Source: Pseudobutyrivibrio sp. YE44 (lineage in GTDB: Bacteria; Bacillota; Clostridia; Lachnospirales; Lachnospiraceae). Taken from it: a stretch of DNA of 64,000 bases. The stretch covers positions 1 to 64,000 of the forward strand of contig NZ_FMXT01000002.1 in the NCBI RefSeq assembly GCF_900104335.1, given 5' to 3'. Under the pieces are notes generated by a model, which worked only from the letters and a program-made list of their open reading frames with translations, ran no database searches and had not been told where the DNA came from. This document shows positions 1 through 64,000 of this stretch, one piece after another (the first letter of the stretch is position 1; each line of letters starts with the position of its first letter). Position numbers and translations under genes: made by a program.

Positions 1-1
1 C

Positions 2-1126
2 ATTCGTGCTAAACCATTTGAAATCCATCATAACCTGGATGAATTACATTCATTGGCGCTATATATAAAAAGTACTAATGAACAGCCTATTATTTTGATG
101 GAGCCTACTAGTCACTATCATTATCCCATCTTAAAAGTCTTTCAAGAAGAACAACTTCCAGTATGCTTAATCAATCCGTACTTAATGAAAAAGTATGGTG
201 ATAATGAAATACGAAAAGCTAAGACAGATAAAAAAAATGCACTTCGTATTGCTCAGTATGCACTCGAAAAGGCTTATTCATTGACTCCATATGAATCAGC
301 TGAACAAAAATATGATGATTTAAGATTTCTTTCGAGACAATACAAACAAAGAATATCTACATTAACTGTCGCTAAAGTTCAGCTACAAAATCTTCTTGAT
401 GAAACAATGCCTGGAATTACATCTATTCTCCCTCTTAAGAGCCGAGATCCAGAAAACTGTGTACTCTTGAGATTTATCAAACGATTCAAATCATTTGATG
501 TAATCCGAAAGATGGGAAAAACAAGATTCTTAGAGAGCTATAAAGTATTAGTCAAAAAAACTACTGACCGATATGCTCTGTCCAAAGGTCTTGCAATCTA
601 TGAATTAGTAATAAATAGTGTAACCACTAGAGGCGAGAATCCACTATCATCTATTGTCCAAGAACAATGCGTTGACCTTGTTTCAACCGCTCAAACAGCA
701 GCTGATGAAATCAACCTACAAATGAGAATCATTGCAGAAACTATTCCAGAATATAAAATCCTGCATGATATGCCTGGCGTTGGCGATAGATTAGGTCCAA
801 TCATTCTTGCAGAAATAGGAGATATTCGGCGCTTCCATAGTGGAAAAGCCTTAAATGCCTATGCAGGAAATGATGCCCCGCCATATCAATCTGGGCAATT
901 CGAGAGCCGAAATCGTCACATCTCTAAACGTGGCAATCCGGCTCTACGAAAAGCTTGTTTTGAGGTTATGCAAGCTCTCAAACTATCCAAACCTCAAAAC
1001 GACCCTGTCTATCTTTTCATGATAAAGAAAGAACAGGAAGGAAAGCCTTATAACGTAGCAAAAATGGCCGCCGTTAATAAGTTCCTCAGAATTTACTACG
1101 CTCGTGCTATGGAGCTATACAAGTAA
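2..1126 (+). CDS. IS110-family transposase (5' end outside window)
   Basis: Mobile-element recombinase. The reading frame is open to the left edge, so the N-terminus, with the first catalytic Asp of the RuvC-like DEDD domain, is missing; about 374 codons remain of a usual ~400. Visible motifs are the MEP[T]SHYHYP segment carrying the catalytic Glu, the KTDKKNA segment where the family has K-T/N-D-x-x-D-A, and the C-terminal Transposase_20 domain with a helix-hairpin-helix region (MPGVGDRLGP) and the AGNDAPPYQSG segment that holds the catalytic Ser. The second Asp of the DxxD pair is Asn here, which could reduce activity. IS110 elements carry a structured bridge RNA in a non-coding end; for the IS110 group it lies 5' of the gene and would be outside this window. 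An internal TTG at 53 is not the true start. Confidence 0.88.
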   Translation: MRAKPFEIHHNLDELHSLALYIKSTNEQPIILMEPTSHYHYPILKVFQEEQLPVCLINPYLMKKYGDNEIRKAKTDKKNALRIAQYALEKAYSLTPYESAEQKYDDLRFLSRQYKQRISTLTVAKVQLQNLLDETMPGITSILPLKSRDPENCVLLRFIKRFKSFDVIRKMGKTRFLESYKVLVKKTTDRYALSKGLAIYELVINSVTTRGENPLSSIVQEQCVDLVSTAQTAADEINLQMRIIAETIPEYKILHDMPGVGDRLGPIILAEIGDIRRFHSGKALNAYAGNDAPPYQSGQFESRNRHISKRGNPALRKACFEVMQALKLSKPQNDPVYLFMIKKEQEGKPYNVAKMAAVNKFLRIYYARAMELYK

Positions 1127-1149
1127 ATTCAATATCTTAATTATAAACT

Positions 1150-1197
1150 CATGATAATGACCTGCATAGGCAGGCCTTATTAAAGTCATGCTTTTTT
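1150..1197 (+). terminator. Terminator after the IS110 transposase
   Basis: A stem CATGA/TCATG encloses a second stem CCTGC-ATA-GGCAGG and is followed by CTTTTTT. It starts 24 bases after the transposase stop codon. The rest of the stretch up to 1312 is AT-rich and presumably contains the IS right end; no clear boundary or repeat could be fixed from one copy. Confidence 0.6.
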
Positions 1198-1312
1198 CAA
1201 AAACTTGAACATATATTTATCATAAAAAAATCATTGACATACATTAGCAAGATTTGTCAATTTCACTGTCTTCTATTATAACTAATCCTCATACATCAAG
1301 AAATACCAAATC

Positions 1313-1648
1313 CTATATTAATCCCGCTATTCTCTGTTTCAGTACCCAGACAACATCCTCCTTATCTTTATCTCCAAGCTGATCAAAGATTCGATACAAA
1401 GAAATGTATCTATTAAATAAGATTTGTTCTTCAGATTGCTCTACATATTCTTCTAATAGAAGTTCTCGGACATCCACTTGGTAGATTCTAGAAAACTGAA
1501 TAATCTCATCTGATGTTACCTGGCGTTCATTTGCTTCAATAGCTCTCAATGTTCTATCCGAGATATGCATATATTTAGCTGCTTCACTCTGAGAAAATCC
1601 TCGTTCTTCTCTTATCACTTTTAATTGATTTGCTGTAAATCGATTCAT
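1313..1648 (-). CDS. XRE-family HTH transcriptional regulator
   Basis: Small DNA-binding protein of about 111 residues. Residues ~5-60 form a Cro/CI-type HTH (LKVIREERGFSQSEAAKYM, then a recognition helix around RTLRAIEANER); the remaining ~50 residues have no recognised domain but resemble a short helical dimerisation tail (LFNRYISLYRIFDQL). The start at 1648 is preferred because a perfect AGGAGGT-type site (acctcc on the + strand, 1655-1660) lies 6 bases upstream; an upstream in-frame start would place that site inside the gene. It stands alone between an IS element and ppdK and has repeats upstream that could be its own operators. Target unknown. Confidence 0.8.
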   Translation of the reverse strand: MNRFTANQLKVIREERGFSQSEAAKYMHISDRTLRAIEANERQVTSDEIIQFSRIYQVDVRELLLEEYVEQSEEQILFNRYISLYRIFDQLGDKDKEDVVWVLKQRIAGLI

Positions 1649-1664
1649 ACCAAAACCTCCGACC

Positions 1665-1779
1665 ACCGGAAGAAATCCTCCGGTTTTGAAAAAATCACCT
1701 TATTTTTCATGTCCTATTTTGAATAAATTTTAAAAATAAAAGTCCTATTTTGAAAGAATGGGACTTCAAAAATAGGACT
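1665..1779. promoter_or_regulatory. Repeats upstream of the XRE regulator, possible operators
   Basis: The 13-mer GTCCTATTTTGAA occurs twice in direct orientation (1711-1723, 1742-1754) and once inverted with one extra A (1765-1778). The last two form a hairpin. Nearer the gene, ACCGGA (1665-1670) and TCCGGT (1679-1684) form a 6-bp inverted repeat. All lie within 130 bases upstream of the regulator start, so autoregulation is a reasonable inference; no convincing -35/-10 pair was found. Confidence 0.45.
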
Positions 1780-1802
1780 GTTACTACCACACTTTTTTAC
1801 AT

Positions 1803-1834
1803 AAAAAATGTAGAGAGCCTTTCGACTCTCTACA
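1803..1834 (-). terminator. Rho-independent terminator of ppdK
   Basis: A perfect 9-bp stem TGTAGAGAG/CTCTCTACA (1809-1817, 1826-1834) with an 8-base loop is followed on the minus strand by a run of six T. It lies 123 bases after the ppdK stop codon. Confidence 0.8.
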
Positions 1835-1956
1835 CTATAAATGCCTTTATTACAAGGTTTTTCGAGGTTTTGATTTTTCGATTTTTGCCTAAAAAACTAG
1901 GAAAATCGAGGTTCATCCGCTCGTGTTTTATCTTCCAAAAAGTAGATTTCTAAATA

Positions 1957-4593
1957 CTACTTGTTAGCAATAGCAGCCTGTGCTGCAGCAAGTCTAGCGA
2001 TTGGTACTCTGAATGGAGAGCATGATACATAGTCAAGACCAATCTTGTGGCAGAACTCTACTGAAGATGGGTCTCCACCGTGCTCACCGCAGATACCTAC
2101 GTGAAGCTTTGGATTTACTGGCTTACCAAGCTTAATAGCTGTCTCCATAAGCTTACCAACACCTGTCTGGTCAAGCTTAGCAAATGGATCGTTCTCGAAG
2201 ATCTTTGTGTCATAGTAAGCATTTAAGAACTTACCTGCATCATCACGAGAGAAACCAAATGTCATCTGTGTAAGGTCGTTTGTACCGAAGCAGAAGAAAT
2301 CAGCCTCTGAAGCGATCTCATCAGCTGTAAGAGCAGCTCGTGGGATTTCGATCATTGTACCAACTTCGTACTCAAGCTTAGCGCCTGCAGCTGCGATTTC
2401 AGCATCAGCTGTCTCTACAACTACCTGCTTAACGTACTTAAGCTCCTTAACCTCACATACAAGTGGGATCATGATTTCAGGCTTAACATTCCAATCTGGA
2501 TGAGCCTTCTGTACTTCAAGTGCTGCACGGATAACAGCCTTTGTCTGCATCTTAGCAATTGAAGGATATGTAACTGCAAGACGGCATCCTCTGTGACCCA
2601 TCATTGGGTTGAACTCGTGGAGTGACTCGCAGATGTTCTTGATTTCTTCTACTGACTTATTCTTAGCCTTTGCAAGCTTCTCGATATCAGCATCCTCTGT
2701 AGGAACGAACTCGTGAAGTGGTGGATCAAGGAATCTGATTGTAACTGGGCATCCCTCAAGTGCTTCGTAAAGAGCCTTGAAGTCTCCCTGCTGGTAAGGA
2801 AGAATCTTCTCAAGAGCAACTTCTCTCTCTTCCTCTGTATCTGAGCAGATCATCTCACGGAATGCTGCAATTCTGTCAGCCTCGAAGAACATGTGCTCTG
2901 TACGGCAAAGACCGATACCTTCTGCACCAAGCTCTCTAGCCTTCTTAGCATCAGCTGGAGTATCTGCATTTGTTCTAACCTTAAGCTTTCTGAACTCATC
3001 AGCCCAAGCCATTACACGACCGAACTCGCCAGCGATAACAGCGTCAACTGTTGGGATGATACCAGCGTAGATGTTACCTGTTGTACCATCGATAGAGATT
3101 TCAGAACCCTCTGTAAATGTTGCGCCTGCAAGAGTGAACTTCTTGTTCTCCTCGTCCATGTTGATGTCGCCACAACCAGAAACGCAGCATGTACCCATAC
3201 CACGAGCAACTACTGCAGCGTGTGATGTCATACCACCACGAACTGTAAGGATACCCTGTGCAGCCTTCATACCTGTGATATCTTCTGGAGATGTCTCAAG
3301 ACGTACAAGAACTACCTTCTCACCTCTAGCAGCCCATGCCTCAGCATCGTCTGCTGTAAATACAACCTTACCACATGCAGCACCTGGAGAAGCGCCAAGA
3401 CCCTTTCCAAGTGGAGTTGCAGCCTTAAGAGCAGCAGCCTCGAACTGTGGATGAAGAAGTGTATCAAGGTTACGTGGGTCGATCATTGCTACAGCCTCTT
3501 CTGGAGTCTTGTGTCCCTCATCAACAAGGTCGCAAGCAATCTTAAGAGCAGCTGGAGCTGTTCTCTTACCGTTACGGCACTGGAGCATGTAAAGCTTCTT
3601 GTTCTCTACTGTGAACTCCATATCCTGCATATCATGGTAGTGATTCTCAAGAGTCTCACATACCTTGATGAACTCTGCGTATGCCTCTGGGAACTCCTTC
3701 TCCATCTGAGCGATTGGCATTGGTGTACGAACACCAGCAACTACGTCCTCGCCCTGTGCGTTGATAAGGAACTCACCCATAAGCTTGTTCTCGCCTGTAG
3801 CTGGGTCACGAGTGAATGCAACACCAGTACCAGACTCATTGTTTAAGTTACCGAATACCATAGGCATTACGTTAACTGCTGTACCCCATGAATAAGGGAT
3901 ATCGTTATCTCTTCTATATACGTTAGCACGAGGATTATCCCATGAACGGAAAACAGCCTCGATAGCAAGCTTAAGCTGCTCTACTGGATCTGAAGGGAAG
4001 TCTGAACCAAGCTGATTCTTGTACTCAGCCTTGAACTGCTCAGCAAGTTCCTTAAGATCTGCTGCTGTAAGGTCAACGTCGAACTGAACACCCTTCTTTT
4101 CCTTCATCTGATCGATAAGCTGCTCGAAGTACTTCTTACCAACTTCCATAACAACATCTGAGAACATCTGAATGAAACGTCTGTAAGAATCATATACGAA
4201 ACGCTCGAAAGCTGGATCTGGGTTTCCAGCGATCATTGCTGCTACTACTTCGTCATTAAGACCAAGGTTAAGGATTGTATCCATCATACCTGGCATAGAT
4301 GCTCTTGCACCTGAACGAACTGAAACTAAAAGTGGATTCTTAAGATCGCCGAACTTCTTGCCGTTGATCTCTTCCATCTTCTTAACACCTTCCATAGCCT
4401 GAGCCATGATTTCATCATTGATTTTGCGACCATCCTCGTAGTACTGTGTACAAGCCTCTGTTGTGATTGTGAAGCCCTGAGGTACTGGAAGACCGATGCT
4501 TGTCATCTCAGCAAGGTTAGCACCCTTACCACCGAGAAGATTACGCATGCTCATGTCGCCTTCGCTAAACATATACACCCATTTGTTAGCCAT
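1957..4593 (-). CDS. ppdK: Pyruvate, phosphate dikinase
   Basis: Interconverts pyruvate, ATP and phosphate with PEP, AMP and pyrophosphate; cytoplasmic, a glycolytic or gluconeogenic enzyme in pyrophosphate-using anaerobes. About 878 residues, the normal family length. Order of domains: N-terminal ATP-grasp (KGANLAEM near residue 25; SVRSGARASMPGMMDT near 100), central swivelling phosphohistidine domain with the catalytic His at about residue 457 in GGMTSHAAVVARGMG, and C-terminal PEP/pyruvate TIM barrel (GLCRTEHMFF, MIPLVCEVKE, FGTNDLTQMTFGFSRDD, GICGEHGGDP). The start at 4593 follows AGGAGG by 8 bases; a start 30 bases upstream is less likely. Monocistronic, with its own terminator. Confidence 0.97.
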   Translation of the reverse strand: MANKWVYMFSEGDMSMRNLLGGKGANLAEMTSIGLPVPQGFTITTEACTQYYEDGRKINDEIMAQAMEGVKKMEEINGKKFGDLKNPLLVSVRSGARASMPGMMDTILNLGLNDEVVAAMIAGNPDPAFERFVYDSYRRFIQMFSDVVMEVGKKYFEQLIDQMKEKKGVQFDVDLTAADLKELAEQFKAEYKNQLGSDFPSDPVEQLKLAIEAVFRSWDNPRANVYRRDNDIPYSWGTAVNVMPMVFGNLNNESGTGVAFTRDPATGENKLMGEFLINAQGEDVVAGVRTPMPIAQMEKEFPEAYAEFIKVCETLENHYHDMQDMEFTVENKKLYMLQCRNGKRTAPAALKIACDLVDEGHKTPEEAVAMIDPRNLDTLLHPQFEAAALKAATPLGKGLGASPGAACGKVVFTADDAEAWAARGEKVVLVRLETSPEDITGMKAAQGILTVRGGMTSHAAVVARGMGTCCVSGCGDINMDEENKKFTLAGATFTEGSEISIDGTTGNIYAGIIPTVDAVIAGEFGRVMAWADEFRKLKVRTNADTPADAKKARELGAEGIGLCRTEHMFFEADRIAAFREMICSDTEEEREVALEKILPYQQGDFKALYEALEGCPVTIRFLDPPLHEFVPTEDADIEKLAKAKNKSVEEIKNICESLHEFNPMMGHRGCRLAVTYPSIAKMQTKAVIRAALEVQKAHPDWNVKPEIMIPLVCEVKELKYVKQVVVETADAEIAAAGAKLEYEVGTMIEIPRAALTADEIASEADFFCFGTNDLTQMTFGFSRDDAGKFLNAYYDTKIFENDPFAKLDQTGVGKLMETAIKLGKPVNPKLHVGICGEHGGDPSSVEFCHKIGLDYVSCSPFRVPIARLAAAQAAIANK

Positions 4594-4724
4594 TTTGATA
4601 ATCCTCCTAAAATTAAATAACATTATTCTTTTCGGGCCCTCTGTGATACGGGGTTCAGAGAGTCCTTAACTATTTAAACACAAATTGTACACATATTCAA
4701 ACAATACGGGGTTGTAATAACTAC

Positions 4725-4773
4725 AGAAAAACAGCGGCCATTTTTGTGCAAAATTATCACAAAAATAACCGCT
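4725..4773 (-). terminator. Terminator of the accessory Sec operon
   Basis: A long stem on the minus strand pairs AGCGG..ATTTTTGTG with CACAAAAAT..CCGCT (4733-4773) and is followed by GTTTTTC. It lies 28 bases after the gtfB stop codon. The rest of 4594-4801 is the AT-rich upstream region of ppdK; no convincing promoter was fixed there. Confidence 0.75.
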
Positions 4774-4801
4774 ATTTACATAAATCCTCTACATAATTCA
4801 C

Positions 4802-6151
4802 TTATATCACTTTGTAATCCGCCACACTAGCGGTTAACCCGTCCATTCGCTGCCTCTCCAGTGCTGCCTCCAAGGCCTCCTTATTACTTACCAAACTCTT
4901 TAATCTGTCTATCAGATTTTGATAGTCTTTTATGTCAAAAATATTCTCTCGAGAAGTGTATTCCGGACCATGACTAGTTTCGGAAAAAGCAAGTATCAAT
5001 TGATTGTGAATGAATGCCGTTCTTGTTGCCTCCACAATCTCTCCCTCATGATTAATATCCAGGAAGAAATCACACTGAATAAACAATCGTTCCAAGGTGG
5101 CCGCCTTAATATTTGGATACATTATGACATTCTCATACTTTTCATGTGCTAAAAGCTGTCCCGACATTTCTGTAAGGGCTGTAACATGAAACTTAACTTC
5201 AGGAACAGCGGTGAGAATCTCCTTTAGCTTTTCCACATTTTCTGTATTGGTACAAATCAAGGCTTCAGGCTTTCCATGGTTCTGTTTTTTGAAGGAGTAT
5301 ATAAATCCTAATTCTGTAACCATATCCTTAGGAACCTTCAATGCCATAAGGGCTTCATAGGATGGACGATTTTGGACTATCACCCTGCTGCATCTGCTAG
5401 CTCTATTCTGTAAAATAACCTGCATATTTCCAGGTACAGTTCCTCTTGTTTGCTCCTGCCAAAACAGAATATCCTTTTTTCCTTCCGTAGCTGGCAAAGA
5501 ATTGGAAACAAAAAACGGAACCGACAGAGAATTGAAATATATCGGACAGCTTACCCAACCCATATATCTAATAAAAAAGCTAACGAAATCTGTTCTGCTC
5601 TTGAATATTTGATGGGTACCTTCCCAGTCTAAAATAATATCTCCAGTAACAAAGTTTTCTACAACCACCTCTTGGCCTCTGCTGTTAAAATAGGCCTTTG
5701 TCACTTTTTTAGAATCTTTATTAAAGGCTGTTTTCGCATATAAAGCTCCATATTTGTTATAGTGCTCCGTTATTCTCACATTACCATCTTCATCAAGGAA
5801 ATCCACCAGGCTCACTAACCTCTTGTGAGTAGGAGGCTGAAAGAAAATCCGCCCCCTTTCTTTCCCCTTGTCCTTAATGAGTCCACTGGTGTTATTTGCA
5901 CTTATTTCCCAATAATCAGGCACCTTTATCTGATTGAAATACAGTGGCTTGCCTGGACAGCTACCATCATCAAAGTCTCCAAGGAAATACTCAAATACAT
6001 TTGTCACATCCTCTGGGAGAAATCCGTCATCGTTAATTACAACGCAGTGACAATTACGTCCAGCATTTTTAAATGAGTCAAAAAGGTCCAGACTTCCTCT
6101 GTTAAAGTAATCAAATAATAAAACTACTTCTCCTCCACTAGATTTTTCCAT
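4802..6151 (-). CDS. gtfB: Accessory Sec glycosyltransferase co-factor GtfB
   Basis: Non-catalytic partner of GtfA in the O-GlcNAc-transferase that glycosylates the substrate of the accessory Sec system in the cytoplasm; in streptococci GtfB binds acceptor and stabilises GtfA. About 449 residues, usual length. The N-terminal VVLLFDYFNRGS and VVINDDGFLPEDVTNVFEYF segments match the family; residues ~95-170 contain the beta-meander add-on (EHYNKYGALYAKTAFN, KAYFNSRGQEVVVE), followed by a GT-B-like C-terminal half. Last gene of the operon; it overlaps gtfA by 28 bases. The ATG at 6151 has GGTGGAGG 5 bases upstream, supporting this start. Confidence 0.85.
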   Translation of the reverse strand: MEKSSGGEVVLLFDYFNRGSLDLFDSFKNAGRNCHCVVINDDGFLPEDVTNVFEYFLGDFDDGSCPGKPLYFNQIKVPDYWEISANNTSGLIKDKGKERGRIFFQPPTHKRLVSLVDFLDEDGNVRITEHYNKYGALYAKTAFNKDSKKVTKAYFNSRGQEVVVENFVTGDIILDWEGTHQIFKSRTDFVSFFIRYMGWVSCPIYFNSLSVPFFVSNSLPATEGKKDILFWQEQTRGTVPGNMQVILQNRASRCSRVIVQNRPSYEALMALKVPKDMVTELGFIYSFKKQNHGKPEALICTNTENVEKLKEILTAVPEVKFHVTALTEMSGQLLAHEKYENVIMYPNIKAATLERLFIQCDFFLDINHEGEIVEATRTAFIHNQLILAFSETSHGPEYTSRENIFDIKDYQNLIDRLKSLVSNKEALEAALERQRMDGLTASVADYKVI

Positions 6152-7620
6152 TTTGCCTCCACCTCACTCTTAAGATAGCCTTTCGCCTTCTTGTAAGAAT
6201 GATCGCTAAACTCTACAATATTGTCTTCAAGACAAAGCTTTTTTATAGCATTTACCATTCGCTCCTGTCGTCTTCCACGTTCCATTCCAATTGCGTATGG
6301 CAGCCTATATCCATTCTTTCCCTCATCAATAAAATTCTGATTTCCATATCGAACATCAAATCCGATGATAGGAAGTCCAGAGCCAATAGCCTCCATCAAG
6401 GTCAAACCGAAGCCCTCGCTAGTGGAAGCAGAAAGGTATGCCTCGTAATTCTGATAAAGCTCTGTTAAATCATGTTGCCCCATCAATCGTATATAGTCTT
6501 TCGCATTAAGCTTTTCGATTTGCTCCTTCAGGCTTTTTTCTGCACCACCCTTTCCGTAAATATCCAGTGTAATATCTGGAATATCTTCATGTGCCTTCGC
6601 CACTGCAGCCACAAGCCAATCCACATGCTTTTCAGTTGCAAGTCTTGAGGCGGTAATAAAGGAATGTTTCTTCCTTGGTTCACCGGGTTCCTTAAGTTCT
6701 TGCAGGCTTCCAACGGGTATCGTATATACGGTAGGACTTGCATCTAAATACTTTTCAAATTGATAAATCAAAAGCTTTCTTTGATCTTCCGTTGCCGTTA
6801 TATAAAAGTCTATATGCTCATGCATTGAGAAGGTATACTCATAAAAATTATTCCAAAGGATGTAGTTCTCATCTGTAGCACCCTCACTGAAATGATCAGC
6901 GTGAATAACCACACCCACCCTGGCATCACCTGCATTCTCAAGGATGGCCTGTCCTTGACCTGTTGACCTGTCTATTATGATAATGTCATCTTTTGTAGGC
7001 TTTAAAAGTGCTGTCATATAGCCAATCAGCTCTTCCTTTGAACATATTATCTTGTCTGGAAATTTGTAGAGTACTGCCTCCCCATCGATTATTTCTTCAT
7101 AGGCAGCTGAGCCATCTCTGTTAAAATACCTTCTCTGATAAAGATGAGCCCGACCATCTAATGGCGCATAGTATTCGCTAAACACTCTGCCGCTCATAAA
7201 ATAATCTTTTCTCACCAAATATCCTGCTGAGACCATTTCAACGCGATGTATAAAATCCTCCTCCGTATTTACGAAGTAGATTCTATAAAAATTGTTTTCT
7301 CCCTCAAAAAGAAACTTTCCTATTTGTCCCTCTCTCTCAAAAGTATATTTCTGATTTCCAACTGCTTTTTTCAAATCCTCTAATGTGTAGCTTACAGGCT
7401 CTGGATCAAAGTCTGTGAAGAAGGTGTATAGCCATATAATCTCCTTATCCTCAAAGCCAATATTCCTTGTCATATCAATGAGATTATCTCTAGGAAACAT
7501 ATCTGTGAATATAAACTTTGCTTCTAGATTTAGGCTTCTCAAAACATTAGCTCTGTAGCTTTGGGCATACTCCACCCCAGAAGACGCCCAACCTATACCT
7601 AAGTTAAAGCTATAAATCAT
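6124..7620 (-). CDS. gtfA: Accessory Sec glycosyltransferase GtfA
   Basis: Catalytic GT-B glycosyltransferase (GT4) that adds GlcNAc to Ser/Thr of the exported adhesin. About 498 residues. The first residues (MIYSFNLGIGWASSGVEYAQ) are close to streptococcal GtfA; residues ~65-210 hold the DUF1975/beta-meander domain (YQRRYFNRDGSAAYEEIIDG); the C-terminal Rossmann domain has SRLATEKHVDWLV, DIYGKGGAEKSL and the nucleotide-sugar-binding ASTSEGFGLTLMEAIGSGLPIIG segment with the family Glu-x7-Glu pattern. GAGGTG lies 5 bases before the ATG. Thirteen bases separate it from secA2. Confidence 0.93.
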   Translation of the reverse strand: MIYSFNLGIGWASSGVEYAQSYRANVLRSLNLEAKFIFTDMFPRDNLIDMTRNIGFEDKEIIWLYTFFTDFDPEPVSYTLEDLKKAVGNQKYTFEREGQIGKFLFEGENNFYRIYFVNTEEDFIHRVEMVSAGYLVRKDYFMSGRVFSEYYAPLDGRAHLYQRRYFNRDGSAAYEEIIDGEAVLYKFPDKIICSKEELIGYMTALLKPTKDDIIIIDRSTGQGQAILENAGDARVGVVIHADHFSEGATDENYILWNNFYEYTFSMHEHIDFYITATEDQRKLLIYQFEKYLDASPTVYTIPVGSLQELKEPGEPRKKHSFITASRLATEKHVDWLVAAVAKAHEDIPDITLDIYGKGGAEKSLKEQIEKLNAKDYIRLMGQHDLTELYQNYEAYLSASTSEGFGLTLMEAIGSGLPIIGFDVRYGNQNFIDEGKNGYRLPYAIGMERGRRQERMVNAIKKLCLEDNIVEFSDHSYKKAKGYLKSEVEAKWKNLVEEK

Positions 7621-7633
7621 ACGTACACCTCGA

Positions 7634-9982
7634 TTAAGGAAGAATAATCTTCAGCTTATTCTTCTTATCCATACTCACTTCGCTAAGCAACACATTTCTT
7701 ATGATATTTCGCTTAATGCGACTTTCCATCTTTCTGAAGGATTCCAGTGCCTCTCCCTGATATTCAAACATCAGGTTACGCTGGGCAGAGCTTCGTCCTG
7801 AAACCGCCCCTTGAAGCTGCTGAAGATAGTCAACCTGTTCAATCCACGCTTCATCAATAGCAGAAAGGGCTGATACACGAATAAAGTCCTTCATACCTTT
7901 CTCTGAACCTATCTGCTTTTGCTTTTCTTCCAAGGATTTCTCCACTCTGGCCTTTACATAAGCCTTGACCTTATTTTTATTATTCAACTTTAGATAGCCA
8001 ATATCCTTTTCCATTTTGTAGGAAATATTATCAAGCATATATCTGTTGAACTCGGAAACAGTAAGCTTTTTATGTTCCTTCAGGAATTCATCCGTATTTT
8101 CCATGGCAATATCAATAAGCTTAGACCACTCAATGGAACCACCATCCAAAAGCATATCTCTGGTGTCGTACATAAGCTTTCTTTCCAGCTGGAGTACAAC
8201 ATCGTAATCCTTGGAATTCTTACGATTGGTTACACCCATTTCCTCATTGGTGCGCTGGGCTCCATTTACAATCTTTTTTATTTTCCTGTCTCTTATACGC
8301 TTATTGCCATCAATATATTTCTTAAGCTTCTCAGGGTCTGTACCCTTTTCAACAATATCATCCTCAAGAGAAACCAGGAAGCGACTGTAGCCTGGATCTC
8401 CCTGTCGACCTGCTCGACCTCTAGTCTGCCTCTCATCACGGATATTAAGCATTCGGCCAACACCAATAACAGCCAAGCCTCCCAATTCCTTTACACCAGG
8501 TCCAAGCTTTATATCAGTTCCTCGGCCTGCCATTGAGGTTGCCACCGTCATAGCTCCCATCTGACCTGCCTCTTTGATAATTTCAGCCTCCCAGAAGGCA
8601 TTATTAGCATTTAGAACAGAGTGAGCCAAGCCCTCCTTTACCAAAAGATGAGATAGGATTTCCGTATCAGAAATCATGGTTGTAACTATTAGCACAGGCT
8701 GACCAGTTTCATGTTTTTTAACCGCCAGCTTAATAGCTGCCTCAAACTGTTTTTCCGAATCACTGAAAAACCAATCGGGACAATCCACTCGTTGTATAGG
8801 ATTATTGGTAGGAATAACCACAACCTTCTTGCCATATACATCGTATAGCTCATCCTTGGCATCATAAATTGTTCCGCTCATGCCTGCCATCTTAGGGAAC
8901 ATAGAGAAGAAATTCTGATAAGTAATGGATGCCATGGAACGGTTTTCCTGAGTAATCTCCACCTTTTCCTTGCACTCTATAGCCTGATGCTGTCCGCCAC
9001 GAAGCTTTACCCCCTTAAGGGCTCGACCTGAGCTGGCATCAATAAGGGTAACCTCATTGGATTCTGAAATCATGTACTCAGTACCCTTTTCAATAATCTT
9101 GTGAGCTCTAAGTGCCAAAATCAAATGTCTATATATTTCAAAGTATTCTGGGTCAAAGATATTGTCTATTCCAAAATAACTCTCGGCATACTCCAACCCC
9201 TTTTCCGTAAACCAAACACTCTTTTCTTCAATCTCGTAATCCACATCCTCCTGAAGAGTAGTTACGAAGAAATCCGCCATCTCATAAAGGTTTGATTGGA
9301 CACGTGGTGCACCTGAAATAACAAGAGGTGTGCTGGCGCTATCCAGAAGAACAGAATCAGCCTCATCGATGATAATGAAATAGAAATCACGCATAAAACG
9401 TTCATCAGCTGACTTAACCAGGTTGTTTATAAGATAATCAAAACCTAAAGCCGAATGAGTGGTATATACGATATCTGAATTATAGATTTCCTTCTTTTCA
9501 TCATTCTCGAATTTATCGTCAGCATCACGCTTAACACCAGCTGAAATAGTCAGTCCCATAAACTCATAGGCTGGTCCCATTTCTTCAGCGTCACGAAGAG
9601 CCAGGTATTCATTGTTTGTAACAAGAATTGCGCCCTTACCAGTAAGACCATTTAGATACATAGGACAGGTGGCTGTAAGAGTCTTACCCTCTCCTGTATT
9701 CATCTCTGCCAAATATCCATGATGCATGGCAATTCCTGCCAACAGCTGTACATCAAATGGGAACATCCCAAGCACTCGCTTATCAGCCTCGCACATGGCC
9801 GCAAAAGCCTCAGGCAGCATTTTGTCAGTACTCTCTCCAGCCTCAAAACGCTCCCTAAATTCCTTAGTCTTGGCCTTAAGCTCCTCGTCTGTAAGGGCTG
9901 CCATAGCATCCTTGTAGCTTTTGACCTTTCTAAGCTCCTTTTGAAGTTTCCTGATAATTCCCTTAGTTTTTTTTACCTTCAT
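7634..9982 (-). CDS. secA2: Accessory preprotein translocase ATPase SecA2
   Basis: ATPase motor of the accessory Sec pathway, driving a dedicated glycoprotein through SecY2. About 782 residues, shorter than housekeeping SecA (~840+) and lacking the C-terminal zinc-binding tail, as in the SecA2 class. Walker A is MNTGEGKT at residues 94-101, Walker B IDEAD at 205-209; the preprotein cross-linking domain follows, then NBD2 with AGRGTDIKLG and RGRAGRQGDPG. The ATG overlaps the asp3 stop codon (ATGA), implying translational coupling. It sits between asp3 and gtfA, the streptococcal order. Confidence 0.95.
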   Translation of the reverse strand: MKVKKTKGIIRKLQKELRKVKSYKDAMAALTDEELKAKTKEFRERFEAGESTDKMLPEAFAAMCEADKRVLGMFPFDVQLLAGIAMHHGYLAEMNTGEGKTLTATCPMYLNGLTGKGAILVTNNEYLALRDAEEMGPAYEFMGLTISAGVKRDADDKFENDEKKEIYNSDIVYTTHSALGFDYLINNLVKSADERFMRDFYFIIIDEADSVLLDSASTPLVISGAPRVQSNLYEMADFFVTTLQEDVDYEIEEKSVWFTEKGLEYAESYFGIDNIFDPEYFEIYRHLILALRAHKIIEKGTEYMISESNEVTLIDASSGRALKGVKLRGGQHQAIECKEKVEITQENRSMASITYQNFFSMFPKMAGMSGTIYDAKDELYDVYGKKVVVIPTNNPIQRVDCPDWFFSDSEKQFEAAIKLAVKKHETGQPVLIVTTMISDTEILSHLLVKEGLAHSVLNANNAFWEAEIIKEAGQMGAMTVATSMAGRGTDIKLGPGVKELGGLAVIGVGRMLNIRDERQTRGRAGRQGDPGYSRFLVSLEDDIVEKGTDPEKLKKYIDGNKRIRDRKIKKIVNGAQRTNEEMGVTNRKNSKDYDVVLQLERKLMYDTRDMLLDGGSIEWSKLIDIAMENTDEFLKEHKKLTVSEFNRYMLDNISYKMEKDIGYLKLNNKNKVKAYVKARVEKSLEEKQKQIGSEKGMKDFIRVSALSAIDEAWIEQVDYLQQLQGAVSGRSSAQRNLMFEYQGEALESFRKMESRIKRNIIRNVLLSEVSMDKKNKLKIILP

Positions 9983-10422
9983 TTTTGTTTTTCTATTTCT
10001 TCAATAGTCACTGAATGATATGTAAACTCTTTCATACCTGCATTAATAAGCTGCATTTTATAACTATAGGTTTTTAACGGGCAGGAAAACTCCGCCTCCT
10101 TACCTCTCACAGTAAAATCTCCAGCCTCTCGCTCGTATCTATCCAGAAAAACCAATCTGATAAGGCATCCCTGATTATCTGGAGTCTCCACATTCACCTT
10201 TATTCGATACCGGCTTTCTCCATCGATTATAGGAAGACTTGGTTCGATTCTCTGAGCCTGATAATTGGTAAGGGAATACCACTGCTTTATAACTGTGCCA
10301 GGAGGCATAAGATCATTCTTAAAATGCACCTCGTTTCTGGCAACGAATTCAATCTCAGAGCCGTATAAATATGTGTCCGAGCTATATTCATTCCAAAAAA
10401 TAGTCCAACTTGCTTTTTCCAT
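9979..10422 (-). CDS. asp3: Accessory Sec system protein Asp3
   Basis: Cytoplasmic accessory Sec protein, part of the Asp1-Asp2-Asp3 complex that escorts the glycosylated substrate to SecA2. 147 residues, similar to streptococcal Asp3 (~150). Family features seen are TYLYGSEIEF near residue 20, NDLMPPGTVIKQWYS near 40, YQAQRIEPSLP and the C-terminal LINAGMKEFTYHSV. The fold in known Asp3 is a carbohydrate-binding-module-like beta sandwich. Start follows GGAGG by 10 bases; 19 bases separate it from asp1. There is no asp2 gene in the place it normally occupies, between asp1 and asp3. Confidence 0.85.
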   Translation of the reverse strand: MEKASWTIFWNEYSSDTYLYGSEIEFVARNEVHFKNDLMPPGTVIKQWYSLTNYQAQRIEPSLPIIDGESRYRIKVNVETPDNQGCLIRLVFLDRYEREAGDFTVRGKEAEFSCPLKTYSYKMQLINAGMKEFTYHSVTIEEIEKQK

Positions 10423-10441
10423 TTATCTTTGTTCCTCCACC

Positions 10442-12061
10442 CTACTGACTATCAAGTACTGCACGTACATCCTTCCACTTTTCCAGAAGCTTTCTTGTGG
10501 TAAATTTCTGTGCAATATCATAAGAATAAACCTTTGCTTGGTTCCAGTTAGCAAGGGAATCAAGGAAATATTCCAGAGCTGCTGGTATCTGGTCAAATTC
10601 CTTTACCACAAAACCGTTGTACATATTTTGCATATACTGGGTTTCACGTCGGATAATCTGAGGAATCGCTGTACTTATACAGTTAATCTGCAGATACAAA
10701 TCAGGATTGTGTCTCATATCAACCATGATTCTCTGCTCACGAATACACTTACTAACTGACAGCTCATCCACACACTGTTCAATAAAAAATCTAACAGGTA
10801 TTTCCTCTTCTTCCTCTTCATCATCCAAATCATTTTCAGCAGTATCATCATCCACTTCTTCAGGGATAACAATTCTTCTGTCAAAACCTGCTTCTTCAAG
10901 TATTTCTGCAATCTTTTCCAACAATCTGTCTGGAAGATTGTACTCGGCGTTTCTTGTAAAGATGTGGACCATAGCATTTTCATTTTGAGGAAGATAGGTA
11001 GCCAACTGAATCATCAGCTCCTTAAATCTATCCTCTGGCAAACCGTCTATTGGTACCAAAATCTTTTGTACCGTAAGCTCACCACTAATACCAAAATCCA
11101 TTCGAGAGTCATATGGAGAAATATCAATAATATTCTCAATTTCCTGCTCCATCTCTCGTTTAAGATATCTGGTAGTTGCCTCTGAATCTGTAATAATATA
11201 GCTAGCCTTTGCCACCAAATCCTTTGCGTCAAGATGATCCTTTATTCGATATCTATCCCCGTAAAAAGATAAAATACATTTCTTACGCCCAAGGAACTCC
11301 TTGGTTGCAAACATATTATTTTCATTTACGGCAATACAAAAAATATCATCTGGATCATCGTTGGCTAACAAGTGAGAGAACAATACCTCCCTAATAACCT
11401 CTCCCAGGTTATCGTAAGTCAGTGAACTGAAGGCTCTGGTTTCAGCTTCCTTTTCACCTTCAAAAACTAAAAATGTATTTGAGGCAGGATTAATCTCCAC
11501 CCTTCCTGTATCTGCATATTCCCTAAGCTTTGCCGTGCCCTTTTCTGTGAGATAATCCGTAAATACCATCTGTCCATCCTGATAAACCTCTGTGGCAGAT
11601 ACAAAGCCCCTATCATCATAAATATTTCTACGAGAAACCTGTCCATCTCGGTACATTGCCACCTCAATAGGATTTCCCGCTTCACCAAATTCTATCTGGG
11701 CATATTTTTGATTATTAAGATATCCCACTACCACAAATGGCGTATATACGAATTCAATACCTTTAGGCCAATCCAAATTGTGGAAGGAAAAAACCACCGC
11801 CTTCTTTCTTTCCACCTCCTGAATGGCATCAAAAACAGACCAGTACTTTGCATGAAATACACCCTGTCGATGAAGGAAATGTCTAAAGTTTGGAGTGTGG
11901 CTCAAAAGTAGAATCTTGAAATCACTTTTTCCACTACGATGGAACATTTGCACCTGCTTTACAGTGTCATCAAACTCTGTATGCATTCTGCGAGTGTGCC
12001 AACTTTGCTCCAGCTCTTTCCACTTATTCTGTTGATACCAAGCAGGAATAAAATAAAGCAT
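10442..12061 (-). CDS. asp1: Accessory Sec system protein Asp1
   Basis: Asp1 is a GT-B-like but non-glycosylating protein needed for export by SecA2/SecY2. 539 residues, normal. MLYFIPAWYQQNKWKE at the N-terminus matches the family; residues ~125-200 form a beta-meander (VSRRNIYDDRGFVSATEVY) like that in GtfA/GtfB. Unusual is a very acidic stretch at about residues 405-425 (VDDDTAENDLDDEEEEEE), which looks like a lineage-specific linker. AAAGGGG precedes the ATG by 5 bases. It lies 49 bases downstream of secY2 and directly upstream of asp3. Confidence 0.85.
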   Translation of the reverse strand: MLYFIPAWYQQNKWKELEQSWHTRRMHTEFDDTVKQVQMFHRSGKSDFKILLLSHTPNFRHFLHRQGVFHAKYWSVFDAIQEVERKKAVVFSFHNLDWPKGIEFVYTPFVVVGYLNNQKYAQIEFGEAGNPIEVAMYRDGQVSRRNIYDDRGFVSATEVYQDGQMVFTDYLTEKGTAKLREYADTGRVEINPASNTFLVFEGEKEAETRAFSSLTYDNLGEVIREVLFSHLLANDDPDDIFCIAVNENNMFATKEFLGRKKCILSFYGDRYRIKDHLDAKDLVAKASYIITDSEATTRYLKREMEQEIENIIDISPYDSRMDFGISGELTVQKILVPIDGLPEDRFKELMIQLATYLPQNENAMVHIFTRNAEYNLPDRLLEKIAEILEEAGFDRRIVIPEEVDDDTAENDLDDEEEEEEIPVRFFIEQCVDELSVSKCIREQRIMVDMRHNPDLYLQINCISTAIPQIIRRETQYMQNMYNGFVVKEFDQIPAALEYFLDSLANWNQAKVYSYDIAQKFTTRKLLEKWKDVRAVLDSQ

Positions 12062-12079
12062 CCAATCCCCTTTCTGCTA

Positions 12080-12095
12080 TAGCGGGAAAGCACAG
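12080..12095. repeat. 16-nt motif shared with the GH51 upstream region
   Basis: TAGCGGGAAAGCACAG in the 49-base gap between secY2 and asp1 is identical to 22635-22650, which lies in the gap upstream of the GH51 gene. In both places it is 18-28 bases upstream of a minus-strand start codon. Its complement CTTTC can pair with GAAAG beside the asp1 ribosome site. Confidence 0.6.
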
Positions 12096-12110
12096 TAATT
12101 ATAATTTTTC

Positions 12111-13316
12111 CTAAATAAACGGAATATATGCGTCATAATCGATGACCGCTCTAAACTCTCTGTACAAATTACAATTAATACTAGCCATAGCAATCATAAT
12201 AGACGGTAAACTCATAACCTCAGCAGGCACCACGCCTAATGTATGTAGATACAGAGGCCATGCCAAAAATGCTGCCATAAAGGTGGCAGAAAACAAGGCA
12301 ATGCACGCCAATCTTCTAGCTATGAAAAATCTTGTTTTTCGTCCTGCCCTAAGACCAGTTATACTGTCTCCTGACTTTTGCAGTGATTCCGCCAAGTTTT
12401 TGGGGCTAATAAAAACAAAGGAGAACACCACTGTTATGATATACAAGGTAATAACATATACTATAATTCCAAGCACATGAGAGGTATCCATATTCTCCTG
12501 TGCCCAAGCTATATCAGCATTATCTGGAAAAAGCATAGCCAGAGCCTGACAGCCATAGGTAGGTATCATAAAGAAGGCTGACGTAAACATAACCGGCATC
12601 ATACCAATAGGATTTAGCTTTATTGGAATATAGTTTTTGTCGGAGAAAATACTGTGAATAGAAATCCTTTGCATTGGAATTCTGTATTCACTGTTCTCAA
12701 AAATAATAGTGAAGAGCAAAGCCACTACAGAAATGGAACCAATAATTTTCAAATCATCCACAGGCACACTTCTACAGGTAATAACAACACTATCTAAAAT
12801 ATTTACGTAGATTAATGCTGTTTGCCCACCTACTCCATATTTGCTATTTCTAGTAGCCAGCCAAAGGATTAAAAATGCTCCTGTAACCATCTCTATACCA
12901 GAAACGAATTTTGCAAGAATAAGCTGCCAGCCACCATCATAAATATAAAGGGTTGATTGTACGGTGAAATAGGCTTGAACACTAGCCCAGATAAGCATCA
13001 AAAGAAGAGTTGCATTTGTTATCTTCTTAGGTGATGTGTGAGATTTGCTGTCTGCTCTTTTTACAGAAACCAGCATCTGAATAAATAGTGTAGAAAACAT
13101 AAAAGGAGATATGCCAAGAGCAAGCAGACTTGTCTTGTACCTATCTCCACCAATTGTTTGCATAATTAAATCTGCCGACTTATCTCTAAAAGTCTCGTAA
13201 GCTGCTAAGTCGACACCATAAAGTGGCAGCTCTCGGCCCACTAGGTAAGCTGCCATTATAAAAAGCGTATATATTAGCTTTTGAAATAATGTTTTAGGAA
13301 AAAAATGTTTTTTCAA
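12111..13316 (-). CDS. secY2: Accessory Sec translocon channel SecY2
   Basis: Membrane channel of the accessory Sec system. 401 residues, as for SecY2 (~400) and shorter than SecY (~430), with about ten hydrophobic segments (IYTLFIMAAYLVGREL first, IMIAMASINCNLYREF last). The KKITNATLLLMLIWASVQAYF and SGIEMVTGAFLILWLATRNSKYGVG segments match SecY transmembrane helices 3 and 4. The start is a TTG at 13316 with GGGGCGGAAG just upstream; the next in-frame ATG is inside the first membrane helix, so it would truncate the protein. Second gene of the operon, 57 bases after an MntP-like protein gene. Confidence 0.88.
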   Translation of the reverse strand: MKKHFFPKTLFQKLIYTLFIMAAYLVGRELPLYGVDLAAYETFRDKSADLIMQTIGGDRYKTSLLALGISPFMFSTLFIQMLVSVKRADSKSHTSPKKITNATLLLMLIWASVQAYFTVQSTLYIYDGGWQLILAKFVSGIEMVTGAFLILWLATRNSKYGVGGQTALIYVNILDSVVITCRSVPVDDLKIIGSISVVALLFTIIFENSEYRIPMQRISIHSIFSDKNYIPIKLNPIGMMPVMFTSAFFMIPTYGCQALAMLFPDNADIAWAQENMDTSHVLGIIVYVITLYIITVVFSFVFISPKNLAESLQKSGDSITGLRAGRKTRFFIARRLACIALFSATFMAAFLAWPLYLHTLGVVPAEVMSLPSIMIAMASINCNLYREFRAVIDYDAYIPFI

Positions 13317-13373
13317 ACTTCCGCCCCAATAAAAAGTTGAAACCTTAATTTTCTATAAACATCTAACATTATT

Positions 13374-13940
13374 TTAGCATAAAAACATTTCTATGCTTAC
13401 ACCCCATAACAATATTGCACCAGCCACATAGGCTATGGTCTTATTTTCAAATCCAAAATGAAGACCTGTATATAATCCCAATATTACCATCAAAATAGAA
13501 ATAACAATGATAGTAATAACCAGTTGCCATATGGTAATGCCCACTAAAGCGCACACTCCACCAGCCACAGCTGTGTATAAACTTGACATAGCAATCATTC
13601 TAGTATACTCAAAAACCTTCAAGGTTTCCTTGAGATGCTCCTGAATAAACTCTCGCTTGATTGCCTTTGCAATAAGTCTTATACCAAGCAGCGCTAAAAC
13701 GATTGCTGCAATTTCTTCGCCATATGCAATTGGGTCTGAAATATCCCCTCTTCTAACTAAAACTGTGCACAGGAAATATCCAGCAAAATAAAAGGCCAAT
13801 TCCATAGCAGCCACCACTGCACAGGCTATAAGAAGGGTCTTCTTTTTTATGTGAGATACCATGGCACCTTGAATTTCCATGGCAGCGAATACATCAAGTA
13901 GTATTCCGGCTATAATCAGCACATTTTCCAACCAATTCAT
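13374..13940 (-). CDS. MntP-like six-helix membrane protein at the head of the accessory Sec operon
   Basis: About 188 residues with six hydrophobic segments arranged as two halves, each starting with a helix and separated by a charged loop (KAIKREFIQEHLKETLK). The first half (IIAGILLDVFAAMEIQGAM) resembles the first helix of MntP manganese exporters, with the conserved Asp; the Asp expected in the second half (MIAMSSLYTAVAGG) is absent, so manganese export is doubtful. It precedes secY2 on the same strand with a short gap and no terminator, so it is probably co-transcribed. ATG at 13940 is chosen; a TTG 18 bases upstream is possible. A TATAAT at 13947-13952 ends six bases before the ATG, so a leaderless transcript is conceivable. 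No Mn riboswitch (yybP-ykoY) was seen upstream. Confidence 0.5.
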   Translation of the reverse strand: MNWLENVLIIAGILLDVFAAMEIQGAMVSHIKKKTLLIACAVVAAMELAFYFAGYFLCTVLVRRGDISDPIAYGEEIAAIVLALLGIRLIAKAIKREFIQEHLKETLKVFEYTRMIAMSSLYTAVAGGVCALVGITIWQLVITIIVISILMVILGLYTGLHFGFENKTIAYVAGAILLWGVSIEMFLC

Positions 13941-14107
13941 TTTATTATTATACTCCAATCCATCAATCTGAAATCTAAATTCGTAGATTTCTCACAATTT
14001 TAATGATAAAAAAACATACTCCTCATATGAATATTCAATCACCAAAAACTGTGGTTAGACAAGATACAAATTCTCATATATGTATGTCTTCTGTCACAAT
14101 AGCCACA

Positions 14108-14677
14108 TTATCTATGCTTTGTGACAACCTCAAGTAATGGATTATGGAAAATCTTTAAATATACATCAGTCAATTCCTGAACAGGTACAGTCATTCCATG
14201 CTTAATCCACTCAATTGTGACCCAACTAATAGAATGAGCTAAGAATTCAGCAACTAATTCTTCCTTAAGCCATGGATAAGGGGCGATTTTTGCCAAGCCT
14301 TCCACATCAATGTTTTTAGCCACAGCATTCTGTACACAACGTGAATAGATTTCATTGAAGGAATTTTGTCCCTCAAGCTGAGCAGCTCTGGTGTAGAAAT
14401 CCTTTTCCTTTTCAAGGGCAGTCAAAATAAAGGTAACAGCCTCCTTAAGCATTCCATTGGAAAGGAATGGTTCCACCGGGGCAAAAAGCTCATTGACAGT
14501 TATCCACTCAAGTAGCTCGTATTTATCCTGAAAATGATTGTAGAAGGTTGGACGAATTACTCCAGCCCTGTCAGTTATTTCTTTAATTGTAATCTTTTCA
14601 ATTGGTTTTTTAACAGCTAAAGCTTTAAGGCTTTCTGCTAAAACTGCATCAATTGGATTTTGTGTCTGATTGTTCAT
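14108..14677 (-). CDS. TetR/AcrR-family transcriptional regulator
   Basis: 189 residues. N-terminal HTH at residues ~10-60 (KITIKEITDRAGVIRPTFYNHFQDK) is a standard TetR domain; the C-terminal part with FLAHSISWVTIEWIKHGM matches the small-regulator C-terminal domain found in DhaS-like TetR proteins, which is typical of stress or ligand-responsive repressors. It is the third gene of an apparent operon with the DUF308 membrane protein and the 81-residue protein; the gap to the latter is 9 bases. It probably controls this operon. Ligand unknown. Confidence 0.85.
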   Translation of the reverse strand: MNNQTQNPIDAVLAESLKALAVKKPIEKITIKEITDRAGVIRPTFYNHFQDKYELLEWITVNELFAPVEPFLSNGMLKEAVTFILTALEKEKDFYTRAAQLEGQNSFNEIYSRCVQNAVAKNIDVEGLAKIAPYPWLKEELVAEFLAHSISWVTIEWIKHGMTVPVQELTDVYLKIFHNPLLEVVTKHR

Positions 14678-14686
14678 TCTAGCTCC

Positions 14687-14932
14687 TTAAGAATCCTCAA
14701 ATTCTACTGTTACATAGAATCCTTTAGGGGTTTCCTTAATGTCAACCACCTTACCCTCGGTCTTTCCATCCTGAGTTTTCAGTCGCTCCAATGTTGTATA
14801 ATTACCAGACATGGCATAAGACCTTCCCAATACATAATAATATGAATTAGAAAGAGCATATTCTGTAACTGGAAGAACCTCATCTACTTGTAGTAGACCT
14901 GTTCGTTCCATTTTAAATTCCATTTGTCTCAT
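14687..14932 (-). CDS. Small conserved-looking protein of unknown function, 81 aa
   Basis: Not recognised. The chain is short, soluble and ends acidic (VTVEFEDS). Two blocks read as beta strands (NSYYYVLGRSYAMSGNYTT and EGKVVDIKETPKGFYVTVEF), suggesting a small beta-barrel. Reality as a gene is supported by its tight position between the DUF308 gene (22-base gap) and the TetR gene (9-base gap) on the same strand. Start codon at 14932 has only a weak GGAAA site. Confidence 0.6.
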   Translation of the reverse strand: MRQMEFKMERTGLLQVDEVLPVTEYALSNSYYYVLGRSYAMSGNYTTLERLKTQDGKTEGKVVDIKETPKGFYVTVEFEDS

Positions 14933-14954
14933 TAAATTTCCAAGCCTCTATAAC

Positions 14955-15524
14955 TTAAATATCTTCTTCAGAAATAATAGTGGAATCAACCACAAGATTG
15001 CTTGCCTTTCTAACCTTATGCACGATTCCAATATCTGTAATTCCATCATACACAAGCATTACACCAATTAGCTGCGTTGCCAAAGATATAATTTTGAAGG
15101 ATGCAACCACGCAAAGCACTCCAAGTGCAATATTAAAGCCAGCAATTACAAATGGAAGCCATGATCTTGGCGCATGAACCTTTACTGCCTCAACAGCAAG
15201 ACCTAAATCCTGAATGCCATGTACCACAAGAACTACGCCGATTGCCATTGGAATAATTGAAAGAATCGCCTCTGGGGATTTGAAAATCCAAATTCCAATA
15301 ATAGCTAGAACAGCACCCACCACTATTCCCATGGCGTTGAAACCGCGCTCGTATATCTGACCAATAATAATACCAACGCCAAGCAATATAACAATAGCGC
15401 CGATAATATTTCCGATTGTAGACAAGCTCTCTGCAGGACGCACCACTAAAAGAATACCAATAATAATGCTAACGACAGCTGATATTGTGATATTTAGTCT
15501 TAAGTCCTTGAGTTTCTCTTTCAT
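14955..15524 (-). CDS. HdeD-like (DUF308) membrane protein
   Basis: About 189 residues with six predicted membrane helices in three hairpins (ISAVVSIIIGILLVV, IIGAIVILLGVGIIIGQI, GIVVGAVLAIIGIWIF, IIPMAIGVVLVVHGIQDL, FVIAGFNIALGVLCVVA, LIGVMLVYDGITDIGIV). This is the DUF308/HdeD family, of uncertain function, linked in Enterobacteria to acid stress. Start at 15524 follows GGAGG; an upstream TTG lies inside that site and is rejected. First gene of the operon with the 81-residue protein and the TetR regulator. Confidence 0.8.
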   Translation of the reverse strand: MKEKLKDLRLNITISAVVSIIIGILLVVRPAESLSTIGNIIGAIVILLGVGIIIGQIYERGFNAMGIVVGAVLAIIGIWIFKSPEAILSIIPMAIGVVLVVHGIQDLGLAVEAVKVHAPRSWLPFVIAGFNIALGVLCVVASFKIISLATQLIGVMLVYDGITDIGIVHKVRKASNLVVDSTIISEEDI

Positions 15525-15556
15525 AAAATTATCCTCCAATAATTAATAATAACACC

Positions 15557-15581
15557 TGTAGCCAATTCCGCCGAGGCTACA
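15557..15581 (-). terminator. Stem-loop between the DegV and DUF308 genes
   Basis: TGTAGCC and GGCTACA form a 7-bp stem with an 11-base loop; a second weaker stem (AAAGTGTTG/CAGCACTTT, 15599-15634) lies nearer the degV stop. Neither has a strong T-run, so termination is only likely, not clear. Confidence 0.35.
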
Positions 15582-15644
15582 AATGATTACATGCAAGGAA
15601 AGTGCTGAGTCTACAACAATAGCCCCAACACTTTTAATCAAATC

Positions 15645-16532
15645 CTAATGTTCCTTCGCATTTCCCCAGAAAGCCACAGCAACTGTACCTGGGCCTGTGT
15701 GTGCACCAATAGTAGGTCCAATATCGAAAATACGAATCTTTTCTTTCATATTTGGGAATGCTTCCTCAAGCATGTCAGCCACATCTCTGGCATCCTCATA
15801 GCACACAGAATGTGTGATGAAGATGTTTCCATCGTAGCCGTCCCCATTTTCAATACGCTCTTTAACAGCTGCAAGAGCTGCCTTTTTAACAAGCTTCTTT
15901 CCTCGACATTTCTGTCTAGGAACTAGCTTTCCTTCGTCATTAATATTGAGAAGCGGACAAATGTTAAGAGCTGTACCAAACCAGCCAGACACTTTAGAGA
16001 TTCTGCCGCCTCTAATAAAGAAGGTTAAATCTGTAGTAAAAAACCAGGTATTTTGATTTTGAATATGATTATCCACCCAGCTAACAAGCTTATCAAAATC
16101 GTAACCCTGATCACGAAGCTCTGCCATCTTATCTATGATAAGCGCATAGCCAGCTGAAGCAGTCAAGCTATCGATAACAACCACTCGTCTATCTGGGAAT
16201 TCTTCCTTCATTTCATCTGCAGCAATTCTAGCAGAGTTGTAAACACCGGAAATACCGCTCGAAAGTGTAATGTGGATAATATCCTTTCCTTCCTTTAAGA
16301 AGGTTCTAAAATACTCAGAGAATTCATCTGCATTAACCTGAGATGTCTTTGTCATGGCACCATCTAACATAGCCTGATAAAAGTCTTTAGGACTTATAGA
16401 CTTAAATAAGTCATCTCTGTAATGCTTGTCATCTAAGTAATAATGAAAGCAAATATACTCAACATTTTTTTCTTTTAAATACTCTTCTGTTGTGTCAACA
16501 GTAGAACAACAACTAATAACGTAATCTCCCAT
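15645..16532 (-). CDS. DegV-family fatty-acid-binding protein
   Basis: DegV (FakB-like) proteins bind a fatty acid and, in Firmicutes, present it to the FakA kinase. 295 residues, usual length. The N-terminal ISCCSTVDTT, the MTKTSQVNADEF loop, ITLSSGISGVYNSARIA and the C-terminal FDIGPTIGAHTGPGTVAVAFWG are the family motifs that line the lipid pocket. A TTGATA-17-TAGATT promoter is possible just upstream (16561-16589 region). No fakA is nearby. Transcribed separately from the flavin operon upstream. Confidence 0.9.
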   Translation of the reverse strand: MGDYVISCCSTVDTTEEYLKEKNVEYICFHYYLDDKHYRDDLFKSISPKDFYQAMLDGAMTKTSQVNADEFSEYFRTFLKEGKDIIHITLSSGISGVYNSARIAADEMKEEFPDRRVVVIDSLTASAGYALIIDKMAELRDQGYDFDKLVSWVDNHIQNQNTWFFTTDLTFFIRGGRISKVSGWFGTALNICPLLNINDEGKLVPRQKCRGKKLVKKAALAAVKERIENGDGYDGNIFITHSVCYEDARDVADMLEEAFPNMKEKIRIFDIGPTIGAHTGPGTVAVAFWGNAKEH

Positions 16533-16594
16533 TTTTTATACCCATCTTCTCAAACAAAAAATCTAAATAACCTGATAAAGTATATCAAATTTTT

Positions 16595-17095
16595 CTATGC
16601 AAATGCAACCTTGGCCCTTCTGCAAATCATTGCTGAAATAAGGCCTATAACTATTCCTGACACTGTTCCTATTATCACCAAAACAGGTAAGTAATAAATC
16701 AATTTGCTGGTTTCCATTGCAAAAATAGCCACTATTATTTGGCCTACATTATGAAAAACGCCACCTAACACGCTGACACCAGTCATTGAAAGCTTCTTGC
16801 TTTTCTTTCCTATGAACATCATTAAAAAAGAAAGAAAGGCACCTGCGCTACTATATATAAGCATGGCGAAATTCCCAAAGGTTAGTCCCACAAGAAGAAC
16901 TCTAACTAGAGAAAGCATAAAAGCATTTTTGGAACCTATGGTGTACAAAGCCACAACTATTACGATATTTGCCAAGCCAACCTTTGCTCCTGGGATTCCG
17001 ATATTAAGAGGAAGAAGCACCTCCACATAGGATAAAACAAACGCCAATGCAATAAGTAGGCCTAAATACGCAATCTTTTTTGTGTTCATATTCAT
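16595..17095 (-). CDS. Heptaprenyl-diphosphate-synthase-component-I-like (Gx transporter) membrane protein
   Basis: 166 residues with about five hydrophobic segments; MNTKKIAYLGLLIALAFVLSYVE, GAKVGLANIVIVVALY and GNFAMLIYSSAGAFLSF are typical of the PF07456 family, once called heptaprenyl diphosphate synthase component I, now thought to be ECF S-component-like membrane proteins. It is the last gene of the operon with apbE and an FMN-domain protein, where this family is recurrent; a role in flavin or quinone-precursor supply to the electron-transfer complex is inference. AGGAG lies 9 bases before the ATG. Confidence 0.8.
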   Translation of the reverse strand: MNMNTKKIAYLGLLIALAFVLSYVEVLLPLNIGIPGAKVGLANIVIVVALYTIGSKNAFMLSLVRVLLVGLTFGNFAMLIYSSAGAFLSFLMMFIGKKSKKLSMTGVSVLGGVFHNVGQIIVAIFAMETSKLIYYLPVLVIIGTVSGIVIGLISAMICRRAKVAFA

Positions 17096-17118
17096 AATGT
17101 TATTCTCCTACGCCTGAA

Positions 17119-17502
17119 CTACTGAGCAATAGCATCCACCTCAGATTCTTCGCCACCCTCAATGGATACAACAACCTTATGGGGAAGACATACTATGGAT
17201 TCCCCGCTTAAACTAATTGGTCTATGCTTTGCGCATATCTTATCAGGACAGTTGGCATCAGAGATACTCGCCTGCCCATCCTTTATTATAAGCTCGTTGC
17301 TGCCATTTTCACCTGATGTTATAATGCATGTCCCATCTTCATTAAGTGGAAGTCGTTGAGTCTCTATACCATCTATGGTGATTACCACCATAGGATTATC
17401 ACCTGTATTATATTTCTGCCAGAAACGCATTCCTATCATTATCGCAAATGCGATAACAAGAAGAGTGCCTATCAAAATAAAATCATTCTTCTTCATACTC
17501 AC
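17119..17502 (-). CDS. NusG domain II-containing (DUF1312) membrane-anchored protein
   Basis: 127 residues: an N-terminal membrane helix (FILIGTLLVIAFAIMIGMRFW) followed by an extracytoplasmic domain with VVITIDGIETQRLPL and the CPDKICAKHRPIS segment, whose CxxxxC and following IVCLPHKVVV are hallmarks of the NusG-II family found beside Rnf, ApbE and HepT-I genes. Likely a small partner of flavin-based redox complexes; exact role unknown. The GTG start overlaps the apbE stop by 4 bases (GTGA); an ATG two codons downstream is the alternative. Next gene begins 23 bases on. Confidence 0.75.
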   Translation of the reverse strand: MSMKKNDFILIGTLLVIAFAIMIGMRFWQKYNTGDNPMVVITIDGIETQRLPLNEDGTCIITSGENGSNELIIKDGQASISDANCPDKICAKHRPISLSGESIVCLPHKVVVSIEGGEESEVDAIAQ

Positions 17503-18575
17503 TTTATTATAACATTAAGCTTAGCATCCTTGTACTCAGATGAAAGTGAAAACTTATCTTTTATTCCTTCTGTAATGTAAACCTTGCCATCCTCTGTAAT
17601 CATAATCATATCAAAGCCTTCATGTGTCTTCCAATATTCAGTGGCACCCTCTAAGCCTTTTACAAAAAGAGCTGTTGAGAGGCCATCACACATAAAGCCG
17701 TCTTTACCAACTATGCTCACTGAAACCAATCCATTTTTTGCTGGATAACCGTTTTCTGGATTAATAATATGCCAGTAGATTTCTCCATTCTCTTCAAAGT
17801 ATCTCTCATAGCCACCCGAAGTAACGATAGCAATATCTTCAGACTCAAGAACGCCTATTATTCCTGTTTTACTATCATGAAAAGGACTTTTTATAGCTAT
17901 CTTCCAAGGGCTTCCATCCTGCTTTGTGCCAATACACTGAACATTTCCCCCAAGATTTATAAGGGCTGAATCCACACCTTTTTCTTTGAAGAAATCGGAA
18001 AGCATTTGGCTAGTGTACCCCTTTGTAATACTACCTAAATCAATTTCCATGTTTTCAGGAAGAACAATATCAATGTAATCTTCTCCCTGATTCGATATTT
18101 CCACCTTTGAATAATCAACTGCCTGCAATAACTCTTTTATATCTTCATCTTCAGGTACCTTGTATTCACCTGTTGTAAAACCCCATTCCTTTAGCACAGG
18201 ATATATTGTCAAATCCAGGGCTCCCTCGGTATCCTTGCAGATTTCCATTCCTCCCTCAAAAACTTTTGCACCATCGCCGGTAAGTCGACCAATACTATCC
18301 TTATTTATCTTACTTACCTCACTAGACTCCTCAGTAACAGAAAGCTGTTTTTCCAAAGCCTCCACCTTTTCCTGTGCCTCTGTCAGAAGTTCCTCATCCC
18401 CCTCAATCTGGATTTCCATCACTGTGTCCATGGCAAAAAAAGATGTGGAATTTATCTTGTTTAAGCTAACTTCCTGAGTTGGATTTTTACATCCCGAAAA
18501 AATCAGGGCGCAAAGTAACAATGCGCCCATAGATTTCATTTCTTTCTTTAATTTTTTCTCGTTAAAAGTAATCAT
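17499..18575 (-). CDS. apbE: FMN transferase ApbE (lipoprotein)
   Basis: Attaches FMN from FAD covalently to Ser/Thr of target proteins outside the membrane, Mg-dependent. 358 residues. N-terminal lipoprotein signal with lipobox FSGC near residue 29; then FFAMDTVMEIQI, the ALDLTIYPVLKEWGF segment, DLGSITKGYTSQML (FAD/metal site), ALINLGGNVQ, and WHIINPENGYPAKNGLVSVSIVG, the usual ApbE motifs. It lies 4 bases downstream of the gene for a membrane protein whose C-terminal domain carries the flavinylation motif, which is therefore its probable substrate. Confidence 0.93.
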   Translation of the reverse strand: MITFNEKKLKKEMKSMGALLLCALIFSGCKNPTQEVSLNKINSTSFFAMDTVMEIQIEGDEELLTEAQEKVEALEKQLSVTEESSEVSKINKDSIGRLTGDGAKVFEGGMEICKDTEGALDLTIYPVLKEWGFTTGEYKVPEDEDIKELLQAVDYSKVEISNQGEDYIDIVLPENMEIDLGSITKGYTSQMLSDFFKEKGVDSALINLGGNVQCIGTKQDGSPWKIAIKSPFHDSKTGIIGVLESEDIAIVTSGGYERYFEENGEIYWHIINPENGYPAKNGLVSVSIVGKDGFMCDGLSTALFVKGLEGATEYWKTHEGFDMIMITEDGKVYITEGIKDKFSLSSEYKDAKLNVIIK

Positions 18576-18579
18576 TTAT

Positions 18580-19704
18580 TTATTTCTTAGCCTGTTCTAT
18601 TGCAGAAGCCACAGCAGATAAAAACCCTTCCGAAGAATATGTAGCTCCAGAAATAGTGTCCACTTCTGTGTCTCCAGCATCTAAAACTCGGCTAATCATC
18701 TCCTTGCCATCTACCTCAACATCAAAATATTCTTTGTCGTCGGTAAATTTCGTAATTACGATATCAGTAAGCTTACTATTTTCAATAGTTACTTCAACAG
18801 CTATTGTACCATTATTTCCCATTCCTTCGCCAGTATATACGCCATCTTTTAGGGAAGTTCCTTCTTCTGCAAATTCCTTTGAAACAGAAGTTATGGTTTC
18901 TGATTTATATACCACATCCTCTTTCTTAGATGATGCGTCAGCTTGGTTATAAATCACCGATACTAAAACCACTGAAGCCAAAAGCGAAATAGCAACTCCC
19001 ACCAATTGTCTTCTTGGGATAATCTCATTAATCCCCTTATTAAACGCTTTCACACAACGACAGAAAAGATAGCTGATATAAATGAAGCTGTAAACAAAAA
19101 TGGTAATATCATATCCTGCCGTCCCCTTTAAGGCAGGAGGTACCATCAGCATCATTACATGTATATACTGAAGACCATAAAAGACATACGCTAATCTTTG
19201 AAGCTTTTTCCAATTTCCGCCCTTCATTTTTCTTTTAACCGATGTAAAAGAGGTTACAAATAAAGGTATCATAATGGCAAACATCAAAGCAGATATAATA
19301 ATAAATACCACAGTACTTATCTTCATATTTGAGCTGCCATTTTTCATCATTAAAAAGTATGACTTTGAATATGCAAGACCATGACCTATTCCAAGTATAG
19401 AAGCTATAATAGATAATTGGCTTCGAAGGGGCATAAATAGCTTCGCACCAAGACTTCTGTTTGGAAATGCACCAGCAAACATTACTATGATAAAAAATGC
19501 TCCCGTCAAACCACCTTTCGCAAGAATAGGTATCAACCAAAGATTTACCCATTCTGGCAAAGTAATTCCCAGCCACACAACTGCTACTGATACCAAAGCA
19601 ATCAATGTTGCGATTATATAAAAGATATTAGCGTTTTTCTTTAGCTGCTCCGTAAATACGATAGTGAGCAATAAAGCTAGACAAAGAGAAACCAATATTG
19701 TCAT
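18580..19704 (-). CDS. Ferric-reductase-like membrane protein with C-terminal FMN-binding domain
   Basis: 374 residues. Residues ~1-240 contain seven or so membrane segments of the ferric reductase-like (MsrQ-type) fold, with GIGHGLAYSKSYF and LQYIHVMMLM giving the heme-ligand His candidates. Residues ~285-374 form an FMN_bind domain (KDGVYTGEGMGNNG) ending in DTISGATYSS, where the Thr of S-GAT is the expected covalent FMN site. This combines a transmembrane heme path and an extracytoplasmic flavin in one chain, fitting electron export to an outside acceptor. It is flanked by a Tp47-like lipoprotein (1-base gap) and apbE (4-base gap). Confidence 0.85.
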   Translation of the reverse strand: MTILVSLCLALLLTIVFTEQLKKNANIFYIIATLIALVSVAVVWLGITLPEWVNLWLIPILAKGGLTGAFFIIVMFAGAFPNRSLGAKLFMPLRSQLSIIASILGIGHGLAYSKSYFLMMKNGSSNMKISTVVFIIISALMFAIMIPLFVTSFTSVKRKMKGGNWKKLQRLAYVFYGLQYIHVMMLMVPPALKGTAGYDITIFVYSFIYISYLFCRCVKAFNKGINEIIPRRQLVGVAISLLASVVLVSVIYNQADASSKKEDVVYKSETITSVSKEFAEEGTSLKDGVYTGEGMGNNGTIAVEVTIENSKLTDIVITKFTDDKEYFDVEVDGKEMISRVLDAGDTEVDTISGATYSSEGFLSAVASAIEQAKK

Positions 19705-19705
19705 A

Positions 19706-20863
19706 TTATTTTACCTCTACAGAAAGATCCGCATAATTATCACTAGATACAGCTGCTGAGTATGTGCCCTCACCTGCAGCCTTTGCTTCAGAAAATGCAT
19801 CCTTGTCAAACTCTACCTTGTCTGCATAATCTCCTTCATATACCACTGTTCTTACAGCTTCACGACCTTCGCCTACTGTGTAAGTAACTGTAACCTTAGG
19901 ATTTCCCAAATCTGTTGGAACATTTTCAAGAGCCATACTATTTGAAGACTCATCAACCTTACCAGTTACCTTGGCATCCTTATATACAGGCTTTACATAC
20001 ACACCGTCAAAAGTATATACATATGAGTCGTTCTGATTGATAAAAGTTACAGAAACAATCTCCTCTTTTTCAAGCTTATCAAGCTCTGGAAGGTTATCAA
20101 ACACCATACGAGGGTTATGGCTGTTGTCCGCAGAAATATTAAAAGCGATTTCATAAGGCTGTACCCAAATACTCTGTAAATGCTCCATACCAACTTTTAA
20201 TCCAGACTTTGTTTCCAGGATAATTCCCTGGATGTTTCCATCAATCTTGAAATCTCCATCTTCTCTTGTGTTCTTTATATATGATGTAGAAGTTTCAATT
20301 ACATCAAGCTGATAATCACCCCAGAAAACACCAGTCTCAAGCTGAGCATCAGCATCTGTTACTGTATCTGCCACTTCAAAATTTGTAGCTGAATAGGTTG
20401 CTACACCATCCTCAATTGAAACAACCTTGAACTGCTTTGGCTCTTCACCCTCATTCTTCACGAAGCTTTCATTAAGCTTTGCATATTCCTCAACCTGATC
20501 TGCAGGAACTGCCACGTTTACATTTTTAACACCTGTAATGTGATATCCATCAGCATTTGTTGTTTCATCAACAAAATCTGTCTCTTGATTTGGAAAAATC
20601 TCTGACTTTCCTGTTGTTGCTGATGTAACCGCATCAAAGGAATCAGTACTTGAAACATCTCCTGAATAAAACTCTGCATAAGAAAGAGTTGCTGTACCAA
20701 ATACATACTCCACATTTGGATCAAGTGCACTGCTAGACTCAACCTTTTCTTCTGCAACCTCTACAGACTCTTCCTTCTGAACCTCAGAAGTATTCTTTGT
20801 GCCGCATCCAACCATAGATACAGCCATAGCTGATAATAATAAAGCTAATGCTTTTCTTCTCAT
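19706..20863 (-). CDS. Tp47-like surface lipoprotein
   Basis: 385 residues with a lipoprotein signal (SMVGCG, Cys near residue 20). The segment FGTATLSYAEFYSGDV followed by DAVTSATTGKS resembles the N-terminal domain of the Treponema 47-kDa lipoprotein (Tp47), and later beta-rich repeats (KVTVTYTVGEGREAV, STYSAAV-type end) fit its Ig-like domains; this relationship is from motif memory. The DAVTSATT motif also resembles the flavinylation motif but has Ser in place of Gly. First gene of the flavin operon; a perfect AGGAGG site lies upstream. An extracellular partner of the FMN-domain protein is inferred. Confidence 0.65.
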   Translation of the reverse strand: MRRKALALLLSAMAVSMVGCGTKNTSEVQKEESVEVAEEKVESSSALDPNVEYVFGTATLSYAEFYSGDVSSTDSFDAVTSATTGKSEIFPNQETDFVDETTNADGYHITGVKNVNVAVPADQVEEYAKLNESFVKNEGEEPKQFKVVSIEDGVATYSATNFEVADTVTDADAQLETGVFWGDYQLDVIETSTSYIKNTREDGDFKIDGNIQGIILETKSGLKVGMEHLQSIWVQPYEIAFNISADNSHNPRMVFDNLPELDKLEKEEIVSVTFINQNDSYVYTFDGVYVKPVYKDAKVTGKVDESSNSMALENVPTDLGNPKVTVTYTVGEGREAVRTVVYEGDYADKVEFDKDAFSEAKAAGEGTYSAAVSSDNYADLSVEVK

Positions 20864-20997
20864 AATAATATCCTCCTAATTATATGTAGTTTTATATAAT
20901 CCTTGTTAGATTGCACTAACGCAATGAATCGTACCATTTTTTATAGAACAGGTCAATAAAGTAGAAATGATATTATTTCTCAATACAATCTTAACAA

Positions 20998-21035
20998 CAA
21001 AATGCCCTAGGCCTATAAAGGCCTAGGGCATTTTT
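20998..21035 (-). terminator. Strong terminator after GH51
   Basis: A perfect 13-bp stem AATGCCCTAGGCC/GGCCTAGGGCATT with a 6-base loop lies 55 bases after the GH51 stop codon and has T-rich sequence on both sides, so it may act in both directions. The remaining 20864-20997 is the upstream region of the flavin operon, in which TTAGTGCAATCTAA is a weak palindrome near 20900-20915. Confidence 0.85.
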
Positions 21036-21086
21036 CAGAATAAAAATATGTAAAGGAAGTTTGAAAAAGAAAAGTAAGAAGGCAAT

Positions 21087-22607
21087 TTACTTCTTGATTC
21101 TAATGCTTACAACAGAGCAAGCTGGAAGCTTGACAGTAAGGCCTTCAGCTGTCTTGCTGTAATCCTTGAATTCAGCTTCTTTAACAACCTCTGGTGCTTC
21201 AAAGGTGTTGTGCGCATTCATTGTGCCTGACACATAGACTGCCTCACATACATCATAAGAGCCGCCATCCTTTGTAAGCTGAATTTCTACATCCTCTGCT
21301 GCTTCAAGAGAGTTATTTGTAAGAGTGATGGTAATAACACCGCCCTCATCCTCTGAAACAGATTCGAATACCTTAGGAAGTTCATTCTTGTCCTTGCCAA
21401 CTGTTCCATTATTAATAAGGCTAGAATCAAGAAGTGTTGCTCCCTGATGATGACGATACATTTTGAAGACGTAGTAAGTAGGGGTTTTTATCATCTTCTC
21501 GCCATCTGTAAGCATAACTGACTGAAGAACGTTAATAAGCTGAGCGATACATGCCATCTTAACTCTGTCAGAGTGCTTGTTGAAAATATTAAGGTTCATA
21601 CCAGCTACAAGAGCATCACGCATTGTGTTCTGCTGATACAAGAAGCCTGGGTTTGTACCTGGCTCAACATCTGTCCAAATACCCCACTCATCAATCATCA
21701 TACCGATCTTCTTATCTGGGTCATACTGATCCATAAGAGCGCCATGTTTATTGATAAGCTCTTCCATAAAGTAGCTTCTCTTAAGTGTCTGGTAAAATAC
21801 CTCTTCAGTAAAGTCTGTTGCACTTCCCTTAAAGTTCCAATCATCCTCTGTCTCAGGAAGTGTGTAATAGTGAAGTGAAAGACCATCCATAAATCCATGG
21901 AAATGCTCAGGTGTGTGATCAAAGCAAGTCTTAAGCACTTCTTCTGTCCAATGATAGTCATCCACATTGGCACCACAGCAAATCTTGTTTATTGGCTTGT
22001 TGCCATTGTAATTTCTAACATAGGTCTGGTAACGTCTATATTCATCTGCATAGAACTGTGGACGCATATTTCCGCCGCAGCCCCAGTTCTCATTTCCAAC
22101 TCCAAGATAATCAACTACCCATGGTTCCTCATGACCATTTTCTTTTCTAAGGTCTGCCATTGGTGACACACCGTTGAAAGTCATGTACTCTACCCACTCG
22201 CTCATTTCACGAACAGTGCCAGAACCCACATTGGCATTTACATATGTCTTACAACCAAGCTGTCGGCAAAGCTCGAAGAACTCGTGTGTACCAAAGCTGT
22301 TGTCTTCAACAACACCACCCCAGTGAGTGTTAATCATCTTCTTACGCTTTTCCTTTGGACCAATTCCATCCATCCAGTGATACTCGTCTGCAAAGCATCC
22401 ACCTGGCCAGCGAAGCACTGGAATCTTCATTTCCTTAAGGGCTTCAACCACGTCTGTACGCATACCGTTTACATTTGGAATATCTGAGTTTTCTCCAACA
22501 TATAAACCTTCATAGATACAACGGCCAAGGTGCTCTGAGAAATGACCATAGATTTCTGGAGCGATGGTGCTCTTTTTGTTTTCGTTATTGATTACTAATT
22601 TTGCCAT
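21087..22607 (-). CDS. abfA: Intracellular alpha-L-arabinofuranosidase, GH51
   Basis: Releases terminal arabinofuranose from imported arabino-oligosaccharides. 506 residues, no signal peptide, so cytoplasmic. Catalytic acid/base Glu at about 173 in [10 protein letters not shown], nucleophile Glu at about 307 in MMIDEWGIW; also [16 protein letters not shown]. Start at 22607 has GGAGG 11 bases upstream; a TTG inside the ribosome site is rejected. It follows the three ABC genes on the same strand after a structured 119-base gap and ends at a strong terminator, so it is probably the last gene of that operon. Confidence 0.95.
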
Positions 22608-22634
22608 TTGGCTATCCTCCAAGTTTTCTCATTC

Positions 22635-22725
22635 TAGCGGGAAAGCACAGCATTTAAAAATCGCCTTCGGCGATGGGCTGTGCTGTGGGAGATTATTTTT
22701 GAAGTCATGCTTCAAAAATAACCTC
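22635..22725. repeat. Nested stem-loops between the ABC permease and GH51 genes
   Basis: Two structures in tandem. At 22644-22684 AGCACAGC/GCTGTGCT (8 bp) encloses ATCGCC-TTC-GGCGAT. At 22689-22725 GAG.TTATTTTTGAAG pairs with CTTCAAAAATAA.CTC around TCATG, directly after the permease stop codon. Neither is followed by a clear T-run on the minus strand. They could be a processing or mRNA-stability element, or an attenuator lowering or separating GH51 expression. Includes the 16-nt motif at 22635-22650 shared with the secY2-asp1 gap. Confidence 0.6.
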
Positions 22726-22726
22726 C

Positions 22727-23596
22727 TTATCCTTTTACAGCACCTGCTGTCATACCGTCAATAATGTATCTATTAAAGATTAAGAATATTACCAATATAG
22801 GTAAAATTCCGAACATCGAGCCTGCAATAAGTACATCGTAGTTGTTACCATAAGGTGTAAGAAGTGTGTTAAGTCCAATTGGAAGTGTAAACTTCTCTGC
22901 CCCCTTAAGTACAAGCAGTGGCCAAAGGATTGCATTCCAGCTACCCATAGCACAAAGGATACCCATTGATGCAAAGGCAGGCTTAGCGAGAGGTAAGATG
23001 ATTCTCACTGAAATACTGTATTCATTACAACCATCAATACGTGCCGCATCAAGCAAATCCTTTGGTAAACCAGAAAGGTACTGCTTGAAGAAGAAAATTG
23101 TAGAAGCCCCACAGAGGCCAATTATGATTACGCCTGTATAGGTGTCAATCAACTTGAAAGCAATGATTTCCTTATAAAGTGGAAGCATAAGGATTTCAAA
23201 AGGTACCATCATTGTTGCAAGTACAATTGTGAATAACAGATTCTTAAATCTAAATTCATACATTGTAAGACCGTATGCAACAAAGTAGCAAATAAGCAGT
23301 GTCAAAACTACAGAAACAATTGTGATTAAAAGAGAATTCTTATACCACATAAAGTATTTCTGACTATCTGCATTACCACTAAACAAGTAAGTGTAGTTAT
23401 TGAGATTCATAGTTGAAATGTCTAAATCTATAGCAAGACCTCTACGAATCAGCTGTGTTCCTGGTCTAAACGATGCAAGCAAGCCTGCAAAAACAGGGAA
23501 CACAATTATCAAACTAAGGATAAGGAAAAAACCTGTTCCTAAAACTGTTCCAACTCTTCTTTGAGGAGTTGCAGCCATTGTCTTCTGCTTTGCCAT
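22727..23596 (-). CDS. Sugar ABC transporter permease (MalG type)
   Basis: Inner-membrane subunit of a carbohydrate importer, CUT1 class. About 289 residues, six membrane helices; the EAA loop is LDAARIDGCNEYSISVRIILPLAKPAF. Start at 23596 follows AAGGAGGAG by 7 bases and lies one base after the stop of the preceding permease gene. No ATPase gene is present, as usual for CUT1 systems that share an MsmX-type ATPase. Arabino-oligosaccharide import is inferred from GH51 downstream. Confidence 0.9.
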   Translation of the reverse strand: MAKQKTMAATPQRRVGTVLGTGFFLILSLIIVFPVFAGLLASFRPGTQLIRRGLAIDLDISTMNLNNYTYLFSGNADSQKYFMWYKNSLLITIVSVVLTLLICYFVAYGLTMYEFRFKNLLFTIVLATMMVPFEILMLPLYKEIIAFKLIDTYTGVIIIGLCGASTIFFFKQYLSGLPKDLLDAARIDGCNEYSISVRIILPLAKPAFASMGILCAMGSWNAILWPLLVLKGAEKFTLPIGLNTLLTPYGNNYDVLIAGSMFGILPILVIFLIFNRYIIDGMTAGAVKG

Positions 23597-23597
23597 A

Positions 23598-24569
23598 TTA
23601 CGACTCCTCCTTCTTAAAGGTTCCATTGAGGATTAACTGAGCAAAGTTGATGATGAGTGCAACTACAAGAAGTACTACACCAACAGCGCATGCATATCCC
23701 ATATCATTCTTTTCAATTCCTCGCTTGTACAAGTAACCTACAATTGTAAGACCAATATTGTTTGGTGATGAGTTTCCTGCCCATAACATGTATGATTCAA
23801 GGAACATTGAAAGACCAGCATATACAGAAATTGTAAGTACATATACTGAAGTAGGTTTAAGGAGTGGCAAGGTTACAAATCTGAACTTCTGCCATCCTGA
23901 AGCACCATCAATATCAGCTGCCTCATATAATGAGGAATCAATTGACTTTAATCCAGCCAAGAAATAAAGCATATTTACTCCAGTCCATCTCCAGCAAGCT
24001 ACAATCAAAAGAGCAAGCATACCTGACCAGCCCATCTTTAACCACTTGTAGGTTCCAAGGCCAAGGAAAGAAGAAATGATATTCATCTGACCTGTTGTAT
24101 ACTCTGTAAACATCAGTCTGAAAAGTGTACCTGAAATTACAACTGATGTAAGTGCTGGCATATAAAGAACTGCCTTCCATAATCCCTTAGCCTTAACAAG
24201 ATGGCTGTCCATAAGAACAGCAAAAAGCATTGGGAATGGAATAAGAAGTACTAATGTAAAGAACATGTACTTGCAGCTGTTCATAACAGCAATATGAAAT
24301 ACATTATCTTTTAACAACTTTGCATAATTTGCAAATCCAATCCATTCTGAGGTAATTGCCCCTATATCCTGGAAACTCATAGTAAAAGCTGTGATAAGTG
24401 GGTATACCCAGAAGAAAAAGAAACTAAAAATAAAAGGAATCACAAAAACGTATGGTGCAACTTTTTGCGAATAAAATATCTTCTTAAATTTCATAAATGA
24501 AACTCCACTACTCTTCTTTAAAAGAGCAGCCTGCTTTTCAGCAGGCGCTCCAGTGTAATTTATATCCAT
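23598..24569 (-). CDS. Sugar ABC transporter permease (MalF/UgpA type)
   Basis: 323 residues, partner permease of the same CUT1 importer. An N-terminal cytoplasmic extension of about 35 residues precedes helix 1 (VAPYVFVIPFIFSFFFFWVYP). EAA loop: YEAADIDGASGWQKFRFVTLPLLKP. GAGGAAATGAT precedes the ATG. It is 12 bases downstream of the solute-binding protein gene. Confidence 0.9.
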   Translation of the reverse strand: MDINYTGAPAEKQAALLKKSSGVSFMKFKKIFYSQKVAPYVFVIPFIFSFFFFWVYPLITAFTMSFQDIGAITSEWIGFANYAKLLKDNVFHIAVMNSCKYMFFTLVLLIPFPMLFAVLMDSHLVKAKGLWKAVLYMPALTSVVISGTLFRLMFTEYTTGQMNIISSFLGLGTYKWLKMGWSGMLALLIVACWRWTGVNMLYFLAGLKSIDSSLYEAADIDGASGWQKFRFVTLPLLKPTSVYVLTISVYAGLSMFLESYMLWAGNSSPNNIGLTIVGYLYKRGIEKNDMGYACAVGVVLLVVALIINFAQLILNGTFKKEES

Positions 24570-24581
24570 ATCATTTCCTCA

Positions 24582-26006
24582 TTACTGTTCCATGTCAACT
24601 GCGTCTTGGCATTCCTTCAACGCATCCTCTACTGAGTAATCAGGATCTTCAAGAACCTGGTTGAGTGTAGTTGTACACATGTACTCGTTGATTGTTGGGC
24701 TGATAGATACAACTGAAATCTTACCAATGTTGTCCATTCCGATATCGTTTAATACATCGTATGGATAGTTGATGAAGAACTTGTTGTACTGGTTGTTGTC
24801 GTCATGTGCGAAAGCATCATCATCCCAAAGAGCTGCGTTACAAACATCAAATCCAAGTGTATCCCAGATATGCTGCTCACCTTCTGCTGACATCTTTGCC
24901 CAGCATGTGAACTCTGCTGCAAGTTCCTGGTTCTCAGACTGCTGTGTTACGACTGTACCTGTACCACCGATACCAACTGAGCACTTCTGACCAGCCTTGA
25001 ATACAGGACACTTTGCAATATACCAGTTACCTGACTCCTCTGGCATGTAGTTTGTGAAACGTGACATGTACCACATAGCCTTAGGGAAGGAAACGATGTT
25101 TCTATCCATGATGTTCTGGAAACCAGCTTCAAGGTCTACGTGACCATCTGGAGAAACCTCTGCAAGACCGCTCTTTAACCAATCCTGCTGCATTGTAAGC
25201 ATATCCTTTACAGAAGAAATGTTTACATTTGCTTTGCTATCAAAACCGCCTGTCCAATCATCACCATTCTCTGCCATTGCAAGCCAGAGCCAATCTGTTC
25301 CGCCTGTATCAACTGATGTCCAGTACTTGCCTTCTTCGTTAACAGCGGCTACATACTCTTCACCGAGCTTTGCGTAATCATCCCAAGTCTTAACTGCATC
25401 AATCTTAGCGATTGTATCTTCCTGTGAAAGACCTAAAGCTTCTGACATTGCAGCTACGTTATAGTACATTACTGTTGCACCTACGTGATATGGCGCGCCG
25501 TAATAATTTCCGTCTGAACCCTGGTATGTCTCCATTCTTGAAGTAACCATTGTATCAAGATAATCCTTTGCGTAGTCATTAAGTGGTACTAACCACTGAT
25601 CAAGACCTTCAACTACGTTAGGGAACTGTCCAACCTCAACATCACAGATGTCTGGTGCTCCTGTTCCAGCCTCAAGAGCTGTAAGAAGCTTTGTATGCAT
25701 ATCACCATATGGATATGTTGTACATGTAATCTCGATTGTGTTATCTGGATGCTGCTTGTTCCACTCCTCAGCCATAACACCGTAGTGCTGTCCGTGAAGT
25801 TCTACGAATGTCCACATATCAAGGTGAGTTCCGTTTGGATCACCAAATGTGTTTGTTACTACCTCAGCTTCTGCTGACTCAGCAGCTTCCTCTTCTGTAG
25901 CTTCTGCATCTGGGTCAACGCCACCCTCTGATGCGCCCCCGCAACCAACGAATAAGCTAGCTGCCATTGATGTGCAAAGTAATGCACTAAGCAATTTCTT
26001 CTTCAT
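24582..26006 (-). CDS. Sugar ABC transporter solute-binding lipoprotein
   Basis: 474 residues, family 1 extracellular solute-binding protein. Signal peptide with lipobox FVGCG near residue 22, then an acidic low-complexity linker rich in Glu/Ala (residues ~30-50) that spaces the domain from the membrane, then the periplasmic-binding fold (DMWTFVELHGQHYGVMAEEWNKQH, GAPDICDVEVGQFPNVVEG). First gene of the importer-GH51 operon. Ribosome site AAGGAGGAG. Arabino-oligosaccharides are the likely ligand from context. Confidence 0.9.
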   Translation of the reverse strand: MKKKLLSALLCTSMAASLFVGCGGASEGGVDPDAEATEEEAAESAEAEVVTNTFGDPNGTHLDMWTFVELHGQHYGVMAEEWNKQHPDNTIEITCTTYPYGDMHTKLLTALEAGTGAPDICDVEVGQFPNVVEGLDQWLVPLNDYAKDYLDTMVTSRMETYQGSDGNYYGAPYHVGATVMYYNVAAMSEALGLSQEDTIAKIDAVKTWDDYAKLGEEYVAAVNEEGKYWTSVDTGGTDWLWLAMAENGDDWTGGFDSKANVNISSVKDMLTMQQDWLKSGLAEVSPDGHVDLEAGFQNIMDRNIVSFPKAMWYMSRFTNYMPEESGNWYIAKCPVFKAGQKCSVGIGGTGTVVTQQSENQELAAEFTCWAKMSAEGEQHIWDTLGFDVCNAALWDDDAFAHDDNNQYNKFFINYPYDVLNDIGMDNIGKISVVSISPTINEYMCTTTLNQVLEDPDYSVEDALKECQDAVDMEQ

Positions 26007-26134
26007 TCTTCTCCTCCTTGTTTTAAAAAAGAAATGTGTTGTTTATCAGTTTCCAGAATCCCCAACTTCCAACTGAGGCTTGATAGTTGTAAGTTAAAGA
26101 CGTTTCCGTGAAACTCATTAACGATTATGTAATT

Positions 26135-26189
26135 ATAATAAGACGGGCAATTTACTAAGTCAATAATTATTTTAGATATTTCTAAACTA
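26135..26189 (-). promoter_or_regulatory. Promoter and operator of the arabinoside importer-GH51 operon
   Basis: On the minus strand -35 TTGACT (26158-26163), 17-base spacer, -10 TATTAT (26135-26140). Just upstream is the palindrome TTTAG-N6-CTAAA at 26171-26186. The 29 bases 26161-26189 match 30341-30369 at 27 positions. The operator is 8 bases from the -35, a place suited to an activator, though a repressor is possible. The leader is about 125 bases long. With the divergent promoter this accounts for the 26007-26407 gene-free stretch; 26190-26338 otherwise holds only AT-rich sequence. Confidence 0.75.
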
Positions 26190-26338
26190 TTTTGGTTATT
26201 CTTTTATTATACACAAATTGAACATAATTATTTTGGGTATTTTCACTAAATCGATACAGTTAACTCTAGATTAACTGTAAATAGTAACGTTATTTTTAGT
26301 TTTAATTAAAATATTCGATTGAAAAAGTCAAGGTTTTA

Positions 26339-26374
26339 TTGACATACAATTACATTATTTTTATAATTGTATGT
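26339..26374 (+). promoter_or_regulatory. Consensus promoter with overlapping dyad operator of the ArsR-type regulator
   Basis: TTGACA (26339-26344), exactly 17 bases, TATAAT (26362-26367): a perfect sigma-70-type promoter. A perfect 11-bp inverted repeat, ACATACAATTA (26342-26352) and TAATTGTATGT (26364-26374), overlaps both boxes, so binding there would block RNA polymerase. Autorepression by the downstream HTH protein is the natural inference. Confidence 0.88.
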
Positions 26375-26407
26375 AATACTTTATCATACTAAAGAAGGAG
26401 CAGCAGG

Positions 26408-27328
26408 ATGATACATATCACTTCTCTGGACGAAGGACTAGAACTATTTAAAGCCTTAGGCTCAGACGTGCGCATCCAGATTTTAAACATACTATTAGAA
26501 AACGACCACATGAGCATGAACCAGCTTGCTACACAGCTTAATCTTAGCAACGGCGCTCTCACAGGTCATATTAAGAAATTAGAAGAATGTGGACTTATTT
26601 CCACATCAAACGAATCAGCCAGTCACGGCAACTCAAAGATTTGTTCAGTTATTCAGGATAAAATCGTTGTTGAAATTGAAAAGCCACTAGATTTATCTAA
26701 TGCCTTCACAACAGATATTAAGGTTGGACAGTTCTCAAAATACGATGTCTGCCCTACCTGTGGGCTTGCAAATTCCACAAATGTTATTGGTGAAATCGAC
26801 GACGTTAGATACTTCAGCCATCCTGATCGTTTCAACGCCGACATCATGTGGTTTACAAAGGGATTTGTTGAATACTCCCTTCCAAACCTTATTCCTAGCA
26901 ACAACAAAATCACTCAGATTTCCATCTCCTTTGAGATTTCCTCTGAGGCACCAGGCATCGACAACAACTGGCCTTCAGATATTAGCTTTTCATTAAATGG
27001 AACAAAGCTTGGAATGTGGACAAGCCCTGGAGATTTTGGTGGAGATATTCTTGGAATGTTCACCCCTGATTGGTGGCCACCAAACTGGAATCAGTATGGA
27101 CTGTTAAAGCTTCTTGTTATTAACCGTCACGGTACCTTTATTGATGGTCTCCAGATTTCTGATGTTACCATTGATGACTTAAAGCTTAAGCAGGGACAGC
27201 CACTTGACTTTAGAATTTCAGTAGAGGATGATGCCGAGCACGTTGGCGGCCTTACCCTCTTCGGAAAGAGCTTCGGAAACTACGGACAAGATATCCGCGT
27301 ATCCATGAACTATATGCCAATAAACTAA
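26408..27328 (+). CDS. ArsR-type HTH regulator with a sugar-responsive-looking C-terminal domain
   Basis: 306 residues. Residues ~8-85 form an ArsR winged helix (LFKALGSDVRIQILNILLENDHMSMNQLATQL, TGHIKKLEECGLIS). Then comes a beta-rich region with the Cys pair CPTC near 115 and a sandwich-like domain (ISISFEISSEAPGIDNNWPSDISFSLNG, W-rich FTPDWWPPNWNQYG) that looks like a carbohydrate-binding sensor. Similar regulators occur beside GH51/GH43 genes in Firmicutes. AAGGAG precedes the ATG by 7 bases. Divergent from the importer-GH51 operon, which it probably controls along with itself. Confidence 0.8.
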   Translation: MIHITSLDEGLELFKALGSDVRIQILNILLENDHMSMNQLATQLNLSNGALTGHIKKLEECGLISTSNESASHGNSKICSVIQDKIVVEIEKPLDLSNAFTTDIKVGQFSKYDVCPTCGLANSTNVIGEIDDVRYFSHPDRFNADIMWFTKGFVEYSLPNLIPSNNKITQISISFEISSEAPGIDNNWPSDISFSLNGTKLGMWTSPGDFGGDILGMFTPDWWPPNWNQYGLLKLLVINRHGTFIDGLQISDVTIDDLKLKQGQPLDFRISVEDDAEHVGGLTLFGKSFGNYGQDIRVSMNYMPIN

Positions 27329-27330
27329 GA

Positions 27331-27470
27331 GCCTTTAGTTACGCTCACAAGGCACCGCCGGTTACGCCTACAAGCCATAGATATCTCCGCTCAACGAGAA
27401 ATGTTTCTCTTGAGATACCTATGAGCTTGTTGACTACCGGCTTATCGTCAGATTGTGAACTACTAAAGGC
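27331..27470. repeat. Long nested palindromic element, copy A
   Basis: Five nested stems: GCCTTTAGT/ACTAAAGGC (outermost), GCCGGT/ACCGGC, ACAAGC/GCTTGT, TATCTC/GAGATA, and GAAA/TTTC at the tip. It fills the gap between two convergent genes and begins two bases after a stop codon, so it may act as a terminator for both. The core (TTACG, CTACAAGCC, ATATCTC, CGCTCA, CTTGAGA in order) is also present in reverse orientation at 60129-60225, showing a dispersed repeat family rather than a plain terminator. Confidence 0.75.
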
Positions 27471-27477
27471 TTTTACT

Positions 27478-27747
27478 TTACCAGCGTTTACGAGGACACC
27501 TAGATATCTTGGCCGTGGCGCGAAGCTCTACGTAGCATCCGCAGGCCATGCAGGTGCCTTCGTTGAGTTTTTCGCATTCCTTACAGACAGATAAGCGACG
27601 CTCGTACTCGTCGTCGCTTACCATATCCTCAAGTTTTAGTGCACTCTTATATTTTTCAATCATTGCTGTGTCTGCATCAATCATATCTCGAAGCAGACAT
27701 CTGGTACAAACTCTGTTTTCAATCATAGTCAAATACTGGTCTTCCAT
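27478..27747 (-). CDS. DUF6171-like small cysteine-rich protein
   Basis: 89 residues. CTRCLLRDM near the N-terminus and VCKECEKLNEGTCMACGCYVELRA plus CPRKRW at the end are the conserved cysteine motifs, suggesting a small zinc-ribbon-like protein; it matches a family I recall as DUF6171 in Lachnospiraceae. Function unknown. It overlaps the end of the GH43 gene by 29 bases; an alternative ATG at 27726 would leave a 1-4 base coupling overlap with the GH43 stop (ATGATTGA). No good ribosome site for either, consistent with translational coupling. Confidence 0.75.
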   Translation of the reverse strand: MEDQYLTMIENRVCTRCLLRDMIDADTAMIEKYKSALKLEDMVSDDEYERRLSVCKECEKLNEGTCMACGCYVELRATAKISRCPRKRW

Positions 27748-28666
27748 TTACAAATTCAAATTTCATAAGCATGGCGTGACGATTAGGATTGTATAATGGG
27801 TCACCTACTATCTCTGTTTCTGTGCGGGCATGATATACCAATATATCATTTCCATCTTTATCCTTTGTAAAGGAGTTGTGACCCGGACCATATACCACAT
27901 GCTCTGATGAAGACTTAAGTACAGGATATCTCTCCTTCTTCCAAGAGAGAGGGTCTAACAAATCACTATCCTCGTCAGCTGTAAGCATCCCCATGCAATA
28001 GTTAATTCCTGTGTCGCTGGCTGAATAGGTCATAAATATTTTGCCATCACGCTTGATAATGGCTGGACCTTCGTTAACCCAAAAGCCATGACGCTCCCAA
28101 TCATAGTCAGGCGTAGTAAGAAGCACTTGGTCTGTAGCCAAAGTGTATCCATTTTCCATACGTGCTATATAAAGATTAGAGATTTGCTTTCCCACTCCAA
28201 CCTTCTCTGCCCATATATAATACCACTGGCCCTTATTTTCAAAAACTGTGGCATCTAACGAGAATGCCTCAAAGGAAAACTCGTCCGTAGCAGCTCTTTG
28301 GATTTTACCTTTTTCAATCCATGGGTGCTTCATTGGATCAGGCCCCTGGCACTCTAATACGTATGGACGAAGCGCCCATATATCATCCACATCGCTGCCT
28401 GCAAAATATATATACCATTTACCAAAAAGATAATGAATCTCTGGAGCCCAAATATGCTTAGACATAGGACCACGGTCATGCTTGTGCCATACCTCTAGCT
28501 CCGGTGCATCCTTCAATCCCTCTAAGGTATCGCTGCAACGTAAAACTATCTTATCATATTCAGGTACCGAAGCGGTAAAATAATACTTTCCATCTGTATG
28601 CTTATAAACGTAAGGATCTGCACGCTGTAAAATCCACGGTTTATTATATTGAAAATTTTTGTCCAT
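27719..28666 (-). CDS. Intracellular GH43 exo-alpha-L-arabinofuranosidase (subfamily 26-like)
   Basis: 315 residues, no signal peptide, single five-blade propeller. Catalytic triad candidates: Asp in LQRADPYVY (near 17), Asp in FSLDATVF (near 140) and Glu in VNEGPAI (near 195); LVYHARTETEI near the end is typical of this group of exo-acting arabinofuranosidases. It would finish in the cytoplasm what the lipoprotein GH43 enzymes start outside. It lies 18 bases after the lipoprotein arabinanase gene on the same strand. Confidence 0.85.
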   Translation of the reverse strand: MDKNFQYNKPWILQRADPYVYKHTDGKYYFTASVPEYDKIVLRCSDTLEGLKDAPELEVWHKHDRGPMSKHIWAPEIHYLFGKWYIYFAGSDVDDIWALRPYVLECQGPDPMKHPWIEKGKIQRAATDEFSFEAFSLDATVFENKGQWYYIWAEKVGVGKQISNLYIARMENGYTLATDQVLLTTPDYDWERHGFWVNEGPAIIKRDGKIFMTYSASDTGINYCMGMLTADEDSDLLDPLSWKKERYPVLKSSSEHVVYGPGHNSFTKDKDGNDILVYHARTETEIVGDPLYNPNRHAMLMKFEFVNGRPVFDYD

Positions 28667-28684
28667 TATTTATAAATCTCCCTA

Positions 28685-30223
28685 TTAATCATTTAAATAT
28701 TTAACAGCCATAATTGTCTCATTCTCTCCTACAGCTGAAAATGTCATACAGTCAGTTCCTGCCTCGTCCTTCATCTGGCAAAATACTCCACTGTATTCTT
28801 TGTCTAAAAGCTTGATTTTCATGTAATAGCTTCCATCCTTCATTTCCCAAGTTCCAGTTATATCCTTGCCATCACAGCTTCCATCCTTGTTTAGATAAAC
28901 TATGAAAGGATTTGCAATATCACTGGAAATATCAGTGCCTTGATTGATTACATAATATCTTCCAACAACTTGTTCTTTCTCATACCCTGATTCAGAAACA
29001 GTCTCCCCCTGAGTCTGGTAAGGAAGCTCGCATGGCCAGCCCTCTTCATTCATCAAAATCTGATGTACTCTAGGTGAATGTCCCTCTCCGCCATCATTAA
29101 AGCGTGTATGATACACCACATACTCTCGCCCATCCTTGTCGATAAAAGCAGAATTGTGACCAGTAGCCATATATGCCTTTTCAAGACTAGGTAGCTTATA
29201 GTTTCCAGAAAGCTTCAAGCCAAAATCCTGATGCATAGCACTCTTTTCAGGAAAGGCATCCTTCATATCAACATAATCTCCGTCTACGGTCTTAGAACGG
29301 AAAACTCTCATCTGATATCCACCATTACTGGTGAGGCCACCATAACTTACAAACAGATAATAGTAATCTGTGGTCTGATCATACATGATATAAGGTCCCT
29401 CGATGGAAATATGGCCTCCGCCAATTAACTTCTTACCAAAATAAGCATCCACTCTGTTTGCTTCATCAGCTTCAGGATGAATAACAAGCCCCGTTTCTGG
29501 GTCCAGCTCTAAAAGATAAATTCCACCAGACCAAGATCCATAGGTCATCCACATTCTGCCATCCTTATCATAGAAAACAGTTGGGTCAATGGCGTTTGGA
29601 TAATCCTCGTAATTATAGGCACCGGCTTTTATATAGTGTTTTTTAGCATAGTCTTCATCCACATAATCAAGTACATCAGTGGCATCTATATTTTTGTTGG
29701 TAAAGCCTGAATATATAAGAGCCCCTTGCCATTCAAAGGGACCCTCAGGACTGTCACTGGTTCCAAAGCACAGGTTAGATGCATTGAAGGTACTGGTTGT
29801 GCAATAGTACATTACATATTTTCCCATTGCCTCGTTATAAATAACATCTGGTGCCCATACATGAGTCTTTCCATCATCGGTTTTAATTATGCTATCCTTG
29901 TTTCCAGAATATGCAAAGGCTTTGTCAGCCACTTCATATATCTGGCCATATACAGGATTAGTTTTGTTGTAGCCATCAGCAACCTTCTTCCAATTTAAAA
30001 GGTCATCACTTTTGGCGCAAGTCATATGTGAACCATAAATATAATACGTTCCATCTGCTTCTAATATGGATGGGTCATGGACAGAAACGCCCGAAGAAAC
30101 GTCGCCTGTGGCAATGCCATCATAGCTTACCGTGTAGTTTTTAACTTTAGATTCAGAGCCTGAACAAGCCATAAGACCACCTGCCATAGAAACAGCTAAA
30201 ACGCATGAAAGTATTCTTTTCAT
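28685..30223 (-). CDS. Surface GH43 endo-alpha-1,5-arabinanase (lipoprotein)
   Basis: 512 residues. Lipoprotein signal with lipobox LMACS near residue 20. GH43 propeller with Asp in SVHDPSILEADGTYYIYGS (catalytic base), Asp in NAIDPTVFYD and Glu in ISIEGPYIMY. The C-terminal ~90 residues (YYVINQGTDISSDIANPF, GSCDGKDITGTWEMK) form the beta-domain found in endo-arabinanases of the AbnB/Abn2 type. Anchored outside the cell, it would cut arabinan for the importer. Its promoter carries the same operator as the importer operon. AGGAGGAG precedes the ATG. Confidence 0.88.
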   Translation of the reverse strand: MKRILSCVLAVSMAGGLMACSGSESKVKNYTVSYDGIATGDVSSGVSVHDPSILEADGTYYIYGSHMTCAKSDDLLNWKKVADGYNKTNPVYGQIYEVADKAFAYSGNKDSIIKTDDGKTHVWAPDVIYNEAMGKYVMYYCTTSTFNASNLCFGTSDSPEGPFEWQGALIYSGFTNKNIDATDVLDYVDEDYAKKHYIKAGAYNYEDYPNAIDPTVFYDKDGRMWMTYGSWSGGIYLLELDPETGLVIHPEADEANRVDAYFGKKLIGGGHISIEGPYIMYDQTTDYYYLFVSYGGLTSNGGYQMRVFRSKTVDGDYVDMKDAFPEKSAMHQDFGLKLSGNYKLPSLEKAYMATGHNSAFIDKDGREYVVYHTRFNDGGEGHSPRVHQILMNEEGWPCELPYQTQGETVSESGYEKEQVVGRYYVINQGTDISSDIANPFIVYLNKDGSCDGKDITGTWEMKDGSYYMKIKLLDKEYSGVFCQMKDEAGTDCMTFSAVGENETIMAVKYLND

Positions 30224-30249
30224 GCATTCTCCTCCTATAAAAATTGGTC

Positions 30250-30312
30250 CTAAGCATCAAGCCCCTTTATAAATGCTTAGACGAAAATAACTAGCCAATA
30301 AATTGGCTAGTT
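30250..30312 (-). promoter_or_regulatory. Two stem-loops in the leader of the GH43 arabinanase mRNA
   Basis: AACTAGCCAA-TAAA-TTGGCTAGTT (30289-30312, 10-bp stem) starts almost at the predicted transcription start near 30310; CTAAGCAT/ATGCTTAG (30250-30280, 8-bp stem) follows. A 5' stem-loop commonly protects an mRNA; they could also serve as the terminator of the upstream GH43 gene. Confidence 0.6.
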
Positions 30313-30314
30313 AA

Positions 30315-30369
30315 AATATATCAGAATTTATTTAATTTTACAATAATTATTTTAGCAATTTCTAAACTA
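30315..30369 (-). promoter_or_regulatory. Promoter and operator of the GH43 arabinanase gene
   Basis: On the minus strand -35 TTGTAA (30338-30343), 17-base spacer, -10 TATATT (30315-30320). The palindrome TTTAG-N6-CTAAA at 30351-30366 lies 8 bases from the -35, exactly as at 26171-26186. It overlaps the stop codon of the upstream GH43 gene. Same regulator as the importer-GH51 operon is inferred. Confidence 0.78.
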
Positions 30370-31926
30370 ATCTTCTACGCCCTTAATTTGGAAGGTTGAA
30401 GCAGCTTTGTCTTTGCCATCCGAAAGAGTCAGTTCTCCATCAACAAGCGTAAGATATTTTCCTGGCTGCGCCACACTCTCAAAACTAACAGCCTTTTTAT
30501 CAGCTAATCCTTCCACTGTTTTGAATGTCTGGTTCTTAGCTGATTGTTCGCTGGCTTTTGTATCCTGACAGAGTGTTACCGTACCACCTGAATTCGTATT
30601 TACGTATAAGCCAGGCTTGTTCTCCGATTCAATAGAAACATAGGCTTCGTTTTCAGCGTCTGCCTTTCCTGGACGAATCACCCACTGACTATCTTTTGAA
30701 TCCAAATCCTCAGAAGCCACAAGCTTAACATCCTTATATGGGTAGTCTGCATCAGCATTTGAATTCACAAAGCTTTCGTGAGCCACATAGCTTTTGCCAT
30801 CAAGTGTAGCGATGCTACTCTTCTTTCCATCCAAGCCTGCTGCACTTTCCTCAAACATTTCTATAGAGCCATCCTCATTAAACTTTAGCTCCACCACACA
30901 AGCACATCTTCTAAAGCCACTGCCTGCAGGAAGAGAACCATTATGATATACAAAATAAGTCTTTCCCTTAAAATCGAATACAGCCATGTGATTTGTGTTT
31001 GAGGTGGCCGTTGGAGTCATAATCATCTGTGTCTTGCTCCACTTTCCAGAAATCAAATCATCTGTGGTAGCATATGCCATACACTCTCTCCACTGATGGG
31101 CAAAGAAAAGATAATATGGCCCCTCGTAGTTGCCCTGTCCATCGCTTCGTCTATAAATCCAAGGTGCTTCCGTGTAACTGTCTAAGCCTGCAGTTCGTGT
31201 GATTATATCGTCCTCTCCTGGTGTCTTGCCATTTGTAATTTTTCTGTCTCCATTGACATCCTTTACAGATATCATATCCTCATTGAGTTCGCACACGAAA
31301 AACATGCCATTACCCCAGGCAAGATAGCGATGCTCCACGCCCTCATCATCTGTCTCAATCCAAGCTGTTGGATCAATATCATTGAAAGTGCTGGTGTTAG
31401 GCTTTGTGACTGTGCTTTTCACAAGCGGCTCTCCAATATCTACAAACTGACCTGTCGGAGAATCGGAAACAGCAACTCCTATACACTGCTTTCCAGTCTT
31501 GTCCCAGCTGCAGTAATAAAGATAATACTTGTCCTTACCATCCGAAGGATCTTTGTGCTTCATAACCTGCGATGCCCAGGCACTAGTGTCGTTGCTATCC
31601 CACTTAACATCTGTCATGGACATTACCACACCCTCAGCAGTCCAGTTCACCATATCCTTTGAAGAATAGCAAAGATACTCTGGAATATTGTAGATTGATT
31701 TCTTAACCTCCTCATCTGTGGATGCATCGTGACCTGTGTAAAGATACACCGTGTCCCCATCCACAAGAACCGATGGGTCACCACCATACAGGATATTTTG
31801 ATTGTCTGCTACCATAGGATTTCCCGTAGCGCATTTTTCCACACTCACTTCCTTTGGCGCTCCGCATCCTGTGACACTTACCCCCAATAACAAAGCTGCC
31901 CCAACAGCCAACATTCTTCTCCTCAT
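30367..31926 (-). CDS. Surface GH43 lipoprotein with C-terminal arabinose-binding-like (CBM42/AbfB) domain
   Basis: 519 residues. Lipobox VTGCG near residue 21. GH43 propeller: Asp in ILYGGDPSVLVDGDTVYLYTGHD, Asp in NDIDPTAWIE and Glu in SYTEAPWIYRR. Residues ~380-519 have KLVASEDLDSKDSQWVIRPG and repeated beta-trefoil-like segments (VSIESENKPGLYVN, VSFESVAQPGKYLTL) typical of AbfB/CBM42 domains that bind arabinofuranose side chains. Probably acts on arabinoxylan or arabinan at the cell surface. It has its own promoter but no copy of the shared operator was found there. Confidence 0.83.
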   Translation of the reverse strand: MRRRMLAVGAALLLGVSVTGCGAPKEVSVEKCATGNPMVADNQNILYGGDPSVLVDGDTVYLYTGHDASTDEEVKKSIYNIPEYLCYSSKDMVNWTAEGVVMSMTDVKWDSNDTSAWASQVMKHKDPSDGKDKYYLYYCSWDKTGKQCIGVAVSDSPTGQFVDIGEPLVKSTVTKPNTSTFNDIDPTAWIETDDEGVEHRYLAWGNGMFFVCELNEDMISVKDVNGDRKITNGKTPGEDDIITRTAGLDSYTEAPWIYRRSDGQGNYEGPYYLFFAHQWRECMAYATTDDLISGKWSKTQMIMTPTATSNTNHMAVFDFKGKTYFVYHNGSLPAGSGFRRCACVVELKFNEDGSIEMFEESAAGLDGKKSSIATLDGKSYVAHESFVNSNADADYPYKDVKLVASEDLDSKDSQWVIRPGKADAENEAYVSIESENKPGLYVNTNSGGTVTLCQDTKASEQSAKNQTFKTVEGLADKKAVSFESVAQPGKYLTLVDGELTLSDGKDKAASTFQIKGVED

Positions 31927-31975
31927 AATTGCCCCCTTAGCATTACTTTAGAATTCTATAAACTATTTTAATATC

Positions 31976-32004
31976 ATTTATATCATTCTTAAAAGGAGTT
32001 GGCA
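31976..32004 (-). promoter_or_regulatory. Putative promoter of the GH43-CBM gene
   Basis: TTGCCA (31999-32004), 17-base spacer, TATAAA (31976-31981) on the minus strand, just below the terminator of the hcp operon and 50 bases above the start codon. Confidence 0.55.
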
Positions 32005-32005
32005 A

Positions 32006-32036
32006 TAAAAAAGTACCCAGCGTCTGTTGCTAGGTA
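32006..32036 (-). terminator. Terminator of the hcp operon
   Basis: A 9-bp stem GTACCTAGC/GCTGGGTAC (one G-T pair) with a short loop is followed by six T on the minus strand, 58 bases after the stop codon of the 196-residue protein gene. Confidence 0.82.
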
Positions 32037-32094
32037 CCTGATTCATCCTATAAACTCAATATCTATCCTTGGAACTTCTACTTCAACCAAGAGT

Positions 32095-32685
32095 CTACTT
32101 AGAAACTATTATGTTTTTCTTGAAATCACCAGAAATGTTAACTGATGTCTCAGATAATAATCCCTCCACAAAATCTTTAAGCAACTTAAAGTATATATCT
32201 CCATCTATACCAACAGCTTCAAAATAACCAGAATGAAGATCCATAGTTCTGATTATTTCAAAACTGCCATCGGAATTCTGATTTACCATTGTAGCCCTAT
32301 CACATGGCATACCATCAAGCAGAATTTCTTGCAGTCTAATACAGATTTCCTCTGGACTATTTACTTCATCAAACTTCATTGATGAGCCTGTAGCCTTAAC
32401 AGAAGTTTCAATCTTCCCTAATCTTGAAGGGCTATCCTTCATAATAGTTGCAACTATACCAGCAAATCTTTCTTCTGCTCCTTCAACCAGATTAGATAGA
32501 GAGGCATGAATATTGCCTAAATCCACAACCTCTTCTATTGGAGGAAACTCTTCAATAACATAATTCGTATTATCGATATTCCATCCCTCTGATTTTGATA
32601 AATCAGCAAGAGCATTTATCACCTTTTGCATAGTGATGATTCTATTGTACATTAGAGAATGTATAGGTCCTAAAAATGCACTCAT
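32095..32685 (-). CDS. Unknown protein encoded with hybrid cluster protein, 196 aa
   Basis: I do not know a named family. MSAFLGPIHSLMYNRI at the N-terminus recurs, as far as I recall, in uncharacterised clostridial proteins beside hydroxylamine reductase genes. The body is mostly helical by composition, with an acidic middle and a lone Cys in DGMPCDRATMV. No membrane segment, signal or metal motif is evident. It follows hcp by 11 bases and ends before a terminator, so the two are an operon; a role in nitrosative-stress response or Hcp maturation is inference. Confidence 0.7.
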   Translation of the reverse strand: MSAFLGPIHSLMYNRIITMQKVINALADLSKSEGWNIDNTNYVIEEFPPIEEVVDLGNIHASLSNLVEGAEERFAGIVATIMKDSPSRLGKIETSVKATGSSMKFDEVNSPEEICIRLQEILLDGMPCDRATMVNQNSDGSFEIIRTMDLHSGYFEAVGIDGDIYFKLLKDFVEGLLSETSVNISGDFKKNIIVSK

Positions 32686-32696
32686 CTTCTATCCTC

Positions 32697-34337
32697 CTAA
32701 CCAATCAATGTCTTGATGTCGTCTTCAACATTTGTAATTCCAGCAATACCAAAATTCTCTACTAATACATTAGCTACATTTGGTGAAAGGAATGCTGGAA
32801 GTGTTGGTCCAAGGTGGATGTTCTTCACCCCAAGGTAAAGAAGCGCAAGAAGAACGATTACAGCCTTCTGCTCGTACCATGAGATGTTGTAAACAATTGG
32901 AAGATCATTTACATCATCAAGCTCAAACACTTCCTTAAGCTTAAGAGCAATAAGGGCAAGTGAATAAGAATCGTTACACTGACCTGCATCTAATACTCTT
33001 GGAATTCCTCCAATATCACCTAAATCAAGCTTGTTATATTTGTATTTAGCACAACCTGCTGTAAGGATTACAGTATCCTTTGGAAGAGCCTGTGCAAATT
33101 CTGAATAATAACTTCTGCTCTTAGCACGCCCATCACATCCAGCCATAACAACGAACTTCTTGATTGCACCGCTCTTTACAGCTTCTACAACTGTGTCTGC
33201 AAGAGCGAATACCTGCTCATGAGCAAAACCTCCAGTGATTGTACCAGTCTCAATTTCTGTTGGAGGCTGGCAAGTCTTTGCAAGCTCAATGATCTCAGAG
33301 AAATCCTTAATCTGGCCGTACTCTCCATCGATATGCTTGCAACCAGGATATCCTGTAGCTCCGGTTGTGAACATTCTATCCTTATAAGAATCGGCTGGTG
33401 GAACTATACAGTTTGTAGTCATAAGAATTGGTCCATTGAAGCTTGAAAATTCTTCCTTTTGCTTCCACCATGCATTACCGTAATTTCCTGCAAAATTATC
33501 ATATTTCTTAAAGAATGGATAATAGTGAGCTGGAAGCATTTCTGAATGAGTATATACGTCCACACCTGTTCCCTTTGTCTGCTCTAAAAGCATTTCCAAA
33601 TCCTTAAGATCATGACCTGAAATAAGAATACCAGGATTATTTCTTACACCAATATTTACCTGTGTGATTTCAGGATTTCCATATGCTGATGTATTTGCCT
33701 CATCAAGAAGAGCCATTCCATCAACACCATATTTTCCTGTTTCAAGTGTAAGTGTAACTAAATCATCTATTGAAAGACTATCATCAAGTGTTGCCGCAAG
33801 AGCTTTCTGCAAAAATGCATCTACTTCGGTATTATCCTTAAGAAGTGCGTTTGCATGCTTTGAATATGCAGCAAGCCCCTTAAGACCATATGTTATAAGT
33901 TCTCTTAATGAACGGATATCTTCATTTTCTGTTGAAAGAACACCTACTGTCTTTGCCTTTGCATCAAACTCATACTTGTTTCCATTCCATAAGGCAGCCT
34001 CAGGAAGACCAGCTTTAGCCTCATCACTGAGCTGAGCAAGTAACTCCTCTTTGATTTCCAAAGATTCTTCTACCTTTGCAGTTATTGCATCGTAATCAAA
34101 GTTTGCATTTGTAATTGTAGTAAATAGATTAACTGATACAAGATGGTTTACATTTTCTGATACTTCCTTACCCTCATTACGAAGTGCTGTAGTTACAGCA
34201 GAAAGTCCCTTCGTAACATACACTAATAAATCCTGTAAGTTAGCAACCTCTGGCTTCTTTCCACATACACCAGACATTGTGCAACCGCTACAACCAGCAG
34301 TTTCCTGACATTGATAACAAAACATTTTATTTTCCAT
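32697..34337 (-). CDS. hcp: Hybrid cluster protein (hydroxylamine reductase / NO reductase)
   Basis: Cytoplasmic Fe-S enzyme that reduces hydroxylamine or NO and protects anaerobes from nitrosative stress. 546 residues, the class without the N-terminal insertion. N-terminal cluster Cys at 7, 10, 16, 19 and 25 ([15 protein letters not shown]). Hybrid-cluster ligands are seen in GISGHDLKD-type segment ([10 protein letters not shown]), [65 protein letters not shown] lies 8 bases before the ATG. A Crp/Fnr-type palindrome lies about 70 bases upstream, next to the divergent regulator gene. Confidence 0.97.
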
Positions 34338-34405
34338 TGTTCGACTCCTTTGAAACCTGTTTTTTGTTCATGCCTAGCACTATAATCCCAAATCAATATC
34401 AAAAT

Positions 34406-34421
34406 AGTTGCAAATGCAACT
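34406..34421. promoter_or_regulatory. Crp/Fnr-type operator between hcp and its regulator
   Basis: Perfect 7-bp inverted repeat AGTTGCA-AA-TGCAACT. On the minus strand a TATAGT/ATTATA box lies near 34379-34386, which would place the palindrome about 42 bases before the hcp transcript start, the usual class II activator position for Crp/Fnr proteins. It is also 48 bases above the regulator's start codon. Confidence 0.7.
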
Positions 34422-34469
34422 CTTAGAATTGTATTATTAAGGTAGTATATGGATAGGCAGGTGAAAGCT

Positions 34470-35150
34470 ATGAATACTGAAATCGCTTATAACAATGTGG
34501 AGCTTTTTGAGAATATCAAGAATGCAGACTTGGATAAACTACTAGTATGCATCCGTTCTTTCAAAAAGGATTATAAAAAAGGACAAACAATCTATATGGA
34601 AACAGACAATATTCCATATGTTGGCATTGTTCTATATGGAAGTGTACATATGATAAAAGAAGATATTTGGGGCAATAGTTCCCTGTTTACATTCTTTGGT
34701 CCAGGTGAATTATTTGGAGAAAGCTTTGCTGTTCAAAAGGATATTTCTTCATCTGTTATATTTAAGGCAGCTGAAGAAACCAAAGTTTTGTTTCTTGCAG
34801 CATCAAATATTATTCATAACTGCCCTAACGCCTGTGCTTTTCATAGCCAGATAGCAACAAACCTATTTCATTTACTCGGAATGAAGAATCAGAAATTCAT
34901 TAATAAAATAGAAATTCTCTCCAAGGGCAGCATTAGGGAAAAGCTCTTAGCATACATTTCACAACTTGCCCAAGAACAGAATTCTAAATATGTGAACTCC
35001 CCTCTTTCAAGAGTTGCTCTCGCCGAATATTTGTCTGTAAATCGAAGCGCAATGATTCGTGAGCTCTCAAAAATGAGGGATGATGGAATTATAGATTTTG
35101 ATAAAGATACGTTTATCGTGAAGGAAGTGAATTATGGAAAAAAGAATTGA
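34470..35150 (+). CDS. Crp/Fnr-family regulator (HcpR-like)
   Basis: About 226 residues. Cyclic-nucleotide-binding fold at residues ~15-130 (GQTIYMETDNIPYVGIVLYGSVHMI, FFGPGELFGESFAV) and a Crp-type winged helix at ~150-222 (LLAYISQLAQEQ, SRVALAEYLSVNRSAMIRELSKMRDDGII). No N-terminal Cys cluster as in Fnr; isolated Cys are present (SNIIHNCPNACAF). The start at 34470 is preferred for AGGTG 7 bases upstream; an ATG at 34449 is possible. Divergent from hcp and overlapping the hemerythrin gene by 17 bases, so it probably controls both in response to NO or redox stress. Confidence 0.87.
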   Translation: MNTEIAYNNVELFENIKNADLDKLLVCIRSFKKDYKKGQTIYMETDNIPYVGIVLYGSVHMIKEDIWGNSSLFTFFGPGELFGESFAVQKDISSSVIFKAAEETKVLFLAASNIIHNCPNACAFHSQIATNLFHLLGMKNQKFINKIEILSKGSIREKLLAYISQLAQEQNSKYVNSPLSRVALAEYLSVNRSAMIRELSKMRDDGIIDFDKDTFIVKEVNYGKKN

Positions 35151-36201
35151 TAAAAAGTTGGATAATGCAGAAAAGGCTGTAGCTGAGACATTAAAAAATG
35201 AGAGCTATGGAATGGGTATCGGCTCAAAGGTAAAGGCTGCTCCATTAAAGAGACAAGACGGTGCTGATGAGCAATATCATATCCTTAAGCAGATTGAAAA
35301 CCACCCTTTAAGTATTTTTGCACTTGAAAATGAGGCTATTTCAGAGGCACTTAAAGAACTAAGAAGTGCTATGGAAAACCGTGAAAATCTTATTCCAACC
35401 TTGGATAAAGCTAGAGAATTAGCAATTCATTATGCTGAAAAAGGTGACTTGCTCTATCCTCTTCTCAAACTTAAATATCATTTTGTAGGACCATCTGATG
35501 TAATGTGGTCAGTAGATGATGAAATTCGCGATGAGATGAAAACCCTTTCCAATAGTGCGAAAGATTTCCCTTCACTTTTAGACGATAATGACTGGAATGA
35601 TAGACTCGATGCAGTTGTCACTAGAGCAGAAGAAATGATTTACAAAGAAGAGAATATTCTTCTTCCACTTTGCGCTAAGAATTTTTCTGAGGAAGAATGG
35701 CAGGATATCGCAAGAGATTTTGACGACTACAAGCCTTGCCTTATAGAAAAGCGTCCATTATGGGAAAAAGCTACTCCAAAGAAAAATATCAAGGACTTGG
35801 TGCAAACTGATGAAGAAATCAATCTTCCATCTGGGCACCTCACTCCATATCAGCTAGATGCCATGCTTAACACTATTCCTATAGAGCTTACTTTCGTTGA
35901 TGAAAATGATATAAATAGATATTTTAATGACGGTGACGATATGAAGCTTTTCAAGCGACCGCTAACGGCTCTTGATAGAGAAGTTTACACTTGTCATCCA
36001 CCTAAGTTTGACCCAATGGTCCGCTCTATTATTGCTGATTTCAAAGCTGGAACTAGAGACTGTATCGAAATATGGAGCAACCGTGATAACCAAGCTGTAC
36101 TAATTAGATATATGGCGGTTCGCGATAAAAACCACAACTACGTAGGCACTCTTGAATGTGTACAGCCTATGGGCTTCGCGGAAAAACACTTCTCCAAATA
36201 A
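35134..36201 (+). CDS. Hemerythrin-like / DUF438 protein with C-terminal PAS domain
   Basis: 355 residues. Residues ~50-190 are a hemerythrin-like four-helix bundle with metal-ligand candidates in ENHPLSIFALENEAI, LAIHYAEKGDLLYPLLKLKYHF and EEMIYKEENILLP. Residues ~235-345 are a PAS domain (IELTFVDENDINRYFNDGDDMKLF, LTALDREVYTCHPPK, NYVGTLECVQPM). This is the usual DUF438-HHE-PAS build of clostridial proteins near hcp; an O2/NO or redox sensor-scavenger role is inferred. GAAGGAAG precedes the ATG; the start lies inside the regulator gene. Confidence 0.85.
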   Translation: MEKRIDKKLDNAEKAVAETLKNESYGMGIGSKVKAAPLKRQDGADEQYHILKQIENHPLSIFALENEAISEALKELRSAMENRENLIPTLDKARELAIHYAEKGDLLYPLLKLKYHFVGPSDVMWSVDDEIRDEMKTLSNSAKDFPSLLDDNDWNDRLDAVVTRAEEMIYKEENILLPLCAKNFSEEEWQDIARDFDDYKPCLIEKRPLWEKATPKKNIKDLVQTDEEINLPSGHLTPYQLDAMLNTIPIELTFVDENDINRYFNDGDDMKLFKRPLTALDREVYTCHPPKFDPMVRSIIADFKAGTRDCIEIWSNRDNQAVLIRYMAVRDKNHNYVGTLECVQPMGFAEKHFSK

Positions 36202-36233
36202 AAACAATAATAACCCTCCCCAAAAAATGCAAT

Positions 36234-36264
36234 AAGGCGCCTGCTATTTCTAGCAGACGCCCTT
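36234..36264. terminator. Bidirectional terminator between convergent genes
   Basis: AAGGCG.CTGCTA pairs with TAGCAG.CGCC.TT around TTTC. On the minus strand it is followed at a few bases by TTTTTT, serving the HAD gene; on the plus strand it ends the regulator-hemerythrin operon. Confidence 0.65.
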
Positions 36265-36318
36265 GTCTTCATAATTTGATACTATACTGTTTTTACTATT
36301 ACTTAAATGGCTAAGCCC

Positions 36319-36819
36319 CTACATAAAACGCTCCATAACCTCTGTTGTATGCATAGACAGAATGCCAGCTCCAAAGGCCTCCATTATTTCTGTGTAGCTA
36401 TCGTCAATAAACATAATTTCATCCATGTTGAAGCCATCACGTTCTGCAATCATCTTCATAATCAGAACCTTTTTGTGGCGGCTCTCAGTAGAAATCAAAT
36501 CTCCATGATGTTCGAACACACCTGGATAACATTCTCTCAAGCGATTGTACTTAGAATTATATTCAAAGGAATTGCTGCACTCAGTAAGTCCGTAAATCTT
36601 AACTCCCTGCTTAAAGTGCAAATCATCAATTAGATTCTTTACACCTCTAGGAGCCTGACATTTGATGTAAGCATTGTGATTAATGTTGTACTTAAGCCAA
36701 TCCTCTGGACTCTCAAAACCAACTACACGCTTGCCCTCTTCGTTGTACATCTTAAGGCAAAGCAAAGTGTTGTCAACATCCCCAAATAGAACCTTAATCT
36801 TTTTAAGCTTTTCCTGCAT
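36319..36819 (-). CDS. HAD-superfamily hydrolase
   Basis: About 166 residues. Motif I is LFGDVDNTLL (nucleophile and general-acid Asp), motif II GLTECSN, Lys in SRHKKVLIMKMI, motif IV MFIDDSYTEIMEAFGAGI. Small cap, so a phosphatase acting on small or protein substrates is possible; substrate unknown. The ATG at 36819 with AAGGGGG upstream is preferred over a start 30 bases earlier. It lies downstream of the trehalose genes on the same strand with an 80-base gap. Confidence 0.8.
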   Translation of the reverse strand: MQEKLKKIKVLFGDVDNTLLCLKMYNEEGKRVVGFESPEDWLKYNINHNAYIKCQAPRGVKNLIDDLHFKQGVKIYGLTECSNSFEYNSKYNRLRECYPGVFEHHGDLISTESRHKKVLIMKMIAERDGFNMDEIMFIDDSYTEIMEAFGAGILSMHTTEVMERFM

Positions 36820-36899
36820 GAGTGTCCCCCTTCGCAAAAAACTAGACAATTAACTCTATGATTAATTTTACACTTTTTAGGCCGAAGGTTGAAGTTTAA

Positions 36900-38543
36900 T
36901 TATATTATTACCACAAGTAGCTCATAGGGTCTCAGTATTAATGATGATGCTAGATTAACCTTATTCTCACCATAATTGCTTATAAGCAACTTTCCCTTGG
37001 ACAAATCTGATTCCAAAGAAATCTCTATATCATCTTCACCAAGATTTCCGTATACAAGAAGCTCTTGTCCATCAAGGCTTCGCTTAAAGCTTACAACCTG
37101 TTCTGGAACCTCTAAATCAAAGCTCACATCTCCATTTGAGATGATTTCATAGTCCTTTCTGAGAGCTATAAGCTTTTTATAAAATGCGAGAATTGAATCT
37201 TCATCGTCAACCTGCGACTCCACAGTAATTGCTTTACCAAACTTTGGAACTTGAATCCAAGGATTTCCTGTAGAGAAGCCATCATTATCAGAAGAATCCC
37301 ACTGCATAGGCGTGCGACAGTTGTCTCTAGATCGCTGATTAATTATATCAAGTGCCTCTGTGCTGCTCTTCCCCTGTTCAAGAAGAATATTGTAATAATT
37401 AAGACTTTCCACATCCTTATACTGATTAATATCTGTGAAGTGAGTATTCAGCATGCCGATTTCTTCACCCTGATATACATAAGGAGTACCTCTCATAAGA
37501 TGAATCAATCCGCCAAAAAGCTTTCCAGATTCCTTCCAATATTTATCCTCATTTCCAAAACGAGAGATAATTCTTGGCTGATCATGATTGGTTAGAAACA
37601 AAGCATTCCAACCATTTTTTGCTGTCATCTGTTCTTGCCAATCTTTAAAGAGCTTTTTAAAAGATATCTTGTCATAAGGCATAAGGGACCACTTGTCCCC
37701 ATCCTTATAATCCACTTTAAGATGATGGAAACTAAAAGTCATTGCCAGTTCTTTTTCATCTGGATTTGAATACTTAATACAATTATCGATTGAGGTTGAA
37801 GACATTTCACCAACTGTTATCATATCTTCTATGCCTGTGTCTGCCACAAGCTCCTTAAGATATTCATGAACTCTAGGGCCATCCGTATAGAAACGTCTTC
37901 CATCTCCCTGGCTATCATCCTCTAAGGTATCAGGCTTTGAAATAAGATTTATTACATCAAATCTAAATCCGCTAACACCCTTAGACTTCCAGAAAAGAAC
38001 AACATCTTTTAATTCTTTTCGAACCTTAGGATTCTCCCAGTTAAGATCTGCCTGAGTAACATCAAAGAGATGTAAATACCATTTACCTAGACTTGGAACA
38101 TATTCCCAGGCATTTCCTCCAAATTTTGAAACCCAGTTTGTAGGTGGAGAATCAGGTTCCCCATCCACAAACTTGTAGTAATCTTGAAACTCTTTTTCCC
38201 CGGCCAAAGCTCGTTTAAACCATTGATGCTCGGTGGAAGTGTGATTAAACACCATATCAAGCATCACCCCGATACCGCGAACCTCAGCTTCTTTTGTTAA
38301 GTTTTCAAAATCTGCCATGGTTCCAAATCTTTCATCCACGGCTCTGTAGTCTGCAATATCATAACCATTATCTCTCTGAGGAGATACAAAGAATGGTGTA
38401 AGCCAGATATAATCGATACCTAATTCCTTAAGGTAATCAAGCTTTGCAGTGACTCCATTTAAGTCCCCCCAGCCATCTCCATTTGTATCATAAAATGATT
38501 TAGGATATATTTGATAAACTACTTTATCTTTGAAATTTAACAT
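36900..38543 (-). CDS. treC: Trehalose-6-phosphate hydrolase (GH13)
   Basis: Cleaves trehalose 6-phosphate to glucose and glucose 6-phosphate in the cytoplasm. 547 residues. VYQIYPKSFYDTNGDGWGDLNG, DNGYDIADY, MVFNHTSTEHQWF, nucleophile Asp in GFRFDVINLI, acid Glu in VGEMSS and FLTNHDQPR are the GH13 regions; GGNAWEY and LYLHLFDVTQADLNWENP segments are those of TreA/TreC rather than plain oligo-1,6-glucosidase. Six bases after treB, so in the same operon. Confidence 0.93.
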   Translation of the reverse strand: MLNFKDKVVYQIYPKSFYDTNGDGWGDLNGVTAKLDYLKELGIDYIWLTPFFVSPQRDNGYDIADYRAVDERFGTMADFENLTKEAEVRGIGVMLDMVFNHTSTEHQWFKRALAGEKEFQDYYKFVDGEPDSPPTNWVSKFGGNAWEYVPSLGKWYLHLFDVTQADLNWENPKVRKELKDVVLFWKSKGVSGFRFDVINLISKPDTLEDDSQGDGRRFYTDGPRVHEYLKELVADTGIEDMITVGEMSSTSIDNCIKYSNPDEKELAMTFSFHHLKVDYKDGDKWSLMPYDKISFKKLFKDWQEQMTAKNGWNALFLTNHDQPRIISRFGNEDKYWKESGKLFGGLIHLMRGTPYVYQGEEIGMLNTHFTDINQYKDVESLNYYNILLEQGKSSTEALDIINQRSRDNCRTPMQWDSSDNDGFSTGNPWIQVPKFGKAITVESQVDDEDSILAFYKKLIALRKDYEIISNGDVSFDLEVPEQVVSFKRSLDGQELLVYGNLGEDDIEISLESDLSKGKLLISNYGENKVNLASSLILRPYELLVVII

Positions 38544-38549
38544 CTATTT

Positions 38550-39983
38550 TTATTCCTCTCTTGCTCCGTATAAATCTTCAGTTGTGAGCTTTTTCTTTCC
38601 TACAATTACAGTAAGTGCAAATGGTACAACTATAGATACAAGCATTGAAAGTGCAAACATTCCCATAAATCTGGTCTGAATTGATAAGATTCCAGGAATT
38701 CCACCAACACCAATTGAGTTGGCCATTACACCGCTACCAACAGAAATAATAGCTGCAATACATGAACCAATCATAGCGCTAATAAATGGGAATCCATATT
38801 TTACGTTAACACCAAACATAGCTGGCTCTGTAACACCAAGGTAACATGAAATACATGCTGGAATAGAAACCTCCTGAGACTTAGCATTCTTTTTCTGTAA
38901 GAAAATCATACCAAGAACAGCTGAACCCTGAGCAATATTTGAAAGTGCAATCATAGGCCAAAGAATGGTTCCGCCAAAATCAGCAACAAGCTGAGTATCG
39001 ATTGCATTTGTCATGTGATGAAGTCCTGTAATAACGAGTGGAGCATAGAACATTCCAAACACACCAGCAAATAACCAGTTGAGTGAGCTTGTAAGTCCAG
39101 CGTGTACACCTGCTGAAATCCATGAACCAATCTTCCAACCAATAGGTCCAAGAATGAAGTGTGATGCCATAACTGCAAGTGTAAGTGAGAAGAATGGTAC
39201 AACAATCATTGAAATAACCTTTGGGCAAATCTTGTTGAAAAATCTCTCAAGAAATACCAAACAGAAGCCTGCAAGAATTGCTGGAATAACCTGTGCCTGA
39301 TAACCAATCATATTTACCTGTGCAAAACCAAAATCCCACTTTGGAATAGCATCAGCTGCTGCACCTGCAACACCATACGCATTGAGAAGCTGACCAGAAA
39401 CAAGGGTACATCCAAGTACAATACCAAGAATCTGAGTTGTTCCCATCTTCTTTGTGATAGACCAACAAATACCTACTGGAAGCATGTGGAAAATAGCTTC
39501 ACCAATCAGCCATAAGAAGCTGTGAACACCTGCCCAAAACTGAGACTGTGATACGATTGTTCCATTTCCAAAATCAATTTCACCAATAACGTTTCTGAAA
39601 CCTAAAATCAAACCACCAACAACCAGGGCTGGAATGATAGGTGCAAATATCTCAGCGATTGCTGACATAATCTTCTGTAGCTGATTCTGATTCTGTGTAG
39701 CAGCTTTTTTCACCTGCTCCTTAGAAACACCTTCAACACCTGCAACTGCAGTGAAATCATTGTAAAACTCTTGAACCTCTTGGCCAATGATGACCTGAAA
39801 CTGACCAGCCTGTGTGAAGGTTCCCTTTACCCCATGAATCTTTTCGATTGCTGGTACATCTGCTTTAGCAGGATCATTGAGAACGAATCTCAAACGTGTA
39901 ACACAGTGTGAAACCGCTGCTATGTTACTCTTTCCGCCTACAAGTTTAAGCAACTGTTTGCTTTCCTCAGTAAACTTTCCCAT
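38550..39983 (-). CDS. treB: PTS trehalose-specific EIIBC component
   Basis: Imports and phosphorylates trehalose. 477 residues: EIIB domain at residues 1-90 with phospho-Cys in VSHCVTRLRF (near residue 27), then about ten membrane helices of a glucose-superfamily EIIC domain (PALVVGGLILGFRN, GEIDFGNGT, GLHHMTNAIDTQLV, GVTEPAMFGVNV). No EIIA domain is fused or nearby, so a glucose-type EIIA from elsewhere must supply phosphate. Two operators and the promoter lie directly upstream. Confidence 0.93.
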   Translation of the reverse strand: MGKFTEESKQLLKLVGGKSNIAAVSHCVTRLRFVLNDPAKADVPAIEKIHGVKGTFTQAGQFQVIIGQEVQEFYNDFTAVAGVEGVSKEQVKKAATQNQNQLQKIMSAIAEIFAPIIPALVVGGLILGFRNVIGEIDFGNGTIVSQSQFWAGVHSFLWLIGEAIFHMLPVGICWSITKKMGTTQILGIVLGCTLVSGQLLNAYGVAGAAADAIPKWDFGFAQVNMIGYQAQVIPAILAGFCLVFLERFFNKICPKVISMIVVPFFSLTLAVMASHFILGPIGWKIGSWISAGVHAGLTSSLNWLFAGVFGMFYAPLVITGLHHMTNAIDTQLVADFGGTILWPMIALSNIAQGSAVLGMIFLQKKNAKSQEVSIPACISCYLGVTEPAMFGVNVKYGFPFISAMIGSCIAAIISVGSGVMANSIGVGGIPGILSIQTRFMGMFALSMLVSIVVPFALTVIVGKKKLTTEDLYGAREE

Positions 39984-40019
39984 GATAATCTCCTTTTTAT
40001 AAACAACACATTTTCCTAT

Positions 40020-40073
40020 ACCTGTTTAAACAGGTCTTGATTATTTTATACCACACCTGTTTAAACAGGTCAA
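40020..40073 (-). promoter_or_regulatory. Promoter and twin TreR operators of treBC
   Basis: Two identical perfect 16-bp palindromes ACCTGTTTAAACAGGT at 40020-40035 and 40055-40070, centres 35 bases apart. On the minus strand -35 TTGACC (40068-40073), 17-base spacer and -10 TATAAA (40045-40050), so one operator fills the promoter spacer and the other lies just downstream of the start point. Repression with possible looping is inferred. Confidence 0.92.
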
Positions 40074-40161
40074 CACTTTTCTTATTTGTTTAATATATCA
40101 TTTAGAGATTGATGTGATAACGATTTGAATATGTACAATATATATGATACCCTTTTATTGT

Positions 40162-40177
40162 ACTTGTTTAAACAAGT
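40162..40177 (+). promoter_or_regulatory. TreR operator upstream of treR
   Basis: Perfect palindrome ACTTGTTTAAACAAGT, differing from the treB operators by one base per half. It is 20 bases above the treR start codon, next to GAGAGGGG, so autoregulation is likely. Confidence 0.88.
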
Positions 40178-40197
40178 AGAGAGGGGATGTAATATTA

Positions 40198-40929
40198 ATG
40201 CCTAAATCGAAGTACGAGAAAATATTTAGGGATATTAAAGAAAAAATTGAGTCTGAGGAATACGAGTATCAATCAATTCTTCCATCAGAAAATACACTTA
40301 TCGGAGTGTATGATTGTTCAAGAAATACTGTTAGACGCGCCCTTTCACAGCTTGCAGAAATCGGATATGTGCAGGCTATAAATGGTGTTGGCGTCAGAGT
40401 AATATATCAACCTATAGGAAAAGCCAGCTTTGTCATTGGAGGCATCGAAACCTTTAGAGAATCTGCTGCTAGAAATAAGTTGAATAGCATCACAAAAGTT
40501 GTTCTTTTTGCAGAGATTGTCGCAGATAAAAGATTGTCACAGAAAACTGGGTTTGCTGAAGGAACTGAACTGTATTATATTCAAAGACTTCGTCTTTTAG
40601 ATGGAAAGCCATGTATTTTGGATATAAACATGTTTGATAAAGCCTTGGTACCAGGTATTACAGAGGAAATAGCTAACAAATCCATATATGATTATATTGA
40701 GAACGATCTTCATATGGAAATTGGTATGAGCAAACGTAAAATGACGGTTGAGAAAGTCACTGAGATGGATGAAATGCATCTTTCACTTGGTGATTATAAT
40801 TGTCTTGCGGTTGTAACCAGCCAGACCTTTAATGGAATGGGACTTATGTTTGAGTACACTCAATCTCGACATCTTCCAGAATATTTTTGCTTTATGGATA
40901 CTGCAATAAGACAGGGTCGATTGAACTAA
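40198..40929 (+). CDS. treR: GntR-family trehalose operon repressor
   Basis: 243 residues. N-terminal GntR winged helix (KYEKIFRDIKEKIESEEYEYQSILPSENTL, SRNTVRRALSQLAEIGYVQAINGVGV) and a C-terminal UTRA ligand domain from ~90 (FAEGTELYYIQRLRLLDGKPCILDINMF, FEYTQSRHLPEYFCF). Trehalose 6-phosphate is the family inducer. Divergent from treBC with three near-identical operators between them. Ends at a bidirectional terminator. Confidence 0.93.
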   Translation: MPKSKYEKIFRDIKEKIESEEYEYQSILPSENTLIGVYDCSRNTVRRALSQLAEIGYVQAINGVGVRVIYQPIGKASFVIGGIETFRESAARNKLNSITKVVLFAEIVADKRLSQKTGFAEGTELYYIQRLRLLDGKPCILDINMFDKALVPGITEEIANKSIYDYIENDLHMEIGMSKRKMTVEKVTEMDEMHLSLGDYNCLAVVTSQTFNGMGLMFEYTQSRHLPEYFCFMDTAIRQGRLN

Positions 40930-40936
40930 ATCATAA

Positions 40937-40975
40937 AAGACTCTAGCCTCAATTATTGAGACTAGAGTCTTTTTC
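40937..40975. terminator. Bidirectional terminator between treR and the GH16 gene
   Basis: AAGACTCTAG/CTAGAGTCTT with inner CTCAA/TTGAG pairs makes a 16-bp stem flanked by A-run on the left and TTTTTC on the right. It begins 8 bases after treR and ends at the GH16 stop codon. Confidence 0.88.
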
Positions 40976-43423
40976 TTATCTAATCATTTCTGTTACCATC
41001 TCAGAATCAATTCTTCCATTCTGTCCCATAGGTGTATATCCATACATATAAGACACTGTGCTTCCATCAATTCCAACTGTACATGTATAAAGTCCTGGAA
41101 CACCTGACACCTTTTCCATAACATGTCCTCCAAGCTCTGAAAGCGTTGGATTTGTCTTGTTAAAGCCACAGAATACAAGTGGAACCATTTCATCCTCATT
41201 TGCATATACATAGAAGGTAATTGTGCCATCCCCATTGTTTACGAAACCTTTTCCACTGCTTGGAATCTGTGGTTTCTGAACAGGCTGACTTTGATTTTCT
41301 TCCTGCACTGGAGGTTTTGTTGTGCCACTCTGTCCTGGAGTCCATGTACCATCTTCTTTATAAACTCTCACGTAATCCACAAGCATTTCTGCTGAGGTGA
41401 AATCTGAATCTGGTACTATGCCTCCATCAAACCATCCACCTACTGCAAGATTCATAATAATATAGAAATCCTGATCAAATGGTGCGGTGTCTGTTGGCGA
41501 GCCGGCTGAATACCACTGACTCTTAGGGATATTTGAGAAGCACTGTCCATCCACATACCACTTAATGCAATCTGGCTCCCAAACACAGCTATATACATGA
41601 TAATCGTCATCAAAACTAGAACCATCAGGGAAGATATAATCTGCACCTGTATAAGTGTTGCCTGGCCACTGACCACCGTAATGAATTGTTCCACTTGATG
41701 AATTGGTAACTCTGCCTCTAGCTTCCATTACATCGATCTCACCAGAAGCTGCCCATGTTCCATAAATATCGTCATTAGGAAGAAGCCAAAGAGCTGGCCA
41801 AAGTCCCTTGCCTGCAGGAAGCTTTGCTCTGAAATCAATTCTTCCATATGTAAACTTTACTTTATCTTTTGAAATAATCTTTCCTGAAGAGTAATCTGCT
41901 GTTACCTTTGTCTGAGCTGGGTCTGTACATGTAAAGGTATGTGGCTGATGCTTTGCAACAAGATGAAGACTGCCATCTCCTACATAAACATTTTCTAAAC
42001 TATCAGTATAGTATTCCTTTTCGTTATTTCCCCAGCCAGCGGTTCCTGGTTCTGATGGATCAAGAAGGAATCCTGTATTATAGCTCCAGCTATTCATATC
42101 TAGGCTGCTACCATTAAACTCATCGTTATAATAGAGTGTCCATCCCTCAAGGGCATTTGCATCGCTACCTGCTCCGCCTACCTGAATATTATCCATTGGT
42201 ACATCCTCAGGACGGTAAGCATCTGGAGCCCCTACAAACTGATACTCCACATAGTTGTCATTGATTGCTCCATCCTTCTTGCTATTTTCTGGATAGCCAA
42301 TACGAAGTCTAAAATCCTCTGTTACAGGCTGAAACCAAAGACCGTATACATAATCATCAAAGTAGCCCCACTGATTTTTTGAAGAAGACTTCACATATCC
42401 ATTTCCCTGGTAAAACCAGCCACTACGAGAGCTGTCACCCAAATTCACCCAATCGTTTCCATCGTAATACTGAATAACAAAGTTATCTAATTCCTTGTTT
42501 GTTGGAAGTCCATCGTTATTGTTCTGACCAATATAAGGGAAAACCAAACCACAAGCTCCACTAGTTGAATCGGCAACAATTGTAGTTGAGCCATTTGGAT
42601 AAAGTTTGTAATCACCTCTCTCAGTATCAGAATAAGTAATTGTATATACCGTATTTACGTTTTCATGATTCTTCAAGGCAAGCTTTACGTTGATAGAACC
42701 TTTGTCAGCCACCTTAATCCAATAACCATACTGCTCGATACCACAGTTATTGTCATAAATCCATCCACTATCAGGATTATCGAACATCTTTACATATTGA
42801 CTATCATCTTCTCCAACACCCTTTACATAAACAACAAGACTGTCAGAATTTGTTCCAAAGCTTCCTCCATCTGAAATAGCATTTGGAAAAGCAATAAATC
42901 CTGTACCAGTTCTATTTGCTGAAATCACATCACCTGCAGTTGGTGCAAGAGCTGTGACTTTATCAACATTTGGCTTGTTAAGAATAAGATTATAATCCAA
43001 TGTGACACTAGGATTTGATTTAGAATATAGTTGCACATATGTAGTCTCACTAACCTTGAACCAATATCCATTAAATCCGCTGTCTGACCAATGACCCCAA
43101 TTACTGTTGTAAACAAACTCGTTAACAGAATCAATGTCAACCCATTGCCCATCAACCTTTACGTTAACAGCCAAATCATTTACTACGTCATTCCAGCTGC
43201 TCTCTCCCCCATTGAATACGGGCATCTGAAATCCATAGCTTGCCTCATTGATTCCTGATGCAGTAAGAGTCGGACCATCCTTATACTCCATAGATGAGAT
43301 TTTGGATTTGTCCGACTCCTCAGCATGAACCTCATATGTTGTGGCTTGAATAGTACTTGTCACCGCAAGTGACGAAGCCATAAGACACATACAAAGCTTT
43401 AACATCTTTGTTCTTTTTAACAT
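40976..43423 (-). CDS. Secreted multidomain GH16 beta-1,3-glucanase (laminarinase-like)
   Basis: 815 residues. N-terminal signal peptide (MLKLCMCLMASSLAVTSTIQA). Residues ~45-415 hold three related ~120-residue aromatic modules (NGYWFKVSETTYVQLY, YGYWIKVADKGSINVKL, YGLWFQPVTEDFRLRI), probably glucan-binding. The GH16 catalytic domain spans ~430-690 with the ExDxxE signature GEIDVMEARG near residue 560 and WPALWLLPND before it. A Pro/Gln-rich linker leads to a ~90-residue C-terminal beta module (GDGTITFYVYANEDEMVPLVF). No membrane anchor seen. Promoter element shared with GH3; two-component genes lie just upstream. Endo-beta-1,3- or mixed-linkage glucanase by context. Confidence 0.88.
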   Translation of the reverse strand: MLKRTKMLKLCMCLMASSLAVTSTIQATTYEVHAEESDKSKISSMEYKDGPTLTASGINEASYGFQMPVFNGGESSWNDVVNDLAVNVKVDGQWVDIDSVNEFVYNSNWGHWSDSGFNGYWFKVSETTYVQLYSKSNPSVTLDYNLILNKPNVDKVTALAPTAGDVISANRTGTGFIAFPNAISDGGSFGTNSDSLVVYVKGVGEDDSQYVKMFDNPDSGWIYDNNCGIEQYGYWIKVADKGSINVKLALKNHENVNTVYTITYSDTERGDYKLYPNGSTTIVADSTSGACGLVFPYIGQNNNDGLPTNKELDNFVIQYYDGNDWVNLGDSSRSGWFYQGNGYVKSSSKNQWGYFDDYVYGLWFQPVTEDFRLRIGYPENSKKDGAINDNYVEYQFVGAPDAYRPEDVPMDNIQVGGAGSDANALEGWTLYYNDEFNGSSLDMNSWSYNTGFLLDPSEPGTAGWGNNEKEYYTDSLENVYVGDGSLHLVAKHQPHTFTCTDPAQTKVTADYSSGKIISKDKVKFTYGRIDFRAKLPAGKGLWPALWLLPNDDIYGTWAASGEIDVMEARGRVTNSSSGTIHYGGQWPGNTYTGADYIFPDGSSFDDDYHVYSCVWEPDCIKWYVDGQCFSNIPKSQWYSAGSPTDTAPFDQDFYIIMNLAVGGWFDGGIVPDSDFTSAEMLVDYVRVYKEDGTWTPGQSGTTKPPVQEENQSQPVQKPQIPSSGKGFVNNGDGTITFYVYANEDEMVPLVFCGFNKTNPTLSELGGHVMEKVSGVPGLYTCTVGIDGSTVSYMYGYTPMGQNGRIDSEMVTEMIR

Positions 43424-43480
43424 TTCTGTTTTCTCCTCCTTTGTTTAATATAGATTTATTTTAATCTCTACAAAAAGAGG

Positions 43481-43515
43481 AAACAGTGTATTATTTTTAT
43501 AATGGTTTCATTTTT
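43481..43515 (-). promoter_or_regulatory. Upstream element of GH16 shared with GH3
   Basis: The 35 bases match 60078-60112 at 28 positions without a gap and start 58 bases above the start codon (57 for GH3). On the minus strand the element contains TATAAAAAT and ACACTGTTT. Promoter plus response-regulator site is the inference. Confidence 0.7.
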
Positions 43516-44948
43516 TATTTTTCCTTGGCAACTCTACCATTTTTCCTATACTCACTTGGCGACACACCTACATATGTCTTAAAGCTTTTCATGAAATGCT
43601 TCTCATTGTCATAGCCAACCCTTGTAGAAATCTCGTTGACTTTAAGCTCTGTTTCAATCAAAAGCTTTTTTGCCTCAGCCATTCGTAAGTCCTTTACGTA
43701 GTTTACAAAGTTTGTACCAGTATAGTTTTTAAACTCTGCAGAGAATAATGAGTAATTCATTGAAACCTGGTTGCTCACCACAGCCATATTCAGATCCTTG
43801 GCAAAGTTCGCATTTACGTATTCCAAGGCTGCCTTAATTTTCTCTTCAGTGGCATCCACCTGTGTACCGCTTTTAATAATTGCATTAGCTTCAACTATAA
43901 ACTTCATAAAGGAAGCCTTGTAATTCTCTAGGCTAATCCATACAAAAGGATTGATTAACACATCATCAAACTCTCTCTTGTACACAGTGGTGTACTCTTT
44001 TGAAAACGCCTTAATAGCCTTTGTAAAATCCATAGGATTAATCTGACCTCTAGATGCTGCAAGAAATATACTTTCCCATTCTTTGATTAATTCTGAAAGT
44101 CTGTCTGTTCCCATAAGCTGAACCTTCGCCGAAATAGCTTTGCTGGAAATCAGTTTTTTTGCCTCATCAACTAACTCAGATTTTGGAGCCATCAAATCTG
44201 TATCTACTAGAGTTATCCCACGAAGAAATGCCTCTCCTCTACGATTTTTTGCCTGCTGGTAGGCAGTCTTAATATCCGCTCCCTTTGAAAAACAGTCACT
44301 TATCCCTATATATTTATCTGTAGGAAAACTTTTCCCATATCTTCTGCTTATGACAAATACATCCTGACCATCCACGTCATTAAGCACCACTCCATCAGAG
44401 CACTCTAAATGTAGCCTCTCTGCTGCAACCACCACCTGATATTCGCTTCCTACCACCTTGGTAAGCTTTCTAGAAAGCACTTCCATATTTTCTGGTGAGG
44501 CTTCCTTATCACTCAAAATGTATTTCAAAAGCTGCTTATCTATAGCCTCGGAGTTTTTCTCACTCTCTATGCGATGATTGATTTCATCCTCAAGCTTCTG
44601 CAATATTTCCTTTAGCTTTTCACGCTCTACAGGCTTAAGGATATACTCTCTTACCCCTTGTCGTAGCATTTCAACCGCATATGCGAAGTCATCGTAACCG
44701 CTGATTGCCACCGCCAAAGGAGGATTCTCAAGAGACTGAATCTCCTGAACCAATTCGATTCCATTCATCTTTGGCATTCTGATATCTGTGAAAATAACAT
44801 CAATATCATTTTCCTTTAATATCTCCATTGCCGCTAAGCCATTGTTGCTTTCATATATTTTCTCAACAGGAACCCCGCTTCGCTTTATCATAGATGCAAT
44901 TCCCTGTCTAATTAATTTTTCATCTTCAACCACAAGTACTGATTTCAT
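43515..44948 (-). CDS. YesN-type response regulator (REC + AraC HTH)
   Basis: 477 residues. Receiver domain at 1-120 with the acidic pocket VEDEK, phospho-Asp in VIFTDIRMP (near 55) and Lys in YILKPVE. A long middle region (~130-370) of uncertain fold. C-terminal AraC double HTH at ~375-470 (FAKDLNMAVVSNQVSMNYSL, ISTRVGYDNEKHFMKSFKTY, GVSPSEYRK). It follows the kinase gene by 19 bases and probably activates the beta-glucan genes around it through the repeated upstream elements. Confidence 0.92.
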   Translation of the reverse strand: MKSVLVVEDEKLIRQGIASMIKRSGVPVEKIYESNNGLAAMEILKENDIDVIFTDIRMPKMNGIELVQEIQSLENPPLAVAISGYDDFAYAVEMLRQGVREYILKPVEREKLKEILQKLEDEINHRIESEKNSEAIDKQLLKYILSDKEASPENMEVLSRKLTKVVGSEYQVVVAAERLHLECSDGVVLNDVDGQDVFVISRRYGKSFPTDKYIGISDCFSKGADIKTAYQQAKNRRGEAFLRGITLVDTDLMAPKSELVDEAKKLISSKAISAKVQLMGTDRLSELIKEWESIFLAASRGQINPMDFTKAIKAFSKEYTTVYKREFDDVLINPFVWISLENYKASFMKFIVEANAIIKSGTQVDATEEKIKAALEYVNANFAKDLNMAVVSNQVSMNYSLFSAEFKNYTGTNFVNYVKDLRMAEAKKLLIETELKVNEISTRVGYDNEKHFMKSFKTYVGVSPSEYRKNGRVAKEK

Positions 44949-44967
44949 AAGATTAACCCCTAATATA

Positions 44968-46752
44968 TTATTGATATGCAGCCTCTATATTTATCTGCTT
45001 CATAGGAATAGTTACGCAAACCTTTGTATAGCAACCTTCCCTGGTAGATACAGTAATTCCGTATTCCTCTCCAAAGGCTATGTGTAGTCTGTCTTGAACA
45101 TTCTTAAGACCTATTCCATTTCCTGATCCACCACCATCTGGAGCAAGGCCTGCTATCTTGTCTTCAAGCCTTTTCAACTCCTCTTCATTCATTCCTCGGC
45201 CATTGTCAGTGATTTCTATTCTACAATCCTGACCTTCCACAATCCCCTTAATATAGATTGTTGTATCATCAGCCAGTTCCTCAATTCCATGAATAATGGC
45301 ATTTTCAATGATAGGCTGTAGCGACATCTTAGGTATCCTAAGTCTTTCGATTTCCTCTGGAATATTCAACGAAAGGAATATTTCGTAATCAAATCTAAGG
45401 TTAATAAGAGCCATATAGTTCTTAATGTATTCAAGCTCATCCGAAATGAAAACTGTTTTTGAAGTCCACTTCATGCTATAGCGAAGAAGCTTTCCAAGAC
45501 TTGTAATGGCGTCGGAAATATCATATTCCTCCTGCATCTCCGCCATCATTTTTATAGACTCCAGCACGTTATAAATAAAATGAGCATTAATCTGATTTTG
45601 AAGAGCCTTTATCTGACTATCCTTTGCCAAAATCTCCCTGTCAATGTTCTGCTGCATCAGCTCCTGAATATTGTCTAACATTCGGTTAACCTGATGTGCC
45701 AACTCTCCCATTTCGTCCTCTCTACCAGATTCTATCGTTCGAACAGTAATATCGCCTTTACGAACTGTTCTTATAGTAGAAAGCACCTCATAAAATTTGC
45801 TTAAGACTTGGTTTACGATAGCATTAATAGCAAAGGTCAAAACTACAAGAATTATAATCATTCCAAACACAAAGCTATTTCTCTGGGCATATACCCCTTC
45901 CACGCTGGAAGAAATATCCTCTACTGAAACCAGTGTTCCAGATAATTCCTTAATATACATACAGGAAATTACACTCTTTTGTGCTCGGTCATAGTAGGTT
46001 CTTATTCCTGGCTCCTGCCCCTTTGATACTGCCATGTCCATTTCATCAGCTAAAGCCGTTGCAATGCTCTTAACTGTCTGATTATCTTTTCCACCAAAAA
46101 TTGCGGTTCCATCCTCTGTAACAAAGCAGCTTGTTTCATCTGAAATATTCTCATATAGAGAAGGAAACATGGTCTGCATCTTCATATTGGCTTCGATAAC
46201 TCCAATTTCACCATACTTTCTATGATAGATAGGTGTTATAAGAGCCAACATGGGTGTGTTATCAGAAGCCTCAAAAAGACTGTCTCTATAATTGAAAACC
46301 CAGCCGCCATTAGCTGCAGTTTCTACCCACTCCTGCTTTTCAAGTCGGCTATTATCAAATAGAACCGGCATAAGCTCCTGCACATTATCGTTTTTACAAT
46401 AATATCTAACACCGCCCAAAACAGGGTTGTTATTAATAAGTCTTTCAAGGGCAGCTACATCATTATGATATATAGAAATCCACTGGGTGGTATCGTAGGT
46501 ATTTCCCTGACTCGCATCAATCAGCACCTGGTTCATAGTCTGATTTGACAAGAAAAACTGGGTGGTCATATTTATAGAATCCACGTTGTTCTTAATACTA
46601 TCCTGCCTACGAACCATGGTGGCATCCATGTAGGAAACATTTTCCTGTATGGTTGATTGCTCCATATTGTAAAACATGATTCCACTTAAAATAGCTATGG
46701 GAATCATAACAAATACAAGAATGATTCCCGTAAGCTTTGTATTCAATTTCAT
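44968..46752 (-). CDS. YesM-type sensor histidine kinase
   Basis: About 594 residues. Helix 1 (GIILVFVMIPIAILSGIMFY), an extracytoplasmic sensor of ~240 residues, helix 2 (FGMIIILVVLTFAINAIV), HAMP domain, His-kinase domain with INAHFIYNVLESIKMM (the phospho-His; family consensus has PHF where this has AHF) and HATPase with IIENAIIHGIE and ITDNGRGM. Start: ATG at 46752 is chosen, just after the preceding stop; a TTG six bases on has a better-spaced GAGG. Placed directly after a binding-protein gene, which may present ligand to it. Confidence 0.9.
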   Translation of the reverse strand: MKLNTKLTGIILVFVMIPIAILSGIMFYNMEQSTIQENVSYMDATMVRRQDSIKNNVDSINMTTQFFLSNQTMNQVLIDASQGNTYDTTQWISIYHNDVAALERLINNNPVLGGVRYYCKNDNVQELMPVLFDNSRLEKQEWVETAANGGWVFNYRDSLFEASDNTPMLALITPIYHRKYGEIGVIEANMKMQTMFPSLYENISDETSCFVTEDGTAIFGGKDNQTVKSIATALADEMDMAVSKGQEPGIRTYYDRAQKSVISCMYIKELSGTLVSVEDISSSVEGVYAQRNSFVFGMIIILVVLTFAINAIVNQVLSKFYEVLSTIRTVRKGDITVRTIESGREDEMGELAHQVNRMLDNIQELMQQNIDREILAKDSQIKALQNQINAHFIYNVLESIKMMAEMQEEYDISDAITSLGKLLRYSMKWTSKTVFISDELEYIKNYMALINLRFDYEIFLSLNIPEEIERLRIPKMSLQPIIENAIIHGIEELADDTTIYIKGIVEGQDCRIEITDNGRGMNEEELKRLEDKIAGLAPDGGGSGNGIGLKNVQDRLHIAFGEEYGITVSTREGCYTKVCVTIPMKQINIEAAYQ

Positions 46753-46756
46753 TCCT

Positions 46757-48346
46757 CTAATCGATTCCCAAACGATTTTTAGCTTCAAGGACATACCTGT
46801 ATCTGTTCTCCTGTAATTGTTCAAAACCTAGCTCGTCTCTCTGGTTTTTATAATCTTCTAATATTTTGTCGAATTCCTGGTCTGAAGGTGCCAGCAGTAG
46901 CTCTTGAAGAGTGTCGCTCCATAGGTTATCAAGTTGACTGCTTATATAGGCATCCTCAGTATCAGCTGGAAAAATCACATCATACTGACCGGTGTAGGTA
47001 GCATATTTATAGGTCCACTTTTCCAACTGGGAAGTTGGTGATGTGTTCTCGGTTTTCCATTTAAGCTGCATAACATTATCTTGTAGCATCCAGTATGCAT
47101 CATCAGCCCCATATATCTGATCATAAGATGTTCGGTCTTTATTTAGCAGCTGCAGCACCTCTGGCTTAATCACCTCTTTGCCATCAACAACATCGTAGGT
47201 GATTCCCTCCACTCCTAAATAAACCATTTTCTGACCTTCTTCAGAAATCATATAGTCCAAAAACTTTATGGTCTTTTCAGGATTCCTGCAGTTTTTCGAA
47301 ATCATAGTTATGGTCCAACCACTAGCAGTGTTGGTTGGAAGAATATGGTCTTCCCCCTTTGAGTTCTTTGGCCCGTCTACCGCCATATAAATACTTCCAG
47401 GCGCCTTAGAATATAACTCCTTTTGCTGATCAGACATATCAGTATATTGATACATCATGCAAAAGTATCTTCCATCAGCAATTTTCTCTTCCATCTGAAT
47501 TCGCTGGTCTGTAAAAACATCTGTAGTGATATATCCTTGTTGATTTAGACGTCTAAACATCTTCATCCACTTTATATACTCTGGGTCAGTGTTCCTATCA
47601 TAAAGCTTCCCATCCTTTTCATAGGGAACCGCCAGAAAGTTTTGCATATATTTATCAAAGGATACATTTCCCATATCATCAAAGCTGTGGGCACCTACTG
47701 GAATCAAAGGCTTTCCGTTTACCTCTGGAAACATCTGCGTCGCCTGCTTCACGGCACTTTCAAAGCCCTCTATGGTGGTCATATCTGGACTTCCAATAGC
47801 CTCGTATATATCCTTTCTAACCAAAAAAGTCTGATTAGAACCGATGTTATCATGTTCTTTAACATCCTCTGGTGTTACCGACGAACAAGGATATCCATAG
47901 ATATTTCCATCTCTTTGAGTGTAGAAATCCACTGCCTGTTTATCACATACCTGATAAAAGTATGTATCATATTCATCCGCCAATTCATTAATGGCATATA
48001 CCATGTCCTTTTGAATCATTTCATTAACCTGTGGCTCCCACCATCCCAAGGTAATCAAATCGGGAAGAGCCCCTGATTTCATCAAAGCATTAAGCTTTTC
48101 TTCTTCATTTCCTTGAGGGGTAATGAAATTGATATTAACACCAGTTTTATCTGTAATAGCTCTTGAGACAGCATTACTTCCCCAACCGGTATTAAACCAA
48201 GAATAATTGATATACCAATCTAGAGTAACCTGTTGATCAGCACCAGAATTTTTATCAGAGTTTCCAGTTTGACCACACCCTACCGCTAGTGTTGACAATA
48301 GAATCATCGATATTGACTTTTTTAAAATTTTCCTTCTAGTTTCCAT
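46757..48346 (-). CDS. Second solute-binding lipoprotein (family 1), next to the sensor kinase
   Basis: About 529 residues. Lipoprotein signal with LAVGCGQ near residue 24. The binding fold is of the long LipO/YtcQ type (DWYINYSWFNTGWGSNAVSRAITDKTGVNINFI, LITLGWWEPQVNEM, YLGVEGITYDV). The start at 48346 gives a normal signal peptide; an earlier frame-open start would overlap the permease gene. Ribosome site is weak. It ends 4 bases before the kinase gene. Such proteins beside YesMN pairs may serve transport or sensing; here the importer already has its own binding protein, so a sensing role is plausible. Confidence 0.85.
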   Translation of the reverse strand: METRRKILKKSISMILLSTLAVGCGQTGNSDKNSGADQQVTLDWYINYSWFNTGWGSNAVSRAITDKTGVNINFITPQGNEEEKLNALMKSGALPDLITLGWWEPQVNEMIQKDMVYAINELADEYDTYFYQVCDKQAVDFYTQRDGNIYGYPCSSVTPEDVKEHDNIGSNQTFLVRKDIYEAIGSPDMTTIEGFESAVKQATQMFPEVNGKPLIPVGAHSFDDMGNVSFDKYMQNFLAVPYEKDGKLYDRNTDPEYIKWMKMFRRLNQQGYITTDVFTDQRIQMEEKIADGRYFCMMYQYTDMSDQQKELYSKAPGSIYMAVDGPKNSKGEDHILPTNTASGWTITMISKNCRNPEKTIKFLDYMISEEGQKMVYLGVEGITYDVVDGKEVIKPEVLQLLNKDRTSYDQIYGADDAYWMLQDNVMQLKWKTENTSPTSQLEKWTYKYATYTGQYDVIFPADTEDAYISSQLDNLWSDTLQELLLAPSDQEFDKILEDYKNQRDELGFEQLQENRYRYVLEAKNRLGID

Positions 48347-48431
48347 TTTTTCATTATACTGATTGCATCTTTTGGTTTCAACGAAAACAAGACTGGTGCA
48401 AGTTTTTGCTCCAGTCCGTTCTCTTTTGTTT

Positions 48432-49259
48432 TTATTCCTTGACGCCACCTGCAGATATACTGCTGATAATGTATTTAGAACAAAAGCTAAATACAATCAT
48501 AATTGGCACTACTGATATAGCCACACCAAGATATATTGCGCCTTGGTTCTTCTGCAAGTCAGTTGCCGCATTAAGAGTAGAGATCATAACGGGTAATGTC
48601 ATTTTCTTTGGGGTATTCAAAAGTATTAATGGTACCAGGTAACTGTTCCAATTTCCAATGAATGCACCAATGGACATTGTTGCAATTCCTGGAGACATAA
48701 TAGGGAGAACAATTTTGTGAAAGGTTAGTATTTCTGAGGCCCCATCAATTCTTGCTGCTTCAAGCAACGCTTTTGATAATGTAGATTTCGTATATTGACG
48801 TAAGAAAAAGACAATACCAGGAGCTGCTATAGCTGGCACAATTAGTGGCACATAGGAATCAATAAGTCTAAGCTTCTGACAAAGGTTATAAAAACCAATG
48901 AGAGAAAGCTGTGAAGGTATCATCATAAAAACTACGATAACCTTGAACAATAAACTATTTCCCTTCCATTCATACATGGCCATGGCATAGGCTGTGATAG
49001 CAGAGAAATAAGCTGTTAAAAGGGTTGCAGGCACAGCTACCTTTAAACTGTTAAAGAAACCAGTAAAAAGATTTACATAATCAAATAATACTATCCAATT
49101 ATCTCTAAGGCTGTGCCCTGGAATAAATGAAAAAGAATGAGTAATCTCAACTCCCGATCGTGTTGAATTGACAATCATAAGCCAAAAAGGAAGCAAGCAG
49201 GATAGAGCCAACGCAACGAGAGCTATATATAATATTCCTTTTTTAATTTTATTAGTCAT
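48432..49259 (-). CDS. Sugar ABC transporter permease (MalG type) of the beta-glucan locus
   Basis: 275 residues, six helices; EAA loop LEAARIDGASEILTFHKIVLPIMSPGI. C-terminal KYIISSISAGGVKE is standard for CUT1 MalG-like permeases. It lies 3 bases after the other permease gene. Import of beta-1,3-gluco-oligosaccharides is inferred from neighbouring enzymes. Confidence 0.9.
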   Translation of the reverse strand: MTNKIKKGILYIALVALALSCLLPFWLMIVNSTRSGVEITHSFSFIPGHSLRDNWIVLFDYVNLFTGFFNSLKVAVPATLLTAYFSAITAYAMAMYEWKGNSLLFKVIVVFMMIPSQLSLIGFYNLCQKLRLIDSYVPLIVPAIAAPGIVFFLRQYTKSTLSKALLEAARIDGASEILTFHKIVLPIMSPGIATMSIGAFIGNWNSYLVPLILLNTPKKMTLPVMISTLNAATDLQKNQGAIYLGVAISVVPIMIVFSFCSKYIISSISAGGVKE

Positions 49260-49262
49260 ACT

Positions 49263-50186
49263 CTATTCCTCCTTTCCTCCAATAAATTTAAACTCCATGA
49301 CTGACACAATTAAAATTATGATAAACAGTGTGTACGCTATTGCAGATGCAAAGCCCACCTGATGTGTTTCAAATCCAAATTTGTAAAGGTACATAACAAC
49401 AGTCTGAAGAGTTCCACCTGGTGCTCCTTGTGTGGAAGGACCACTGGCGCCACTCATTAAAAATGGCAAATCAAAAAGCTGTAATCCACCAATAAGTGAT
49501 GTGACTGCTATGTACAAAAGGATTGGTCTTAAAAGTGGCAATGTAATCTTTCCAAAAGTGGTCCATCTTCCGGCCCCATCGATAGCAGCTGCCTCAAAGT
49601 AATCTGTAGGAATTCCCTGTACACCTGCCATCAGCATAATGAAAGAATTACCAAACCACATCCATGCTTGAATCACTGATATAACTGCCCATGCAGTCTT
49701 TGTATCTCCAAGCCAATTTACCTGCTGGTCAATCACACCAACAGCTAAAAGTATCTGGTTAAAGGTTCCATACTTCCAATCCAAAAGTGTTTTAAAAAGA
49801 AATGCAACTGAAGTTGCAGCAATAAGATTTGGCAAATAATAAACTGCTCTAAATACAGGAAGCCCTGTGATTTTATACTTAATATCTGAAAAGACCATGG
49901 TAAGCAAAAATGCCAAACCTAACTGAAGTACAATATTAAGGCTCCACATTTTTATAGTGTTACCAAGAGCTCGCCAGAAGAATTTATCTCCCACCACTCT
50001 CTTATAGTTTTCAATACCAATGAATGCTGGGTCACCATAACCCTTGTACTCTGTGAAACTAAGAAACAAAGTTCTCAAAACTGGATATACATTAAAAATA
50101 AAAAAGACGATGATGAATGGGAGCACAAACAGGTATGCCGCATTATTCCTATTCTTCATCAAATTCTTTATAGAAAAAGCTTTCAT
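49263..50186 (-). CDS. Sugar ABC transporter permease (MalF type) of the beta-glucan locus
   Basis: About 307 residues, six helices (YLFVLPFIIVFFIFNVYPVL first), EAA loop FEAAAIDGAGRWTTFGKITLPLLRP. Of two adjacent ATG codons the second (50186) is 5 bases from GGAGG and is preferred. No ATPase gene in the locus, so a shared MsmX-type ATPase is expected. Confidence 0.9.
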   Translation of the reverse strand: MKAFSIKNLMKNRNNAAYLFVLPFIIVFFIFNVYPVLRTLFLSFTEYKGYGDPAFIGIENYKRVVGDKFFWRALGNTIKMWSLNIVLQLGLAFLLTMVFSDIKYKITGLPVFRAVYYLPNLIAATSVAFLFKTLLDWKYGTFNQILLAVGVIDQQVNWLGDTKTAWAVISVIQAWMWFGNSFIMLMAGVQGIPTDYFEAAAIDGAGRWTTFGKITLPLLRPILLYIAVTSLIGGLQLFDLPFLMSGASGPSTQGAPGGTLQTVVMYLYKFGFETHQVGFASAIAYTLFIIILIVSVMEFKFIGGKEE

Positions 50187-50253
50187 CATTTCCTCCCTTC
50201 ATCACTCTATCATTAACCAGGGCCGGCCTTAGCCAGCCCCTGTTAACTTGGAT

Positions 50254-51657
50254 TTATTCTCTTACTACTTCAATTTCTGGATATGTAGATTCAACTAAAT
50301 CATAAAATTCATTAATAGCATCTTCTTTAGACATTGCACCTGTCTTTATGTTCGAAATAGCATTACCCCATGCATCGTTAATAATCTTGTCATATCGAGT
50401 TACCTTTGAATAATCGATGCCTGCAGCCTGCTCCTGCCAGAAGGCATAAAGCTTTTGATTTCCATATACAGGATTCTCATCATCCTTATGCTTTTCAAGA
50501 ACTGAAATAAGTGAAACTGTGTCTCCCTCAGACTTTTCAATCCACCATTCTGCTGTTTCTTCATCAAGTGTTACCCACTTTAAGAAATCCCATGCAAGAT
50601 CCTTGTGCTCTGAGTATGCTGAAATACCAATAAAAGTACCACCACCAAATCCATAGGCTGGACCTGAGCATACACCCCACTTACCAGAGGTTTCTCCAAC
50701 ATTGTCTCTAAGTGTGAGAACTCCCCAGCTAGGAAGACCAAATGCAAATACTTCTGTCTTATCAAGATCCTTTGTTGCTTCTTCAAAAGCATCAGCATCC
50801 CATACGTTTACAGAATCATCTGCGTAGTTCTGAATATCAGCTGTAAGAATAGGAACCTCTCCTGCCATAGCCTGATACCAAGGTGTAGACCACTGATTTG
50901 CATATGCAGTGTAATCATTCTTATAAAGGTCGATTACTAAATCCATGTAGTCTTTTCTTGCCTGTGCAACGTTAAGCTTGCCATCTACCACCCAAGCTGA
51001 ATCACCTGAGAAATATGACATTTCAGCATCTGATGCGAAGATTCTGTAACCAGCATCCTTAAGTGTCTTTGCAGTATCAAGAAGTGTATTATAATCAGCA
51101 AAAAGCTTACCGATTTCTTCTGGATCATCTGTTCCGAAAACCTTCTCAGCAATATCTCTACGATAGTACATACCTGCTGGTGTAATCTGATAAGAGATAG
51201 CTCTCTGGATTCCATCACTATCCTGACCAACTTCCCATACATAATCTACAATCTGATCAGCATAATCCTGAGCATTGTATGGCGCCTGATTAAGATCCTC
51301 GAAGTATCCTGCGTCATAGAAATCCTCCAGCATCTGTGGCTCTCCAACGATAATGTCTGGTGTTGTCTGTCCACCATTTAAGGCTGTCTGAACCTTTGTG
51401 GCGTAATCTGCTGGCTCAATAACAACTGTCTCAATCTGAACATCGTGAGTCTCAGCATACTTCTCAGCAAAAGTCTGTAAATCCTTTGCAAGTGTCCATA
51501 CAACCAGCTTCTCAGCATCTGCATTTCCAACTGTTGCTGAATCAACGTTATCGCCTTCTAAAGCGGAACCGCTGTCGCTACCATCGCTGCCGCAAGCCAC
51601 CATAGAAAGTGTCATTGCTCCAACAAGAAGAGTAGCTAAAAGTTTTTTTACTTTCAT
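50254..51657 (-). CDS. Sugar ABC transporter solute-binding lipoprotein of the beta-glucan locus
   Basis: 467 residues. Lipobox LSMVACGSD near residue 22, short acidic Ser/Gly linker, then a family 1 binding fold (KLVVWTLAKDLQTFAEKYAETHDV, TPDIIVGEPQMLEDFYD, WAWDFLKW-type segment LAWDFLKWVTLDEETAEWW). GGGAGGAAG precedes the ATG. First gene of the transporter operon, 65 bases before the permease genes. Confidence 0.9.
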   Translation of the reverse strand: MKVKKLLATLLVGAMTLSMVACGSDGSDSGSALEGDNVDSATVGNADAEKLVVWTLAKDLQTFAEKYAETHDVQIETVVIEPADYATKVQTALNGGQTTPDIIVGEPQMLEDFYDAGYFEDLNQAPYNAQDYADQIVDYVWEVGQDSDGIQRAISYQITPAGMYYRRDIAEKVFGTDDPEEIGKLFADYNTLLDTAKTLKDAGYRIFASDAEMSYFSGDSAWVVDGKLNVAQARKDYMDLVIDLYKNDYTAYANQWSTPWYQAMAGEVPILTADIQNYADDSVNVWDADAFEEATKDLDKTEVFAFGLPSWGVLTLRDNVGETSGKWGVCSGPAYGFGGGTFIGISAYSEHKDLAWDFLKWVTLDEETAEWWIEKSEGDTVSLISVLEKHKDDENPVYGNQKLYAFWQEQAAGIDYSKVTRYDKIINDAWGNAISNIKTGAMSKEDAINEFYDLVESTYPEIEVVRE

Positions 51658-51746
51658 TTTTTCTTCCTCCCAATATTATTGTTTTTCTTTGATTACTATT
51701 TCTGTAACCTTTGTTATATCTGAATTATAGAATTCGTATTGGACTG

Positions 51747-51786
51747 AAAAAATGATACTTTTTTTAGTTAGGTGTCATTTTTATAG
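51747..51786 (-). terminator. Terminator overlapping the end of the phosphorylase gene, with a locus motif
   Basis: On the minus strand AAAATGACAC pairs with GTATCATTTT (one G-T pair) around a 13-base loop that contains the stop codon, followed by TTTTTTC. The same stretch begins TATAAAAATGACACCT, resembling the elements before GH94, GH3 and GH16, so it could double as the regulatory site of the transporter operon starting at 51657. Confidence 0.55.
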
Positions 51787-54700
51787 TTATTGATTTTGCC
51801 TGACGATTTCTGATTTTTTCTGCAGCCTCACCAAGGATAGATTCGGCTTCAACACTAAGCCTCTCTCCCTCATTAAATTCCACAGTCATGCTTGTAATCC
51901 TGTAATCTCCTGGAATATAATTCTGCTTTTCATCAACCTCATAAACTACCTTTGTTTCTCCAAGCATGGTTGCCTCAACCGTATATTTATTATCAGCTTC
52001 CAAAAGAAGATACTCTGGAATAGCAGGCTCTGGAGCAAAACAAATCTCACCATCTTTATTAGATGTAAATAAATGTGCACCAAAAAACATAAGCTTCCAC
52101 ATGCTTATAAATTCAATTGTTGAGCCACTTAATCTGGCTACAAACCCCTTTCCGTGAATAGCCTTGTTAGGATTTTTTGAACTTGCAATAAAGGAAGAGT
52201 TTTCAAGGGTACTTCTTCCATAGGAATCCTTATCTAAAAATGGAATGGCTGCATCTTTGAAATCACTAAAGAATTCCTCATATAATCCACTACGTAATAG
52301 CTCTAACAAATACTTGTACTCCATGTGTAACCATATAGACTCATTTTCCAACCAACCTGGAGTGAAGGCTCTACATCTTCCCAACTCAAAGCTTGCTTCC
52401 TCTAAGGATGCATTAACCTTGTACATGGAAAGATTCGCGTCGTACAAATCGCTGTCTTTAATCTTTGAATAAATCTTTCTCTTATCATCCAAGCTACTGT
52501 TTAGCTTTAGATAACGAACTGGTCCCTCCAGGAAGTATGGTATTTTTACAAGACTAAAATGCTTTGGAACGATGCCCTTCTCTGTCTCCTCAAATTCGTC
52601 CACTTCATAGCTAAAGTATGCCATTGGTATTCCATCCCCAAGCTGAATAGCCTTGTGGATTCCCGCACCAAGTGTTCTATCAAAAGCTTCCAGATAGGTA
52701 ACGAGCTTTTCGCTGGAAATAGTCTCTAAGTTACCTGAAAGATTTTCATATACTCTTGCTCTATATTCTTCCTTCAAGTCATTTCTCATATTCCAACGAG
52801 TAACGGCATCATACTCTTCTTTTTCTACTTCTGATAGATATGAAAGGAAATCTACAATCTCCTCCGGGAAGGCTAAATCTCTTTTACAATCCTTTAAGTT
52901 CGTAATTACGAATTTAACCATTCTTGCCAATTCATAGGTCTCATTCATAGAAGAACCAAGCATCCCTGGCAAACCATTTAAGGCATCATACCAACCAGGC
53001 TTACCACCTTCCATTTCAACCCCAAGACCTTCTGGGTCCAAAGTAGCAAACTTTATAGCGGAAAGAAGAATTAACTTTGCCATAAGAGACATTTCAACTT
53101 CTTTACCATTTTTATCCAAGGCATATCCAGCTTCTTTCAAAGCATTAGCTCTTTCTTCAAGATATTTGTACTGACGAACTCCATTCTTCGTATTTACGTA
53201 TCTCTCACATCTAGGCTTAACCTTAACTGCAGCATCAAAAGCCTTCACTTTTGTATCAAAAAGTAGTTCATCCTTTTTATCCGGATAAATTTCAAGATAG
53301 TCTTCGATTAAATCAAGATTGTAAGTCCAGTGATCACTCCAATATCCCTCACCAAAATCTGCATTAACAGTTTCTATTGCCTGAGTCATAATGTCCTCAA
53401 ACCTACGCTGGCAGCTTTCATTAAAGTCTCCACCACAAGATGAATCACCATCTACAATAGCTGCCACCAGTTCTCCTGGCGTAAATGGCTGAGATAGCTT
53501 TAAATCCTCCACAAGCTTTTCGCTTACCTGGTAACGCATTTGCTCTATCTTTAATGGGTTGTAGCCATCAAGCTGCAATAGGGAATAAAACATCTTTATA
53601 TTGGTTGCTTCCACATAAGGGCTGAAAAATGTATCACATCGTCTGTTTTGATTTACATCTCTAAAATTCCCATTTCCCTGAGAATAGAACTCTGGCGTCA
53701 TAGAAAAATAGTTGTAATCACGTTCAAGGTCACCGTGCTTTCTTGAATACACGTAAAAGGTATGATTATCTGTGAGCTTTATAGGCAATCCACCTCTAAG
53801 CACATTATCCATATATGTGTAACGACAATAATCATCAAAGGTCTTGTTTGCAGTTTTTGTAGCTACTCCTTCTGTTAATTCATCAGCAAGATTTATAGCC
53901 TCCGCAAACTTATCCTCAAAATAACTACTATTAATCTCTTTTGATAAAAAGTTGTTCAATATATCCTTATTTCTTACCTGGCCAATCATTTCATACAAGG
54001 TGAAAGTTTCGCCAGCTTCCAGCTCTTTAGACGCACCAAAGAAAGCACATGGTAACTCATTGGAGGTATTCTGATGCTTTCCATATAATTCCTTGAGAGA
54101 TGTACTCTTAAATCCCTCAGGACTATCCAGTGATAAGTCGTAAGAAAATACCAGGTTTGGATCAACAATTACAGGAAGCTTTTCACCATTACCTAAGCAT
54201 CCAAAAGCAAAGTTTCCTCCATCTATCTTTTGAACCTCTGCAGAATCCTCCATGCTTACACGCACACGATAATATGGACAATTGATATCTACATCCTCCA
54301 CCTGCATCCACGCCTTGGTAGTCTGTGCCATCATCTTCAGGCTCTCCTGTCCAACTCCGTATGGAACAAGTGCTGGCATACCATCTAACACCTGAAGAGA
54401 TTTGCTTTCGCTTCCTTCATTTGTAATTTCCACAACCCTCAAAAGAGCTCCTATAGATTCACCAGGAAGAGTTGTGTAGCTGACATTCACTTTCAACTGA
54501 AGCTCATTATTTTTATCTTCAAGAACTAAACCATTCATAAGAACAGTCATCTTGTTTTCTTCGCCAGCCTTGGCAAAGGGTTCATAAAAATCCTCTCCAG
54601 ATTTTATAAAAGTTCTAAAACCAGTCTTATTTACAGTCTGATAAGCTGTGTGTGCAGGATAAAATTCCATAATTCCGTTGTCCTTATCCCTAACACCAAA

Positions 54701-54844
54701 GCTTACTACCCCTTGTCCTCGGTTCACGTAGTAACACCAGATAGGAGTACCCTTAATTCCTGCTATTCCAGGAAGAAAACTTGCAAAAGCACTCTTTCTT
54801 CCATAATCCTTTATCTCATCCTTTACATTAGAATTTATGTTCAT
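51764..54844 (-). CDS. Large beta-glucan phosphorylase, GH161/GH149-like
   Basis: About 1026 residues, cytoplasmic. It has the cellobiose-phosphorylase build: N-terminal beta-sandwich (VVSFGVRDKDNGIMEFYPAHTAYQ), helical linker and alpha/alpha barrel. The catalytic Asp candidate is in KPGWYDALNGLPG near residue 619, corresponding to the NDAL Asp of GH94. Length well above GH94 (~800-900) and the beta-1,3-glucan neighbours point to GH161 or GH149 beta-1,3-oligoglucan phosphorylase; I cannot separate them by eye. Start at 54844 follows GTGAGGAG by 7 bases; a TTG 24 bases upstream would overlap GH94. Ten bases after the GH94 gene. Confidence 0.72.
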   Translation of the reverse strand: MNINSNVKDEIKDYGRKSAFASFLPGIAGIKGTPIWCYYVNRGQGVVSFGVRDKDNGIMEFYPAHTAYQTVNKTGFRTFIKSGEDFYEPFAKAGEENKMTVLMNGLVLEDKNNELQLKVNVSYTTLPGESIGALLRVVEITNEGSESKSLQVLDGMPALVPYGVGQESLKMMAQTTKAWMQVEDVDINCPYYRVRVSMEDSAEVQKIDGGNFAFGCLGNGEKLPVIVDPNLVFSYDLSLDSPEGFKSTSLKELYGKHQNTSNELPCAFFGASKELEAGETFTLYEMIGQVRNKDILNNFLSKEINSSYFEDKFAEAINLADELTEGVATKTANKTFDDYCRYTYMDNVLRGGLPIKLTDNHTFYVYSRKHGDLERDYNYFSMTPEFYSQGNGNFRDVNQNRRCDTFFSPYVEATNIKMFYSLLQLDGYNPLKIEQMRYQVSEKLVEDLKLSQPFTPGELVAAIVDGDSSCGGDFNESCQRRFEDIMTQAIETVNADFGEGYWSDHWTYNLDLIEDYLEIYPDKKDELLFDTKVKAFDAAVKVKPRCERYVNTKNGVRQYKYLEERANALKEAGYALDKNGKEVEMSLMAKLILLSAIKFATLDPEGLGVEMEGGKPGWYDALNGLPGMLGSSMNETYELARMVKFVITNLKDCKRDLAFPEEIVDFLSYLSEVEKEEYDAVTRWNMRNDLKEEYRARVYENLSGNLETISSEKLVTYLEAFDRTLGAGIHKAIQLGDGIPMAYFSYEVDEFEETEKGIVPKHFSLVKIPYFLEGPVRYLKLNSSLDDKRKIYSKIKDSDLYDANLSMYKVNASLEEASFELGRCRAFTPGWLENESIWLHMEYKYLLELLRSGLYEEFFSDFKDAAIPFLDKDSYGRSTLENSSFIASSKNPNKAIHGKGFVARLSGSTIEFISMWKLMFFGAHLFTSNKDGEICFAPEPAIPEYLLLEADNKYTVEATMLGETKVVYEVDEKQNYIPGDYRITSMTVEFNEGERLSVEAESILGEAAEKIRNRQAKSITIKMTPN

Positions 54845-54854
54845 ACCATTCTCC

Positions 54855-57506
54855 TCACTTAAGCTCAATCTCTATAACATGATTTTTTTCATTCCAATTT
54901 AGAATCCAGTTTTCTGGGATTGTTACACTTTTACGCTGTGGCTCAACCTTACAGGTTCCATCAAGAATCACCTGCCCTAAGGTGTATTCCCCATAATTTA
55001 ACTTTTTCTTGTTAATGTATCTAACAACAAAACTATGACCTCTAAAGGGAAGCTTTATTTCAGCTACACCATCCTTATCAAACTGCTCACTTAATAGCTT
55101 AGGCTCTATATGTAAATCACCAGCGCTACCTCGCACACCAAAAACCTGAGTAACCATTGTAAGTAAATACCAGCTTGCGGCCCCAGTTAGATAATTGTAT
55201 AAGCCTCTTCCCTCACCATTGAAGTATTCAGGAATGCCTGGATATATTTTGCTTTTTTCAAAATTTGAAGCAGCCTTAAACAAGGTAATTAATGACTTAT
55301 AACCCTGTTCAACAAAGCCTCTTTGATATAAGGCATTGCCATACATTACTGACATATGTGAAAACACCGCACCATTTTCCTTATCTCCATAAGAAAAACC
55401 AAACATACGCCCCAAGTCAGTTCTAAGCTCCTTAAAATCTGTGTTCAAAACATATCCACCAATTTTCTCTCTAAAAAGATACTTATCCGCAGCTTTGATT
55501 ATTTCTAGCACAGAATCATTTTTTGCAGTGCCACTCATAATGGAAAATACCTGGCCTGTCAGCATCATCCTCACCTCATCACAAAAACATCCCTCGACCT
55601 TTCTTCCCAGATTGTCGTAATAACCGTTGTACCAGCCATTACCCTTGCCATCTTCCACCCATTCTTCCCTTCTAATGAGCTTCATCAGGTAATCGGATTT
55701 ATGCTCTAATAACAAGGCAATCTTTTCTATATCCACAAGTTCTTTATCTCCAGATATTCCTGTAGCAATCTGTTCTTTGTATCTGTCTAAAACACTATTT
55801 CTTGCAATTGGGCTACTGAAAACCTCTAAGGAATCTTCATATAGAAGACTAAGCATCTCGGTAGCTATAGCCATTTGTGTAATACCACTTTTAGCCTTTA
55901 GGATTCGCAAATACGTAGCAATATCTTTTAGATTGCCAGCATAGCCACAGGTAAAGGCAACACTTTCTCCTCTATCAGCTGCCATATCTAATGCATCATT
56001 CCAATCTGCATTTCTAAGCTTTATTTGGTTATGCTCTCCCACATCGTAAAAAGCTGCAAGATTTTCAAGAAGGATGTGTTCAAACACCGTTCCAACAGGT
56101 GGTTTCTTCTGCTCTTTTTCACTAAAATATGTAATTTCCTGATTTAATATGTCCAAATCACCCGTCTGGTCCATATACAATTTAACTGTAAGAAATGGCC
56201 AAAAGCCGTGATCCATCCATACTCTTGATATTCCATTTCTATCAGCCTTAAACTCTCCTGGTTTACTACCGATGATTGTGGCATTTGTTCCATCTAATCT
56301 GACGCCCTTAAAGTTAGAAAGAATCATCTCTCTTACAACTTCAGAATTCATCAGCAACAAGGCCAAACAATCCTGCCACAGATCTCTCCACCCTCTTCCA
56401 CCTTTTCCATAATCGTGATGTGGCAAGAAGGAGCATCCAAAAATTCTTCTCAATTCTGGCTGAAAACATATCCACTCCATATAATTATCAAAGGTTTGAT
56501 TTCCAGTCTTAAAATGAATTGATGTTCTGTTATTCCAAAAATCCTTCACTTCATTAAAAACAGTATCAACCTGATTTTTATTTCTAATAAGACTTCTAAC
56601 GGAATCCATGTGAGAAATATTCTCATCCTCCGCCAAGCCAATGACCAACTGATAAGTGACAGATTCCTGTGGCCCTATGGTCTTTTTTTCAAATCCCATA
56701 ACCCCCACAGTCTCTTTTCCATTAACCTCATCACCTGGCTTTTTCCATATATCTGTTTTATCTGTTCCTTTAAGCAGACTCCTTGGTCTAAGATAAGTTC
56801 CTCCCTCACCAAGATACTTTTCTGCATCTGCAATAAAAGCTACTGGAAGCTTTCCTTCATCCTCACAGCCAAAAACAAAGTAGGTAACATCATTCTTCTG
56901 ATGTCCACGTTCATCAAAGGAAAGTGTAGGCTTCATTACAACCCCATCCTGACAAATAACAGCACGGTTCAAAAGTGATGTAACATGTCTATGATCTCTT
57001 AAATTGTCAGCACTTCGGCCAAATAGAGGGATAGCCGCAACAGGCTGAAAGCTCACTGCTTTATCACTCTCATTTGTAACTGTAATCTGCATGATTTCTG
57101 CATTCTGATTTAGGAGAGGAAATATGGTTGTTGAAGCCTTAACACCTAGTTTTTCATTTGTGCGCTCCAAGGTTTGCCACATTCTTCCAGCCTTAAGGCT
57201 GCAAGAATCCTCTTTATCAGTAAATCGATTTGCTTCCTGCTCAGCAGATACTCCTGTAACCGACCACAAATCCTCGTTAAAAATCAAAAAGAAATTTCTA
57301 GTGTCCCTATCTGTGCTTAGGTTCATTATGCTTTTTGGACTAATCAAAAAATGATTATAATCTATTTTTGCGTCACCATTAAAATCTGGCGTCACTGCAC
57401 TCTTTAGCCCCACAAGACTGGCTAAAGGCAAGTACAAACCACTTGTATGATTTGGATTGTTTAATTTAAAGCTACCGTTTTTATCAATAAATTCTATTCC
57501 TGACAT
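54855..57506 (-). CDS. GH94 phosphorylase, probably laminaribiose phosphorylase
   Basis: 883 residues, cytoplasmic. Splits a glucosyl disaccharide with phosphate to glucose 1-phosphate and glucose. GH94 marks: LPHHDYGKGGRGWRDLWQDCLALLL, catalytic Asp near 503 in ADWNDALDM, phosphate-site region GIPEYFNGEGRGLYNYLTGAASWYL. Length is nearer to laminaribiose phosphorylase (~900) than cellobiose phosphorylase (~810), and the GH16/GH3 neighbours favour beta-1,3 substrates; cellobiose is the alternative. GGGAGGAAC precedes the ATG. First gene of a pair with the larger phosphorylase. Confidence 0.83.
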   Translation of the reverse strand: MSGIEFIDKNGSFKLNNPNHTSGLYLPLASLVGLKSAVTPDFNGDAKIDYNHFLISPKSIMNLSTDRDTRNFFLIFNEDLWSVTGVSAEQEANRFTDKEDSCSLKAGRMWQTLERTNEKLGVKASTTIFPLLNQNAEIMQITVTNESDKAVSFQPVAAIPLFGRSADNLRDHRHVTSLLNRAVICQDGVVMKPTLSFDERGHQKNDVTYFVFGCEDEGKLPVAFIADAEKYLGEGGTYLRPRSLLKGTDKTDIWKKPGDEVNGKETVGVMGFEKKTIGPQESVTYQLVIGLAEDENISHMDSVRSLIRNKNQVDTVFNEVKDFWNNRTSIHFKTGNQTFDNYMEWICFQPELRRIFGCSFLPHHDYGKGGRGWRDLWQDCLALLLMNSEVVREMILSNFKGVRLDGTNATIIGSKPGEFKADRNGISRVWMDHGFWPFLTVKLYMDQTGDLDILNQEITYFSEKEQKKPPVGTVFEHILLENLAAFYDVGEHNQIKLRNADWNDALDMAADRGESVAFTCGYAGNLKDIATYLRILKAKSGITQMAIATEMLSLLYEDSLEVFSSPIARNSVLDRYKEQIATGISGDKELVDIEKIALLLEHKSDYLMKLIRREEWVEDGKGNGWYNGYYDNLGRKVEGCFCDEVRMMLTGQVFSIMSGTAKNDSVLEIIKAADKYLFREKIGGYVLNTDFKELRTDLGRMFGFSYGDKENGAVFSHMSVMYGNALYQRGFVEQGYKSLITLFKAASNFEKSKIYPGIPEYFNGEGRGLYNYLTGAASWYLLTMVTQVFGVRGSAGDLHIEPKLLSEQFDKDGVAEIKLPFRGHSFVVRYINKKKLNYGEYTLGQVILDGTCKVEPQRKSVTIPENWILNWNEKNHVIEIELK

Positions 57507-57556
57507 AAGTTCCTCCCTTCTATAATCTGCTCTAATCTTATGGAAGGCAGGACACT

Positions 57557-57598
57557 AAAAAAAGGACACCTTTTTTAGACAGGTGTCCTTTTTTATAA
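57557..57598 (-). terminator. Terminator of GH3 containing a locus motif
   Basis: GGACACCT/AGGTGTCC stem flanked by A- and T-runs on both sides, 20 bases after the GH3 stop codon. On the minus strand its first arm reads TTATAAAAAAGGACACCTG, similar to the upstream elements of GH16, GH3 and the transporter operon, and lies 72-92 bases above the GH94 start. It may both end GH3 transcripts and regulate or start GH94 ones. Confidence 0.75.
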
Positions 57599-57615
57599 TT
57601 CGTATTTACGTTTTT

Positions 57616-60021
57616 CTAATCAAATTTGAGAATTGTGTTTAATATTGCTTTAGCACTGTTTTTGAGCTGCTGATGATCAAGCGCACCGAACTCATCTGCC
57701 GCCTTTAATCTCTCTGGGAATCCATTTCCCATCTTCAAATCATTTCCAGCATTAAGCTCCTTGTAATGCTCTCCTCTTGTCCACCAATCAGAAATAACCA
57801 TACCCTCAAATCCCCATTCTTCTCTAAGGATTCCAGTTAACAAATCTCTACTTTCAGAAGCTCGTTCACCATTTATAGCATTATAAGAGCTCATAATTGT
57901 ATATGGATGTTCTTTCTTAACAACGATTTCAAAAGCCTTTAAATATATCTCTCTAAGAGCTCGCTCTGATACTCTTGAATCACTGTGCTTTCTGTTGGTT
58001 TCCTTATTGTTGCAGGCAAAATGCTTCACAGAAACTCCCATATTATTCTTTTGGGTGCCATGCACAAGAGACGATGCCAAAATTCCTGTAAGAACTGGAT
58101 CCTCGGAATAGTATTCAAAGTTTCTTCCGCACATTGGATTTCTATGAATATTAATTGCAGGAGCAAGCCACACGCAAAGATTGTTTTCCTTAAGCTCCTT
58201 TCCGCCTAAATCTCCCACCTCTTCAAGGATTTCTCTATTCCAGGTAGAAGCTAAAAGTGTTGAGCATGGTAGTGCCGTGGTAAGCACTCCTGTTTCAGGT
58301 GCTATTCTTACACCCGCTGGACCGTCAGCTGTAACAGCATTTGGAATACCATACTCTGGAAGATTTCCCATACCAAACACGTTTCCCACACCTGTGTTAG
58401 GCTGTCCACCAGTCAAATGCAATAAATCATTTAAAGAAAGCTGGTCAACGAATTCATCAAGTGTGATTTTTCCTTCTGCAACCTCTGAGAAAGGATGTGC
58501 ACCTTCCTTGTAAGGATGCATAAGATAGTATCTTCCTCTTGCTCTTACCTCTGGAGTAAGTGCCTCTTCTGTTCCAGGCTCCATCTTTTGAATTACAGAT
58601 TCATTAATATCCTTGTGCTGTCCCTGTGGCAAAGCTTCATAACTTCCATCAGAAAGCATTCTCTGCTTCAACTCAACTGGAGCAAGCTTATGACTAAGCT
58701 GCTCAATCACCTTATCTTCAGGATTGCTCCAGATTATAGGATCACCTACCAAAGTTGCAGAATCCTGTCCCAGGCTAAAGCTGTAATCACCCTTTTCAAG
58801 CACATAGGCAGCTTCCTTTATTTTTCCTAAATCATCAAAAGATGACATTCTATACATATCCATGGATAGAACCATTTCCTGGCTCTCACCTGGTGCCAAA
58901 AGCTTTGTTTTTGCAAAATCTCCAAGCTCTCTTGCAGGCTTCAAAAGCTTACCCTGAGGTGCACTATAATAAAGCTGCACTACCTTCTTTCCTGCCACTT
59001 TTCCTGTATTTGTTATCTTTACAGTAAAGTAAAATGTATCGTCCTCAAGACTCATAGACAGAAGCTTACTTTCAAAGGATGTGTAGCTAAGCCCATATCC
59101 AAATGGATAAACTATTTTGTCAGCCGCACCAGGAATAGTAAGGAAATATCTGTATCCTACATATATGTCCTCGTTATAATCCACATAATCAAAGGATTCA
59201 TGGAAGCCTTCTGTGGATGGATAATCCTCAAGCTTTCCTGCAAAGGTATCCACCAAACATCCAGATGGATTCACCATTCCAAACAATACGTTTGTAGCAG
59301 CGTCACCACCTTCCATGCCGCCCTGTCCCATGTAAAGAGCCGCATTAATGCCCTCTTCCTTAAGCCATCTACAATCAATGATTCCACCAATATTAAGTAC
59401 AGCAACCACTTTTTTAAAGCTTGCTTTTACAGTATCAATCATTGCTTTTTCTTCTGCTGTAAGATAAAAATCTCCCTCTGGAAAAATCTCAGCAGAAATC
59501 TTAGGTAAACTTGTTTCAGTTTCCCAAGGATTAAACTCATTGTCACACTCCACCTTACTTCTATCCCAGCCCTCGCCAGAATATCTATTAATAACTATGA
59601 TAGCAGTATCTGAAAACTTCTTTGCACCCTCAACAAGTTCATCAGACAACTGTGGCTCAGAAGTCAGTCCAGGACTTCTTCCCTTATCATACTGCGCCTT
59701 TATATCTCCCTTATAAAAATCAATAAGTGGCTCATATACCTGTACTCCCTTAGCCTTCAGACCATCATAAAGGGAATGTACATACTTGCAATATACATCA
59801 CCAGAACCACCGCCACCTTTAACATAATCTACAACCCCTTTTCCAAAAACCGCCACTGGTTGCTCTTTGGAAAGCGGAAGTGTGCCATCATTCTTAAGTA
59901 AAACCATACCTTCTTCTGCTGCTGTTCTAGATATGGCAATATGCTCATCACTTCCTGTAACTCTCCTATCACCATTCAGCGGCAAAGAAGGTTGATATAA
60001 TAACCTAGCCCACTTTTGCAT
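57616..60021 (-). CDS. Domain-permuted GH3 beta-glucosidase
   Basis: About 801 residues, no signal peptide. The usual order is reversed: the alpha/beta sandwich domain comes first (TAAEEGMVLLKNDGTLPL at ~35, DTAIIVINRYSGEGWDRS), then a fibronectin-III-like domain (VAGKKVVQLYYSAPQG), then the TIM barrel (LTGGQPNTGVGNVFGMG, GPAGVRIAPETG, VKHFACNNKETNRKHSDSRVSERALREIYLK) with nucleophile Asp near 745 in MVISDWWTRGEHY. This permutation is known from Butyrivibrio and Ruminococcus beta-glucosidases. Start at 60021 follows GAGGAGG. Separate unit with the shared 35-nt element upstream. Confidence 0.92.
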   Translation of the reverse strand: MQKWARLLYQPSLPLNGDRRVTGSDEHIAISRTAAEEGMVLLKNDGTLPLSKEQPVAVFGKGVVDYVKGGGGSGDVYCKYVHSLYDGLKAKGVQVYEPLIDFYKGDIKAQYDKGRSPGLTSEPQLSDELVEGAKKFSDTAIIVINRYSGEGWDRSKVECDNEFNPWETETSLPKISAEIFPEGDFYLTAEEKAMIDTVKASFKKVVAVLNIGGIIDCRWLKEEGINAALYMGQGGMEGGDAATNVLFGMVNPSGCLVDTFAGKLEDYPSTEGFHESFDYVDYNEDIYVGYRYFLTIPGAADKIVYPFGYGLSYTSFESKLLSMSLEDDTFYFTVKITNTGKVAGKKVVQLYYSAPQGKLLKPARELGDFAKTKLLAPGESQEMVLSMDMYRMSSFDDLGKIKEAAYVLEKGDYSFSLGQDSATLVGDPIIWSNPEDKVIEQLSHKLAPVELKQRMLSDGSYEALPQGQHKDINESVIQKMEPGTEEALTPEVRARGRYYLMHPYKEGAHPFSEVAEGKITLDEFVDQLSLNDLLHLTGGQPNTGVGNVFGMGNLPEYGIPNAVTADGPAGVRIAPETGVLTTALPCSTLLASTWNREILEEVGDLGGKELKENNLCVWLAPAINIHRNPMCGRNFEYYSEDPVLTGILASSLVHGTQKNNMGVSVKHFACNNKETNRKHSDSRVSERALREIYLKAFEIVVKKEHPYTIMSSYNAINGERASESRDLLTGILREEWGFEGMVISDWWTRGEHYKELNAGNDLKMGNGFPERLKAADEFGALDHQQLKNSAKAILNTILKFD

Positions 60022-60077
60022 AATTATCCTCCTCATTTATGTCATTTTTATCCATTTTACCCCCACGTACAGAAGAT

Positions 60078-60112
60078 AAACAGTGTTAAATTTTTATATC
60101 AGTGTCATTTTT
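60078..60112 (-). promoter_or_regulatory. Upstream element of GH3 shared with GH16
   Basis: 28 of 35 bases match 43481-43515. On the minus strand it holds two imperfect direct repeats, AAAAATGACACTG and AAAAATTTAACACTG. It begins 57 bases above the start codon. AraC-type response regulators bind direct repeats, so the local YesN-type protein is the candidate binder. Confidence 0.7.
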
Positions 60113-60128
60113 GAATTAGAAAAACTAA

Positions 60129-60225
60129 GAGCCCCCAAGTAGGCATCAAGCTCTTATATCTCTCAAGCGAAGCTTTCTATGCTGAGCGGAGAGATATTAG
60201 GCTTGTAGCCGTAACTTAGGGGCTC
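60129..60225. repeat. Long nested palindromic element, copy B
   Basis: GAGCCCC/GGGGCTC (outer) and ATATCTCTC/GAGAGATAT (inner) with an AAGC-GAA-GCTT tip. Its reverse complement matches copy A (27331-27470) through the core. It ends 14 bases before the CoA-transferase stop codon side, i.e. downstream of that gene and upstream of GH3, so it may act as the CoA-transferase terminator. Confidence 0.72.
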
Positions 60226-60238
60226 GTGGATATTTAAT

Positions 60239-61579
60239 TTACTTGTTTGATCTTCTCCAGATGTTCATCTTCTCAGCCTCTGCAATGAGCTCATCACGGA
60301 AGTCAGGATGTGCAATAGAGATAATTGCCTCTGCACGCTCCCACATAGAAAGACCCTTGAGACAAACCTTACCGTACTCTGTAACAAGATAATGTGTGTT
60401 AGCACGTGTATCTGTTACGATAGAGCCTTCTGCAAGTGTTGGACGGATACGGCTCTTAACTGTACCATCCTTTGTTGTGAAGGTAGATGAAAGGCAAACA
60501 AAGCTCTTTCCACCATTTGAAAGGTAAGCACCAAGTACGAAGTCAAGCTGTCCGCCTGCACCTGAGATGTGCTTTGTTCCAGCCGACTCAGCATTAATCT
60601 GACCAAATAAATCTACATCAACTGCGTTGTTGATTGAGATAAAGTTATCAAGTGCAGAAATCTGACGAATGTCGTTTGTATAATCAACTGGTGCACTCAT
60701 AAGCTCTGGATTCTCATCCATGTAGTCGTACATCTTCTTTGTACCAGCACCGAAAGCATATGTCTGACGGAAACGGTCGATGTTCTTCTTAGCTCCTGTG
60801 ATCTTGCCAGCCTTAGCAATATCAACGAATGCATCAACGTACATCTCTGTATGAACACCAAGATCCTTAAGGTCTGACTCAGCGATCATAGCACCAACTG
60901 TGTTTGGCATACCACCGATACCAAGCTGGAGACATGCACCGTTTGGAATCTCCTCAACGATAAGCTTTGCAACGGCCTTATCAACATCTGTAGGAGCTCC
61001 ACCTGCACCCATCTCACCGATTGCTGGGTTCTCACCCTCAACAATAGCGTCAACCTTTGAAATATGAACGCCTTCCTCAAAGCCACCAAGACAACGAGGC
61101 ATGTTCTCATTAACCTCTACGATGATGTGCTTTGACTTCTCAACTGCAGCCATAAGATGTGATGCGTTAGGACCGAAGTTGAAATATCCATGATTGTCCA
61201 TTGGAGCAACCACAATCATAAGAACATCGTTTGGCTCAATATGCTCACGATAATATCTAGGAAGCTCAGAATATCTAATAGGAGCATAGAAAGAACAACC
61301 TCTAGCAATAAGCTTTCTCTCGATACCACCCATATGCCATGAGTTCCAGCAGAAATGCTCAGCTGCATCCTCACGATCAAAGATAGCTGGCTGCTTCATA
61401 AGAATACCACCACGAACCTTTACATCTCTAAGCTCGTCTGTGCGTGCAGCAAGTGCCTTATCAAGGGCGTCAGGTGTGCCTGTACACCAACCGTAATCAA
61501 CCCAATCTCCACTCTTTACTACCTTTACAGCCTCTGCTGCAGTAGTAAGCTTTTTCTTGTACTCAGCTTGAAAATCCAT
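60239..61579 (-). CDS. but: Butyryl-CoA:acetate CoA-transferase
   Basis: Last step of butyrate formation: butyryl-CoA plus acetate to butyrate plus acetyl-CoA. 446 residues. The N-terminus ([22 protein letters not shown]) and [26 protein letters not shown] are very like the Roseburia/Butyrivibrio enzyme. The catalytic Glu is probably E245 in LGVHTEM, aligned with the Glu of 4-hydroxybutyrate CoA-transferase; [13 protein letters not shown] is the CoA/oxyanion loop. Start codon ATG with GGAGGTTATT upstream. Monocistronic, codon use strongly biased like a highly expressed gene. Its upstream region is the left half of a giant palindrome. Confidence 0.93.
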
Positions 61580-61624
61580 AATAACCTCCGCTCGTTAAAA
61601 AATTATCAATTACACTCATTTTAT

Positions 61625-62363
61625 CACTATTCCTCTTTCGCTTCAATTACTTTATTCACTATTCACAATTACAGGGTATATATTATCCCCAGCCCCGCCT
61701 GCCCCCGCAGCCCAGCCTTCGGTCCCGGCCCCGCCACCTTTCTATATGGTGAACAAAGCCAAAGAATTTGTATTTTCTAAATGCTACACTGCGCTTTTTT
61801 TATAGTAGGCGTCTTTTATATTCATTGCACTTTGGGCGCTACAGTATGCATTGCACAGACACACAATACACTTAGAAATGCTCACACTCAAGGTATATAA
61901 CTATCAGTTGCTGGAATTTGGAGTGCGCTTAGTGGAATAAAAAATGTGTTTTGATATATATAGGCATGTGCCGCCACGGACGGCGGCACAAGTGCGATTT
62001 GCAACAGGACGTTGACATTGAGCACGGTGACTATATATACAAAACACATTTTTTTAATTCCACTTAGCAAATGGAGTATGGAAGCAACTGATAGTTATAT
62101 ACCTTGAGTGTGAGCATTATTTATGCTTATAAGTGTCTGTGCAATGCATACAGTAGCTTCAAAGTGCAACACCAAATAAAAGACACCTACTAAAAGCTCG
62201 TTTGTAGCATTAAGAAAATGCAAAATTCATTGTCAATCATGTTCACCATATAGAAAGGTGGCGGGGCCGGGACCGAAGGCTGGGCTGCGGGGGCAGGCAG
62301 GGCTGGGGACATAAATAGGCGTGGGTAACTGTGAATAGTGACATACATAAAGCGTAAATAGTG
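61625..62363. repeat. Giant imperfect palindrome (about 0.7 kb) filling a divergent intergenic region
   Basis: Left and right halves are inverted copies. Tips: CACTATTCACAATTAC (61657-61672) against GTAACTGTGAATAGTG (62325-62340), with CACTATT..CGCTT homology reaching 61625 and 62363. A GC-rich 69-nt arm at 61686-61754 matches 62241-62309 inverted at 68/69. A 35-nt block at 61878-61912 matches 62083-62117 inverted perfectly. Centre: TGTGCCGCC-ACGGAC-GGCGGCACA (61967-61990). Between blocks the halves are diverged but alignable. Outward -10-like boxes lie at both tips (TATAAT at 62365-62370; TAAAAT on the minus strand near 61620). No coding potential is credible. This is the whole content of the 61580-62406 gene-free stretch. 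Confidence 0.93.
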
Positions 62364-62406
62364 CTATAATAGGGGTAAGAAATTTCATCAGGAGGTATGT
62401 AAGACT

Positions 62407-62862
62407 ATGGCAAAACAAGAAATTGAGATTGCTGGTGCTAAGAGGCAAGTTGAGATTACCCCTTTTGAGCATCACACTAAATTTCATGAGACAGATCAAC
62501 AGGGAATCATTCATACGTCTAATTATGCTAATTGGATGGAGGATGCAAGAATGGATTTGATGGAACAGATGGGGCTTGGCTTCAAGCAGATGCTGGATAT
62601 GGAAATCAGTTCCCCTGTTATTTCACAGACTATTGAGCATCGCAGCGCTATTCGCTTCGACGAAACAGTTATTATAGATACAAAGCTTCTTTCCTACGAT
62701 GGTCATGAAATGGAGATTGCATATCGCATTTACGATAAGGCTACTGGAGAGGATCGTGCTGTGGCTAAGAGCCGCCACTGCTTCGTAAATAAAGCTGGTT
62801 CGCCAATTTCCATGAAACGTGCGTACCCAGAGCTAGACACAAAATTCTTCGAATTTAAATAA
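62407..62862 (+). CDS. Acyl-CoA thioesterase, hotdog fold (4HBT/YbgC type)
   Basis: 151 residues, one hotdog domain. FHETDQQGIIHTSNYANWMEDARMDLM carries the conserved Asp and the helix of the YbgC/FadM-like group; ISQTIEHRSAIRFDETVIIDTKL and MEIAYRIYDKATGEDRAVAKSRHCFVN are the strand regions. Hydrolyses acyl-CoA, substrate length unknown. AGGAGGT lies 10 bases before the ATG. It is divergent from the CoA-transferase gene, on the other side of the giant palindrome. Confidence 0.87.
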   Translation: MAKQEIEIAGAKRQVEITPFEHHTKFHETDQQGIIHTSNYANWMEDARMDLMEQMGLGFKQMLDMEISSPVISQTIEHRSAIRFDETVIIDTKLLSYDGHEMEIAYRIYDKATGEDRAVAKSRHCFVNKAGSPISMKRAYPELDTKFFEFK

Positions 62863-62863
62863 C

Positions 62864-62998
62864 ATGCAGTCTCCAAATTTTTCATGCTCCCGCAGGCCAC
62901 CTTCCATACTCAAGCTAGGCAACTTTCCGCTTCGCGGCTCCCTCCTAGCTTGGCATGGAGCCTTCCTGCTCGCGCTTGCCTAGATTATGCGACTGCAT
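62864..62998. repeat. Nested palindromic element after the thioesterase gene
   Basis: Stems from outside in: ATGCAGTC/GACTGCAT, GCAGG/CCTGC, TCCAT/ATGGA, CAAGCTAGG/CCTAGCTTG, CCGC/GCGG with a TTC tip. CTAGGCAA (62915-62922) can instead pair with TTGCCTAG (62976-62983), giving an exclusive alternative fold. No sequence likeness to the other two long hairpin elements, but the same build and the same position after a stop codon. Confidence 0.75.
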
Positions 62999-63004
62999 AT
63001 TAAT

Positions 63005-63032
63005 AATAGCCAGCACATTTGTGCTGGCTATT
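63005..63032 (-). terminator. Hairpin terminator of the 79-residue protein gene
   Basis: A perfect 13-bp stem AATAGCCAGCACA/TGTGCTGGCTATT with a 2-base centre, 20 bases after the stop codon on the minus strand; T-rich but without a long T-run on either side, so it may serve both convergent genes. Confidence 0.65.
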
Positions 63033-63051
63033 GGCTTACTTAACGTATTTT

Positions 63052-63291
63052 TTATCCCTTGGCTCCGATTTCGGCAAGGAGTCTAATTAATTCCAAGTCA
63101 GATTCTTGGACTCTGAGATTGGTTTCGATGCGCTCTCCGCTTGCATCAGTAACTGCAATCTCAATGACTGTTCCAGGAGTCATTGCACGACCCTTTACGG
63201 CACTAAAAAATGGTACAAGCTTTGGATGATTTGCATTAAATGTCTCCGCTGCACTTCTTACTTTAAATAAATCTGCTGGATTAAATCCCAT
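63052..63291 (-). CDS. Small protein of unknown function, 79 aa
   Basis: Not recognised. A compact soluble chain: an N-terminal helix (NPADLFKVRSAAETFNANHPKLVPFFSAVK) and a beta region (PGTVIEIAVTDASGERIETNLRVQESDLELI) ending in a short helix. The ATG has AGGAG 7 bases upstream, codon use is like its neighbours and a terminator hairpin follows, so it is a real gene. Not obviously linked to the kinase gene upstream. Confidence 0.7.
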   Translation of the reverse strand: MGFNPADLFKVRSAAETFNANHPKLVPFFSAVKGRAMTPGTVIEIAVTDASGERIETNLRVQESDLELIRLLAEIGAKG

Positions 63292-63352
63292 AGTAGTTAT
63301 CTCCTTTATTATCTTTAACTATTTAGCATATATTTTACTTGGCTCTGAATAG

Positions 63353-64000
63353 TTAAATTATATATTTACGTATCAGCTTTCGCAACTCCTCTTCCTTGAT
63401 AGGCTTTGCGATATAGTCCACAAATCCCAGGCGAACGTACTCCTCTTTTGCACCTACAACTGCGTTGGCTGTCTGCATAATAACAGGAGTATCTTTGTTT
63501 AGGTTTGTATCTAGCTTATCAAGAATCTGCTTCAGCTCTATACCATCCATACCAGGCATTAAATGGTCGATGAAGATTAAATCATACTTATTACGTTTAA
63601 CCTTTTCTATGGCTTCAGCACCGCTTATTGCTGTATCTACCGTTAAATCTGTGTTGCTAAGCAATGCTGAGAAAACTCTAAGGTTAATGGCCACATCGTC
63701 CACCACAAGAATCTTGCCAAGTATATCAAAATTCTCATGACGGTCAGCCACACGTCGGTCACCATTAGGTCCCATTGAGAAGGTTCCACAAGGCTCCACA
63801 GATCTAATTTCCTGAGGGATTATCACTGTGAAGGAGCTTCCCTTTCCAAGCTCAGACTCTACATGTACGGTACCACCCATAAGCTCCACTAGTTGCTTTG
63901 TGATAGTAAGTCCAAGTCCGGTTCCCTCAATTCTCTTATTTTTAAACTCACCAACTCGTCTAAAGGAATCAAACAAGTATGGAATATTTTCCTTTGCAAC
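63353..64000 (-). CDS. Hybrid histidine kinase / response regulator, C-terminal part (cut by window edge)
   Basis: The frame is open to the right edge, so only about 215 C-terminal residues are seen. First the end of a HATPase domain (LFDSFRR, GTGLGLTITKQLVELMGG, VHVESELGKGSSFTVIIP), then a receiver domain with VVDDVAINLRVFSALL, phospho-Asp in LIFIDHLMPGMDG and Lys in YIAKPIKEEEL. This is the build of large hybrid sensor kinases; sensor and His domain lie outside the window. It ends the chain after the receiver domain, without an Hpt domain. Confidence 0.9.
   Translation of the reverse strand, partial: VAKENIPYLFDSFRRVGEFKNKRIEGTGLGLTITKQLVELMGGTVHVESELGKGSSFTVIIPQEIRSVEPCGTFSMGPNGDRRVADRHENFDILGKILVVDDVAINLRVFSALLSNTDLTVDTAISGAEAIEKVKRNKYDLIFIDHLMPGMDGIELKQILDKLDTNLNKDTPVIMQTANAVVGAKEEYVRLGFVDYIAKPIKEEELRKLIRKYII

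Follow-up and report, generated by a model that had tools for sequence, protein, structure and literature searches.

A giant DNA hairpin between a but-like and a thioesterase-like gene of Pseudobutyrivibrio sp. YE44 belongs to a dispersed, mobile-looking family with locus-specific arms

The window analysed here is the 64,000-nucleotide stretch of contig NZ_FMXT01000002.1 of Pseudobutyrivibrio sp. YE44, in which a palindrome of about 0.7 kb sits between a CoA-transferase-like gene ('but', 60239-61579, minus strand) and a thioesterase-like gene (62407-62862, plus strand); both gene names are taken over from an earlier sequence-only reading. That reading had described a giant palindrome made of blocks of differing conservation, and an inverted-repeat search bears it out, with blocks that match at 69/70, 36/36 and 16/17 positions in exact counts (Table 1), the perfect 36-nt block starting at 61877. 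The outer arm pair was reported at 70 nt and 99% and an inner pair (61838-61912/62083-62157) at 75 nt and 85%, with further pairs at 61767-61788/62203-62224, 61800-61819/62176-62195 and 61938-61966/62028-62056 in addition to the ends; the outer limits are those of the repeat and give the borders of the insertion approximately rather than to the single base. As RNA, the plus strand has a fold energy of -436.7 kcal/mol, the shuffle mean being -195 (z -36.9), and the minus strand reaches z -32.6 (20 shuffles each), and only one ORF of at least 60 aa, itself of 60 aa, lies wholly within the palindrome. Another hairpin is seen at 62864-62992, between the thioesterase gene and the next gene, with a fold z of -2.1 and 4/200 shuffles as good.

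Table 1. Parts of the palindrome and the promoter-like sequences beside it (positions in the window)
Feature	Position	Strand	Basis
Whole inserted palindromic element	61656..62341	+ (tip sense strand)	Inverted repeats; no palindrome in 19/19 measurable named relatives
Left end, TCACTATTCACA-type inverted repeat	61656..61672	+	16/17 with right end
Left linker, poorly paired, between end and GC-rich arm	61673..61685		Arm alignment
Left outer arm, C-rich, copy-unique	61686..61755	+	69/70 with right arm; no match elsewhere in the comparisons made
Left inner arm, common to other copies	61756..61937	+	Own-genome sequence comparison
TwoAYGGAY RNA (RF01731), exchangeable tip	61917..62079	+	73.8 bits, E 2.7e-12
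GC-rich hairpin, ACGGAC loop (first AYGGAY)	61968..61989	+	Model alignment; GGA in 48/49 distinct tips
Second hairpin, GGA-containing loop	62002..62014	+	GGA in 17/49 distinct tips
Right inner arm, common to other copies	62057..62239	-	Own-genome sequence comparison
Right outer arm, copy-unique, G-rich on +	62240..62309	-	69/70 with left arm
Right linker, poorly paired	62310..62324		Arm alignment
Right end, inverted repeat, CTGTGAATAGTGA on +	62325..62341	-	16/17 with left end
but promoter match, outside element	61618..61646	-	Promoter scan; similar sequence in relatives
Thioesterase TATAAT, outside element	62365..62370	+	By eye; TATAAT-like box in relatives

The same interval in related genomes identifies the palindrome as an insertion. 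Among 24 but-thioesterase loci (L090-L113), the 13 relatives read first have an interval of 113-211 bases without the giant palindrome and with the promoter-like sequence of both genes in place; of two added later, L092 has a different gene order and L097 is without the giant palindrome, and the other nine have no but gene in reach. A set of 23 named loci (L231-L253), whose genomes are partly the same as those of the 13, includes 19 in which but and thioesterase are divergent and in reach, 13 of them with short intervals (113-290 bases) and six with 1.6-2.6 kb. The best self-inverse score among these 19 is 22, compared to 298 in YE44; by this score no palindrome is present in the interval of any measurable named relative, and the YE44 hairpin is therefore an insertion. 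L097, the same locus as L248 of P. xylanivorans MZ8, holds in its interval what appears by eye to be a decayed end, with CTGTGAATAGTAAC, from a different small element.

The sequence-only reading had further proposed that the element may provide outward promoters, based on CACTATT motifs with -10-like boxes at its two edges (61625; 62357-62370), but both promoter sequences, a scanned match for but (TTGAAG-17-TAAAAT) and a thioesterase TATAAT noticed by eye and not scored by the scan, lie outside the repeat. As counterparts of the motifs, the boxes and the promoter sequences stand in the 13 palindrome-free relatives, they look like native divergent promoter sequence and this claim is not upheld. 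Two other YE44 loci were followed into 11 relatives each. At L018, G003 has a related element with other arms and the remaining relatives have mostly short terminator-like hairpins; at L020, where the left gene is the common anchor and most relatives have another gene on the right, G012 and G019 carry an element with other arms. G017, the best-matching relative in the L018 and L020 searches (84%), is empty at all three YE44 loci checked (but-thioesterase, L018 and L020).

The sequence-only reading had also found no fit to any IS, MITE or riboswitch, which no longer holds for the tip, a match to Rfam family TwoAYGGAY that covers the full model (positions 1-168) at a score well above the gathering threshold of 43. 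It is the only family reported in the palindrome by a scan that took in all Rfam families, a weaker match of the same clan being dropped. The interior (approximately 61754-62246) recurs at about 32 places in the 28-contig YE44 genome, several of them at contig ends (a hand count from match rows, with inverse self-matches merged and 40 of 50 candidates scored), and most of these matches fall within query positions 130-622, that is, without the outer arm. When YE44 loci were scanned with the TwoAYGGAY model, 11/18 scored above gathering, including the window copy (L001). The model was found in 29 of 61 genomes with filters that may lose weak matches: 27/29 in the genus (YE44 included), 2/8 in other genera of the family and 0/24 in other families of the order, with at least 38 copies in G021. 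The YE44 palindrome is one insertion of a dispersed, non-coding, mobile-looking family of giant hairpins in Pseudobutyrivibrio. An assembly artefact is unlikely as a general explanation because the family occurs across many independent genomes, including the 2-contig G012 and the 3-contig G003. A phage or plasmid origin was rejected, as a search at blastn sensitivity (E 1e-5) with the 493-base interior gave no match among 50,697 records of phages and 72,556 of plasmids.

Outside the genus, G036 from the same bacterial family has two places (G036:C47:139778-140356 and G036:C33:53805-54433) where a pair of TwoAYGGAY copies stands back to back, 240-300 bases apart. Near one YE44 copy the Rfam pan motif RF01749 is found (L014:1266-1361, minus strand, 40.5 bits), and in the G002 copy L072 a separate small repeat appears to be inserted within the left inner arm. 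By a crude ORF rule, 45 of 53 copies could be classed by gene context, 23 as tandem, 18 as convergent and 4, the window copy among them, as divergent; at 12/18 tandem sites with a known tip strand (hand count) the tip is antisense to the flanking genes. Transcription arriving from either side meets the C-rich strand first in many arms, which could favour Rho-type termination.

In the open-licence literature, TwoAYGGAY is known as an RNA: the available text of a 2010 listing gives it as a probable, non-cis-regulatory RNA of human gut, gamma-Proteobacteria and Clostridiales (PMC2864571), and that of a 2014 study proposes that it binds CsrA, based on matches to a CsrA-site model (PMC4333381). No account of palindromes or mobility for TwoAYGGAY was found in the portions of that literature available. 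A gene for CsrA is present in YE44 (G000:C12:92104, E 6.1e-26) and in 51/61 genomes, a wider spread than that of the hairpin element, and csrA in Roseburia is treated in the accessible part of PMC3720852. In the window tip, the first loop is an exact AYGGAY (ACGGAC), and the second (CAGGAC) keeps GGA only. Across 49 distinct tips, which are those fetched rather than a random sample, GGA is kept in the first loop of all but one, and the second loop of the 32 tips that have no GGA there reads CGATG or CGACG. Pairing in the tip is strong, with 34 G-U and 19 A-C in the consensus structure, 18 of the 34 G-U being the loop-closing pair of the first hairpin. When transcribed, the tip may act as a CsrA-binding RNA as previously proposed.

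The outer arms differ from the interior in being specific to each locus and yet self-complementary. In 23 YE44 copies that were oriented, with the left flank aligned to the reverse complement of the right, all 23 pair (L007 and L019 being truncated at contig ends) and the arms vary by copy; 8 of 31 places could not be aligned as pairs due to contig ends, runs of N or a missing arm. In a larger arm test of 47 copies from five genomes (17 from YE44, 7 G002, 10 G021, 5 G012 and 8 G019), left arms score at least 30 against their own right arms in 46/47, and L155, a partly deleted copy that lost most of one arm, scores 20. The test used 17 of the roughly 32 YE44 places; L072, L079, L162 and L164 were dropped as the boundary was not found, and L070, whose boundary was misplaced at a contig end, was dropped as well but is still included in the cross-copy figures. 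Left arms compared to the right arms of other copies have a median score of 9, a 99th percentile of 19.5 and a maximum of 65, the last probably due to insertions common to two sister genomes that are both in the set.

Similar interiors do not bring similar arms. For 59 within-genome pairs whose interiors are more than 0.9 identical, the arm-arm score has a median of 11 and a maximum of 35, and arms from different loci score close to shuffles, including those with interiors 90-96% alike; the highest scores (up to 35) belong to a YE44 subfamily with AT-rich, mutually similar arms (L013, L014, L017 and L022). A segment test that left out five AT-rich or related YE44 copies gave a between-locus similarity of 5.0-7.3 versus 4.5-6.9 when shuffled, while pairing with the own right arm scored 18-22 for both inner segments and 8-12 for the outermost one; the inner 25-50 nt are slightly above shuffles between loci (for example 6.3 vs 5.1 and 7.3 vs 6.2 in YE44). 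Five copies of G002 (L069-L073) have one identical 160-base core, and the left arm is present in four of them and different in each, L070 being cut by the contig end. The outer arm of the window copy has no other match in the YE44 genome at E 0.001, so that no source elsewhere in that genome was found for this copy, nor any among 311 sequences compared; four outer arms searched against the 311 matched only their own copy, plus the sister ortholog in the case of L133. The near-perfect GC-rich arm thus belongs to the window copy alone, and this is its most unusual feature.

If RNA pairing were selected, arm mismatches would be mostly G-U. Outer arms have 52 G-U, 68 A-C and 153 other mismatches with 105 gaps, and inner arms 128, 148, 621 and 729 respectively, where inner arms of related copies are not independent and selection on both strands at once stays compatible with the counts. 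As neither outer nor inner mismatches have an excess of G-U over A-C, arm pairing seems to be kept at the DNA level. The sequence-only reading was right that the blocks differ in conservation and took this to argue for function or recent origin; by itself, such conservation does not point to RNA function, since the mismatch types have no RNA-pairing bias. A sponge RNA kept by RNA selection was rejected on the same grounds.

The sister genomes G012 and G019 indicate what changes once an element is in place. Twelve loci were fetched from G012 and 14 from G019, and nine insertions are common to both by at least one flank, later tip-only matches standing outside this count. In five shared insertions, 31 of the 483 arm sites compared carry a substitution (34 gap positions not counted), and flanks are 89-98% identical in the nine aligned; the arms are therefore not fast-evolving. 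Tip exchange and interior inversion or replacement occur within shared insertions, in 4/9 of them: L143/L144 (read as L133/L135) and L168/L147 have had their tip wholly exchanged, the latter with a rearranged right side as well, the interior of L162/L161 is inverted (85.8% inverse match over 704 bases compared to about 70-76% in ordinary pairs), and that of L166/L163 is replaced by one 94% like L171. At L133 an inverted repeat of the right gene's 3' coding end follows the stop of the left gene, and L146/L157 have one co-change in an arm (both by eye). The L167 insertion is common to both sisters and half deleted in G012.

Three G019 insertions (A, B and L145) are absent from G012. At insertion A, which is bordered by GGGGG on both sides, G012 reads through, and on the left side in G019 some 20 bases of the right flank recur in inverted form, followed inward by a unique arm of roughly 45 bases that has 3 mismatches; a deletion in G012 would also fit. 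Partial support for a native flank comes from a stretch in G002 that is 93% similar to the right flank of insertion A, element-free and in another context. The right arm of insertion B is mostly lost, and at L145, G019 carries the element and lacks the short terminator-like hairpin found there in G012. Separately, 156 bases of G002 (L222, G002:C28:9201-9356) are 100% identical to G012, from which G002 is otherwise more diverged, which suggests recent transfer.

The combination of shared, exchangeable interiors with locus-specific arms and slowly changing, DNA-level pairing, together with the lack of a pre-existing target palindrome at three counterpart sites, favours arm synthesis tied to insertion. 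The leading reading, with a probability of roughly 0.5, is a mobile hairpin that completes its arms on insertion by foldback DNA synthesis, with arm-to-arm correction later on. The element would integrate as, or be repaired through, a DNA hairpin; an arm formed at the new site would serve as template for its partner through foldback (template-switch) synthesis, which may sometimes run into the host flank and turn flank DNA into an inverted duplication. The inverted flank copies at insertion A and L133 speak for this. After insertion, arm-to-arm correction would keep the arms alike, and recombination across the inner arms that copies have in common may swap their interiors; the GC-rich arm sequence itself could be made without a template or captured from another place. 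That inverted repeats can be maintained by template switching is an established idea in the available text of PMC6649704. A search limited to exact end motifs gave no transposase, reverse transcriptase or autonomous partner. Against foldback synthesis are this negative result, the inconsistent target duplications, the alternative of a G012 deletion at insertion A, the slight between-locus similarity of the innermost arm, the arm loss in L155 and the YE44 AT-rich subfamily with similar arms, and the poorly paired linker outside the arm does not follow from simple foldback copying.

Four other explanations were weighed, of which the best survivor, though rather improbable, is concerted evolution, in which old insertions have homogenised interiors and outer arms drifted per locus under arm-to-arm correction. 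Interiors do move, as the four rearranged shared insertions demonstrate, and the co-change in L146/L157 also speaks for this; however, sister arms change about as slowly as flanks and yet are near shuffled level between loci. Slow drift would also hardly yield unrelated arms in insertions that postdate the split from G017, provided its three empty sites are taken as not yet inserted rather than lost.

An ordinary MITE moved by a standard transposase through ACTATTCACAG ends is a still less probable account. The copies are dispersed and non-coding as expected for MITEs, and ACTATTCACAG, which also terminates some other copies of the family, recurs on copies of about 600 bp and on a separate 186-bp element; terminal inverted repeats are present on the window copy and some others, but were not seen on many, and CTATTCACA stands on at least one side in just 6/23 YE44 copies. 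A cut-and-paste copy would bring its arms along unchanged, which is not what the 59 pairs with similar interiors display, the AT-rich YE44 subfamily excepted. No constant target-site duplication is apparent in ends read by eye, where direct repeats of 8 bp at L088, 7/8 at L194 and 5 bp (GGGGG) at insertion A stand out and most other copies have none evident. In the YE44 genome, exact end motifs give only short pairs, of about 175-186 and 600-680 bp, and none longer than about 680 bp that could be an autonomous partner.

Smaller hairpins also occur in the genus. An element of about 186 bp with two hairpins and ends GTTACTATTCACAG/CTGTGAATAGTAAC, the latter being the end seen at L097, is present at L192-L195 and L198 (YE44 contigs C9, C14, C16, C19 and C20), its apical parts and central GATTCCAGT-type linker being alike and its basal stems different but still paired (by eye). 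Near gene ends at L123, L130, L134, L137, L141 and L142 are terminator-like hairpins of about 100 nt with a similar apex on locus-specific, paired base stems (by eye).

It is quite unlikely that the family is in the first place a functional RNA, a multi-copy CsrA-titrating RNA whose stems co-vary under RNA selection and which was dispersed as a useful regulator. The TwoAYGGAY match, the first-loop GGA, the strong tip pairing, csrA in YE44 and the published CsrA proposal in the available text of PMC4333381 speak for it, but the second loop keeps GGA in a minority of tips, the arms have no G-U bias, csrA is also found in many genomes without TwoAYGGAY, and with most tips antisense at tandem sites read-through would often not make the tip. 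As an added role, it is compatible with a mobile hairpin completed by foldback. Similarly improbable is insertion into the apex of pre-existing palindromes, such as long terminators or other hairpins, the unique arms being the old target, which is consistent with the many copies adjoining terminator-like sequence and with the separate 100-nt hairpin family in the genus but is contradicted at three sites, by the palindrome-free but-thioesterase interval of relatives, by the L145 counterpart, whose short hairpin has a stem other than the arm, and by the insertion A counterpart without a palindrome.

A further and tentative step, more doubtful than foldback completion itself, would be to regard the family as a new category of bacterial mobile DNA that carries a tip and inner arms and writes a unique GC-rich arm pair each time it inserts, one side through untemplated or captured synthesis and the other as a foldback copy, with a stretch of host flank mirrored too. 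If true, arm writing would leave every copy with a natural, self-proofed 'barcode', and if the arms are made at insertion, bacteria would hold a DNA-writing process that yields long, unique, self-complementary sequence; filled and empty sites exist in culturable rumen species. The family also demonstrates that a bacterial genus can retain 0.5-0.7-kb palindromes in high copy number. TwoAYGGAY, a family of RNA without a function since 2010, gains a genomic context in these bacteria as the tip of a spreading palindrome, and the CsrA hypothesis is therefore to be weighed against a mobile-DNA one.

The hairpin element seems undescribed in the open-licence literature on palindromes, MITEs, hairpin transposition, CsrA sponges, CsrA/FliW of Lachnospiraceae and double-hairpin elements. 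Compared to TwoAYGGAY as entered (RF01731), a 168-position RNA that the window tip matches in full above the gathering score, the sequence is here the exchangeable tip of a dispersed 0.5-0.7-kb DNA palindrome. CsrA-titrating RNAs of the CsrB/RsmZ type resemble the window tip in having GGA in hairpin loops, whereas most tips of the hairpin family keep one GGA loop of two. MITEs and REPINs are non-autonomous bacterial repeats which, like the hairpin family, are non-coding, intergenic, dispersed and palindromic, some with terminal inverted repeats; the hairpin family differs in its locus-specific arms and in that no constant target duplication was seen and no partner enzyme found. The double-hairpin elements of fungal mitochondria are mobile hairpins said to keep their structure while their stems vary, but are far smaller and mitochondrial. 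The palindromes of Nematomorpha mtDNA are, in the available text of PMC6649704, not mobile, not dispersed and without a common tip, but resemble the hairpin family in that long inverted repeats are kept alike at the DNA level, in their case through conversion or template switching.
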